A stretch of 64,000 bases of DNA, from assembly GCA_013076295.1 (NCBI GenBank), contig RQOL01000466.1, forward strand, positions 1,612,001 to 1,676,000, written 5' to 3'. Shown here one piece after another: positions 1-64,000 of this stretch; the first letter of the stretch is position 1; each line of letters starts with the position of its first letter. This DNA is from Sanderia malayensis. Its lineage: Eukaryota > Cnidaria > Scyphozoa > Semaeostomeae > Pelagiidae. Below the pieces are notes generated by a model. It was not told the origin of the DNA and made no database searches. It saw nothing but the letters and a program-made list of their open reading frames with translations. The translations under genes were made by a program, and so were the position numbers.

Positions 1-1422
1 TTAATCTGTCTTTTGTTTGGAATTAAGAAACTGAACAATTTCCATTCTTACAAAAAACTTATTGACTTAAGTTTGCGCACGGCATGGTCTCAGATAATTT
101 TGTTAATTTTTCTTTGTACTTTGTAACTTTGATATGCATGGACTATTTTCGTGAATATTTGGGTTTATATCCATTCAATGCTGAGCTTTAAGACAAGAAA
201 GTAATTTTGAATCTCGAGTATATAAGAAACCAATTAAGAAACTCTTAGCACTGGTCAAAGTTTATTTTGAAGGAAATGCCAAAGTTTTGAAATTAAGTGT
301 TTTATTTTCATTGCATACATAACTGATTGCACAATTTTTGATAGGAATACTTCAACTCTTGTTGGACTTCGATATTTTCAATCCTAATTTATATGTTGAT
401 TATTTTGCTTGGAATATTTAGTCCCGGTATTCTTGCAGACATTATAATGAAAAGTGTGTATTTTTGCCCTAAATAACTATAACGATTTTAAGGAAGTTTT
501 CAGTTTATCTACAATATAACAGGTTAAGAAAGAAAAGGTTTTATTTTTAGCAAGCAACGTCACGATATAAAGTTTTAACACGATGTGTGCATCCATGGTT
601 TGGGATTATCAGATTTGAGCATATGCCAATGGCATATGCTTGCTAGCGCCATGGTTTCGAGCCATAGAACCACATCTATGGAAGCCCAATGGAACCAGCT
701 TGATAATGATAATCACATTCATGAAATTTAGCTATTATGTATTGAAATCGAACCTTCATTTACTCATCGAACATGTGCCTTATTTGTGTCGTGTTTCCTA
801 TTTCATTTTCGTGTTATTTACAAACTATAACGTTCTTTAACAGATTTCCAAAATAAATGTTTTTTCAACTCTTTTCGCAGAAGATTTACCCAACAATATA
901 AAATATGCAAATAATTATTCTTCAGAACCACGTCAAATCTTTTCACGAACTGAGCTACTTTCACTGAGGTTTTCATTAATATTATTGCTTTAATTGTAAA
1001 ACACCTGCATAATACAAAGTCATCTTAATTGTTATTGATATTGGAGAAATAGACATACAGAGGATTGATAGATAAGTTTATCTGTTTCTGCTGCTACCAC
1101 AGGTATAACTGTGTACAAAAAGATCGCTGCTCAGATAAACAAGCGTGTTACTTAAGATTTGTTTATTTTCTCTTTTCTTCAACCAGCTCTCTTGCCCTCC
1201 TTCACAGCAACTGCTGCTTTGTAGCAACCATCCTCATACCTCAACGCACGCATTCAACTTTAATTATTCTTTAGTTTGGGTTATTGATTATTGTTAAGGC
1301 GACTAGATGTTATGATTGTAGAATCACTAAGCCATAATGCAATAGTAAATAAGCGAAAAGCTGTTGTGTTTCTTTACCGTCGTGTTTGCATCAACAATTA
1401 ATAGTTGTTTGCTTTCTTGCAG
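1..1422. other. upstream region of the channel gene; first coding exon not resolved
   Basis: AT-rich DNA with no convincing exon. The first recognisable exon of the downstream channel gene starts at 1423, after a pyrimidine-rich acceptor ending in AG at 1421-1422, and it enters at codon position 2. A signal-peptide and start-codon exon must therefore lie here or further left; I could not pick it out. A perfect 10-bp inverted repeat with a 3-base spacer sits at 618-640. Confidence 0.5.
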
Positions 1423-4400
1423 TGGCAAGCAAGAAGCGAAAGTGCAAAGACGTTTACACAGCTGCATGGTGGGAATACCCTCCGTATGTTTACCAAACTG
1501 ACACCAACCAAGTCAGTGGGATATTCCCCAAGTTAATGAGGCTGATGGCACAGGGCTGCTGTCAGTCAAAAGTTAATGTCTCGTTTGCATACGTCTTGGC
1601 GACTCGAAACGAGGCAGTAGAGCAGGTGGTCAATGGGTCAGCGGACTTTGTTCTTCCACTCATTTTGAAGCCTGGAAAGACGAAGTTTTTGAGCTTTCCT
1701 TTTGTGCCATTCGGTTAGTAAGTTTGAAAATCCAAATCAAATAATTATTTTTTATCTTCAAATTTCTTCTACGATCAACATTTTAGCTTGATACATGATT
1801 GTATAAAGGCTCAAGTAAACTGTTGCCAGCTCACTCATTAGCAAGCAGTGCAAGTAATATCCAAGCACGCACATGTACGACTCCACAATATCATCCAGGA
1901 ATTCTCTGCATAAATATGTAATGATTATAGGCATAATCATACTTTAACTGTATTTTCACGTTCACCTAGTTTCTTTCCTGATTTTATCTCCGGTTTTCTT
2001 TTTCAGTTGATTCACCTGGCGTTGCTTTTTATACTGCTTCATCTATGTCTGCTGGTGATTCGTTGGTTAAAGTCCTCCTTGTCTCGTTCCCAATCCTCGT
2101 ATATTCACTCATTATGTCATTGATCGTCGGCACATTGTTCTGGATTTTTGTAAGTAGACACCTTAACATGCAATAGTGGACAGAAATCCTTCAGACACTT
2201 CTAAGAAGGCTATCAACCTGTAAAAGTCTTTTTGTGGGCATTAGTCAAGCGCCCTTTCCCTCTAAAACAATGTTGTTCTCTCGTGGTTCCCATGACAATG
2301 GAGTTTGTCATTGTTTTATATGATTTTATCTAGAGAACAAGAATTTGTCATTATTTTATATTTAGACAACATGTTTGGGGGAGGAGGGGGTGAAGGATGC
2401 TTGCAAATTTGCAATTGTCCAAGGAAGTTGTCTAGTATTATAGTACTCTTTCCTATAGTTGCATTATGTAAATGCTCCTCTGTGTAATATACCATTGCTC
2501 CTCCGTAAGATAAGCCAAGCCTTGGCTCCTGCTCAATGGTAAAGCTTTAAATATGTAGCACATGGACTTTAGGGTTAATGTCATTCCGAGTTTCCCTTGC
2601 TTCTCTTACAGAAGTAGCTGAATATGATTTGCAGTTTAGTTTAAGCTGTAGTTGGATACTATTAACTGTTTTTAGGAATATCAAGACGATCGAGAGTTTG
2701 GATTAAGTATTCTGAATAAACTTCAGGACGGAGTTTGGTGGGCCTTTGTATCAATGACCACTGTCGGGTGAGTTAATCAATGCTTTTCGTTTTCTGGTTT
2801 AGAGAAGCACTTATTTTACAATTAATTCTCATTTTTCCTCAACACCATGTTTCTATTTTCATAGCTATGGCGATGTCTATCCGAAAACAAGATGCGGCCA
2901 AGCATTGGCAGTTGTCTGGATTTCATTTGGAATAGCAATTGTAGCTTTGTTCGTTGCTAATGTCAGCTCATTTCTAACCACTTCTTGCTTATCCCACACG
3001 ACCGAAATACGCGGAAGCAAGGTAGGAGGATATGCAGACTTTTCACCGAAGTTTGAGCTCCTAAGTTGTGGTCGAATTGAATTGCTTCTGGTTTGCACTG
3101 TATGGCAATCTTCCTGCACCAAATATACCAGGTTACAGACTCTTCATGCATCCTATTTTGTTTTGATTTTTATGTTTTTTGTGTATATGTAGATTGCTGT
3201 TATAAGTGGCAGTCAGGAACACAGCTTAGCAGTTAGAGGTAGTGCCATACCTGTTGGTAAGTGTAAACATCTGATTGGAAGCTTGATTAACAAGTGCAAT
3301 TGACATTTACTATATCTTGACTGCCTGTTATTTCGAACATTCGCTTTCTCGAACGCTTTTCCATTTTCCCTCGCTTTGGTTAGTATAGTTGGGACATCTT
3401 TTATTTTGAACAGTTGCTATCTTAAACAAATTTTAAGTTCCCTCAAGTTCGAGAAAGTTCGTGATAGCCTACCCAACTGCACTTGCTATTTTGCACTATA
3501 ATATCGTACTGGCTTTTACATGCATTTCGTATATTTGATATACTATAAAAAGCCAAAGCTATAATCCAAGCAAGTTAGCATGTATTTATTCCATTTATAA
3601 ACAAACGTGTTATTCATATATTTGCTTTTATATTCGCCTGCAGTGTCCCATAAATGTATTGCCTTAATGTTTTATATTGCCTTGTAGAACACAGCAATGT
3701 ATATGACTTGGCGAATTCAATGAGAAAAGGTGATGCAGTCGGAGCAATGCTGGACAGTTACGTTGCTGGATATTATCAGAATATTTTTAGGGAATTTCGA
3801 CTGAACGATCTTCGAGAAGACCTATTTTCATACGGCGTGGTTCTCAGCCCGAGCATTCTATCTCAAGAAAGATGCTTCAGGGATTTCATAACATCAAACC
3901 AACACATTATCTTTCAGTACATATCTGAAAACATCAAACCCTTAAAGGTATGTTCGAGTTATTGACTTTTCATTAACGCTATGCGTGAGTATTAAGCATA
4001 AGCACGACCAAGCAGATTTCTGCAAGTTTTAAGCCCAAAATTCGCGGAGCTTTAGTCCAAGATCATATACAGTCTACTCTCGATAAGTGGAACCCCGGGT
4101 AAATGGAACTTTTGTTTAGTGGAACCCATTTCTCCGGTCCCTTGGATTTGCATTAACAAACCTATAATTCACATAAGTGGAACATTCGATAAGTGGAACC
4201 ATTTTTTTCGGTCCCGTGTAGGTTCCACTTATCAAGAGTACACTGTAGCTTCTTTTTGAATTGATCACTGTGCGTAATTTTGGTTCATAGAATTAACGAA
4301 GAGCCTAAAAACAGCTTTCTGTATTCACCTTGTCCCCATCTCGAGTGACATTATCAATCCCTTGTGATTCTCTTGCCAGTATACTGTAACGTAAATAGAA

Positions 4401-5041
4401 CTCTCCATACTGATGCATTGCTTTTTGTGTGCAGAAAACTAGAGAGAAAAGTACAGCGGAGGAAATGTCATCGCAATTTCTTCATTTTGGTCAATTGAAA
4501 ACATATGTCCCGGTCGTTATTATACTTGGCATAAGCTGCCTTCTGTTTGGGCTGTGTTATTTTATACAGATGGCCAAAGAGCTGAAAAAAAGGAACAGAA
4601 AGCACAAGAGCTGTAAGTAGTCGAGGTTAAAGATTTGTCGTGTCTCTCATCTGTTTCTCTATCGCCTGTCTCTCTCTCTTTATTTGTTTCCATCTTGTCT
4701 GTCTTCTTGGGTCTTCTCACTTAACTCAGTTTTTCTTTACAATTGCACTCTTTTCTGTCTTTATGATATCACACTATTCTTTTGTTCATCGTGACAGTTT
4801 CCAATGTCAAATCTGCACATTCCATTGCATTGCAGTTCGTAAGAAAATTTGCAAAGATACCGAAGAAACACTGAAAGGCCTGGAACAGACCCATCTCCGC
4901 GAACTGACCAATTGCCTTCAAAGTATTTACAAGGAGTCTGTCATCCTTCAAGATTCCTGCAACGTGGTTTTAAACACAGCAGAGCAACAGGCATTTTCAG
5001 TGTTCAATGAAAGATTCAGTGAACGAGAGACTACTGTTTGA
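1423..5041 (+). CDS. glutamate-receptor-like channel with K+ selectivity filter (GluR0-type), 5' partial
   Basis: Predicted ligand-gated potassium channel of the plasma membrane. Exons: 1423-1713, 2007-2149, 2676-2767, 2865-3021, 3193-3256, 3688-3947, 4435-4612, 4836-5041 (stop 5039-5041), all phase-consistent, giving 462 visible residues. Order: S1 half of a periplasmic-binding/iGluR ligand domain (1-97), membrane helix M1 (about 116-144), pore loop with TTVGYGD (172-178), helix M2 (about 188-213) ending in an ANVSSFLT stretch like the iGluR M3 motif, S2 half (about 225-335), helix M3 (360-379), and a basic then coiled-coil-like cytoplasmic tail. An intron splits the filter glycine codon. 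No N-terminal ATD is seen. Bacterial GluR0 and rotifer AvGluR1 are the established precedents for a K+ filter in this fold. The usual carboxylate-binding Arg of S1 appears to be Lys82 and the S2 Glu appears to be Asp271, so the ligand is uncertain. The start codon lies upstream and is unresolved. Confidence 0.85.
4070..4245. mobile_element. MITE with pogo/Tigger-like ends, TA target duplication
   Basis: A 176-bp element in the channel gene intron before exon 4435-4612. It starts CAGTCTACTC and ends in the near-perfect reverse complement GAGTACACTG, with terminal inverted repeats of about 25 bp rich in GATAAGTGGAAC. It is flanked by TA at 4068-4069 and 4246-4247. Internal repeats of the GTGGAAC motif are present and there is no coding capacity. 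CAG-type ends plus TA duplication are typical of pogo/Tigger-derived MITEs. Confidence 0.8.
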
Positions 5042-5389
5042 TAACAGAAATACTTTTTGAATATCTCTCGACTCTGTTTGCTGCCTATGACAAAACTCCT
5101 TTTCAAAAGGAAAGTTGAAGCATCTGCATGTAGTATGCACGAAGTTTACACTCCTCCAGGGTCTTTTAATTCATGTTAGTAAAAAAGAAAAGAAAGTCGG
5201 TCCTTGGATGTTTCTTGAAAGTTGATTTTTTTCATAATTATTTTGTTATTTTATTTTTGGACTCAATAAGAACACCAACCCCTTATGAAGAATATCAGAA
5301 TTTTCATTTTCTCCCAACAGCCTACTTACAACAATATTGATATTGTTTATTTCTACACCTATGCTAGAAACTAAACTAATTAAGAAAAG

Positions 5390-5395
5390 AATAAA
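5390..5395 (+). terminator. candidate poly(A) signal AATAAA of the channel gene
   Basis: First AATAAA after the stop at 5041, about 350 bases downstream and just before the NOM1 upstream region. Cleavage position not determined. Confidence 0.4.
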
Positions 5396-5433
5396 TAATA
5401 GGGTGTGGCCTGGCAAAACATCGTCGAGGTGCG

Positions 5434-5579
5434 TGCGCATGCTATTACTTGAGGCCGATCTTTCTTGAAGTCACGTGTGTTGCATTAAAGCTGGTTTTGG
5501 TGCATACTCAACAAGCTGAAGTCCTTCTTCTCCTTCCTTCTCACCACGTGGAAATAAAAGTTAAATATTTTCTTCTGAG
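5434..5579 (+). promoter_or_regulatory. NOM1 upstream region: NRF1-like site, two CACGTG E-boxes, pyrimidine tract
   Basis: Directly upstream of the NOM1 ATG. TGCGCATGC at 5434-5442 resembles half of the NRF1 palindrome. CACGTG, the canonical Myc/USF E-box, occurs at 5472-5477 and 5545-5550. A run of C and T at about 5523-5542 resembles the pyrimidine initiator and 5'TOP tract common in ribosome-biogenesis genes. Assignment as a promoter is inference. Confidence 0.5.
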
Positions 5580-8500
5580 ATGAATACCAAGTTAAAAAAG
5601 CTTCATTCTGTATCCACAAGACTAGGGAGAACAGATGTCGAACTCTTAAACACAGGTAAAAGTATTATATTTCCTTTTTTATTGTAAACATCTTAGTTAT
5701 TTGTATTTCAAAGGATTTGCCTTTAACGTTATTTTATAGTGCATGTAATTCACTGCACCAAACCACGTGAGAGCTTGTCAGCCTCAACAAGGCTTGCTTT
5801 CTGGCCTGCCACTGCCAAGATAGGCAAAGTAAAATCCCAAAATATCTTCTTTCAGATACCCAAGTAATGAATGGTGTAATGAAGTACAAAATCAAAACAT
5901 TGATATGATGTTATCTACTTTAGGAAGCTACATAGAAATTAAACAGTAGGGTCCCATTATCAATCAAATTCACAAGTTTGTATTTTTCTTTAGATGGTAG
6001 TAAAACAGAAAGTATTGATGAGATCTTTGGAAGGAAAAAAGGTGAGAAAACTTTAGTATTCATTGTCTCTTTGTCAATTTCAATTGAGATGAGGAGAGGA
6101 GTAAATTATTAATCCTAAAAAGAAAACATGTCTGTCTGTAAAGATTACTTTTAGCACAAAGATAATGTCAAGCAATTTGTTCTTTTTTAAGGCAAAGACA
6201 AACATTTGAAGACGAAGGGAAGAAAAGAGCTCAGAAAAGAAAAGAGGCTTCTCATTAAAGCAAAACAGAATAAATCATGGATGGAAAAGCATGTAAGAAA
6301 TGAGAACATGTCTTTAAGTCAAGCCTTAACATGCTGTTTCCAAGATTTACATGTGCAAAGTTCTACTTGGCATGCTTATCTTACAATCATAGGGTATGCA
6401 AACACAGGAGCTAAACAAAGAACAAAAGGATAAAAAGAAAAGGAAGAAAAAGAAAAAGAAGAAAGTTCTTGAAAGTCCAAAGGTTTGTGTAAATTTGTTG
6501 TAATACTATTTCAATGTTTGTTTTATTGGAAAAATATTGTCTTTCTCAATCTATACTTTCCTTTCTTTTTGCCCACAGGAAGAGCTTGAGACTGAGGCCA
6601 CCGAAGCAGCAAATGATGAAGATGACAAGATGATTAAACGGATGGAAAAGAAACTGGGCTTAAATAAAAAGAAGAAACTGCCGTCATCATTTAATGATGA
6701 TGGATTAGGATGTATCCTTCTCAGGGTCTCTTTAGTATGATGTAATCTGTTTGATTTAACATAGTTTCGTGCATTGATGTTAAGTTACTGTAAGGAAATT
6801 ATTGGTTTTGTAGGCTAAATTTGACAATAGGCAAGGATGGCTGAATGTTTAGGGAGGTGCAAGGAGAGGAAGGACCATGGTCACACAGCCTTGGACTATT
6901 TAGTTTTATAAACCTTCAATGTTTGTGCTTATAAGCCAATGTGTGCAAATTTGCCAATCAATTAATCAATCAATCATAGGCTCTATGTTTTTCGTACAAA
7001 TCCTGCTGTGTTGTTTAAGCTAGAAGCAACAGCATCATTCTATGAGTAACAGTTTTTCTCTGTGATAAGTTAAGTTTTATTTTCTTTGACTGTGATTTGC
7101 TTAAGATCTTCTTGAACTCTGTGAGCCAATGGAGAATGCCAGTGCGTACATGATGGGTGGAGAAGATCTGGAAAGTGAGGAGGAACAGCTGTCTGATGAA
7201 GAACCTGAATTAAGGCCATCAAAGAGAATGAAGATGATGAAAAATGAGAAAGGTAGGGAAAAAGAAGAGAAATCCAAGAAGGAAGTCAAATCTTCAAATG
7301 ACCTGGCAATGATTTCTGAGGAAGATGAAGACTCTATTCATAGTGGAATGTTTGATGAGTCAGAAGAAGATTACATGTCAAAGGAAGATGATGATGATGA
7401 AGAATATGAGGAAGAAAATGAAGATGAACAAGAAGAACAGGATTGCAATGACAAAGAAGATGATCACAGAAAAATAGAAGTTAAAGAGCAGGAGAAACAA
7501 CCTTTGAACATAAACATTAAATCAGAAAGCCCAGCCAAGCAGAGAGACAATGTAGAAAAAACAAAATATGTACCACCTCATTTGCGAAAATCTGCAGAGG
7601 AAAATTCGGAAGAAACGCAAAGATTAGAGCGTTTGAGAAAGCAATTGAAGGGGCTTATTAACAGGTAATTATTCATTGTAAGCTGTGGTTTGCATAAGGA
7701 TATAACAGAACTAAGATAGCACTGTTTACTAAGACTCTTAAATCATGACTGAAGGTGTTTGAATATGGTTTTGTGCGGGAAAATTTCTACCTGAAACCAC
7801 TTGTTGTTCACATTTGCAGGCTTAGTGAAGCTAATCTGAGCAGTATTGCGCAGGAAGTTGAAGAGGTTTACTTGAAAAACAGCAGAAATGGTAGATTTAT
7901 TTTTTCTCTCACGCACAGTAGCGTGAATATAGCTTTCTTAATCTCTTCTTTGAAAACTGATTATATGGCAGCTACTCGGAATTAAATGCGATGTGAGCAT
8001 TCAAAACTGCAGACGAAATTTTCTAAGATAAGGATTTTAATGCATATGTTTTAATAGTTTCAACTTTTGTTTATTTTCTGTGATTTTCATACCCCGTATC
8101 TCCTTTATTTAGATTGTAACAATATATTACTTAAACTCATACTTGATGCATGTGTGATGCCGACCCACATGCCAGAAAAGATGCTATTGGAGCATATGAT
8201 GCTTGTTGCTATTCTTCATGCTCATATCGGCAGTGAAATTGGTATGATCTCCAGACTATTTTCTGCAAAATACGTTTGATTAAAGTTTTGCATTCCATTT
8301 GTTTTCTAAGCGGCATGTGATGAAAACTTTGCGTGTCATTTGATGCTTGAGAAATGCACTATTTCTTGTATCGTGCTAAGCTATTTAGTATGATTGTTAG
8401 AAATGCTGCGTGTCTGCTTGCAGTGATAATGCATTTTGCATATCTGATGCTGCCATTAAGAGTTGTATGACTAACTAATACAGCAATCTTTGAACCCTTT

Positions 8501-11500
8501 TTCCCTTTAATTTAGATCTTTATTTATCTCCTATCTCATGGCTAATTGCATCCGTGACTCTTTCTATTTTGTTTTTCTTTTCAACCAGGGGCATTCTTTA
8601 TCCAAGAACTGGCACAGAAATTCGCTCGCTTACACTCAAGTGTTGCAGACAAGCTGGTAGCGAATAAAGAATGCGATAATGTGTTGATGCTTATTGCGCA
8701 ACTATATAACTTTAAAGTAAGTTCAATTTCGATTCTATACTCTTCTTGAATTTACAAGGATTTCTTGACTTCGCATGATTGTTTGTTATATTTTGGGAAA
8801 TATAAACTGTTACTATTACTACAGTAAAATCCCCCCTGTAAGAACCTACTTTCATAAGAACTTTTATGCTAAAATTTCTCCTCGAAACGATAGAAGAAAC
8901 AATTGCCTATTATGTTTGAGAATAGACTGGAGGCAAAATATTATGTTGAAGCAGTCATTTCGAGGCATGAAAATTTGATTTTCTTTCTTATAACGAGGGA
9001 CAAAACAGTATTTCATGGCACTAATGGGTGAATTTATTTATTTTGCTTTTTAGGTAACAGATTCACTGTTGATATATGATTTGATACGAGAGCTTGTGAC
9101 ATCATTTACAGAAAAAGATATCGAAATGTTAATGCTTCTTTTGAAATGTTAGTTAATTCAGAGCTTGCTTATTAAATTCTAATCATTCGTGGTCAGACCT
9201 GGGTCAAGCCAATTACGAGTTAAATTGAGTACAAGCCTAATCATATTTCGAGATTTCTATATTTAAGTTTATTAATCTGATACTGTTGAGAAATTATGCT
9301 CGCTATTATTAGTTCATCTTCTTATATTATATTTTTTTGAAGATAGTTGCTAAGAAGAAATAATCTGGTTACTTCTAGTTATCGATGATTTAAATTATAA
9401 TAAAACTTATCTTGTTTTACAGCTGTTGGGGCAGAAATAAGAAGAGATGACCCAGCAAGTTTGAAAGTAAGTCGACAATGCATCTTTGTTTTATAACTGC
9501 AACTACAAATTTAAACCCTAACGACGTTGAGTAAGATTATTTTTATTGTTTTTCTCCGTCACCCCATCTCTCATATCACTACCTTCTTCGTTCATTTTCT
9601 TCATTTTATTCTTCCTTACTCATCTTCCTTCCCTTCTCCTCCATCATTATCTGAACTTATTAGTGATTTCTGTTAGATCGTTCACACAAAAATTCCCGAA
9701 ATGTGGCTTTACAGTTTAGGATATTTGCATTATATTTTATTTTATATTACATTTAATTGAACTTTATAAACTTTTTCATTTCTTATTTTAATTTGTGAAC
9801 CAGGCTGTAAACAAGCTGTTAGCTAAGACCTGTCATTCACGTTGAAGAAATTGTACATACATACACATACATACATACATACATACATACAGACAAAAAT
9901 ATATGGCCTTAATTCTAGCATTATCAATTAATTTTGGTTATCTTTATCAGGAGATCATTCTTCAAGTTCAAGCAAAGGCAGCGTCAATGTCTGATCTCAC
10001 AAAACAGTATGTTCTTTTGATTTATACTATACCTATTACTCTTCCTTTGAAATCACATCAACAGTTGTTATCACATGCGGCATCTGTGAGGTAAACTTCA
10101 TTGTGATTGCTCAACTCTTTGGGAGTTGAGTAATCACATTGAAGATGTCATTCTGTTTGATCTTTCATTTCTTGTTAATCTAAATCTTCCTTCTATTTCA
10201 GATCTCGTGTTAAGTTTATGTTGGATGTTATCACTGCTCTTCGCAATAATAATTTGCGAAAGATTCCCCAGTACGACCCTTCTGTTATTGAGCGAGCAAG
10301 AAAAGTCCTTAAAGGAGTTATAAGAAACAAAGGTTTGCGCTTATTATCTTCTCTTAATTAGCACAGCGGAGAAATTAGCGGGATGAAAGAATGAAGATAA
10401 ATGGCAGATGTTATCTTTTGTAGATGTTATTGGAGATATGCAACTGCGAATTTCTTTAAAGGATCTTCTACAAGTTAAAGATAAAGGTAAAAGATGAGTT
10501 ATTTCCCTTATCTACATCGAAGCCCTATTCACATTACACAAACTGACCCGGGTTAGTTTAGCTCGAGTTACTTCTTGTGTGTATTACTGATATGGGGCAA
10601 AACTATAGATCAACAGTGAAACGCTATGAAGATCTGAATTCTGTGACGTCGCTTGATGCTTCTTACACGCAAGTGCGCATGCTCATCATAGAAACCAACC
10701 GCTGTTCTCCCCAGTTCTGAACTTACAGACTTACACTACATTTTTGAAACCTAACCGGGGCCAAACTCAGGTTAGTTTTTGTATTGTAAATAGGGCCTGA
10801 CTGCTCATCACTTGCATTAATTGCGAGAAAGCAGGCTGTTCCTTTGGATTAACCTTTTTTGACTCGTTTAAGGACGATGGTGGGTTATTGGGTCAGCTTG
10901 GACGGGCAGAGATGACGAAGATGATATGATGACGTCAGACAGACAAACCAATTCAACTGGATATGGTGAAATAATTAAGATTGCCAAACAACAAAGAATG
11001 AATACTGAAATACGCAAAAACATCTTTTGTGTTATGATGTCGAGTGAAGTAAGTTGAATTTCTAGGTTCATTTATATTTGTTTACTTATTTATTCAATAG
11101 TAGCTAAATTTATTACTGACCGTCCGAGATCACAATGAATGCTAAATGATCAGTAATAAGTTTCTATTTGCTATATATCGAGCTTTAAGAGTGAATGCTA
11201 ATAGCTTTGTATACTACTCAATCCAATGCTCTTTGTATAGTACCTAATCCAATGCTCTTTGTATAGTACCTAATCCAATGCTCTTTGTATAGTACCCAAT
11301 CCAATGCTAATAGCTTTGTATACTACCCGGTCCAATGGTAATAGCTTTGTATACCACCATCCTTCACTACCTTTACCTCTTGTATTCTAGACTTTTTGTA
11401 ACTTATATTTGTTTCCTTTTCAGGATTACCTGGACTGTTTTGAGAAATTATTACGATTAAATCTGAAAGACAAACAAGCAAGAGAAATCGTTCATGTTTT

Positions 11501-12523
11501 GATTGATTGTTGTTTGCAAGTAAGAAATATCATTGGTATAATTCATTCAATACCCTAATTGAATAGAACAAAAACTGCGTTATGAAAAGTGATGGCTCAA
11601 AGTTTCTTCTCGCTAAGGCATCATGATTGATTGTTCTTTTGTTTATTTGATAGGAAAAAAGTTACAATCCATACTATGCATTTCTTGCTCAGAAGCTTTG
11701 CGAATTCAGCAGAGGAAATCAGGTATCGTTCTTTTTATTTTGATTCTTTTCGTTTTATTTATTAATGTCAGATATTCTGGGACATTTGTTGGATTGGATC
11801 GTATTCTTTTTTGAGATTCATGTTGCATTTTATTGGTTTGTATCTATTTATTTTTTCAAAGGTGACGTTTCAGTATTCATTTTGGGATCGATTCAAGACA
11901 ATTTCATCATTAAATACAACTAGCTCTGACAACATGGCCAAGCTACTGGCACATCTTTTTGCTAGTGGCTCATTATCTCTGTCGATTTTGAAGGTACGAA
12001 AGTCATCCATTAATCTTTTTGCTTAAACAATACAGTCCTTAATAAGATTATTTAAAAATGAGGCAGTCTCTATTAATGCTGGCTGATGTTATACTTCAAG
12101 TTAGACATGAATGTTACACATTTTCCTGGATTTCACAGGTCGTTGGATTTGCTACGATTGATAAACCAACAATAAAATTCTTTGTTCGATTATTTACTGT
12201 GCTGATGAATGAATACCCAGAGAATAGTATGAGGTGAGTTATTCCAATTCAAGAAGGCTTTAATGACATTTCTCTACTACCAGAGCCACACGTAACAGTT
12301 CTTTCACTTGTTGAAATTGCTTTCAACTAATTTCCATAGGTCCGTATTCAGTCGAATCGCCAACTTACCAAAGCTGTCATTGCTAAGAGAAGGCTTAAAG
12401 ATATTCATCAGACATTTTTTGCTGACAAAAAGCAAATCAGATGAACGTGAAAAGGAAAAGATGAAGAAACTGATCGACATTGCCGAAGCAGCATTAGATG
12501 ACAGAGAAGTGGAGAAATTTTAG
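5580..12523 (+). CDS. NOM1: NOM1, nucleolar protein with MIF4G and MA3 domains
   Basis: Orthologue of NOM1 (yeast Sgd1), a nucleolar protein needed for 18S rRNA maturation that in vertebrates also targets PP1 to the nucleolus. Twenty exons: 5580-5655, 5994-6041, 6192-6292, 6393-6482, 6579-6711, 7106-7664, 7820-7890, 8113-8241, 8589-8716, 9054-9147, 9423-9466, 9951-10006, 10202-10332, 10424-10486, 10873-11048, 11424-11519, 11654-11722, 11862-11993, 12139-12233, 12340-12523. They total 2475 bases, or 824 residues, close to human NOM1. Seen: lysine-rich nuclear/nucleolar localisation stretches (about 45-105), the family motif KLGLNKKKKLPSSF (about 130-145), a long acidic region (about 165-275), VPPHLR near 305 leading into MIF4G (about 320-520), GRWWVIGSAW (about 575), and an MA3 domain with IRKNIFC and YNPYYAFLA (about 615-735). 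The start is the first ATG of the chain. Confidence 0.95.
9853..9892. repeat. CATA tetranucleotide microsatellite
   Basis: Short run of about nine ACAT/CATA units with one interruption, in the NOM1 intron before exon 9951-10006. Confidence 0.8.
10522..10797. mobile_element. MITE, CCCTATTCACA-end family, in a NOM1 intron
   Basis: About 276 bp in the intron between NOM1 exons 10424-10486 and 10873-11048. The left end GCCCTATTCACATTACACAA matches the reverse complement of the right end (GCCCTATTTACAATACAAA), followed by CTRACCC-type sequence on both sides. No coding frame. The same end sequence recurs at 46027-46321. Confidence 0.65.
11223..11326. repeat. 26-bp tandem repeat in a NOM1 intron
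   Basis: Units beginning CCAATGCTCTTTGTATAGTA start at 11223, 11249, 11275 and 11301, exactly 26 bases apart. The first three are nearly identical, the fourth diverges, and further degenerate copies continue to about 11350. Confidence 0.8.
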
Positions 12524-12607
12524 ATTCATTTCTTTCTGACTTTATTTCTTTGTTTTTACGTAATTTGTAGATGATTATGATGTGATAGAGTTATTTTCGG
12601 TGTTTTC

Positions 12608-12868
12608 GAATTCCCTTGGGAATAGTTTATAATTCTCCAGGGAATAAGTATTCCCAAGGGATTCATTTTCTCTTAGAGATTGAATCCCCTGGGAATAAAA
12701 TTAAATCCCTTGGGAATATTCTTAATTCCCCAGGGAATAAGTATTCCCAAGGGATCCATTTTCTCTTAGAGATTAAATCCCTTGGGAATAAAATTAAATC
12801 TCTTGGGAATAGCTACTCCCTAGGGAATTCGATAACTATTTGATAACTATTCCCTAGGGAATTAAACA
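12608..12868. repeat. array of short palindromes (ATTCCCTNGGGAAT type) after NOM1
   Basis: About eleven copies of a palindromic core such as TCCCTTGGGA, TCCCTAGGGA or TCCCCAGGGA, spaced 10-30 bases apart. A 93-bp unit (12637 onward and 12730 onward) is duplicated in tandem. The array begins 85 bases after the NOM1 stop and precedes an AATAAA at 12965, so it probably lies in the NOM1 3' UTR. Confidence 0.8.
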
Positions 12869-12964
12869 ACCATTAAAAAGTTGCCCTCATGTCACTCAGA
12901 TGAATTAAAAGTCTCTTTTGAAGTAGATTTTTCGTATCTATCATTAGAAAATCTCTGTATATAT

Positions 12965-12970
12965 AATAAA
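12965..12970 (+). terminator. candidate poly(A) signal AATAAA for NOM1
   Basis: AATAAA about 440 bases after the NOM1 stop and past the palindrome array. If used, it gives a structured 3' UTR. Confidence 0.4.
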
Positions 12971-13382
12971 TAATTATGTAAGAAAATATCTAGAATTTGC
13001 TGCAATATCCAGATGAATAAGATTTAATTCGCTGAGTTGATGCTTCTTTCTTCGTTTCACTGGGGTAGCAATCAGAGCAATCGAGTCTTGATCTTCGTCA
13101 TGAAATACCTGGTAAACTCTGAACAACACATGAATACCTTTTTCCGTGAAGAAGAATTTGTAGAGACGTTTCTTATTATGAATGTGGATACTTTTGCTCG
13201 AGGAAGCTGTTTGACATTTTCCAAATTTGTCTTCACTACTTTTCCAGAAAGCTGAGATGAAAAAGAACGGTGATTATTTTGAGGAAGCTATTGAGTAACC
13301 ATACGATGTAACTACAGAAAATATCGTATTAAAGCACCTTAATCACAAGAATATTTCCTACATTCGCTTATATGTAGCGTTG

Positions 13383-13494
<112 letters not shown>

Positions 13495-15822
13495 TGAGAT
13501 GAATGATTCAAATGATTTCAAATATTGCAAGCAACATTTTATACTGCTTAATATTGTTGCTTACCAACAAGCTGACTTCCATAAAGTTTTTCCTTGTCTT
13601 TTATTATCTAGTTTTAAATGGTGTTTCCATTCAGTCTTCCTTATCTACTGTACTCAGGAGAAGCAAACAAAGACACTAATAGACTTTATGGAAACCAGGC
13701 TTAATACGACGCCAAAAAGTACCTTGAAATGATAACACATAAGTTGATAAATATCTCACCCAATAACTTTACCACAATATTGTTTCATGATGTTCTGTAC
13801 TACAACGGGACTTTCAGTAACTCGTTTCTAAGGTTCCTCCTTTCTTCTTTATTTCATATGACTTGCACATTCTGCAGGAAATAAGGGTCACGAACGCATT
13901 TTAATTAAAATCAATTGTTTTTTAAATATGCATGTATTGAAATAAACAATTGAAGCTTTCATTGACAAGACGAGCAAGCAAACATGAACAAGAATGAAAA
14001 CATGGTGGCGAGGGGTGGCGACACTTGTAAATACACTTGAACCAAGTGAAAATAAAACATGCTGCTCAAACAAACATGTCTTTGGTTTTACTAAAATTAA
14101 TTAAGCATAGTTTTGAGGTAGCAGTCTCCTTCAGCAGATTAGGGTCATAATTCCGTGAAAGATAGCAATGAATTGTAGCCAGTTGGCATTTGTGGTTCAC
14201 ATGCGATAAAACTGGTTTCTGCGTGCGGCTAGAAACTCGTTTATTGACCAGCATTGCTGAACGAAATACGTGTGATACTCAAGAAATTACAAATGTCTCT
14301 CCTTTTTCGTCTCTTCACCAATAAAAATCACAAGGACATTTTGAAGGGGAGAATTGTGGTAATAATCATTCATCGAAATATGTCGGTTGACATCTACAAC
14401 AATTAGGAGAAGAATGAATTAGTCATAACATTATACAATTTCCTTAAAGCTCCAGCAAAATGCAGCCAAATAACATAATTTGTGAAAGAAACAACAATAT
14501 CTATGTTGATAGCTTTTCAATGCACATAGTTTTGGTCAAAGTAGATAGGATATGAATTACATTTATGTCAAATATTATGGACTCGAAGCCGATTAAAGTC
14601 TGACAAGAAGCAAAATGCATTCACGAAATAGCTGCTCAGCTAGCTGAGCTGATCAACAACCAACCAGTTTATGTGAATACTGCATGTATAGATCAACCTT
14701 CATATCAAACATGAATCAAGCTCTGTTGTATTATGTATTTTCCTATTGTTTGCATTTGCATATATGAAGATTTCCGTGTGTAAATTTGAGTTTAACATGG
14801 TTTGTGTTCAGAAAAAGATCCCAGCCTTCACAAAAGACCAACTTTTAACAATTTTATAGCCACTTTGAGCTGTTATGCTGTTCTTAATAATGATACAACA
14901 TTGTTAAGATGTGAATGAAAGAGAAAACACAAATACAAATTGAACATATTTCAAAGTTTGATCCTAGATTTTCCCACACTGAAAATGTGGGGTTAGAATT
15001 TCACACAAGAAAAAAGAGAAGAAAATCATTGTTATTTTGAAAAATTACAATTCCAATGCGTAATGACAAACACGAAAATAAATATTTTCTAGCTTTTTAA
15101 GACTTCATGTTGTAAACATTTTGAAATTTGAAGATTGCTCGAGATAAGATCATTTAATGTCAACTTATGTATTTTGTCAACAAGTAGCTGAAATCTAACA
15201 AATGCAATGTTGTATTGGACACATCACGAACTTCTCCTGCGCAGAGACATCCGAGACATTTTAAAGTTTGAGACATAAAGATAGCGAGGGCACATTTTGA
15301 AGAAACAAAACACTTTCAAATAGTTTTTTTTAAATATGTATTCGTCTCTGGTCTCATAAACCTGAGTCAACTAAATCTTTTAACCAAGCAAATCTTAAAG
15401 ACGTATCACTCTTTGGACAGAGTCTTTCTGCCATTCTGTGGTTTTTAGTTTGGTAGACAAGTTGGTCAACATATTTCATTACGGATTGCTTCACATCCAC
15501 ATTGGTTTGATCTTTTGCATGAAAATGACCATTCATGAACACCTCTTACAGGACATGGGTTACAAGTTCGAATAAGTATTTAGACTTCTAAACTAATAAC
15601 ACTCGTATGCATTAATTAATAATTCCATGTTTGTCAATGTTAATGGATCATTGTTCATCTTACACCATATTCTATCACTTAATACCTTATTCACCTTATT
15701 TATCAATGAATGCTTAAAACAATATTCTTAATGTTGCTGGTAATTCATGAGAACAGTAAGCAATTCACTGTAAATTTATAGCATGGACAAACAGCACCTT
15801 CAACAATGCATTATTTAGCAAC

Positions 15823-16354
15823 TTAATTATTCACTCCTACCGCAGAGAATCGCAAGAACAAACCATTGCGATATGCTTTGAGTCATCATAATCATCATCA
15901 TAATAGTCATCATAATCATAATTTACAACATAGTCATCTTCATCATCATCATAAATTACAACATAATTGTTAGGTAATAATACGTAAATATATCAATGAT
16001 GTTATACATAAATTAAAAACAGTTAATTACGATATTGTGGGCGGTGTAGGAAACGCATTTGCAAGGAACGAAGTGCGAGCGGAGGGGCAGGGACGCTGTC
16101 CCTGACTCGGAATTTACGGACGCTGTCCGTTTTGTTTTGACATATTTTGCGATGGGGTACGCGAGGCCCCTGGCTTTTTATAAGGTACGCGAGGCCTTGC
16201 CATTAATTTGTACGGGGTACGCGAGGCCCCGATTCGAAACCATAACGAGGTACGCGAGGCCTCGTTGAGCCTAATACTTTACTGATTTGTATCAGTATAG
16301 GTTATTGATGTGCTATTCCGAGTTTTTGTGATATGAAGTGTTTGCACTTTTGCC
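15823..16354 (-). repeat. B2 split direct repeat (3' terminus of the Ngaro-type element)
   Basis: 532 bp, repeated at 16883-17414 with offset 1060. It contains a CAT-rich stretch (15886-15955) and six hairpins at 16088-16266: two with loop GCT and four with loop TACGCGAGG. The 69-codon frame across it is identical in both copies and is not thought to be a gene. Confidence 0.85.
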
Positions 16355-16481
16355 AGTTCCTGCAAAGTTTGGCGTCTCAGATGCATTGCGACTCTCAATT
16401 AATCAGGTGGTTCGTGAAAGGTAGCTCGTAGAACCTTGGATATGCCTCTATCGGTGGATAGGGAGGTGGGCGGGTAAATTT

Positions 16482-16882
16482 TTGTTTCCTTGATTTGCTT
16501 GGCAACTATGTATATGTTGCTTTGTTTGTAAATTGTTGCCCTTTGAGGGCTTTGCATTGTCTTATAAAGGGAGTATTTTGCGTGGTGATTCGCTTAATTT
16601 GATTGGCTTGTCGCTGGTTAGCCTGCTGTGTTGGGAGCTCTGATTGGTTTATTGTGCTTGTCACTTTCATCAAGCTGAGATTAGATACAGGCAGCATCGC
16701 TAAGCGTGATATTTTACGATTGGTGCCAGATTAAAATACCTTGCCTGTGTCAAGTAATCAACGCACCCTTGGTGTGGCCCTGTTAATTTTGGTTGTTGAT
16801 TAGCATTAAAAAACAGTCACGCAATATGAAAAATCCGTGCCTAATTAACTAAAGTTAATAAATTTCATGTATTAACTAACAT
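16482..16882 (-). repeat. A2 split direct repeat
   Basis: 401 bp, base-for-base the same on reading as A1 (offset 3259). It abuts B1 directly and is separated from B2 by 127 bp of unrepeated sequence (16355-16481). Confidence 0.85.
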
Positions 16883-17414
16883 TTAATTATTCACTCCTAC
16901 CGCAGAGAATCGCAAGAACAAACCATTGCGATATGCTTTGAGTCATCATAATCATCATCATAATAGTCATCATAATCATAATTTACAACATAGTCATCTT
17001 CATCATCATCATAAATTACAACATAATTGTTAGGTAATAATACGTAAATATATCAATGATGTTATACATAAATTAAAAACAGTTAATTACGATATTGTGG
17101 GCGGTGTAGGAAACGCATTTGCAAGGAACGAAGTGCGAGCGGAGGGGCAGGGACGCTGTCCCTGACTCGGAATTTACGGACGCTGTCCGTTTTGTTTTGA
17201 CATATTTTGCGATGGGGTACGCGAGGCCCCTGGCTTTTTATAAGGTACGCGAGGCCTTGCCATTAATTTGTACGGGGTACGCGAGGCCCCGATTCGAAAC
17301 CATAACGAGGTACGCGAGGCCTCGTTGAGCCTAATACTTTACTGATTTGTATCAGTATAGGTTATTGATGTGCTATTCCGAGTTTTTGTGATATGAAGTG
17401 TTTGCACTTTTGCC
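16883..17414 (-). repeat. B1 split direct repeat
   Basis: Copy of B2, joined to A2 on its left. On its right it truncates the recombinase remnant. Confidence 0.85.
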
Positions 17415-17743
17415 CACAAATTGCGTCCAGCGATTGCCCATAAAAACGAGTATAGAGAAATGCGTGAAATTAGATGTGCAATTGTATCCAATTGTGCGGA
17501 GCAAATTATGGCCCATATCATTTGGTTATCGAGATCACGTGCAGTGTCCAGCTGAAGCAGCCCGGAAATGTGAAAGTGATCAAAGAATATATATTGTCGA
17601 CAGAAATCTTGCAAGTTGCAAGTAAAAACGTGTTGTAAATGAAAGTCTCTCACTGCGGCCAGAAACATTGTTATTGTGTCATGTGAGACAGTCGGGGCCA
17701 TGTGAGTAGCAAAATAACATAGAGTAATTCCGTCGGCGGACAA
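17415..17743 (-). pseudogene. remnant of Ngaro-type tyrosine recombinase, N-terminal part
   Basis: The minus-strand frame reads LCYFATHMA and then a DTITMFLAAVRDFHLQH segment, which resembles the SAM-like N-terminal core-binding part of YR-retrotransposon recombinases. Sequence beyond this drifts and the catalytic Arg/His/Tyr domain is not recognisable before B1. Non-functional. Confidence 0.6.
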
Positions 17744-18013
17744 AATACCCTAAAATCCATGAGCTTTGAACGCTTAGCAAAAGTAAGGAACTGCTTGACC
17801 CCCGTGCGGTGTGAGTCTTGTGTATTTTGGGCGAGTGAAAAACTTGAAAATGGTGTAACAAAGGCGTCAAAGGTGCGAAATTTCCTCCGGGAGTTGTTGA
17901 GGCAGGGGGTCGGCCCATGGCGCCAATGGTCGGAAACAATCGACCTGGAAACGTGAGAGAGAATCAGCTATTTCGTTGTTTGCTCCCGGGATGTGGTTAG
18001 CAAAAAATAGAAA

Positions 18014-18770
18014 TTATATTGCATAGTGAGAAGCGTTAGGTGATGGACCAGAGCCATCACTTTGGGGAAGGGGGACGTTTTGAGGTAATGATATAAACAA
18101 CAGACTCGTTATTGCATTAAAATAAATCCTTTTCGTAAACCAGCGTGGTGCACAAATAAGGCAGGCCATAACAATAGCATACAACTCTAGCCACGCGATG
18201 GAAATGCCTGTTTCTTGAAGGCTGACCTTACAAATTTTGTCAAACGGGGAATCAGGATTTTTAGGTTCGATAATCAAGAAATCGTCTAGGAAGTGTGTCA
18301 CGTAGGAAATTACACACTTATGTTCCAGTATCCAGTGAATCGCGGTAGCATATTGATTGAAGAGAAAAGGACCGCCGCGTAGGCCAATAAGCAAGAATTT
18401 TTCGAAATAGAAACCCCCGTTCCAGTTCATACCCAATAATTCCCAGTCGTTTGGATGGACTTGAATTAGACGAAAGGCAGATTCGATGTCTGTTTTGGCC
18501 ATAAATGAACCAAGCCCGAGACGTTGAGGCTCTGCAATTGCTTCATCGATTATTACATATTTTAAAGAATGCGAGTCCTTGTCAAGGAAAGAATTGATCG
18601 AATTCGGATAAGACAAATGAAACATTGTGCGGAATTTTTCGGAACAGTTTGCCGGAACTACCCCCAGGGGGGAAACTTGCAGGTTTGGAAACGGCGGCTC
18701 TGAAAAAGGGGCCCACTGGGCGCTCTAAGGAGACCTCTTTGTTAAGATTTTCGGTAATTTTGGCCGGGTG
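18014..18770 (-). pseudogene. broken reverse transcriptase / RNase H of the Ngaro-type element
   Basis: The minus frame 18625-18014 shows RT blocks: FMAKTDIESAFRLIQVHP, then a GLRGGPFLFNQ block and the catalytic HFLDDFL (the YxDD position, in the LDD form usual for DIRS-like RTs). It then jumps to an RNase H-like ELYAIVMACL segment, which implies an internal deletion. The RT N-terminus continues in another frame at about 18770-18626 (SLERPVGPFF, then SGKLFRKIPHNVSF), so at least one frameshift separates the parts. Confidence 0.8.
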
Positions 18771-18859
18771 AAGTGAAGCAGTGGGTGGATTCGGAGAACG
18801 CCTGGGTATTCTAGGGCTGTGGTCGCTAATTGAAACACCCTCCCGTAGTCCGGTACACA

Positions 18860-18918
18860 GGTCAGAAGCGAAAAACAAAAAAACAAAAAAACAAAAAAAA
18901 AAACAAAAAAAAAACAAT
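18860..18918 (+). repeat. A-rich simple sequence inside the Ngaro-type element
   Basis: A run of A tracts separated by single C bases, reading as T-rich on the element's sense strand. It disrupts the gag-RT region and lies between the gag zinc segment and the RT. Confidence 0.8.
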
Positions 18919-18980
18919 CAGGATGGGTGTCTAAAGCGAGTTCTAGATGAACGACATCAATTCTACTCAACGGTTTTAAA

Positions 18981-19712
18981 CTACGAGATAACGAAGTAGT
19001 AATGTTTTCCAGAGCCGGGGTTGATGACGAGGGTGCATCTGTTTCCAGCATGCTTTCCCCCACAGCCCGGTCTGTTGCATACATGTTTAAATCGGCAGGT
19101 AGCCTCTTTACAAAAGCGTTCGATATTAAACCTGCGGCATACGTCGTCCCTTTTTGCCGCAAGGGATTTACTGTTAAAGGGTTCTTTGTTAAAAATACAA
19201 TCCTCTTGATCTTGTGGGCCGGCTGTAAACGTCATCAACCAGAATTGTTGGTCGATCCTTCCCCAGTACATCGTGCTTAACAATCTTCAAGTCGTTATCA
19301 TCCCCCATTCAAATGGAAAACTTGTGGTGCCGGGGGAGATAATTTCTGGAGGTTCTGAGTGACTAATTTTTGATAATTCAAAAAACTCACCGCTCTGGAT
19401 TTGTCTGACGAGGCTGTTGGAAACCTCCGGCGAGAAGGCATTGATGGTGTACGTGGCCGGCATCATCGGTGGGGCTGAACTGCTTGGAAGATGCAACGTT
19501 TCGAGTGAAACTGGCTGCGGCGTATTGGCTGGTCTATCCGTCTGTGGAGGCTTGTTGGCGGTCATCAGTTCGCGGACGATGGTAGCCAGAGAGCCTTCTA
19601 TTGCCGTGTTGGCTTCGGTTGCAACACTGGGCCATGAACTAGCAGTAGTCGCCGCTGTAGAAGGTCGCGTACTTCTCCGTATGCCTTGTTTAATTGACTT
19701 GCTTTTAGCCAT
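18981..19712 (-). pseudogene. gag-like ORF1 remnant of the Ngaro-type element
   Basis: An ATG at 19712 opens a 141-codon Ser/Thr/Pro-rich frame (to 19287) ending in SPEVSNSLVRQIQSGEF, then a frame change. The frame at 19283-18981 carries a zinc-binding pattern: CRRFN, then FCKEATCRFKHVC, then PGCGGKHAGNRC. This is the CCCH plus CxxC arrangement typical of the C-terminus of DIRS/Ngaro gag proteins. The stop between the two parts makes it a pseudogene. Confidence 0.7.
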
Positions 19713-19821
19713 CTCACCTAGCTTTCGTTCAAATTAAATTTTGTTTCCTTGATTTGCTTGGCAACTATGTATATGTTGCTTTGTTTGTAAATTGTTGCCC
19801 TTTGAGGGCTTTGCATTGTCT

Positions 19822-19982
19822 TATAAAGGGAGTATTTTGCGTGGTGATTCGCTTAATTTGATTGGCTTGTCGCTGGTTAGCCTGCTGTGTTGGGAGCTCT
19901 GATTGGTTTATTGTGCTTGTCACTTTCATCAAGCTGAGATTAGATACAGGCAGCATCGCTAAGCGTGATATTTTACGATTGG
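19822..19982 (-). promoter_or_regulatory. promoter-like cluster in A1 of the Ngaro-type element
   Basis: On the minus strand there are three CCAAT boxes (complements of ATTGG at 19861-19865, 19902-19906 and 19978-19982), followed by CTTTATAAG as a TATA box at about 19821-19829. These lie upstream of the gag ATG at 19712. Order and spacing fit an RNA polymerase II promoter. A2 carries the same cluster. Confidence 0.55.
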
Positions 19983-20142
19983 TGCCAGATTAAAATACCT
20001 TGCCTGTGTCAAGTAATCAACGCACCCTTGGTGTGGCCCTGTTAATTTTGGTTGTTGATTAGCATTAAAAAACAGTCACGCAATATGAAAAATCCGTGCC
20101 TAATTAACTAAAGTTAATAAATTTCATGTATTAACTAACATT

Positions 20143-21075
20143 AGATTCATCGTTGAATAACAACTTTATGAAGAAAAGGGCATTTTTCAAATTCGTGAGC
20201 AGTTTTATAAAAGCATGTTTCGATCAATATTTATCATCATCAGTTTAATTAAAACAAGAAAAGTCGATGTGCTTAATTAGTATGAAGCGCTGAGCGGTAA
20301 AAGCCAAGATGCAATAGTAATATCATAAGGGAATAAAAAAGAAATACGCTTAAAATCACTAAAGAACAATCAAGATACAAAAACAAAAACAAGCTAAAAA
20401 ATAAACAGACTCTTAAACTGCTCATAAGATTGATAAGATTTTAACCTTTAAAACATATAAAAACGAAACAAATTAAAGAAATTAGCAAGCGATTTGTGTC
20501 ACTGTTATCTGCCTGTAAAAACATCCAAAACAGTTATTTTTATCAAAATCTTATTAGCAGTTTAAAAGGCAATTTAGTTTGTTTGTGTTTTCACTTCTCT
20601 TGATTGTCCTCTAGTATTTTTAAATTAATTTCCTTTGTTTCATTCCCTAATGATGTTACTATTGTACTTTTTGTTTTTACAGCTTAGCAATGTAATTGAG
20701 CTGACAATGATCAATGTTGGTAAAGATGTATCTTATTAAAAAAGGTCACCAAAAGTCGTTTTCTGCAGAAAATTCTTATCAGGTTTTGCTATTATCGACC
20801 ACTTTGAATAACATTTGAAAACATAAACAAAGCATCTAAAAACGGGTAATAACGTTGATTAGAAGAAATAATGGGCTCAGCCTGCGGTAAATGGACCTCA
20901 GCAGACTCAAAACAATTCGGTACCAGTCCGCGTAGGGCGTATGAAATCACTTGACATTGGAATTAACCAGACAGTTATCATTTGGCAAGTCTGAGAATCG
21001 GCCCACTCTCAGCCACAACAGCAAATAAATAGTTCACGCAGTTTTTTACTACCGCTAACGAAATAACAAGACAAA
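20143..21075. other. intergenic DNA upstream of the aquaporin gene
   Basis: AT-rich, with no gene or repeat recognised. The promoter of the aquaporin gene should lie at the right end; no TATA box or other clear motif was identified. Confidence 0.4.
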
Positions 21076-24000
21076 ATGGGTTTCATTGATGAATTGAAGG
21101 ATGCGAAATTCTGGAAAGCTGTGTTCGCTGAATTTTTAGCAACGATGATATTCCTGCTTGTCGTTACGACAGTTGCATGCGCTTCAGGCATTGGAAAAGT
21201 TGGTAGCAGCGCGGCCGTGGCAGTGCAGATAGGCTTGGGTATCTCGTTGGCCATCGCTACTCTTGCACAGTGCATTGGCCATGTAAGTGGGGGTCACATT
21301 AACCCTGCTGTTACAGCTGGCATGATGGCGATTAGAAAAATATCCCCACTCAAAGGAATATTCTACATCCTTGCCCAAATGATTGGAGGTAAGTAACTTT
21401 GGATAATATTCGCCCCGCTAGGGAGAAATTTATAACGTTACGGTATGTACTCTGAATAGCAAATTCCGCCTAATTTACTTGAAACGGTTTTAAGCGGGAT
21501 TTTACAAAAGCGCTTCACCTCATAGTACATGTCGGTCAAAAGGGTATTGAATGGGTCTGGCCCGCCCAAATAGAGCTAGAAGACATTGCTTACATAAAAA
21601 ACATTACCAGTTGTTATTAAATATTAAAACTAACCTTTATTGTTTGGCGGTATGCACAAGATATTCCTGAATATGAACTAAAGAGCGCGCTGGTTTTGAT
21701 CAATATTAATTTGCCCTTTTATCCATGTTGTTTGCTGGAAAAGAAAACACGGAATTCAAGTAGTTGTTATGAATAACCGAAGAAAAACGAATCTCAAAAG
21801 AATAAAAAGTTATATTCTTTCTATTGAATCAATGTCAGGTTTTTAATTTCAATTTACAGAAAAAGTGAACATGGTAGGTCCAAGTGGAGGTACTCTCGTT
21901 CTGAAAACCCTGCAGGGTGGAATTAAACCTGTATATGGCTTCATACCATGTAGATAATTTGAATTGAGGATTAATTTTCAATCGTCAGAAATCCCTCATA
22001 GACGCATATGGATCGAGACCGCTACCTACAGTGCTCCAAACTGCTCTATGACCGAGACCGCTACCTGCAGTATATTCGCTGGATATTTAAAAATTCTAAA
22101 TAAAATAAATAAAACATAATGTAATATAATAGAAGTCAGGTTAATAAAATCAGAACATCTTTGATCAGAACAGCCATAAAAGTTTTTCATTGGTTTCTGA
22201 AAACTTCGCAGTTCATTCATTATTCTTGAGCTTAGTTTTAAAGTGTCTTCCTAGTTCTAGTTTAAATTTTTGGCCATATTTCCTATAAACCAATTTCTTA
22301 CGAAAAAAGCCACATCGGAACGGAAGGATTTTGTCCCTAGTACAAAACAAGAAACATCATCGATTCATCAGCATTAAAAAACTGCATTTGATTCGTGTTA
22401 TCAAATTCATAATTCAATGAGACTGTGGTTTTGGTTATCTCAGCACTGTCTCATAACAAATACGCGAAAACACGAAAGGAATAGTGGTTGATATGGCGAA
22501 GATTTACGTGCAGGCATCGTGTTCACTTTGGACCGAACGTGGGTGGACCCTCTTAAACATCTAACTTTGCACTCAAAACTTTGAAAATCATGTCAAGAGC
22601 TGCACATAACATCAGATTCAAGTTGAAATTTGAAGCAATGGAAACTATGATCGCTTTTAATAATAAAAACGGGTAGCTTGAAAACTCAAAACTTTCCACG
22701 CCCAATTCAGTGACACGCCACCACCTTGCTACAGGTTGCGTGCTGCAAAGCGATGAATGGTAGCAAGCAAAAGCGTTGATAAATTCATACGAATTTGTTT
22801 ACAAATTTAACCTGGTATTTGAAGGCTTGTTGCTCTTAATCAGTGAAACGTCGAGAGGGTTTTCATTGAGCATACACTGTGAATGTAATGATTCACAACC
22901 CACAAATGGTGAAACTGCCTTGATGGCTTTCCCGCTCAATACAACACAAGAAAACCGAAGTAATTTGTGAGAATACAACTTTGAATTGATTAAATTTCAA
23001 ACGATGCCCACTTTCCTCATTGACCAAACCATTTGCTATATCTTTAAACATTTAAACATTATAAACCATGAAGCATTAATAATATTCTATATTTTTGGAG
23101 ACTTATTGAGTGTAAGATTGTCATGAAAACGTTGGTAATTTTAGCTTAAGCCTATGTGCTCATAACTAAGCCAAAGCCCCAGGCCTGAATTCGCAACTCG
23201 AATGTGAAAAATTCTTACAATATCCCACAAAGGAGCCAATACCCAATAAATGGCTCAGAAACACACAGTAAATTAGAGGCTTGGGGCAAACTTTAATAAT
23301 ACAAAGACTAAAATAAATCTAATATTCAACCACGTTTTAATATTTTGATACAATTATGTCTCCAAAACTCGACGGCATGGATAACGACAGTGGGTTGTTC
23401 TTCATTCATGATTTTCATGTGCGACCTGAATAGTAAGCTCTTGCGGTGGTGAATATTTGATTAGCGAAAATGAAGATTATATCCACATTCTATGGGGAAT
23501 TTATATATTAGATTCATACTAATACTCCTCAAACTCAATGTAATTCTTAATAAGAGGAATGTCTCCCAAATTTCTAACCAATTTCAGACAGTTAAACACT
23601 GTGCTTAAAATGCTTTCGCAAGACAAGAATTGTTGCAACAAATTATTAACCAAGAAATAAGCATAGATCAAGCATTGTTAAGCTCAAAAAAGAAAAAGAT
23701 AACGTTCAGGATAATTTGCATCAAACGATGTGCAATACACGACATGGATACAACTTTTTAGTACCAAATAAATATAACCAGCTTGGTCGATTATAGCTCT
23801 AATAACCTAATACGACCAGTGATCCACTGGTCGCTATAAGCCACACACAGAATGTCCACACAGCACAAGACACATCGCGCAATTCTACTTCTTAATAATC
23901 ACTTCTAGCCGAACTAACTGATAAAAATTAAAAAGTATCATTTAATTTTTAGCAACTGCGGGGTCTGGTCTTGGATACGGGTTGATCCCGTATGCAAACA

Positions 24001-27000
24001 GAGCGACACTTGGAAACAATGGTGTAGCAGATGGCCTAAATGCTGGCCAGGCATTTGGATTGGAGCTGTTCTTCACATTCATTTTGATCCTGACAGTCTG
24101 CGCTGTTACAGACCCTGGAAAGAAAGTCGAGCCATATGGAACAACATTGGCTATTGGAATATCCATTCTCGTCTGCCATGTTTGTTTGGTGAGTGTTTAC
24201 ATTGTTGTATTCGATATGCAGTGAAAATTATCACACTTTTGCATTGTCGTGAAATGAAGTATAAATCCACTGCTGCGCCGTAATTTGCTCTGGAACTCGG
24301 GCGGAGCTCTGTTTTAGGTTCTCCTCAGCATCTCAAACTGACGTATTTTTGTCCAACCGCAGCACCCCAGTTTAGGTTGCACAAATTTCAACATTTTCGT
24401 CAACCGAAAGCAATTGATGATAAAATCGAAAATCCCAAAAAATATCGCAGAAAAATGACAAATAAAAATTTACTCTTCTAATCAACTATATATCTCCTTT
24501 AAGAAACTTGAATTATAACATTTCTACAATATCATTTATCCTCCTTTTTCGTGTGATCAGATATATTTAAATTGAACATTTATATATGTATTTGAGTATA
24601 AAACCCCAAACAAACAAGAAATGATAACATTAATATATTAATATATGAAAGATCTTTTCTATTAAGAAATATTTAATCTGTTCATCAGACATTTAACTTG
24701 TCCATGAAACTCTTTACAAATTTCATGCGGATCTTTCAAAATGGCGGAATCGCTGAGAATTCCCACAAAGATCTTATGATTGTAGCTGGTAATTGAAAAT
24801 GACATTCCCATGTTATCCTTCTGCGGAGGCCAAAAAGTGAATGTTTCCAGATCGTGTCCGGCCACTCTTATCATATTCTGTGGCCCGGGCACATTGGAAA
24901 ACACTCCTGTGGTCTTCTCGCAGACGAACCTGAAGATTGGTGTCATAATACGAGCCGGCATGACTGTGATAAGCAGGTCCATGGTCGGACCAATTGAAAA
25001 TGGTTCACCGGAGAACTTTAATTCATCCATTCGGGCTTTAGCCTCGTAAAGTTGGGCAAGAGGATCGCTAATTCCAGTGGGTAACCCCAGTTGTAGAATT
25101 GCAAAACGGTTCTCGAATTCCACCGCATCTTCGTCGATGTCTTTCCGCAGGTCAACAGGAAGAGAGACTTTCACTTCTTGCGGTGGCAATAAATTTCGCT
25201 CGTTGAAAAACTCTCTGATAGTGGCGGCCAAACAGCTGACAACTACATCATTCACCGTGGTTTTCGTTGCCGTTTTGATTCGCTTGACGACAGAGAAATC
25301 CAATGGTTCAGACCACGTGATCCTCTTAGAGCCACTGAGCGGTTTGCCGTGCAATAGCGTGTCATCAGCTTTGCGTGCAAGCATCTTGATCAGGAATATT
25401 GGGCTCAGGAACATGCCTTTGGCGATCATGAACAGCCTGTCATGCTCTGAATACTTGTTCAGCGGTACGGGCGTGGCCTTGTTGTCTGGCAACTGGCTGG
25501 TCATGAAATTCACCAACGACACCCCATCCGCCATACTGTGGTGCATGCGAAACATAGCTGCCGTCTTCGTGACGTCACCTTCAACCCATGGAATCACAAT
25601 GAACTCCCATTGGGACTTGCCCTTTTCGAACGGCCTTGAGCACAACAGTGAGAGGATGTGTCGCAACGCGTCCTTCGAGGTGACTGTGTCTGGCCATTTT
25701 GTCACATGATCCGTGATATTGAAATCACTCTCTTCCGTCCAAAAGTGATTAAAATAGCCGGCAGTCACGTGTTTCTTCACTCTTCGATAAGGGCTCTTCC
25801 CTTTCCCTTTTTTGTCTTCACATTTTCTATCCACCATTGTAGTGAAGAATTTCTCTCTCATGTCTTCAACATCCACATCGCCATCGAAAACAACGAGAGT
25901 GTTAATAATACCCAGATTCGTGGGCTTATCTTGCATCCACAATGCATCGCCGCTCGATACTGCTTCAACATCATACAGGGCTTCGTAGATTTTCCTTTCA
26001 ATCGTCTTCGCAACAAAGAACAAAAACACAAATGGAGAAATCGGGATAATTATATACAGGATCATGATCAACCATGCAAACATACAGAAAAACAGCTGAA
26101 ATAGCATTGTAAAGCCTGCAGTAATCCTCGATATAATTCCATAATTTATTCTATAATCTTTCAAGCTTTTCCCAGGCATTTTCTTTTTGCTGCTTTCGGT
26201 TATTTTTCCTGTTTTATTTTGGATGTCTTCCTCGTTGGCATTATCGTCTCTGCTCTTCTCCATGATAATGTGAACAAATATGTGCAATCGTGGTGAAGTA
26301 ACAGCAAATAATCTCACTCACTGACACACTTCCTCGTTGTCATCTATCTGCTTTCATCTGTCTACCCACGCGAAACGGTGAAATTGAAAGAAGAAAAGTG
26401 ATCACTGCACTGACTGACCATTTCGCACGACTAAAATAATAAACTCTGCAATTGGACTTTGACCCGGATCTCAACTTGTTTACAGTGCAAAGATCAAACA
26501 CGCGCGACGCTTCATTAATCGCTTTACGCGTCACGTGACTAAAACAACAATGTAAATACAGTCAACTCTGTCTTATTCCATCACCCTGGCTCTGGCACCC
26601 CGGGGAAGCGTGAAAATGTTCGAATAACAACAAGTTCGAATTTCGCTCGAATCAAATAGAGTTCGAATTACACGAGTTCGAACTATGCAGACTTGACTGT
26701 ACATTGTTAGTAAACATTCATACCAGCGCAGCGCATGACACTGAGGTACATACAACAGAGTAATTCAACGCATGCAGCAAGAAAGAGAACTGTTTCTTTT
26801 TACCACACCAAACATTTTATTTTTTCTGCCATTTCCGAGAAAAAATGCGTCTTTTTCACTCATTAGTATAACCAAGCCAATTGAAGTTTGAAATAATCTT
26901 GTTTTTGTTTATTATTTGTTTACATAATTGTTGTCGAAAAATTTTTTAATGTCGAATTATAACTTGGCTTGCAAGACAACACAGGATAAATAAGATCTTT

Positions 27001-27718
27001 TGCGAAAGTAAATTTAACGACGTTTGTTTGCTTGTTAATCAATTTGTTAGTTCAATTTACCTGTATCCCGTTACTAATTTAATTGCTGCCAAAGCAATAC
27101 CATGTGTTTATACTTGGTGGTGTACAAAATTGTAATGATGACGATGACTATTATTATCAGTGAAAAAACAAATTTTTTCATTGGAATTTTAGATTCCATA
27201 CACTGGATGCTCAGTTAACCCAGCAAGATCATTCGGACCTGCTCTTGTGATGAACATGTTCGAGAATCACTGGGTAAGTAAACTAGAAACACAAATCACA
27301 GGACAACATATAGCCTTCCACTTGATGTAGCTATGTATGCCTTCAAAATAATGTAGCAAAGAGATTTATTTTATCAGGTTCGTTCCCCACAAACGGACAG
27401 AAAATTTCTCTCAAACAAAATAAAGATCAGAAAATTTCTCTCAAACACAATATAAATAAAGAATTAAATTGTGTTTAAACTAAATAGAGTTCGAGCTACA
27501 CGAGTTCGAACAATGCAGATTTCAGTGTATTAATTTCAATTTACACTCATGGTATATATATCTTTTTCCAAAAGGTCTTCTGGGTTGGCCCTATTCTCGG
27601 CGGAATATTGGCTGCAGTGCTCTACGAATATCTTTTCAAAACGGAAACAAAACAAGGGGATGACAGAGCAGATGTCAGCTCAAATAATGAAAACACAGAG
27701 TTAAAAGGAAGAGTTTAA
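21076..27718 (+). CDS. aquaporin, AQP1/AQP4-like water channel
   Basis: Integral membrane water channel. Four exons: 21076-21388, 23953-24188, 27193-27273, 27575-27718, in phase, giving 257 residues, the usual MIP length. The start is the ATG at 21076 ([13 protein letters not shown]). Six hydrophobic segments are present. The first half-helix motif is [11 protein letters not shown] (about residue 70-80). The second is [14 protein letters not shown] (about 187-200), carrying the ar/R filter Arg after NPA, and a filter His in CHVC. The Cys three residues before NPA matches the mercury-sensitive Cys of AQP1. These features are those of an orthodox water-selective channel and not an aquaglyceroporin. 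The short C-terminus is acidic and Asn-rich. Intron 2 (24189-27192) contains an acyltransferase gene on the other strand. Confidence 0.95.
24662..26263 (-). CDS. WS/DGAT-family O-acyltransferase (wax ester synthase / diacylglycerol acyltransferase), single exon
   Basis: Predicted to acylate fatty alcohols or diacylglycerol with acyl-CoA, making wax esters or triacylglycerol at the ER. One uninterrupted frame. The first ATG is at 26263, giving 533 residues; the open frame extends upstream to 26317 without another ATG. Seen: a charged cytosolic N-terminus, a long hydrophobic segment (about 45-87), GDALWMQD near the domain start, the catalytic motif HHSMADG (about 241-247, the HHxxxDG of the family), a [10 protein letters not shown] stretch, VSLPVDLR, and C-terminal VFSNVPGPQ, which is characteristic of the WS_DGAT_C domain. 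The gene is intronless and nested antisense in aquaporin intron 2. This fits retroposition or an old transfer; related WSD1-like genes occur in plants, bacteria and some marine invertebrates. Substrate preference cannot be read from sequence. Confidence 0.92.
   Translation of the reverse strand: MEKSRDDNANEEDIQNKTGKITESSKKKMPGKSLKDYRINYGIISRITAGFTMLFQLFFCMFAWLIMILYIIIPISPFVFLFFVAKTIERKIYEALYDVEAVSSGDALWMQDKPTNLGIINTLVVFDGDVDVEDMREKFFTTMVDRKCEDKKGKGKSPYRRVKKHVTAGYFNHFWTEESDFNITDHVTKWPDTVTSKDALRHILSLLCSRPFEKGKSQWEFIVIPWVEGDVTKTAAMFRMHHSMADGVSLVNFMTSQLPDNKATPVPLNKYSEHDRLFMIAKGMFLSPIFLIKMLARKADDTLLHGKPLSGSKRITWSEPLDFSVVKRIKTATKTTVNDVVVSCLAATIREFFNERNLLPPQEVKVSLPVDLRKDIDEDAVEFENRFAILQLGLPTGISDPLAQLYEAKARMDELKFSGEPFSIGPTMDLLITVMPARIMTPIFRFVCEKTTGVFSNVPGPQNMIRVAGHDLETFTFWPPQKDNMGMSFSITSYNHKIFVGILSDSAILKDPHEICKEFHGQVKCLMNRLNIS
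26559..26699. mobile_element. MITE with CAGTCAA ends and TA target duplication
   Basis: 141 bp between the acyltransferase start and aquaporin exon 3. The left end CAGTCAACTCTG mirrors the right end CAGACTTGACTG, flanked by TA at 26557-26558 and 26700-26701. The interior is rich in AGTTCGAA motifs. A related fragment lies at about 27480-27530 and another at 60202-60290. Confidence 0.75.
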
Positions 27719-28248
27719 GTCTTACTATAGAGTCAGAAGAAAAGGATTTTTGTAGTGCAGATGTTTTTAACTTACTAATACTACCACTATTTCTATATAC
27801 TACGCTAGATGCAGTACTTAAGAGACACGTTTTTAATTTAATGGTCTTCACCTTTTGATGTTTTGACATTGGTACACTTTTTACCTTTTAACAGTTCAAG
27901 GTCTTTTTACCTTGATCTAACAGTGTTTACCTTACCTTTTACATTTCACTTTACATTTTACAATTCTATTAGCAATATATTCATCATTGCATAACTTAAT
28001 CATAATTAGAGTGAGTTTTGGATTCAAGTTCTTTATGTTTCAAGTACTTCTTTGCTTTAAGACATCTGGCGTGGAAAGAAAATAAAACAGCCAATTTTGA
28101 ATACGAGGCATTGCACAGCCAAACGAGACTGAATGCGTTGTCATGGATATAAAGCATGTAAATACATGGCCTAGGCAAAAGGACGCCAAACTTGCCAAAA
28201 CTTCGTTTCAGTGTTGTCGTGCTATTGCTCAAGAAATTGAAATCAATC

Positions 28249-29691
28249 ATGTCACTTTTAGCGACATCTTTTAGGTTCGAAAAAGAAAGCAGCAAAGGAA
28301 ATGCATTGCAGAAAGCCATGGGAAGACAGGCATCCAAAGTTAAGGTATGTTTTGATGAATTTCGTAGATTTTACATTCGTTTTCAATTGTTTGAGTAGAT
28401 GAGTTGAGTGGAAATATAGGCCAGGCGCAGGCCGGCTTAACTAAACCTGATGCTACCGCGATTTATTACTGAGATAAATATCTATGATAGACAATATCTA
28501 TTCTATACAGGAAGATGAAAAATATTCTGACAGAGCAAATGAAGAATACAAGTAAGTAAAACCAAGGCCTCAACTCAACTAACATTTACATGCCTAACAT
28601 TTGCATTGAAATATCTGCTTGATTGGTGAAATCGCACATCCACATCTGAACTTTGGGGTGGGGGTAATTCAAAAAGTCCCCTTAAAAATGTTTCATTTTG
28701 CTTTCCCAAAATGTGATGATGATGTTGTGATAGACATCTATTCACTTACAAAAACTTTAAATAACTGTATGTACATGAAACAGTTATTGCAAAAAGTTAA
28801 AAATAGTAGACTTACTATTGATTGGAAAACATCACTTTATTCCATAATTTTTTTTGTATTCCATATTCCATATCTTCTTTATTTCTTATGGCTACCTCTG
28901 AAATTGAATTATATATATATTAAATTAATTCACAAATTTATTTGCTATAATAACCTTAGCTTAACCAAGCAGTACTCGGCCTGTATTTCCCACTCCTGAA
29001 TTGTATTATTACGCATGAGCCTTAATCTAGCTTACTACAGGTGTACCTACTAATGGATGATGAAAATTGTTAAAAATACATGTGTACCTATACCTGTAAT
29101 TTTCTTTCCAGAAATTCAAGAGTAAATGAAATAGCAAAATGGAGTGAGAGCCTTGAAGAGGTTAATTTCAAGCAATATTCCTATGAAATTCAACCCGTGT
29201 TTAGTCCAAGTTGTCTCCATGAAGGGAAGGGGCCATTTTTAACTTTTCTTCTTCAAACGTAGGCCAGCCAAAGGCGAAGGGTTAAGCGAGAGATTCGTGG
29301 AATTAATGAAGAAGTACGACTGGCAGGATGTGCACTAGTTAAAGTAAGTAATTCTGGACAGTATGGGACTTAAAAGCAAGTAAATACCCACATTTCAGCG
29401 CCTTCAATTCTTTCCTTTGGTTCCTTTCCTCGCCTTTGAAATGCAGTTCGTTCAAAGGGGCGATCACGTTTTTTGATTTGCATCCAATTATGCGCCAAAC
29501 CTCCTTTTAGAATTTCAAGTAGAGGCTACTATCGAATGACTTCACCAATGCACTTGTTGTTATTTGCTTACTTTTATTAAATTTCTCAGGTGAGACGAGC
29601 CCAGCTAAAGAAATTATTAGAAGACGAGCATAAACAATACGAAGAAGAACTTGTTGCACTTGGCAAAGCATTCTACGTGGAAAGAATATAG
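28249..29691 (+). CDS. CFAP141: cilia- and flagella-associated protein 141
   Basis: Small microtubule-inner protein of motile-cilium doublets (C1orf189 in human). Five exons: 28249-28344, 28511-28551, 29112-29160, 29263-29343, 29590-29691, all in phase, 122 residues against about 100 in human. Seen: QKAMGRQ near the N-terminus, matching QKAMG of the family; a basic QRRRVKREI segment; and the diagnostic C-terminus with EDEHKQYEEEL followed by GKAFYVERI. The protein is charged and helical, without a signal or membrane segment. The start ATG at 28249 is the in-frame methionine upstream of the conserved block; an extra upstream exon is possible. The assignment rests mostly on the C-terminal 40 residues. 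Confidence 0.85.
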
Positions 29692-31392
29692 TTTCCTCTA
29701 CTTTCATTCCCTCTTAAATACTTGATAAATTTCAAGTCACTTCTCCAAAGTGCATTATGTAAAATATTGATACGGTTTACTGTAATTGTTTAACAATAAA
29801 TGTTTTAGTTTTCATAAAGAATATAAGAAAATATCAATCTGTAACAAATGCTTCTTTCTTTGTCTCACTCATGACATGCTTATTATCACACACGCTTGCC
29901 CTGAACATCATTTTATCGCCAGAACCTTTTGAAATTAAGATGACAAGGCCAGTTTGCAAATTGAAACATGAATATATAATTGGATAATACAAAGATATGG
30001 TTAAATTACTGGAAATGTGTGTGCCTTGTAATACATCATACCTTACCTATATAAAACTAAGCTTCAAAGAGCTTTACACTTTCATATCGTATACACAGTA
30101 CACAACGAGGACAACAAGCAATATGTTGATTATTATTTATAGCATTAAATTCAGGCTTTAGTATACATTTTAAACCTTCGGTTATTTATTTATGAACAAA
30201 CGGAAATTGCAAATGCTTTATTATTACGATACAATATAAATGTCACGTCATGGCTGTTATGAAACATTACAAATAATAATTATAACTAGTTTAATATCAA
30301 ACGATGTCAATTTAGAAAAATATCGCTCAAATTTGCAAAAAAATTATTTTTTATCTGTAAATAATACATTGAGAAAGTCTTGGATTCATTTTTGCATTTG
30401 CTATTTAAACGTTACGTGTATATGCTCGGACATTTTCAGCAAAATTGCTCTGCTAACTGCTAGGAAACATGCTCTGCATTTTAAAACGATTCAGAGACGC
30501 TGAATGTTAAAAACAAATTGGTTCATCGGTTAGAAATCTATCTACATTTCAAACGGTATTTGTCAAAACTCAACAACAGGAAACACAAAAATACAAACTG
30601 CATTAGCAGCAAACTCTATATTACCCATGCGGACAATAACAGTACGATTTTAACACACAAAGCAGCAGAGGGACAAAACTGCGCGCGTGTCTTGAATGAA
30701 GAATCTAAGTAGACCTGCATTACAGTCGGAAATCACTCAGTTTGCACAGTTCTAGTTTGTGGAGACATTTTGAGAATGCAAGTATCTGACTAGCAGATAT
30801 CAACCTCGCGATTAATTATAGCAAAATCAAGATAGCTCCTTTGAAATCCGCTGTAAATAGAAAACAATCGGAAAGATGCAATCTGAACGCTATCTCGACG
30901 GCTCGGGATGTCTTATCTATGATACGATAATACTGTGCATGTGGAGTATATTGGACTGTAGGTATATTACAAGACACTTTGTTTTTGACGCCGCAATTAT
31001 TTCCTTTGTACGATGAATGGTCGTATTATACCGAGAAAGCGAAATGCCATGCGTAAAGTGAACTGTACATTGGATACAAAATGAATGTAGCTACTATCGC
31101 CAATTATTTGCATTTGAATAAGAGTATTTGGACAGCAGTGGAAACGTCTTAAAACCGTATATAGCAATATCTAAGGAAATACATAAATAACTTATGAATT
31201 ATTGGCATAATAATAATACAAGGCAAAATGTGTTGTCGTTGAAAAGGATCACGACGAGACGAACCAAGGTCGATATTTCTAAATTTGGTAACTGCAAGAG
31301 TGACGTTAACGTCCTGCACTGTTGGTACTAAAGCGTGGCAAGAACAGGCCTTGTAATTAGAATGAAACATAGAACCGCAAACAAATTCTGCT
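29692..31392. other. convergent intergenic region between CFAP141 and the RhoGAP gene
   Basis: Both neighbours end here. AATAAA at 29795-29800 serves CFAP141. On the minus strand AATAAA (TTTATT on +) at about 30185-30190 and 30217-30222 could end the RhoGAP transcript. No further exon was recognised, although the vertebrate RhoGAP orthologue has a longer tail. Confidence 0.5.
29795..29800 (+). terminator. poly(A) signal AATAAA of CFAP141
   Basis: Lies 104 bases after the CFAP141 stop, at the usual distance. Confidence 0.6.
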
Positions 31393-34300
31393 TTACCTAG
31401 GATACATCTTGCTGTATTTCATACTCGACTGTCCGGTTATCGGTGGACCGGTTCTCCATTCTTGCACCCGGACAAGGTCTGGATTCGTGTTATCATGGTG
31501 TCTTGAGTGAGGCGCAGTTGGAGTGTTCAGTGAAGTGACTTTCAGGTCATTTCTCATCGACGGAAATGCCGACGTAGCAGTGGTCGTCGTGACAGTCGCA
31601 CTTCTACTTGATCTACTACTATCAATGCCGTCCGTTAAGTTTCTTTTCGCCGTCGGCCAATTCGAATTGGCAACCTTAGAGTCAGTAGATGCTTGCCGTT
31701 GAAGGTTATTCAACAATGCAGCTAATTCCGAGTTTTCCCCCGTCAGCTCGTCCATGTGCGACTCTTGGAGTAATTCCACTACTTGTTGTACATTTCTATC
31801 TAGTCTTTTCCACGACGAATCGATACTCTCGCGCAGTGGGTTCTCGTACGTCTCGTACTTAGCTACACGACTCGGGCTGGCCGGTACATCCCCGGCAGAC
31901 ACTAGAACTCTCTGCGTCATGTTGGGATTTTTCAATTCAAACGGCCTGACTTGTTGCTGAGTCTTTTGTCGCAGACTTGCCACTTTCTGTTCGTCGGTTT
32001 TATTCAAATCACTCTCATAGATATGGTCCTTTGTCGTTTTGCTACTGTCCTGTAGAATACTCGAGACTTTTTTCTCCAATTCTTGCTTCTTCTGTTTGAA
32101 AGTATCAAACCGTGCCGCCATGTCCGCGTAGTACATCGGTGAGTTTACTTTGGCTGCGCTTAGGCCGATAACTTTGGTTTTCAAAGGTTTGTTTAGGCCT
32201 CGTATAGATGCGGCGAAATTCGCGCGTCCATTCGCAGAACTCACCTTATTACTGTCCGAATTTCCACGTCGCACCAGCTTCCCGTCCTTTTCCTGATAAT
32301 TGGGATCTAGCAAGATTCTAAGCTTCTCATCCAAGCTCTTTGCTCCCAGATTCTCCACAGACGTCATTGGTTTAGCCGCCGTCGGCGATGATAATTTCTT
32401 GTCTTCATCGATCGACTCAAATTGTCCTAAGAACAAATCGAGTTGTCGCCTTTCTTGCTCTCTCTGCTCGATTTCCTCCGGCGTTAACGCGTATGATGGC
32501 GACTTCTCATCGCTACTACTCACGCTACTGCCCGCCGAGATGCTTCGTAGCGGTACACGGTATTTCCTATTGGGTAACGGACTTGGCAATGAATCCAAGC
32601 TCTCTTTTCGACTACTGGAGTTACTATCACTCGTCGAGCTTATCGTATCGCTGTCGCGTAAAACGGTAGGCGACGTAGAGTCGTCGCCGATACTATCGTC
32701 CTCATCTTGTCGCAAATCGCGTAGTGTTCTCTCGCGTTCGCGATCGATCTTGTCCTTCTCGATCTGTCGGTGATCTATCGCGGCCTGATGCTGATTACTG
32801 ACCTGTTGGAGACGTAGCTTGGTTTTTTCGCTGAGCATTGCAGCTTTGTACGAATCGAGATTCGCTTCCCGTTGTTTCGCATCCTCCCGAACGGTCACCT
32901 CAGCTCGTACCGGTATCTGGAATCTGATATTCGCCGTCGCACCGCGATTCGCTACAGGTGGCTTTTGCGTTTCGTCACTTTTCGATCTGCCGGTGTCCGG
33001 TTTCATTTGGGCTCGGTTTTGATTCGTTGGACCCGTTCCGGCAGTCGGGCCAGAGGTAGTCGGACCAGAAGCAGTCGGAGCAGGAGTGGCAGGCCCAAGC
33101 GGTAAAGCTCGCGAATATTTCGATTTGATCCTTGATTTCACCCGCGTTTGATCCTCATCCATTTCGCCCTCTGATCGATAGCTAGGTTTCGACGGGGGGT
33201 CTAAATCACTTGATAATATCTGTGGATCTGATCCCATGCGTCGCAAATACGGTACTTCCTCGTTACCATTAGCGGGACATGCGTCCTGGTCTGGGCCGAA
33301 ACTCTGCTCACCTTTACCCATCTTTTTCGAGAACACAGGTGACATTGCCTTGTTTCGAATTTTCATTGATATCCCAGACGTAAAGTTCGTCAATGACATT
33401 ATTGCAGAAGCTACAGATTGCTGTAAAAGGAAAATAAATATGTAATAATCCGTAATAAGTTCAATCATAACGCAAAATAATCAAATATTTAATCAATCTT
33501 CAACTGCAATTTAATCCTTAATCCTTAGAATTAGCAGACTATAAAACTGACCTTATCTTTTCCTTTCGTTGGCTGGTCGCCACCTGAAATTATAAAAATA
33601 CACATCACCAACTCGTCAATAAAGCTGCTCTGTAATAAATCCCAACCAACAAATGAAGTGATGAATACAATTTCACAATAAGAATAAAATGCCTGGTTTG
33701 CACTACATACCATCATAACTCTCTGCCATTTGTCCAAGCGATTCCATCAGACCTTTTGATGCAACGTAGCACTTTCCATCGTTTTCAACTGGCTGTATAA
33801 TACAAAATTCAATCAGAAAAGTTAAACTTGGTACAACTATGCATGTGTGTATGTATGTATGTATGTATGTATGTATGTATGTATGTATGTATGTATGTAT
33901 GTATGTAGTATGTATGTATGTATGTATGTATGTATGTATATAAGCTATGAATGTATGTATGCATGTATGTATGTATGTATGTATGTATGTATGTATGCAT
34001 GTATGTATGTATGTATGCATGCATGTATGTATGTATGTATGTATGTATTTATGTATTTATGTATTTATGTATGTATGTATGTATGTATGTATGTATGTAT
34101 GTATGTATGCATATTCAAAAATGCTTCAGAACAATATCAACTGCTATGTACAAAACTGTTAAAAATTGGGTCTACTTAGTAATGAACCGTTGTTTACCTT
34201 GACCGTTTCTTCGACCACTTGTTCGATGCTATCGTCATCGGCGTATATCCAGTCAGCTTGGTGAATAAGGGTTTCGATTATCCTGCATTGGTCGGACATA

Positions 34301-37300
34301 TCTTTGACCATTGATACCATATTCTCGTCACTTGTTCTCACAACTGTGGGTCCAAATACGATCGCAAGATTCTTCGGTTCCATCTGGAGGTATGGAAAAC
34401 ATGGAACAATGAAGTATGGCGAGAGTCTCATCTCAAAATCTTTTAATTAAATTGTTGAGTTAAAAAGAAAACTACAATTGCTGCATATAAGAGCATGCAA
34501 GATTTGCATTCAGCCATAAACAAAGGTATAATACTGCACACACGTGTTGTTTGTAGAAGCGTGCTGTCTTGAGTTGGCACAAATCAGTAACTTCGTACAG
34601 AGAGAGACAATGCAAAATCTCGCATGATAAGTGACGTTTAACAGAAAGAAAGGCATGAAATGGCATCAACAATCCTACCTTGTTCTTTTCCGAGTGATCA
34701 GCAATTTGTCGAAGATGCATGGTTAAAAATCGAAGCGTCTGGCCGTGATAATCAGGCAAACCTCTCACCTTAAGTAAACAAAATTGAAATGATCGAGGTT
34801 GAAGGAAAGTAACACGACAAAGCTTTAGGCGCAGAACTAAATATTGAAGAAGAAGCAAAGTAAATAGACAAGTTCGTTTGAGCAAACTTACAAGATTTTT
34901 AAGACATCTCAGGCGGTCGTTTGAGTCTTCTTCTCTGTTCGCTTGTATAAATTTCGAGTACATCTCTGAAAGCAAATTAACATACTTATTACATACCTCA
35001 CTTCATTGTCAATGTAATATTCAAGCATTCTCAAATGTACACTATTGAAATAAACTATTGCAGAGATTGAAGCAAATTTCCTAACACTAGTCTTAGATAT
35101 ACATCGCATTGCTTACCTTTGGGGATAAGAGGTTCTGGCAACTTTCGTAGAAATGACTTTAATAAGCTTCCTATATTATTCAAATCATGCCATTTCTGAA
35201 AAAATGAATTAAGATGTCAGACTCCAAACTGAATACTTCATAATCCAAAAATTAACTACACATATGCAATGCCAGGGCAACAAAAGCTCCACAAGGTAAC
35301 AGATAAAACAGCATCATTCTACACAACCTAATAATGAAAACTGATTACTTTAAGGGAAGAAACTTTCGCGATTTTCGCGTGTTTAGCCAAAATTCGCGTA
35401 AGTTTCTTCCGCGAAAATACATGTGCGCTATAAAAATTTCTCGTTGGTGCACTGTAAAGCCTTCCGCTCAGACGGTATTGCAACTACACAAAGCTTAATA
35501 AGTGGCTATCAAACTCACGTCTTCGTCGAAATTGATATTTTCTGGATCCTTTGTGTCGAGTTCCTCCTGTAATTGTTGCACGGCTGCAGCATTGCCTGGA
35601 ACCCTAAAAAAGAGAAAGAAAATTAAAAGCAATCGTCATAAACTGACTTGTGAGACGAAGACGAACGATGGCTATTAAACGAAAATGGATCTAATTAAAA
35701 ATCAGACGAACCTATATATTCCGAGGTAGTCGAGTCCTTTCTCTTCTACGACACGACAACAATGCTCGACCATGACAGGTACAAACTGCAAAACAAGGGA
35801 AAGGTAATTAAGAGACAGACAGACAGACAGAGATGGGTCATGAGATAAGATACTATCTGGATAGCATCAACAAACAGATAGCATCTCGTTGCTTTACAAC
35901 GGTTGAGCCACGCCCTAAAAGATGATACCTAACTTTAAGACAGCATTAACCTATGCTAAATTGCTCAACAAATGCGGACTTTCAATGGAATACTACGAGC
36001 TAAGAAAAGCGGCGATGTAATTTGCCGTATTTGAATTGGGCCTGGGCTTGAAGAAATTAAATTTCAATTTTTTTTATTTCTCCGTGCGTTACGTCCTAAT
36101 TGAAAGTCCTGAGCTTGATAGGCCATCAAGATATTGGGGGAATTACCACCAGGTTGCTTGACGTGATGCTAAAAAACATGATCACTGCAGACAAAAGAGA
36201 AACTTGACAAAATGTCTCTCTCTACCCCAAGCACAGATTAACCAAACAATGGCTCTCTTTTTCTCACTTACCCTGTTGTCCTTTCCTGGAGGGCATTGGT
36301 CAAGAGGAATGCCAAAAGTAAAGCCAGTCGCTTGGACGTCTTTATCCTTCGGATGGGAGATGTGAATGTTGACAAAGCCTCGCTTTTTCGTGTTCTTGTA
36401 GCCGAGAGTAAAATGAGCTACAAATCAAGGTGGGAGACGGTTAATATGCGAAATCATGCTTTAAATCCCTATACGATTGGTTGCAAACGTGTTATGCTGG
36501 AGACAAACATACAGGGAGATGAATCCGTAGAGAATGTTTATACAACTCGAGGTAAAACGTCACAATGCACAATTTAACTGCATACTTACTTTTCTTCAGC
36601 GATAATCCTTTTTTGGAATTGTTCGATTTGGTTTGGCCAGGTGGTGATGTCCTATTAACAGAAGCAATTTACATTAAACATGGCAATCCATATTATTCAA
36701 TTAGTTCAGTTATTACAGAACAGCATTTGACCAGGCAAATGAAACAATACAACGCAAGGAGACCCAGGAAGTTACGTACGCATCAACATTCTCGATCTAT
36801 CAGCAGTTGATATTGGTGTCATCAATTGTCTAAATCAGCGAGACGTTTTTAATCACTCCTCAAAGTTACAACGGCAGCAGATCAAATCCTCGATCTGGCC
36901 ACCTTGGTTGTTATTTTCATGGGAAGTTTTTTAATGGAGGCTTGGAAACAACCTTACCACGCGAATGGCTTGTCTTAAGAGTTCTTGAAACCGATTCGTT
37001 AACATAATTATAGTAAAAACGCAAAAGACTGGGTGCTTATTAAAAAAATTTAGCTCTGGGCTGGGAAAAATTCCAGGTGTGAGATCATATTAGAGGGCCT
37101 ATTCGAAGTGTTCCAGTACCTTCGATTAGATTCACAAAGATAAATCAAACAGACAAATTTTAGATTAGTTAATTTTAGATTGTAAGATTGGAGGACTTCA
37201 CTCACCCTGTAGTTGTATTTGTTTCACCTTCATAACTCTTCATTCTGCGAACAATCACGTTTTCATACGCATTACCATTAGCCTAAAAAAAAGGAAAGTA

Positions 37301-40300
37301 TTCAGCATACGTATACGTAAATATAGAACAACCATAACGAGCTGGCAATGACAATTATCAAAGAAGCTTCAGATACTGTTTGCTTGACGGTAAATCCTAT
37401 TTCTCTGACTCGCAACTTGACTAGGCCTCACAAACAAGAAAAACACTTGTCGCAATGAATCACCAACTGTCACAGCATTGAGACTCGTACAAGCTTGGAA
37501 TTTTCCTAGCTATCGCAGTATAATCAATTGCTAAACTCAGTAACCATCTTTACATCTTTAACATTGAAAAATTTCATAAAAACAGACTCATCCACCTTGG
37601 AAATAACCAGCTCTCGTGCGCAACTTTCGACATTTGCACTTTGACAGATAAATCTCATTGAAGATGTCACTAAAGCCTCCACCATCTTCATCAAAAGAAT
37701 CGTAAATTTATATATTCTATATTTTATTTTGAAAGTATATTTATTCAAGTATTAGCAACCACACGCCTGCCATAGAATCGAAAGTCTTCAATCTAAAACG
37801 TTGAATAAATAAATGAGCGCCTTGTTGTATGTGATGTGATGTGAAGATTGTCAGATTGTCTGCCATGCCAATACAATACCAACAATGCATGATTTTGGTA
37901 TTAGAACCGTGTTTGATTCAAGGCATGCAGAAAGAATAATCAGCTCCGCACAGCTTGCAAATCAACAATATCCTATCAAATTCAGAAATGAATTCTGTTG
38001 ATTAGTTGATTCTTATTGTATTCTGATTATTGATATGGATGGACTGATAATATGATGAAAGACTGGAATGTCATTTCTGCTACACTTTCTATTTATGGAG
38101 TATGGCTATGCACGTTTTGACAAACGGTGCGCGTGCGCAAACAAGTAGTAGTAGTAGTAGTTGTTGTTGTTGTTGTTGAGTGGGAAGATTGTTTCGTTCT
38201 GCAATTCTTGGCTTAAACCATAACAAAACCTCGTGCCTGGTTTGTGATTATTTGACTAGCTTGATACGTTCAAACTACTTTAGTAGCTCGTCCAAACAAA
38301 GCTTAATAAGGGCTGATTCAGATTTAATGTTTTTAATGATAAAAACTTCTGCATTTGCGCCTCTTCAAATCTTGTTTTGTCACTTGGACAAAGGGGCAAA
38401 TATTGGACAAATATTTAAAAAAACAAAGCTTGCAGGGCTTAACTTTGATGTTAATTAATTTTATATTATTTTGTTCATCTTCTCACGTGAATCTGGCTAA
38501 AGGCCACCTGTCACAAATCACCTGCAGGTTTCGTTGATTTCAAAAGAAAACTGGTTTATAAGAAACTATAACTAGAAAGACTGCAAAGAAAATGAAGAAA
38601 ATTTGGTGCGAGGCTTAAAAATATTTAAGAAACTGCAAAATTTAGCTCGTACACAGCATGGGCTCGGTGAAGATAAAAAATTTCTTTAATTTTTGTTTGA
38701 AAAAGATTGTAATTTTCTAGTTTTGATCTCCATGGGTGCGGTTTAAATCCATCCAAAATTTCTCAACTTCAAAACAAGAAGATATCGTTAGATCCCAAAA
38801 ATAAGAAACCAATTAAGAGTGCTGATCCAAGTTTCCTATAAAAAACGTGCCCTGGTGGATGTTCATGTATCCATGCCCTCACTGTATCCTCTTATGTATC
38901 CCCATTCAATGCAATATCGAAAGTGAAAATTGCCTTCACTTCAGTGCGACAACAATATTTCCACCTCATAAATCTAGATATATACCCTGTGTTGTATTTT
39001 GTGTGTAATAAATGCCGAAGTCGATTTTCCTCAATGGTTCATACAAAGCAAGCATTGAAATCACTGTTGAAATTCTGGCACAATCGTTATTGAAATCCAA
39101 ATTAAGAAACCAATGTTTCCAAAAATAATAAATATAATAGTGATATTGAAATAAATAAAAATTAGACCTTGTTTCTCAATATATATTTGGCTCAAGCAAC
39201 GAGTTTTGTTTCATTTTGAGTAAACAAATTGTGCGTTGTGCTAATGTATAAGTTGCCCAAGCCTGGCACTTCATCCTGGATTTTTTAAATGTAAAATAAT
39301 AAAAATATGCCAATACTGTGGTCGGTGCTAACACCTTAGACTGATAAATAAAGAGAAAAAGAAAGTTTATTAGCACCAACTTACGTATTCTTGAATAGAC
39401 ATGAAGCTCATGATAAGTTGAAATAATATACATACAAAAATATGCTTTTTAATCAAATGAGATTCAAGTCTCCGTTCACCCACCACACTCACTGCTTTTT
39501 CGCTCTTGCCTTTCCTTTCTTCGTATGCAGAAAGACGAAAGATTTATTGATTACTGCAGTACCAGCCGGGCAACAAAGTGATATTATTTTCTGTGTTAAT
39601 AGTCACACAGCGTATCACAGCAAATAAACGTGACGAGAACGCACTCTATTCCTCTACGAGAGAATGTCGAATAACAAGCCCCATCAATTCATCCATTTAG
39701 CACAGCCAAGCCTAGTGATGTTGCGTGAATAGAATATCCGAGCAAGGCAGCCTTCGGTTTGTTGTCATGCTCTTGTAATTGTTTGGTTGTATATTGTGCA
39801 ACGACGCGGGCCTTATCTTTTCATCAGGGGAAGTGAGACGAAAATATCCTGGCTGGCCTTGTTCACAAAAAACTAATGAAGATTGATTCAATAGAAATCA
39901 ATCACCAATGGATATTTTCGTTTAATTACATTCTGTATTGTCGACCAAATACAAATATAAACACCAATTCAATTTGAAAACTAATTTGCACAGCTTTATG
40001 AAAATTATTTCCGAATTCGACCAAATATTATTGGAGTCGGGTGTAGCTTGGTGGTGTAACTTTGATGTCATCATTTGGCACATTAATTCAATATAAAGAA
40101 TAATTTCAAGCTCAAAATCGGAAATTATTAAGAACAATGAGCATCAGTAAAAATCAACAACTTCTCACGAAGAAAGTGTGAAAACAAACAGTTCTCATCA
40201 TCCATGTCAAGTAGACTCGAACTACGGCACGGACTCGAACCAATCTCCAGTTGGGTTGGAAGTTGCGTGTTTGGAAACAACACTCAGTGTGGCCATGAAA

Positions 40301-43300
40301 CATGAGGTGACATGTTGGCAAACTATGTCTAAGTCAATTTACACGATCCATTGAGGAAATTCGATCAAGAGCGATCATCATCCAACATAAAAAACCCAAT
40401 TCCAAGCAAATAGACAAAAGATAAATTACATCGCAAGTATCAAGTCAGCGCACAACTCACGAGTGAAACTTAACACGACGCATGGGCTATATCTTCGTAA
40501 ACTGGTTCATCTGCTTGGCGGATGATAAGAAATAAGCCCCGGCAATAGCGCCAAATAGGCTAGCGTAGATACGACGAATTGACACAAATCCGGGGGTACA
40601 ATGTCCGACTATACCACGACCCTGTCTTTGGGTACACACGCAGCCACATTTCGTGACGTGTCACTGAGGAAATCAGTATGCATTACAATCCCTTCGTTTC
40701 CCATCCTATCAAGAAGACAAGTAGCTATATCAGGACAAAGATCGCGTATTCAACGTGCTAACAATGTAAAGTGAGCCATTTGAAAACATTTCGTCTATTT
40801 TCAACTTCAATTTCCTGCTTTGTCTTATCGCCACATTCCCCCTCTAATGAGATCCCCGAATTATCTCCCGACAAGAAACCAAGCCCTTCTTCATGACAAT
40901 TTGTAAGCGAATTAAATATTTTCATGGATTCTTTGGATTTTTACGGAAATAACCAACATACAAGTACAAGTGTTTATCTTGCATTTAAACAGAAATCATC
41001 CGGCCGTGCATCTTATCGCAAACGTGTAACAGGAAAAACCGGCTAACACGCACGGGGAATCTACATAACGCCAGGACCCTAAGATAAGGGAAAATGGAAC
41101 TTCAAAAACATTAATTATTTCCTATGGAAAGAAGAGGCTATTCGATTGAAAATTCCCTCCCCAAACTCGTGCCGGGAAATCTTTGTAGCGAATTGCCCGC
41201 TGAAGTGTTTGCTAGTATGTATCTTATTCCAAAGGCTTCGCCGAAAACAAAAACAAGGATAGAGTCTTTAAAACAGTTTGGCACTTACTTACGGACTCAG
41301 ATGCTCGTCGACTCCTGCAGCAATTCATCAAGCAGGCAAATTCAGCCAAGCAGCGAACTACTATTGTAACCGTGAAAGTACTCAGCTCAGTTGAACAAAT
41401 TGAAATCGCAATAAGCAGTGCGAGTGTAATCAAACCATAGTCACACGACTCTATTGTGACTACATGGACAAACACACCTGCTTATGACCAGTTCCACAGT
41501 GTGTCCAACTAAGATACGTGCCAACTGCAACTTCTACTCAAATGTACTCTTTTAAACAAAACAGGTAAATACTAAGGCCATCATCATCAACAGGTTTCCA
41601 TATTCATTGTTGCAAAAATATTGACAAATAATTTTGAAATTCAAGTCTTTATATCAGTACTGGACGATGTCTAGCGTGCATTATCCGGAAGACCGAGTTT
41701 CTCTGAGGAAACCTTAAGTAATTAAACTCCGGGTGATAAGATGGCTAGCTATTGGCTAATAAGATAGCGATTTGAAATCCAGCCTTCTGATTGGTGCCCG
41801 TAACGACTTAGCCGCGCCTTTCTGATTGGCTTATTTCGAAATCCATATCTGGGTTTCTATTTTGTTACGTTATTATTTTGTTTGGCCTGGCCAGAGCTGA
41901 AAATTGAAGTTCGACTGCAAATCTGTCTGCGATGCTTTTGTGTAAGTCATGATGTATTCTCGCAGGTTAGACTTAGCAGTGTGGACACAATTAACCTGGG
42001 TTCAACACGGATTAGTTGTCGAACCCATCTCGAAAGACGGGTTCGACCTATACAGAAACAAGGATAGTTGTGTGAGGCATGCGCAATATGCAAAGAGAAA
42101 GCACATTCTCAGACTAATCACACACAGGGACACACACTGACAAACGTCCCATAAAACATGACGATTAACTTGCTTCAACATCAATGTCGCACACTAAAAG
42201 GCAGCACTGAACTACACGATAGTCACCAAGACATCTACATGTTATCAAAGAGTCATATCAAATCAGAGAATTGTATCGAAATTAGATTGCACCACCATGA
42301 ATCTCCCACGCATAACTGTGGCTGTAATAGCTCAGCAACCTGTTACTGAACAGCCTCACGTGTGCATAACTTAAAACACACCCAGAAGAAGTTTCTTAAC
42401 AGCAACAAGTCTCACTGCTTCAAGTCCAAGAACCCCAAAATATACGATATACATACATCAATAATTAACACAAAATGCCTGGTCTGGTAACGCAATCATA
42501 TGGCAGTGTGGTGAGTGGGTTGGATGGGTGTGGGATAGAATTGCACCTCATGAAGCAAGGAAACAATCAGGGCACCCAGCTGACAAACGAAATGGACCGA
42601 GCAAAGTGCGTCCCATCATTATATTTACCAACCTTTGTAAACAGATTTTATTAGCGAACTAAAAGGGCTCTTTTATGGTCGCAACTCAGTGAAAACATGG
42701 TTAATGTTGCGAATAGCTCGGCTGGCAATCTGTTTCGACGACCTCCTGAACAGCTTGAATTCACTACTATAAAAACACATGGCAGGCAGACACACAGACG
42801 AAAATACCGCCACTTTTCCAGACAAGCCGAGCCAAGTGAAGTCAAGCAAGCAAGCTAATCAATCAGGTTGAAACAGTAATAAGAGCCATAAATGAATGAA
42901 CATGCCCTAGCTACCATGCTGTGTACTATATGCAATGCGCTCGCCATATATCTGCCAATCTACATCAAATCTAACTTTATAGACACAGGTACAAAGAACG
43001 CCACTCTAGGCTCTCTCCCTCCCTCCCCTATCACAGACAAGCATTAAAGACTGTACACACAACAAGACTTGTTTATAGTTGACTAAGCACGATAGGAAAC
43101 AAACTGGAGATGAAAATACTAAGAATAACATGTATATAAACATTAAAGATAAAACTCACATCTTTCTCGGGGTTACTTTCTCGCAGACTATTCACCCATG
43201 CCATCAAAGATTGAGTATCCGGTGCCTGTTGATAGCAGAAAAAAGAAGACAAGATGAAATATTTATAATGATCAAACGACGTTAGATGATTGCATTTCTC

Positions 43301-46300
43301 TCTTCGCTTCACACGACTCCCATCCTCCACAACATCAACTTCTCATGAACATACCAAGTGAACCTTAAACCATAACTTAGAAACCGCTTCACTTCAATTG
43401 GCTAATGCGGCCAAGACAGTCGACCACAAAACAGATCCCATCTTACGTTCATAATAGAATTCACTTCTCAATGTATGGATACATGTGCAAGGAACGTCAA
43501 ATTCTTCGCCTCGTTTTAATCACATCATATCGATCCCGTGGCCAAGCCCAATGATCTTACCGCACCCTCTTATCTCGACACGGGGGTAAGCACATGTTCA
43601 CATGTTCAAGCGTATAGTATGCGAAATGACAATTTGAATGTCTCGAAAAGCACTATATACATTGAACTTTAACGTCTAGATCTGACGTCACGGTGACTGG
43701 AAACATGGCCTCAACCCTCCCGGACACCTTGAAACAGTGCGGTGCGGATGAACACATTTTTGTTACATTGGTGTTACTGCACTTTGCAGGTCGCAAATCC
43801 AACATGAACAGGAAAACAAATTGTCACACGTGTATTATTTTTAGTTATTTTTGAAATCCCATACCAAGTGAGCCCCCCCCCCCGGGAGTATTTCCGTATC
43901 TATTAAATCACTCTCTCGCCACACGCAACGACGGGGTATCAGTTTATTAACCCTCTACGTAAACATTCAATGCATGCGCTTGTGTGAATTGTTGCTGTTG
44001 CTGTCTCCACCCCGCTGTTAGAGCCTGAGATGAAAACGGATATGACGCTGTAGATTACATGCAATGGCCCACAGACCAACACAATTCTCTTATTTCTTCT
44101 TTTTGATAAACGTCCAATTACATTCTCAATGACAGAGCTGATAAAAAGGTAAAGTATTCAAGAAATCTTATCCATAAATGGCACATTTCTAAGACTTTCA
44201 ATCATTTCCAATTCAGGGAATTTCTAACGGAATTGACCCAGCAGATAATGTCATGAAAATGACGTATCTTTGATGAACAGTGAAGGAAAGTATTTTAAGC
44301 GACTGTTTCTTTCGCATTCAATATTCATTATTAAAGAATATAAAATGTACCTAATTTCCCCATTAGGTACATTCTATATTCTTCATAGCTCTTGCATCCT
44401 GTCATCCGACCAGGTCAAAGATAAAGCCTTACATTGTTTCCACTCAAGGGTCTTAACGTATCAGCCCTATACAGTGTGTCAAGTGATGTTAGCTTAGTTA
44501 GTTTTAACCAAAATCTCATACGTCCCAAATAAGCTTGTTACATTAGATACAAAGTCTGTAGGCTGTAGGTAAAAGTACATTCGTTTGAAGAACAGATGGT
44601 CTCGCTTTACAGTATGGTAAAAAAACTCCGAGTTCAGTATATAGTTACACTAGATACACAGTAGATACAAGTAACTTTACTTGACAAAGAGTAAAGTAGT
44701 TCTGTTTAACAACAGATCCAACAGAGACATTTTCCTTGACAGTACGTTCAGCATAGTTCCACCTACATCTACATTAGTTAATCAGCAACCTCAATGTCGA
44801 GGGCTCCGCTGATGAAGTACGATTGGTCACTGCGTGTACAACTAATAGTTGACAGTCATTAACATGGTGCCCGGCCAAGTTAAGGAGATCATTTCGAGTG
44901 AATCAATAAGCGATGGGGAATACATAAGAATACAAGTGGATAAGAACTCACCTGAAACAAGAACTCTGATCCCGTGTGTGTGGTTAGCCTGAGAACGTGC
45001 TTTCTCTTTGCATAGTCGTGGGCAATATCAACCATGGACCCTTTCAAATTGATAACTTGCATCTGCTCCTCATCGTACGAAGTGCCATCGAGCTGCAAGC
45101 AAGAAGAAATCTTATCATATACCAGCAGTAGCAACGAGAAAATAGCAGAGAGGAGGAATCAACTGTGTGTAGCGTGACACCCAATGTGTTACATGTCATT
45201 AAGCATATCGTTACAAGAACACTTCGCACCCCGGTTCAATTGCTCTGTCACAACTTGAATGTGATAGAAATACTTCAAGTCCTAAGGGTGTGTTCAGTTT
45301 TACTAAGGGTTGAATTACTGACAGGCATAAACCCCCTGATAAAACACAGCGTTGTAATGTTCACCAATCGAGCATGCAACTCAGAACGGGGTGTAAATGG
45401 CTATGCAACATACAAGGACAATGATTCGACTTCGAGAACACACTGGCAAGTTAATCTTCAGACGCTAATCTCTATTGCAAAATCAACAACGAAAATCCAT
45501 GCATGACCCAGATGTAATGTATTCATTAGGAGATGGATGAAAATCGCCTTTACGCAGCGTGACAGGCAGGTCACGGAATACTAAACATTGCTTAATGAGC
45601 AAGAAAACCATTGGAAAGACGAGAAAAAACCATGAATGGCTCGGCTATGTAAATTGACATGACAAAAATTCGCTTGATAAATCCTTCCTAGATAAATATG
45701 ATTACAGAATTGGCCTTTAACTCTATACAGAAGCAAAAACCATTGAAACTGCTTTCCACCTGTACGAGATTCATAATTGCGCATTGAGTACAATGCTGAA
45801 ATACGTCACGGTTTGTAGGGGAACAGTTCTAACACTAGCTCAGTGCACTCCTCCCAAATTCACGCTTCGTCATCGTCATAGAAATAGAAATTATCAGCTG
45901 CAAGTTCAAGAGGCTTCTGATATCAAAGAATACAGTCAATCAAGTGTTGACCATATTTCATAACACATTGATTAACACATAACGATTGTGGGGAGATACA
46001 GTCCATTGGGCATGCGCTTAAGCCCTGTTCACACTGCACAATCTAACCCGTCGTCGCCCCAGGTATTCGCTAACCCAGGTTAGACTTAGCAGTGTGGACA
46101 CAGCTAGCCTGGGTTCAGCACGGAGTAGTTGTCGAATCCATCTCGAAAGGCGGGTTCGACCTGTATCGAAGCAAGGTTAGTTGTATGAGGCATGCGCTGT
46201 TAGTCATAATGTAACTGCGCACGCGTAGCATTAGTTAACCCGTATTCAACAAACTAACCCTTTTTTGCCCCGGGTTAACACTAACCTGGGACAAAAACGG

Positions 46301-49300
46301 GTTAGTTTCTGTAGTGTGAACTATATTTAGACTTTAGACAAATTGTGATTATCAATTACCTCAACTTTGTCCTTGTAGCAGTAAAGAAAATGGCCTCTGA
46401 GAACCGCATAGAGAGATTTCCACGTTCTTGAGCTTGCTCTCTGTGATTTAAAGCAAACAGATATCAATTGCCTTGAAAACTACTCAGCAAACCTGGGCTA
46501 AAAAGGGTTGTTACAAAGGTTACAGCCGCCATTGCATCTTATTAATTGCTTAGCTAATAACTCGGCTATATGTACACGGACATGATATTCTGTTTCAAGG
46601 TTCAGATCCAGGTTATATCAATTTGGAATTTTAAGCGCTTGTATGCTTTTACGGATAGAGTATAAATACAAAAGAAAAAAGATCTATATATAGTATTCAA
46701 TAAAATATAAAAAGCAAATAGAAAGAAGTAATCGTTAATATGTTTGTGCTTGTCTGTTCACTGTTCACTTTTCACCACGATGAGAGCAGTATCTCTCAAA
46801 ACTTCGCACATATAAACACTCCTGTTCATGACATGATAAACTTTTATTCTTATCAGAAAGAAATATACTACTCACCTTTCGACCATCTGAGGAATGAACG
46901 AGTTTCTTATTCAGCCAACCTTCTTGGATGGCCTGTAACAAATTAAAAGACGTCAATTAATTACCTCAGAAGACTGATCATTTGAAAAACCGCCTGGAAT
47001 TCCTAAAAGCATCTGTCGCGCTTTTCTGGCACGACACTCACACGTCCTGGCACGACACTCACACGCCCTGGCACGCCTGTCCAACTCAGACGTCGTGCAA
47101 GAAATTTATTAGAGGTTTTTATGCTACTGAGTTCACTGGCATTGTGCTTGCTCGAGTAAAATACCCTGGCACGGCATAGCACAACGTTTCTATTGAGCTT
47201 CAAAGACAACTCACTGGCAAACTCCTGTCGTCTTCTTCTGTTTCAACCGATTCCTGTGAATACTGTCGCTGTAAGTTGGAATTCTGCAAAAAAAAGCACA
47301 AAGCTTCTAACACACAGAAAAACATCAATAGCAATATACACCCTACGATGTAACGTATACAATTACATCAAAAACAAAAAATTTTAATGCTTCTTATTCC
47401 AAATATCAGCAATTTTGTGTGCTCAGGTAGAAGCTAAGGTTTCCAACGACCCCTTTCTATTACTGTGGAAATAAAGAAATGTGGCAAGGTGCAAAGTCAG
47501 GGCATCATGGACTAAGTAAGAGGAAGGGGAGTAGTTCTCACAGCACATTTGAGGGAGGTATGATCTACGCCAATGCACATACCACCCTGTGGTTTATCTT
47601 CAAGTCAGTCAATGATGACGAAACAAGATTTCAATACAACTATTGTGTCTGGATAATCTTCTCTATGCAAAGTACATAATCTATTATTCACAATGTTAAT
47701 GACCAGCAGATGAAGTAGACATTAGTATCTTTGCGCAGAATTCATCGAATACCCAGCGGTGGATAAATTCGTAGAAGCTGGCGTGGGCGAGCGGCTTAAA
47801 GCTCCAATTGAACTCTAACAAACTCGGAAAGGCCATTGCAATATGCATTGACACGCGATACGCTACAATAGTTTGACTGCAAAAGACCCGGTTTCTCGCA
47901 AACAACAGCAATAATAGACTGATTCAGCTATCAAATGGAGACTTCTGCATTGTTTGGAATCTAATAAAATGCAACCTTCGCCTCGCATAAAACATGTCAA
48001 AACCCCCAATGGCTATAGCATCGATACTTCAAATAAACCATAATTCTAATTTCTTTAGCATTGACATAATCAAATAGTAATGACTTTACAGGCCGCCTCA
48101 ATCTGAGGGAAAAGTTGCTTGGACAAGAAAAAACTACATTCTAGACAGTTAATATAACCCATCACTTACAATAGTTTGGACCAGTAAACTAATGAGAAAG
48201 AAGGGGTTAGTTAATGAAAACAAAGAAACTTACGTTGACAGCATCACTATCTTCGTCATCAGCTTCAGGATTGCTAACGTCAGAGAGCTTATGAGGCATT
48301 GTGACTGTTGGTGTGGTGGCAGTTGCCATCAAATAGGACACTCTCCGAGAACCTTTTCTTGACGATGGGTCACCTTCATCTGCACTTGTTGCATCCTAAA
48401 ATGATCAAGGTCAGATACGTCGGTATTTGAAGCCACAGCAGGGCAGCAATACATATGTGGAGAACAAAAGTAACGTCTTCTTCAATGAAAGATAAAGCGT
48501 ACATTGTAATAGCTGCTGATGATGGTTGAAGAAATAGAGGAAAACAAATACTGAATATACATGTAATTCACAGCATAGTTTTTATAAACTTTGATGAGAA
48601 ACCATGGTGGCCCAAAGTATGGATTGGGCTTTAAAAAGCATTAAAGTGTGAACTCTGCATTACCAGTGGGCGTATTATTCACTGATCTGACATCAATTTT
48701 ATCAATTGGAAAAGGGTTGGAGTTTTCAAAAGACCATTGGCATACACTGTGGGGTAACTTAAAACGTGTATTCACAAAGAGAACAAATATATGCACAACG
48801 AAAACCGATAAAATGCCAACAAAAACCTTTCAAGAGAGTACCTGAAATATCTCCAATAATTGAACTGGGATTAGAAAGGTGGAGGGTCTGTGTTCAAGTC
48901 ACAAACATAACATATAGTACGACAGAGTCGAGAGTGGGTAATTTGGCAAAGCAACCAGAACTTACCGTATCTTTATTGCTAACTGAATCATCATCAGATA
49001 GATCGGATGAGCTGGACATCTTATGAGTTTGGTGATAATAAGATGAATTATTCCTTGAAGAAAGTACGAAGCCGATTTTACTTCCCTTTTGATCCGCTTG
49101 TATCCTTCTCTTATTCTGCATTTCTCTGTCTTGGTGCGCAATATTCGAGTAATTCCTGTGTCCTTTCCGCGCACTTTCGTTTCTATCAAACGGCACCTTC
49201 GGTACCGGACCATTCTTGCTTTGTACCAAAGTGGCTTGTGACGTTAGCGACGTTAGATTACCACCGGTTCTGGCTCGCTGCCCTCTCGATATCAAATCCC

Positions 49301-52300
49301 GAGAATAACTCGGCGATATTTTTGGCTCGGTAGCTTCGCGCTCGGTAACAGCGACACTCAGATGAAACGTCGCTTCTGGCGACGAAAGCGACTGTTCGTC
49401 GCCGTTTTCCGGCGGCAAAAAGTCCGCCGAGCTCGGCTCGCGAAAGTCCTCGCGCAATACACTGATGGCGGACTTTTTGTTATTTACACCGGTATTACTG
49501 TAAGTATACCTTACCCGATCAGCGGCTGGCGTTGATTCGGGCTTCGCCAGCTGCAAGGCGTCTTGATCGAAGTGTTGTTTGACGACTACTCGTCCTTTTT
49601 TCGCCGTCGTGTTATTCTCGGCATTAGTCTCGTTTTGGAACGTCTTCAGCGCATTGCCGAGACTCACTGGATTGACGCCGCCGGCTCGTGCTTCCTCTAA
49701 CCGTTTCGATTTCTCGAGCTCGCTTGCCAATATCGGCTTGCCGGCAACAAATGACACGCATGAATCAACCTTCTTCTTGACTTTGATCGGCGGCGAGGAC
49801 GCAGAACTCTGACGCGCCGAAGGAGTGCTGTCGCCTGAGCTGGAATTCGAGTTCGATTGATTGTGTTTGAGGGTCAATGAAAACTTTACGTCTTTCTTTA
49901 TAACAGGTGCACCAGCTGTGAAACTGACGCATGGGTCGTATTTACGCGATGGCAAAGAATTGTTGCTCTCATTACTCTCTTCGCCTATCGACGTCTTGCG
50001 AGTGAAGGAGATTGGCTGAGACCATTTGTTTACGCTTGGCTGGTGCATGTCAAAGTCCTGTGCTAACTGTTCTAAGCCTTCTGTGTACCCAAGCGAGGCT
50101 CCATCGTAAACATACTCCTGGTAGGCCTAAAATCAGACAACAGTCTTGGATCAACATCAATATATAACATCACCACGCGGGCAGTCAGTTATTGGTTTAA
50201 TGAGCAAATTTCTTCATTATTTTAAAAATATTACACCCCTTGAAGGGGCGTTCATAAAAGGGAGTCCTAGAAACGGACAATATGAAACAAAAGACCCCTC
50301 TTAAGCTTACGAGAACATATCCATATTCCCTTGGAATCCACCATGATAAATTTTCATTAAGTATTAAAGCGAGGTAGCCTCGTATTCAAATCAAACTATA
50401 GTGCTAAATTTATACTGGATGACTGGACGACTCAAAACCGGAGATTGCGCAAGCAGCAAGGTCTGAATATCTGGGATAAAATTTTTAATCAACTGAGTAT
50501 TTGTCTAGCTAGCGATCAATTCATTGCAATATTGTAAAGCTGTGAAAGATAAAGGGAGTCACGAATTAATGACTTAATCTTGACCAGGAAAGGCTGGAGA
50601 TTAGGCTGAAAATTACGATATTAATTTTTCGTTCCTATAACGAGCATGCTATGCGTGTAATCAATACGCGTAGGAAATAAAATCTGGGTCTTTCACGAGG
50701 GTATCCAGGAAAGCTTTGGGTGTTTTCAAGATTTCAACAAATATCGAAGAACTCCGGAAAACCCAGCAGAAGTTAATATGATACTTTGAAAACAACACTA
50801 TAACTATATACATACACATTCGATAAGCTAACTGAAGTCATCGGAATCTGTCAGCTCCCTAACTGGTGTTTACCATCAAAATTGTTTTCATGCAATTCTC
50901 GTGAGCCGCTACACTGCTAAGCTAACTTCACACAAATAACAACTCTACAACAGACATAATTTCGCCGTAATTTCCCCTGTCAGGATCGTGCAAGTCAACT
51001 CATCCCAACAAACTGGGTTTGAAACAAAGTACAAAGAAATTCTTTGATTAAAACACAGTTTGCAAAATACATATTACATGCAAAGGTCTTATCGAAATTG
51101 GATAAAACTAATGCCCATTGAAAAGGCGAGCACGACTGCTCTAAAGACTCGAATAAGCTGTCATGTCAGAAGTTAATAAAACATATTCAATGTGAATGTT
51201 TGCAGCCCAATAATTAATGATATCAGCAATTCAATGCATATCAATTGTTGCGTGGATATGAGATCATCGCAGGCTCAATCATCTATGTTTGTTTATCGCA
51301 AAAACTTTCCAAATATTTCGCCAAGTTATGCAAACTTTTGTCTCATCGTGCCCGCACAAAGGCCATACAAAAACAAACCAATACTCGCTTGGTTTCAACC
51401 TAATCGCTCGTGCAACATAAGGCAGACCGATATTGAACATTGAATATGCAAGTTTTATCCGATGCATAGATGCTGGTTATGTGCATGCAGTGTTCAATAT
51501 GCGTATACTGCTAAAAATTGGTGCCTTTCTCCCATTATACAGCAGAAGTAAATCATAATATCGAACGGTTGAATACAAACAAATAATAAATATCTCGTTG
51601 TTGCTTTGCATGCAAGGACACGACAGAAATAACATCGACAAACCAGGGCGAGCAAACGCGAACAAACTACATATTACAGAGCTTACAAACTTCATTTCCT
51701 TGTGCACACAACAAACTCAGCTCTCTTTCGAAGTATGCACTCCTGTTTAAGCGCGGTTGAATTTTAGCTGATAACATAAAATACTTACAGAGCCAAGGCG
51801 GATTCGCAATGTCTTACTCTCGCCCATGTTCTCGCTGTCTGAATCAAAAACTATCACTGTTGGCCTGTCCATGAATGCCTTCATGTTTATAAATTGAATA
51901 ATGATAATGAAGAGGATATACGCTATACTATACAGACATAAATTAAAATCCTTTTAGCCGCAAATGAGATTGCACGGTGGCGAAACAAATGATCGAAATA
52001 ACAAACGACCAGTAGTGTGTCCCGTCCTGTCATCCAACCCAAAAAGACATGACTGAATCCAACGGATAAGTAGCATTAATAACCAAGCATTTGCATTGTC
52101 TGACGCACGCAGCTCACACAAAGGGACCAAGCAGAAAATTTCGAAATCAAATACGACATAAAAAGATGGCCAATTATTATAGAATTCATAAATCAATATT
52201 TACAGAAAAAAAATGATTGCTGTGTGTATATGCCCGAGGAGTGAGTGTGCGTTTTCTTTCAATTGGATAATAGAATGTGACAGAGAACGGTTCGAAACTC

Positions 52301-55300
52301 GCTGCTCGTCACATATCGCAGCTTATTTGTCCACGCAGAACCGCCAGCCTCTTGTTCATAACACAGCACAGCACACACGAAGAGTTCAATGAGTGTTCAG
52401 ACAAATAAAATGGCCACACAGGCTGTGGTAAAGCAGGCAGGTAAAACAGAACGAAATTAACCAGAAGGACCAAAAGCAAAATCATGGCTATATTCGCATA
52501 AAAACTTACTTGAAAACTTCAATGATGACTTTGAAAATTCGAAAAGCATTTCAAATCATGGCATGGAGTTTATTTAAAAGTTGCAACTTTTCTCTTTGAG
52601 GCCCCATTTTTCAACAGTTTCACATTCAACAATTTTATTCACTGTCTATGTGCCCTGCAATTTGTAGTTATCCTGCCCAGCCAACTAGCCATTAGAGACA
52701 ATCGCATTTAATCAAAGCTCCATGTGAGGTAACAATTGAGCGGAGAAGAGAAAAGAAATTCACTGTAATATCTTTGAATATTGGTAACATGAATGAACAG
52801 TCAAAGAAACTGTTCAGATTATGTTGTCGCTTGAAATGGCTGAGAAATGATTAACCTTATCCACATTATACCGTAGCAATGGATTATAAGGGTAATCCCA
52901 ACACTGGGCAATCATCCGGACACTAAAGAGCTCTCAGCCGGACACTGTTGTTCAATCACACACCCAAAAGGTTGGTGAGTCATTAAGCCTAGCTGCATTA
53001 AGCGTTTTCTTTTTATAAGAAACGTGTTTATTAGCAACCTAGTACTAGAGAGCTTAAAATTTAACAAATTTTTGGAACTGCAAGAAAATAATTAAGAATC
53101 TTTAAAAATTCAAACAGACTTTTCACGCATTTTTAGAAATTTTCAGAAATTAACCCTGTGGATATTTTAGTGTTGAAGATTTTAACAAATTTGTTTAATA
53201 ATACGAATAACTTGCCATATATTCACGCTTTTCATCGCTTTCACTGCAATTTTCTTTCATCAAATTAAGAAACGTTTGAATCAAAACTATGCCAAAAATT
53301 AAAAAACGTTCACTGCCAACGTGACTTGCGCCATGGTTCTCATAAAAAACATGCAGCTCATTGAAATGAATCATAGCGAGCCGATAAGGTCCAACCAAAC
53401 TGTTCCACAGTGAAACTCCCTCCCTCTTTTTCACCCTTCAACCCTGCCCTTTTAGTATACTTATCAAGGTAAATCTATCCAGAAGTCACAATAAAAAACG
53501 TATCGTAAAGTATCGTCTAATACAATAAAAAATGTGGTTCATGCCTATCAGCACTGACAAGGTCGAAAGCATAAATATTTCAGGAGGGGCACTAACATTA
53601 TGTTCTACTCTATCGTCATTTGTTTACATATCTCTACTGCTTCTACTCTTAGTTTGGACGTCTTTAACTCTATAAACTCACTTCCAAATTCTCTCTTCTC
53701 GATCACACCCCTATTCTGTTTCCACTCTCCCTTCTGCATTCTGTTCCGGCTTTAAGATTCTCTCTTCTCCCCGTGGGTTATATTATCCATTACTTCTACT
53801 CTCTTCCACCCTTGTCTAGAAGAGGGAAGCTGCACACTTCACAACTCATTGCCTGTCGTTGTTAGAGGTACAGACTCACGACATATGATATAGGCCTACC
53901 TATATTGGAGGTCTACCCGTTATTGAATTACACGCCTGCCTGTAATAAAATGCCTTCATGTATACATGCATGTCCCGTAATGTCAAAAGCATCGATAGGA
54001 AACGCGTAAAAAATCTTATAAACGTAAAGAAATATGACTCACAGTTTCAATAATGTTTTCTTGTCCATTCAAAAGCAAAAGAACAATTTATTTTAACATA
54101 TTGCCTTATCCGACTGTAACTTGGCAGACTTTCGATGCAATGCAATAATGACACTGCACTGCCTTTGAATAGCAATGCTCGCATTCAGGAACAACACACC
54201 GCACTTATAAACCCATTGCACTTATGAATACACTGCATTTAAGAACACAACTGAAATATACTTGAGAGTGACCTGTACACGTGCGAGCATCTATGATTTG
54301 ACAAAAATAAATCCATTGATTGCTTACATAAAAACGCTCGGAAATTATCGATCTCGTTCCAACGCAAAAATCAATCCCGGAAACTTGATTCAAGAACTGG
54401 TTCAAGGGTGGGGAGGGAAGCACTTACCCCACTACTTTTTTGCAAAAGCATGAAACATACCCCTTTCATGAGTAAAAATTGCTCATCTCGAGACTAAACG
54501 TGTCATGCCCCGTTCATTATGGTGCCCCCTAATTTCTTATACGCTCCTGCACCTTTGTTCCAGAATCAATTAGGATAGTTGCCACGCAATCAACTCGCGC
54601 TGGGGGGTCACCATTGCAAAATCAGGTCACTGCAGAACTTCATTGACAAACACCTTGGCACTTTCATTTTATAGTTGAATGCAAAGTAGTGATGCAAATT
54701 TGAAATTGCATATACAGCCGCAGCCAAACCATTTTAAATTGATTCTTTCAGCTAAGCTATAATCAAAAAGAAGCCTTGTTTTGAAAAGAGGCACATCTAT
54801 TATGGTGGGTTGTTTTGCAAATTGGTGTCAAGGAATTCGATTAAGCTCCAAGTAACTGGTTACCAGTATGGAAGCTTAGAAGGTCTTCTGATTTTAAAGA
54901 AGCTTTTGGGCGGCGACCCTTTTGATTTCACACGACCAAGCTGTGTTAACTAAGCTCATATTCACTGTTTTGCCATGCTGATAAAATATCTTGTAAAACG
55001 AAAACAAGATAGCAAATTCATTCATTGCTACGACACGACAGCAATGACCCAACCAAGCGAGCAATCAGATCACAAGACTGACGTGACGTCACAAAAAATG
55101 CTTCACTTGATTGGGTGGTTATAAGCAAGTGATGTTTCGAGTGAAACGTGGAATTTTCTTACTCACTAACCACGATAAGACGAGCGTCTATCGCATAATA
55201 ACTGGAATAGCCAACAATCAACGAAATGGGACAACGGATTTCCGTTTACGACAACGATGAAACTCAACCAGCTCTTGCCAGTTATTACTGAATACTTGTT

Positions 55301-58300
55301 TACTCTCTTGCTATTAACTTTTAATAATGACATTCACTAGATAATTATGGGTAATTAATTATCGGTGTTTACCACACTTGTACTTGTGGTTGCCCAAAGA
55401 GCAACGATCGATTTCGCTAACACATGTTCGCGCTTTCGAGACGAAGACAATCAAGGGCTTGTGCGCACAAAACTAACAAAAACTCTGCAAAGTTACAAAG
55501 CGTGTATATCTGCCATACTCTCTGGCTAATATGCATACGGTATTTTCCACACGTTTTGCATACACGTGTGCAGTGCATGTTTATATACGTTACAGCTATA
55601 CGAGAGAATCTATCTACAGTACTAACTCAAAGGTAGCCATTTTCTGCAGCTGTGAAGCACATATCGTCCATACAATATATGACCAAATCTATGCAGCTAC
55701 GCTATATAGGCTATGACTGCACCAACGGGACCGATTCCAAGCAGTACACAATAAACAAATGGCAAATATATCTGCACGCTTTATAACTGCCACAATCAGA
55801 CATTGAGCAAAGCCGAAAAAGACCCAAAACTATGTTTTGGTATGATTATGTTGAGCAAACTGCACTGCTGGATTATATTCGGAAAGAATCTGATTTGTCT
55901 GACATGCGGATCGATTTGAAATGGGGGAATATTGAATTATCGTCATTTTTAAGCATACGCCAATTATGATGCCCGAAACCAGTTTATCTGATTAGCAGGG
56001 CTTTGAGGAGAAAACACAGCACGGCGTGATGCTGGAATGCTTCTTTACACGGGACTATAACAATGATACGAACGCACTGTCTTTATATAACAATTCTGTT
56101 GTCTTTAGAAAAGCTAGTCATAACGTTCAGCGAAACACGATTGACGTGGACCAGGCTAATATCAGGCCGACTTATGAAAGATCATAGTTTGACAGATTTG
56201 AAAGACCGGGTCAGTCAGGTTGGATTCAGTGTAATTAAACGTGGTGCTCGTCACAGAGACGTAAGATTCGAAATGCTTGATTAGAAGCAATTAAAAATGC
56301 TGGCTTAATATCGCCGACAGTGTGGCACGAATCGTGGCGATAAGCGTAAATGAGCCTAAACGGGCGAGAAATTTAACGAGGCAAAATGTAAATACAACCA
56401 TGAGAGAAGGGTGAATTTCTAACTGCAATTGCATGGATTTCGGGTTGTCCCTCAACAGACATCACTGACAAAACTTTGGGGATACTGTGTAATACTAAAT
56501 CGAGAAACAAACTATCAGAAATGCTAAGAAATATAACCGCATATCAGTGAGATTACTTGATAAAAACATGCATAGGACACGCACAATATAACAAAATTAC
56601 ATCGCAGACTCACCAACTGTAGAATGTCCTCATCCCTTGGTACTACTCCGATCTTTAAATCGCCAGTGCTGCAAGAAATCGACAAGAAATATCCGTTAGA
56701 AATATGTGTGCAACGGCTCAGAGCACCCAATGTTAACCAGACAATATATCAATCCAATCGCACACTCTGCCCGTTTCACATTAACAACCTTTCACGATGC
56801 AATGCAGGCTGTAATTAAAGCGTATAAATGGACACATTGAGCAGCGCCGAAATAACGACTACAACTTTCTATGCAAACGATGCATTTGATGAGCCAGCCT
56901 CAAACGCATAAATCATAACAGCGTAAGTCAGAACGCGACGGAGACGCCCGGTATAGACCAGGTAATTACGAAGCAATAAACGTAGATAGTTGAATAACAG
57001 TGAGAAAGTAATCCACGTCCATTGTCTTGTGCATGTTGGCCCCCCAACATCGAACAAAGAGTCTGATTCAATCTTCATGCTCGAGTAAAAGGCAAGGACA
57101 ATACTCGAATTAGCATGGCTAGGAATCAATACTGAAGCGCTGGGCAAGCGAAGCCAGTGTCATTTCCAGCCATTTAAAACATTATCAACAGAACTTATCG
57201 CTTAAAGATAGTCAGAAGCTTTTGTTTCTCTTCGTGATCAATCAAAAGCACATTAAGACCAGTGGCTTGCATCTTATCCGATGGGATAAAAGCTGGACCA
57301 GGGGGGCACGCGCTGACTGCTCGCATCATGGTAATTACACCTGTGGCATTGATTGTGAAAGCAACCCGCAGCTTTTCCGTGCAAACAAATCAAATCTCCA
57401 CTTGCCGGCTCAGTTTCCCGGCTCGACAGACTATGAAGTCTCAAACTGAGCTTGAGAAGGCTATTTCTATCAAAGTTTTGTTCCTAGGCAACTTCAGTAC
57501 ACTCGTTGATTAATAAGGATGATTAGAATCGGGGTGTGTACACTGAGCCTCGCTTCTCTTTCACTCAAACATCGCCTCTGCATTGAAACGCTTAGATGGA
57601 CACACACAACTTGCAAAGGCAAACCTGCCATCAATTAATAATGTTACAGCTGAGCAAGATAGTCAGCAACGATTACACCAATATTATACAGAGCGAGCTT
57701 CATAGACAAGGCTTGCCACGTGCCATATTCTGCTGCCAAATGATTGTAGCATGTATTAGCTACTGGGCATAATATTGTGGTCCACCCAAGTCAAGAATGA
57801 CATAATTTTAATTAGGAAGTATAAAAGGGCGGCGGCATTATCGACTCTCCAACCTCGCTTACGATACGGTTTAAGCAGTTGAGAAATTTCCTCACGTCCT
57901 GTTGACTGAAGTAGACCAGAGAGCACAAGGTTACCATAACCAGCTTTTAGAAAGTTTTTCTCTTCTCTTGATAGACATGACTACACTAACCGCTCTTTTT
58001 TGTATCTAAATGTTCCCAGGGATTATAGACGGAGAAAACCAAAACTATGGACATCATTCATATATCACAGCAAAGAATTTGTTAAAATAAAAAACAACAA
58101 TTCAAATCCTATTTACGTAACTCCTGTGAGCACGGATGTATTTACGACAGTGCAGATCTATTTTCGGCATCTTAAACCAAATCACCACTTTGTACGCACC
58201 TGCCGAGGGAGCCAGGCCACCCCAAAAAGCCCAACATGGATCAACTTGAAATTGCAGGGGTACAAACAGCATCAATAGCTGGGGGAATGGTTGAGGCCTT

Positions 58301-61300
58301 TCGGCGACAAGTAATCAAAGTTTGTCGCCATTGATGAATTGAAAATGAAACCACGCGCGCTGAACGGAGGGGGATTTGAGGCTACGCACAGGCTGGAACT
58401 GGACAAACACACGGGATTTTTTCTCGAAAAGGACTCGATTATATTTTGCTGCGCAGTCGCTTCGCTACGCAGCAGCAATTATCTGTCCATCCACAACCAC
58501 CTGTTTTATTATGTTGTCATAGCATTGTAGTATGTTAGCGGACATCTCGCACATTTGCAGTGGCAATTGTCATGCCCAGTTTCAACTGGTTATTTGAGAA
58601 ATGTCGGTAAACTTCCATTCGATATTCAGCGTATGTTGCGGCGTTGTTCTCACTCAAATGTTGCGTGATTGTGTGATGCATGGTTGGCTTGAACAATGTT
58701 TATGAAAACAAACAAAAGCCGCCCTATCCAATTGCGGTTCGGTGATACCTTGAGGTACGGTTTATATATTAACTTCATTAATTGAAATTGCTGTGGTTAA
58801 CAAACTATGGTGTCTCAACTACATGACAAGTAGCTACATATTAATTCGCGAATGTACCCCTGCCTAAGTTCATGAAAGGCCCGAAAGATGAAATACAAAA
58901 ATCTACACGCCCTTGTACTCTCCACGATGCGGTGCACCAAAATAGTTAATTAAGCATTGTTCTCACAAGTATATCTGTAACTTCTTTCAGTAAAGGACTG
59001 TTCTCTTCCTATTAAATGCTGGCTCTAGTTTGACTCAATTATAGGCCTGCAATTTCAGCAGGATAAAACCCCGTTTGTGCTGCTTTAAATAGGCAGCCTG
59101 TATTAACTGGAACATTGTTCACTGGCTCCGAAAGCGTTCTATCGTAATCAAACATATCCCTCGAATGCAAATGGTATGCTCGTTATTCATTCAATTTCCT
59201 CAAAGACGAAAGATCTGCTAGGGCCTGTGACAAACATAATAACTGCAAAATGGCTGACAAGAAATCCAGAATAACGCAGGATTTCCATTTGAAAAGCATT
59301 ACTCTCTCATAAAATACTCTCGTAAAATGGCCCCAATGTATCATTCACATGACAAAACAATCACATGAAATCACTGGTGCCTTGTGTTACCCCTGTATGC
59401 TTATGCGTATCCCACTTGTCTCACGAACGCAACTGCAACTATGAGATAAAGTAGTTTATTTCCTTTCATTTGGGCGTTGCTGGATATATCCCATGATAGC
59501 ACCAAGACTTCAAAAATCAAGTCAAGAGCTGAGCTGTGAGTATAAAATCGTATGTACAAACCTCGCCATTGCTGAACTGTACCGACAACCGTACTCGCAA
59601 TAACAAAACACCATATGGACTAAATCAAAGCACGAGGAAGTTTGTGACGCTGTTGACTTGCGCATGCAAGCAATCAACAATGGACGGTCACTCAAACAAA
59701 CGTAGCTAATACTTAACGAGCAATCAGATATTGCTACACCACATTAAAAAAATGGAAATAGTATTAACATCAATGCTAACAAGATGCTTGTCTTCAATCA
59801 GCGCATTAAATAGGCTCGAAATTGGATGAAACGTGGATTGAATAGAAACTTAATTAGATTCCAGTATAAGAAATGGGCTCAATAGAATGGTAGCTTTGAA
59901 ATTTTAGAAACCCGAATAGGTACGCAGATAATCAAGTTAAAAATATTGCCTAACACCATAACATGGCAGTGTTTTGCGCTGCGAAATATCAAGAGCAAAA
60001 GAAATTGTCCATTGAATTTAACGTAATGTTGTTGAGGTTTGACTCGAAGACAGTAGGCTTAAGACAGCTCAGCCCTAGGATAGGGTGTTGCCTTTACAAG
60101 ATCAAACGCAGGCAGGGTTGAAGCGTTGACTGTGATGGAGAATCGAATTGCTGCAACTCTGTAACGCTACAACAATTGCTGCAATCGCTAGGCAACAGCT
60201 ACAGTAAGACCTCAACAGGTCGAGCACCTCAAGAGAATGAAAAGCTTGTTCGAGTTGACGCGAGTTCGAGTTATCGAGGGTCAAATGTGACACATGGCAA
60301 GTAAAAATCAAGAAATTACGACTTGGATCGTAGTGGCGACTTATCGAGGCTTCTTAAATTTTCTATTGTTTTCTATTGTCAAAGAAAACAAAAGAGCAAA
60401 TGAATCTATTGTACTTTGCCCAAATCCTACAGTGATTTGTTCTATAAAAAACGTTTTAGCGACGGACTTTGCAAAGTTCGTGCAATCAAAACAAAACAGT
60501 TCATACACAACTTCCAACCAGCCTATATTGATGTCCAGCGAGACATGCGTAATCAATACCATACAAGCTACTCAAACTGTTTGAGATTCACACCGCAGGA
60601 ATACAAACTGCATAAAATACAAAACAAACAATAACAATCTTCTGAGAAAAGCAAACTCGGAAATCTCGAAGATACACGAGAAATACTATTCAAATCAAAT
60701 AGATACACCAGGTCTGAGGTAAAAAGCGGCTGGCTTCTGCATACAATATGCAACTCTTCCAAATATCGTCCAACAGATGATATGACACTTGATATTTCTT
60801 ATTGAACACTGCATGCTAAACCACCTCAAAGCGCTTAAAACTACAAGAGCACTTCCTAAATCTTCAAGTACCAAAACTATGTCATATCGAAAACATTGAA
60901 CACTAGGAGAGGATGTCGTAAATACAAGATATAGCTGATGCGAACACAACTCGAAACCCACCTCATACTATTGAATAATTACAAGTATATCGAGAGTATG
61001 CTATTCCGCTCGGCATAATAAGGTTAGGATTGGAAATCAAATCCTGGTTCCTAACAGGCGCAAAGCTTCTAAACAGTGGTACTTATGATGTCGTGAAGCA
61101 ATAATGTCAATGCTACTACACAGCATGGCGCTCAAGTTTTGCATCACGATTAGGGCGTGTATTTCGTCTAATACCGTATTCAAGTTACCTGAATGCATAG
61201 GCTGTATGCACGAAACTCTGCAAAAATAACAAAACAGCTATCGAAATAATAAACTTCGATATAGCTTGTTTACCACCAGGGTTAGCAATCTGGTTTGCAA

Positions 61301-63895
61301 TGGCTTGTCAGCTTGTAAATCTTCGATGACGGCCCTCGACAAGGCAGCTCGTATGCTCCACTGCACTGCACTGCACTCCACTGCACTGCACTGCACTGTG
61401 CATTAACAAAATGGTTCCCTTTTATGTATTCAATTTGAGGAAATCAAATTTGCAAACACATATAGATCGGCACATCGCAATGCAATTTGTTTAGATGAAA
61501 AACCTTAATCCAAACAACAAGAACAAACAAACTCATGTTTAAATTCTCTTTTGTAAAGAAAACGACTGTCTCTCATACCAAGACAGCGTAACAAACAAGT
61601 GCGAAATTCAATTAAAATAGCGGATCAATTTTTAATATAAGGCAGTTTGTGCTTGAAATATCTAACACGCAGGTCTATTTGCACTTCTACCAGTTCTAAA
61701 CTTGACTGACGACAAGCAATGGGAAATACATCGGTCAAAATTCCCCTCTTCGTGGAGATGGTCGTGGCTCCTCTGTATATCAACTCACTGTTCTATACTC
61801 TCACTGATATGTAATTCAAAAAGTTACAACATGCAAACCAACCTCAGCTCTTTGACTCATCCTTATCAGTCAATCGTGGCGACTCACATGATTTACCGTG
61901 ATTCAGAGCAACTAAATCAATTTCCAGTTAATTTCATTGCGGTACAGATAAATATTCACTGAAAAAATACCACGCGAATTCATGTCAAAGCCAATACAAT
62001 ATTTCTTTGATAGAAATTTGCAGCCTCTGCGTGAAAACGAGGCGAATATTGGCTGTTAATGGTTTCAGGTGAACCTTTTTTGAGGGAAATTGAGGATTTT
62101 TGGTTGCCAGATTAAACATATTTCTGATTCAAATCTATCATTAGATGAAATTGGAAGCTTGCTGAGCTATTTCTATTCCTTAAAGGGTCATTCAAAGAAT
62201 CAGTGCTTGCAATATGTGCTGCAAAGCATGAGCTAGAAAGAGTAAACTTTGGAGTTTCTAACAATTTGATTCGCTTCCAAAGGGGAGTGAAAGGTGAACC
62301 AAATTGATACTCACAGCTGCACCTAAAGAGGGTTCAGAAATAATCATCACGTTCCACGTTTCCTGCCAATAGCATTCCATAAAAAAACCCCATTTCACAG
62401 TCATTCGTAGGTGCTCGTGCTATATACTGGTAAACTGAAATTGGCATGTGACATGCGCAGATCCAGACAACAGGCAGCAGCAAAGCCGGCATAACTGAGT
62501 CTGCCCTGATTATGGAGCTGTATTAAGGTACGACAGCAAAGAAAGGGTTGCGGGAGCGGAGGGCTGAAAACAACAAGAAACTCACCAAGACTGGATCAGA
62601 TCGACAACGTCTTTGTATGACTTTCCACCAATCAAATTACCATTGATTGAAACAATTCTATCTCCTGAAACATAAAGGCAACTGACATGAACTTATGATA
62701 ACAGACAGACACTAAAGAAATTTATAAAATTATATAGCATACAGCAATTAATTTGAAATTAAATAATATAGGGATTTTGTGGAGTTGTATTCCTGCTAAG
62801 AAAAAGCAATTCAGCAAAATCTCACTGTAGTACCACGGCCCCTTTATCTTAAAAGTTATTGCTGCTACGTAGCGAAGCGTCTGCGCAGCAGAATATAATC
62901 GAGTCCTTCTCGTGAAAAAATCTTGTGAGGATGTATGTATGTGAAGATGTTTGTTTGTCTGTGTCATTCTAGCCCGCACGTGGCCTCAACTCCTCCTAAT
63001 AAGGGCCCGGGCGCTTAATAGAGAAAATACGGTACCTGACTCCGAACGATTCGTGCAGACAACAGTGATGTCATTTGGCGGCCATTTAGAGAGGGGCAAA
63101 TAGCTTTTGTAAATGAATGAGTGCAAAGTTAAATGCTCGCTTTGGAGGAAAATAATGGTAAAAAAGGTTGACTATGCATACTAGTAAAATTCCGATAATG
63201 ATAAAAAACGTTTCAAATGTCGGTATTTTGTTTATTTTTTACGCAACGATGCAACTGGCCTAAATTAATCGAATGACCAAAACAGTTGTTGAATTAAAAA
63301 TCTTGGATGTACTAGTACTAGATATAATATGTGAGCTCTAATTAAAGTGTACCCATACCTATACCTATACCTATGCCTTATACAAGTGAATAAATTCAAC
63401 GAATTGTAGCGGTCTGATATTCCGTTACATATTTAAAGTCGCTTAGGCTAAAAAAATTTGAGAAAAGCAAAAAAGATAGAGAAACGAAACAGCTAGAGCA
63501 AGTTAACCCTTTCCGCCTTTGTAGTCCACTTGGATGACAGGCAGAGACAGAGTCAGAAAGCGTCAGAGACAAAGAGACAGTTAGAGAGACATAGATGTAG
63601 TCAGAGAGGCAGAAGAGAGAGGGAAACGCCCAAGGGGGGGGGCAGAAGAGACAGATAGATAACTAGAAAAACGGAAAAAAGAGAGTCAAACGAGACAAAG
63701 AAGTGGTTACTAGTTTGAATAGTAAAAGTGATTGCAAACTGAATCTTCACCTTCAAATAAACCAGCTGAATCGGCAGCTCCGCCTGGTGCAACGTTCTTC
63801 ACAAAGAATGTATCGAGTGGCTCTGGTTTTGTCTCTGTGATTTCCTCCTTTTCTAACTCAAAATCACCCCAATAGTTCTCCTGATCATCGTCATC
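31393..63895 (-). CDS. ARHGAP21/23-like Rho GTPase-activating protein (PDZ-PH-RhoGAP), 5' partial
   Basis: Orthologue of vertebrate ARHGAP21/23, fly RhoGAP19D and worm PAC-1, which inactivate Rho-family GTPases at junctions and Golgi. Exons 5' to 3' (minus): 63751-63895, 62586-62664, 56614-56668, 51789-51878, 48966-50126, 48234-48395, 47215-47283, 46876-46932, 46360-46440, 44952-45092, 43160-43225, 37206-37282, 36590-36651, 36272-36417, 35712-35785, 35519-35603, 35117-35195, 34892-34965, 34679-34768, 34198-34383, 33711-33792, 33552-33583, 31393-33420. They total 1706 visible residues, all in phase. PDZ (about 35-93: [24 protein letters not shown]), a low-complexity linker with a doubled CVSF-AG-P motif, PH (588-702: [20 protein letters not shown]), RhoGAP (about 785-990) with the catalytic Arg of GIYRVPGN at 822 and [10 protein letters not shown], then a 675-residue Ser-rich tail with a coiled-coil stretch. 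The N-terminus lies beyond 64000. A donor-like G/GTAAAG spans the stop, so the tail could continue in some transcripts. Confidence 0.93.
33841..34110. repeat. TATG tetranucleotide microsatellite with interruptions
   Basis: About 270 bases of TATG/TGTA units in the RhoGAP intron between exons 34198-34383 and 33711-33792. Open frames through it on both strands (Met-Tyr-Val-Cys repeats) are artefacts. Confidence 0.95.
38145..38177. repeat. AGT/TTG trinucleotide microsatellite
   Basis: Six AGT units followed by six TTG units. It is preceded by an NRF1-like GCGCGTGCGC at about 38130. Confidence 0.8.
41751..41829 (-). promoter_or_regulatory. triple CCAAT cluster, possible internal RhoGAP promoter
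   Basis: ATTGG on + at 41751-41755, 41790-41794 and 41825-41829, that is, CCAAT boxes on the RhoGAP strand, two of them within CCAATCAGAA. No TATA box was seen. A transcript from here would skip PDZ and PH and encode the GAP half. This is speculative. Confidence 0.25.
41962..42135 (+). mobile_element. truncated MITE-like copy carrying a fragment of the RhoGAP PH exon
   Basis: Bases 41962-42088 match the interior of the element at 46027-46321 (shared AGACTTAGCAGTGTGGACAC and CGGGTTCGACCT). The match stops at GGCATGCGC, where about 45 bases similar to RhoGAP exon 44952-45092 follow in inverted orientation, reading [13 protein letters not shown] against [13 protein letters not shown] in the gene. 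Confidence 0.65.
43683..43854 (+). other. CRE followed by a 49-codon ATG frame, candidate small exon
   Basis: Palindromic TGACGTCA at 43683-43690, then AAACATGG at 43702-43708 opening a 49-codon frame to a TGA at 43852-43854. The start ([19 protein letters not shown]) has ordinary protein composition, and a possible but weak donor lies after FAG. No family recognised. It sits antisense in a RhoGAP intron and is too short to call coding. Confidence 0.25.
43873..43883. repeat. poly-C tract
   Basis: Eleven consecutive C bases ending in CGGG; a likely sequencing or assembly weak spot. Confidence 0.7.
46027..46321. mobile_element. MITE, TTCACAC-end family, beside RhoGAP PH exon
   Basis: Ends GTTCACACTGCACAATCTAA and, in reverse complement, GTTCACACTACAGAAACTAA, continuing with similar ACCCG/CCAGGTTA blocks for roughly 50 bases. 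It shares its ends with 10522-10797 and its interior with 41962-42088. Located just 38 bases downstream of the 46360-46440 exon donor. Confidence 0.7.
47029..47070. repeat. short tandem duplication in a RhoGAP intron
   Basis: Two and a half copies of a unit of about 19 bases, CTGGCACGACACTCACACG. Confidence 0.7.
50127..51788. other. RhoGAP intron, nothing recognised
   Basis: AT-rich intron between the 48966-50126 and 51789-51878 exons. No repeat, hairpin or exon stood out. Confidence 0.5.
51879..56613. other. RhoGAP intron with one promoter-like site
   Basis: No exon recognised, though small exons between PDZ and linker cannot be excluded. A full CRE palindrome lies at 55084-55091, with ATTGG at 55108-55112 and TTATAAGC at about 55119. 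Confidence 0.45.
55084..55112. promoter_or_regulatory. CRE palindrome plus CCAAT box
   Basis: TGACGTCA at 55084-55091 and, 17 bases on, ATTGG (CCAAT on the RhoGAP strand). On the minus strand CCAAT precedes the CRE, as in many TATA-less promoters. It could drive a PDZ-less RhoGAP form; unproven. Confidence 0.3.
58415..58476 (+). repeat. 62-bp dispersed repeat, copy 1
   Basis: Matches 62861-62922 in reverse complement at 57 of 62 positions. The right half can fold: GCTGCGCAG pairs with CTACGCAGC with one mismatch around an 8-base loop. Confidence 0.75.
60202..60290. mobile_element. pogo-type MITE fragment
   Basis: Begins CAGTAAGACCTCAACAGGTC after a TA and contains the inverted counterpart GAGTTCGAGTTATCGAGGGT at 60260-60281. 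Resembles the element at 26559-26699 but its ends are eroded. Confidence 0.45.
61356..61398. repeat. CACTG pentanucleotide tandem repeat
   Basis: About eight CACTG units with two CTC interruptions. Confidence 0.85.
62861..62922 (-). repeat. 62-bp dispersed repeat, copy 2 (inverted)
   Basis: Reverse-complement copy of 58415-58476, about 200 bases upstream of PDZ exon 62586-62664 on the RhoGAP strand. Confidence 0.75.
63530..63710. repeat. purine-rich AGAGAC simple sequence
   Basis: Irregular GAGACA/AGAGAG repeats with a G9 run, pyrimidine-rich on the RhoGAP strand, lying in the intron just after exon 63751-63895. Confidence 0.7.
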
Positions 63896-64000
63896 CTTGA
63901 AAAGAAGCATAATTTAATTAGTTAGCAGGCAAAAATAACTGTGATTGATCGCTAAACTATGCTAGTTATAGCCTCGTGCATCGTATGAAAATGTCCTATG

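Follow-up and report, generated by a model that had tools for sequence, protein, structure and literature searches.

A gene family in Cnidaria that joins a glutamate-receptor fold to a potassium-channel filter sequence, described from a locus of the jellyfish Sanderia malayensis

The closest known counterparts of the gene described here are GluR0 of Synechocystis (Slr1257) and the channels of bacteria that resemble it, classed as Group 1 by Ger et al. 2010 (PMC2950845). That paper states that, as far as its authors could determine in 2010, the combination of a K+ filter with an ionotropic glutamate receptor (iGluR) fold occurs only in bacteria. The initial annotation of our locus named two precedents for such a filter, GluR0 and AvGluR1 of the rotifer Adineta vaga, and both are indeed described as K+-filter receptors in PMC12332018 and PMC12226733. 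The animal exception named in the literature cited here is this one rotifer protein, animal iGluRs being otherwise excitatory, non-selective cation channels. A survey of metazoan glutamate receptors (PMC6307864) contains none of the terms potassium, GYG or GluR0 in its main text, and our searches of the open-access literature listed no paper on iGluRs with a K+ filter in Cnidaria.

The window, a stretch of 64,000 nucleotides at C405:1612001-1676000 of the Sanderia malayensis assembly, contains eight exons that splice at GT/AG sites into a single open frame of 462 amino acids with a TGA stop at 5039-5041; the two alternative frames of the same splice carry 25 and 19 stops. Together with the EukProt protein P0001, which is identical over all 462 residues of the product, this bears out the single phase-consistent gene of eight exons that had been proposed from the letters alone. 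The filter TTVGYGD lies exactly where it had been placed, at residues 172-178 (codons 2757-2767 and 2865-2874), and the join of 2767 to 2865 that it requires is crossed by the relatives P0002 and P0003 without a gap. The coding sequence of P0002 is uninterrupted on a contig of only 1,726 bases, which is therefore taken for cDNA. By our reading the gene comprises nine coding exons, the first of them beyond the window edge (Table 1). The candidate, read from the genome, is likely the true first exon. Joined to the eight window exons it gives 487 amino acids, and the full-length relatives P0002-P0004 begin likewise, a hydrophobic leader running directly into S1. P0001, by contrast, takes its N-terminus from another gene, one with a histone fold (PF00808; about -3942 to -2915 in window coordinates), so that the public gene model is a fusion.

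That histone-fold gene, which we take to resemble CHRAC, lies at about 1608058-1609085 of C405, between a tandem paralogue and the window gene. Downstream, the next gene (window 5580-7668) has lysine- and acid-rich exons with YVPPHLRK and presumably resembles NOM1-type nucleolar proteins; its 187-residue frame at 7105-7665 gave no Pfam match. Frames with reverse-transcriptase-like text (FLDDFLII, ESAFRLIQVHPND) on the minus strand at 17339-19733 look, by eye, like a retroelement remnant, and a 551-residue open frame with an HHSMADG motif, also on the minus strand (24662-26317), appears to resemble the wax ester synthase/diacylglycerol acyltransferases.

Table 1. Parts of the gene in window coordinates, with the evidence for each
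Feature	Position	Strand	Basis
Proposed coding exon 1, signal peptide MVVKKFIAAKFIAIAVFLLVNTSF, phase 1	C405:1611180-1611252 (window -820 to -748)	+	Ends TTTG/gtaagt; in-phase join to 1423
Coding exon 2, N-terminus of the mature protein, greater part of S1	1423..1713	+	Phase 1 in, phase 1 out; GT/AG, open frame, aligned to P0002/P0003
Coding exon 3, end of S1 and M1	2007..2149	+	Splice/frame reading; hydropathy peak, predicted helix
Coding exon 4, pore helix GVWWAFVSM and TTVG to second base of first filter glycine codon	2676..2767	+	Splice/frame reading
First part of TTVGYGD, ACC ACT GTC GG	2757..2767	+	Splice/frame reading; motif in 57/57 family rows
Coding exon 5, filter remainder (C TAT GGC GAT, 2865-2874), M3 (LFVANVSSFLT), start of S2	2865..3021	+	Splice/frame reading; 60.1 bits with family profile
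Coding exon 6, S2, GSQEH ligand-loop region	3193..3256	+	Splice/frame reading; ligand-site alignment
Coding exon 7, bulk of S2 with invariant aspartate (LDSYVAGYY)	3688..3947	+	Splice/frame reading; ligand-site alignment
Coding exon 8, linker and predicted M4 (PVVIILGISCLLFGLCYFI)	4435..4612	+	Hydropathy 2.51; model mc9b341656680, helix at 444-486 (P0001 numbering)
Coding exon 9, helical tail (predicted cytoplasmic) and stop	4836..5041	+	Splice/frame reading; model helix 494-542 (P0001 numbering); aligned to P0002, P0003

The layout of the protein is that of a glutamate receptor. Hydropathy peaks of the 487-residue protein (144-162, 213-231 and 386-404), taken with the helices of the predicted models, give the order M1, re-entrant loop, M3, S2 and M4; the S1, M1, pore and S2 of the initial annotation are thereby kept, and what it called M2 and M3 become M3 and M4 in iGluR numbering. 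In M3, the ANVSSFLT stretch presumably stands in place of the SYTANLAAF motif. Bacterial GluR0-like homologues end after S2 (P0055, 355 amino acids), whereas this protein and its family add a helical tail and an M4 predicted from hydropathy and model helix. The amino-terminal (LIVBP-like) domain of canonical animal iGluRs is missing, the proposed signal-peptide exon adjoining S1 directly. S1 and S2 form a clamshell of the periplasmic-binding type that is interrupted by the pore and is confidently folded in two predicted models. From sequence alone the support for it is thin: the profile check proposed with the initial annotation gave a sub-threshold SBP_bac_3 match (PF00497, residues 17-90, E 0.0047), one that a Pfam search finds in 1 of 48 family members, and a Lig_chan score of 30.8 bits, at the cut-off, for the window protein (30.5, just under it, for P0001). 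The whole-family profile matched only K+-channel pores among the best 60 of 365 PDB matches, and kinship of the ligand domain required a profile freed of the pore. By this profile GluR0 is the closest ligand core, and by predicted model it is among the closest, bacterial binding proteins lying within one Z unit of it in a structural comparison part of whose results covers Foldseek's own matches only. AvGluR1 is not among the 17 matches of the pore-free profile, up to E 10, an absence that counts as no evidence; its ligand domain does occur as a structure in the structural comparison, which covers that domain only.

How far does this architecture extend? A first homologue search returned 89 proteins and a profile search 61, from which coverage and Pfam content define a family of 57 rows (P0001-P0051 and P0090-P0095, P0001 being the window gene). 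All 57, the window gene included, carry TTVGYGD in place of a canonical Q/R/N-site pore, which is more than chance would give, and the window gene has, as GluR0 does, a K+ filter sequence within a glutamate-receptor clamshell channel. Rows with a species name are all cnidarian: Nematostella (P0012), Actinia, Actinostola, Stylophora, Pocillopora, Porites, Acropora, Dendronephthya, Xenia, Hydra (P0042), Hydractinia, Clytia and Rhopilema, to which Aurelia may be added from the gene name of P0003. The family is thus found in corals, anemones, hydroids and jellyfish; both searches reach only relatives of similar length that share short exact words, and do not fix its reach beyond these groups. The other matches, sorted by the same two properties, were bacterial GluR0-like proteins (P0052-P0057), K+ channels that match in the pore only and one unplaced row (P0058). 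With bacterial GluR0 as query, no eukaryote appeared among the few names given for the best 120 of 3,369 matches. In an alignment of 48 rows the filter, the S2 aspartate D359 and the S2 glycine G386 are invariant and the paired S1 cysteines nearly so. Most members have no extra domain; P0007 carries EGF repeats and P0044 CUB and Ig domains, all N-terminal to S1. Canonical-type iGluRs of the same assembly share clamshell, pore and M3 with the family, but their pores read, for example, SMLQQGPDYTP (L004) or TLLQQGAELTP (L005) where the family has TTVGYGD. We consider it probable that the gene product serves as a subunit in a tetrameric channel of iGluR design that is selective for K+ and gated by a ligand, an amine-type or other cue.

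A search of the 184.0-Mb assembly for paralogues gave 59 exon matches with a query derived from the window and 122 with PF07885, Kv and K2P genes included. Among the loci read, 24 distinct exons start with YGD right after AG and one base, a phase-2 intron falling within the first filter glycine codon of each; the search pattern demanded this start, so that an altered filter or a different intron site lay beyond its reach. Fourteen further stretches, with exons near the profile position or matching PF07885, included 11 with such an exon and 3 without. The donor side (TTV-GG before gt) was read for 17 family loci, that of the window among them; an eighteenth match to the donor pattern, L053, was discarded for its uninterrupted Kv pore. 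Three more near-copies among the PF07885 matches, on C859, stand outside the count of 24. A family profile of the exon that follows the split codon, from which the two alignment rows of S. malayensis were left out, scored the window exon as in Table 1 and the 24 exons at 31.9-103.1 bits; none of 13 Kv rows (9 distinct) exceeded 26.5 and none of 10 K2P rows 22.4. With the bacterial GluR0 profile the 24 exons reached 28.2-68.4 bits, while no control passed 23.5; the exon of L067, which is among the 24, scored higher with the bacterial profile (42.8) than with that of the family (31.9). The lower-scoring exons (L064-L070, L072 and L074) were counted from the pore exon alone. Kv pores read in the same genome are uninterrupted at the filter glycine position. 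K2P first-pore exons (L078-L087) begin AG/GN ahead of the Tyr codon (phase 1) in all 10 loci, read from the acceptor side only, one base from the family site in the same glycine codon; since the two positions differ, a shared intron was not used as evidence of kinship.

Several of these copies are neighbours. Six consecutive pore exons starting YGD, all of them read, lie at C829:5227265-5263314, and four PF07885 matches at the same profile position, one of them read, at C859:760847-795566, which suggests local expansion of the family. Upstream of the window gene, on the same strand, a tandem paralogue runs from L003:7110 to about 3670 of L002 (C405:1599110-1605670); it has EGF-like exons before S1, four of the five upstream open frames tested matching EGF families, as well as a TTVG^YGD pore, and resembles P0007. 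Insect ionotropic receptors (IRs) are a similarly expanded iGluR-fold group that has given up the canonical ligand residues and is not known to have a K+ filter. They are protostome receptors, and none was found in Cnidaria according to PMC2924276. The window protein may, as those receptors do, be an obligate partner that needs a paralogue in order to work. The 24 distinct pore exons read in one assembly and the tandem array of six would suit such an arrangement, which we regard as possible but doubtful; it overlaps the other readings, and its odds are not exclusive of theirs.

What might such receptors bind? In the GluR0 and AMPA/NMDA structures an arginine of S1 holds the carboxylate of the ligand and an aspartate of S2 its amino group. 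In an alignment of 27 family rows with 17 bacterial homologues, the aspartate is present in all 27 and all 17, whereas the arginine occurs in each of the 17 bacterial rows and in none of the 27 from the family, whose ligand loop is also shorter. Loss of the one with retention of the other suggests that a standard amino acid, bound as usual, is probably not what activates the family as a whole; the agonist may be an amine or another cue, and for most of the family the simplest reading would be that an amine is recognised with no arginine to anchor a carboxylate. The window gene and four relatives (P0002, P0003, P0004 and P0091) have a lysine at the arginine column, so that for this subgroup a lysine anchor, and hence an amino-acid ligand, is a live alternative. 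Extended to the whole family, that alternative describes a eukaryotic equivalent of GluR0, K+-selective and gated by glutamate or other alpha-amino acids, with lysine or another residue replacing the arginine. It is consistent with the nearness of GluR0, whose ligand core ranks first by profile and near the top by model, with the invariant aspartate and with a lysine or arginine within one column of the arginine position in 15 of the 27 rows, which together with the five lysines makes an amino-acid ligand possible. A precedent is AvGluR1, an animal K+-filter receptor that, according to PMC12226733, is opened by glutamate and hydrophobic amino acids, although the family differs in having no arginine. 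We nevertheless hold this reading to be somewhat unlikely, given that 22 of the 27 rows have a non-basic residue at the arginine column, acidic in 10 (D in 6, E in 4), and that the ligand loop is shorter than in bacteria.

Loss of the arginine from all 27 rows may also mark a dead ligand site, the clamshell being vestigial and the protein a background K+ conductance or structural subunit that is not ligand-gated. A dead site would be expected to drift, so the S2 aspartate, invariant in the 48-row alignment, and the confident clamshell fold of two predicted models count against this, and we think it improbable. That the ligand-binding exons and the K+-channel pore exon of two genes were wrongly joined is very improbable and already contradicted: chimeric gene models do occur here, as the foreign histone-fold (PF00808) start fused into P0001 testifies, but the same order is seen in relatives from many cnidarians, the two closest relatives checked align over the junctions, with P0002 unbroken on its short contig, and the split filter codon recurs in 24 loci. 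The reading as a ligand-gated, K+-selective subunit with an amine-type or other cue remains the one we prefer.

A tree with bacterial GluR0-like rows, as had been proposed with the initial annotation, comprised 17 family, 18 bacterial and 7 canonical rows over 347 columns; it is unrooted, carries a long-branch warning and was made without L004 (wrong reading frame, end branch 4.34) and L005 (27%-filled). Its three groups lie on separate sides, the family at 100/99, the bacteria at 92/94 (not starred) and the canonical-type iGluRs of the same assembly at 99/98, so that the family does not nest among the canonical rows; in an earlier tree containing L004 the bacteria were not on one side. A root placed in the bacteria would make sister groups of the family and the canonical iGluRs. 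With the 18 bacterial rows on one side, horizontal transfer from a sampled bacterium is not supported. The tree is compatible with retention of the receptor from a GluR0-like ancestor and also with its later gain. A tree of pores (96 rows, 106 columns, Kv pores included and canonical iGluR and K2P pores outside it) places family and GluR0 pores together at 84/88, just short of a star, and apart from Kv pores. Within that group the family does not come out clean (2 changes; 42% of bootstrap trees have it on a single side), and bacterial rows fall inside it with low support; four K+-channel rows of other kinds (P0058, P0089, P0097 and P0114) join next, at 97/85. The grouping favours a GluR0-type pore over a borrowed Kv pore. 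A Kv or K2P origin was rejected as the simplest reading because the post-filter exon scores far higher with family and bacterial GluR0 profiles than any Kv or K2P row (with the family profile, 60.1 bits for the window exon, where no Kv row exceeds 26.5 and no K2P row 22.4), and because the pore groups with that of GluR0 in the pore tree.

How would such a channel work? The signal peptide would place the S1/S2 clamshell outside the cell, while M1, a re-entrant loop entering from the cytoplasmic side with the TTVGYGD filter, and M3 would form the pore, followed by M4 and the helical tail. On binding, the ligand would close the clamshell and pull M3 open, K+ would leave and the cell would be hyperpolarised; tetrameric assembly and the pull on M3 are proposed by homology. 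The computation itself yields the structure of the gene, the order of its domains, the predicted fold, the conservation of the filter, the spread of the family and the loss of the arginine, and it is by analogy that we infer from them a tetramer, K+ selectivity, ligand gating, a hyperpolarising sign and the kind of ligand, a K+-type filter sequence alone being no proof of K+ selectivity. The initial annotation's interpretation, a ligand-gated K+ channel that is thus inhibitory, is to this extent supported in part. A broader proposal, which we regard as unlikely in its full form, is that Cnidaria possess a large, partly tandem family of K+ channels on a glutamate-receptor fold, gated mainly by amines or other non-amino-acid cues, which would act as fast hyperpolarising chemoreceptors, an inhibitory-sign counterpart of insect IRs, and would descend from a K+-filter GluR0-like receptor that persisted in animals beside the excitatory iGluRs.

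Nematostella and Hydra, both of which have members of the family, are genetically tractable. Such a family, widespread in the phylum and represented by two dozen pore exons in a single jellyfish, would allow a test of whether animals have retained the K+ filter of bacterial GluR0; the animal exception named in the literature cited here is one rotifer protein. If our reading is true, these receptors would provide a second kind of fast inhibition beside the chloride-channel receptors of Cnidaria described in PMC13335744, and the family may quiet cells in response to a chemical.
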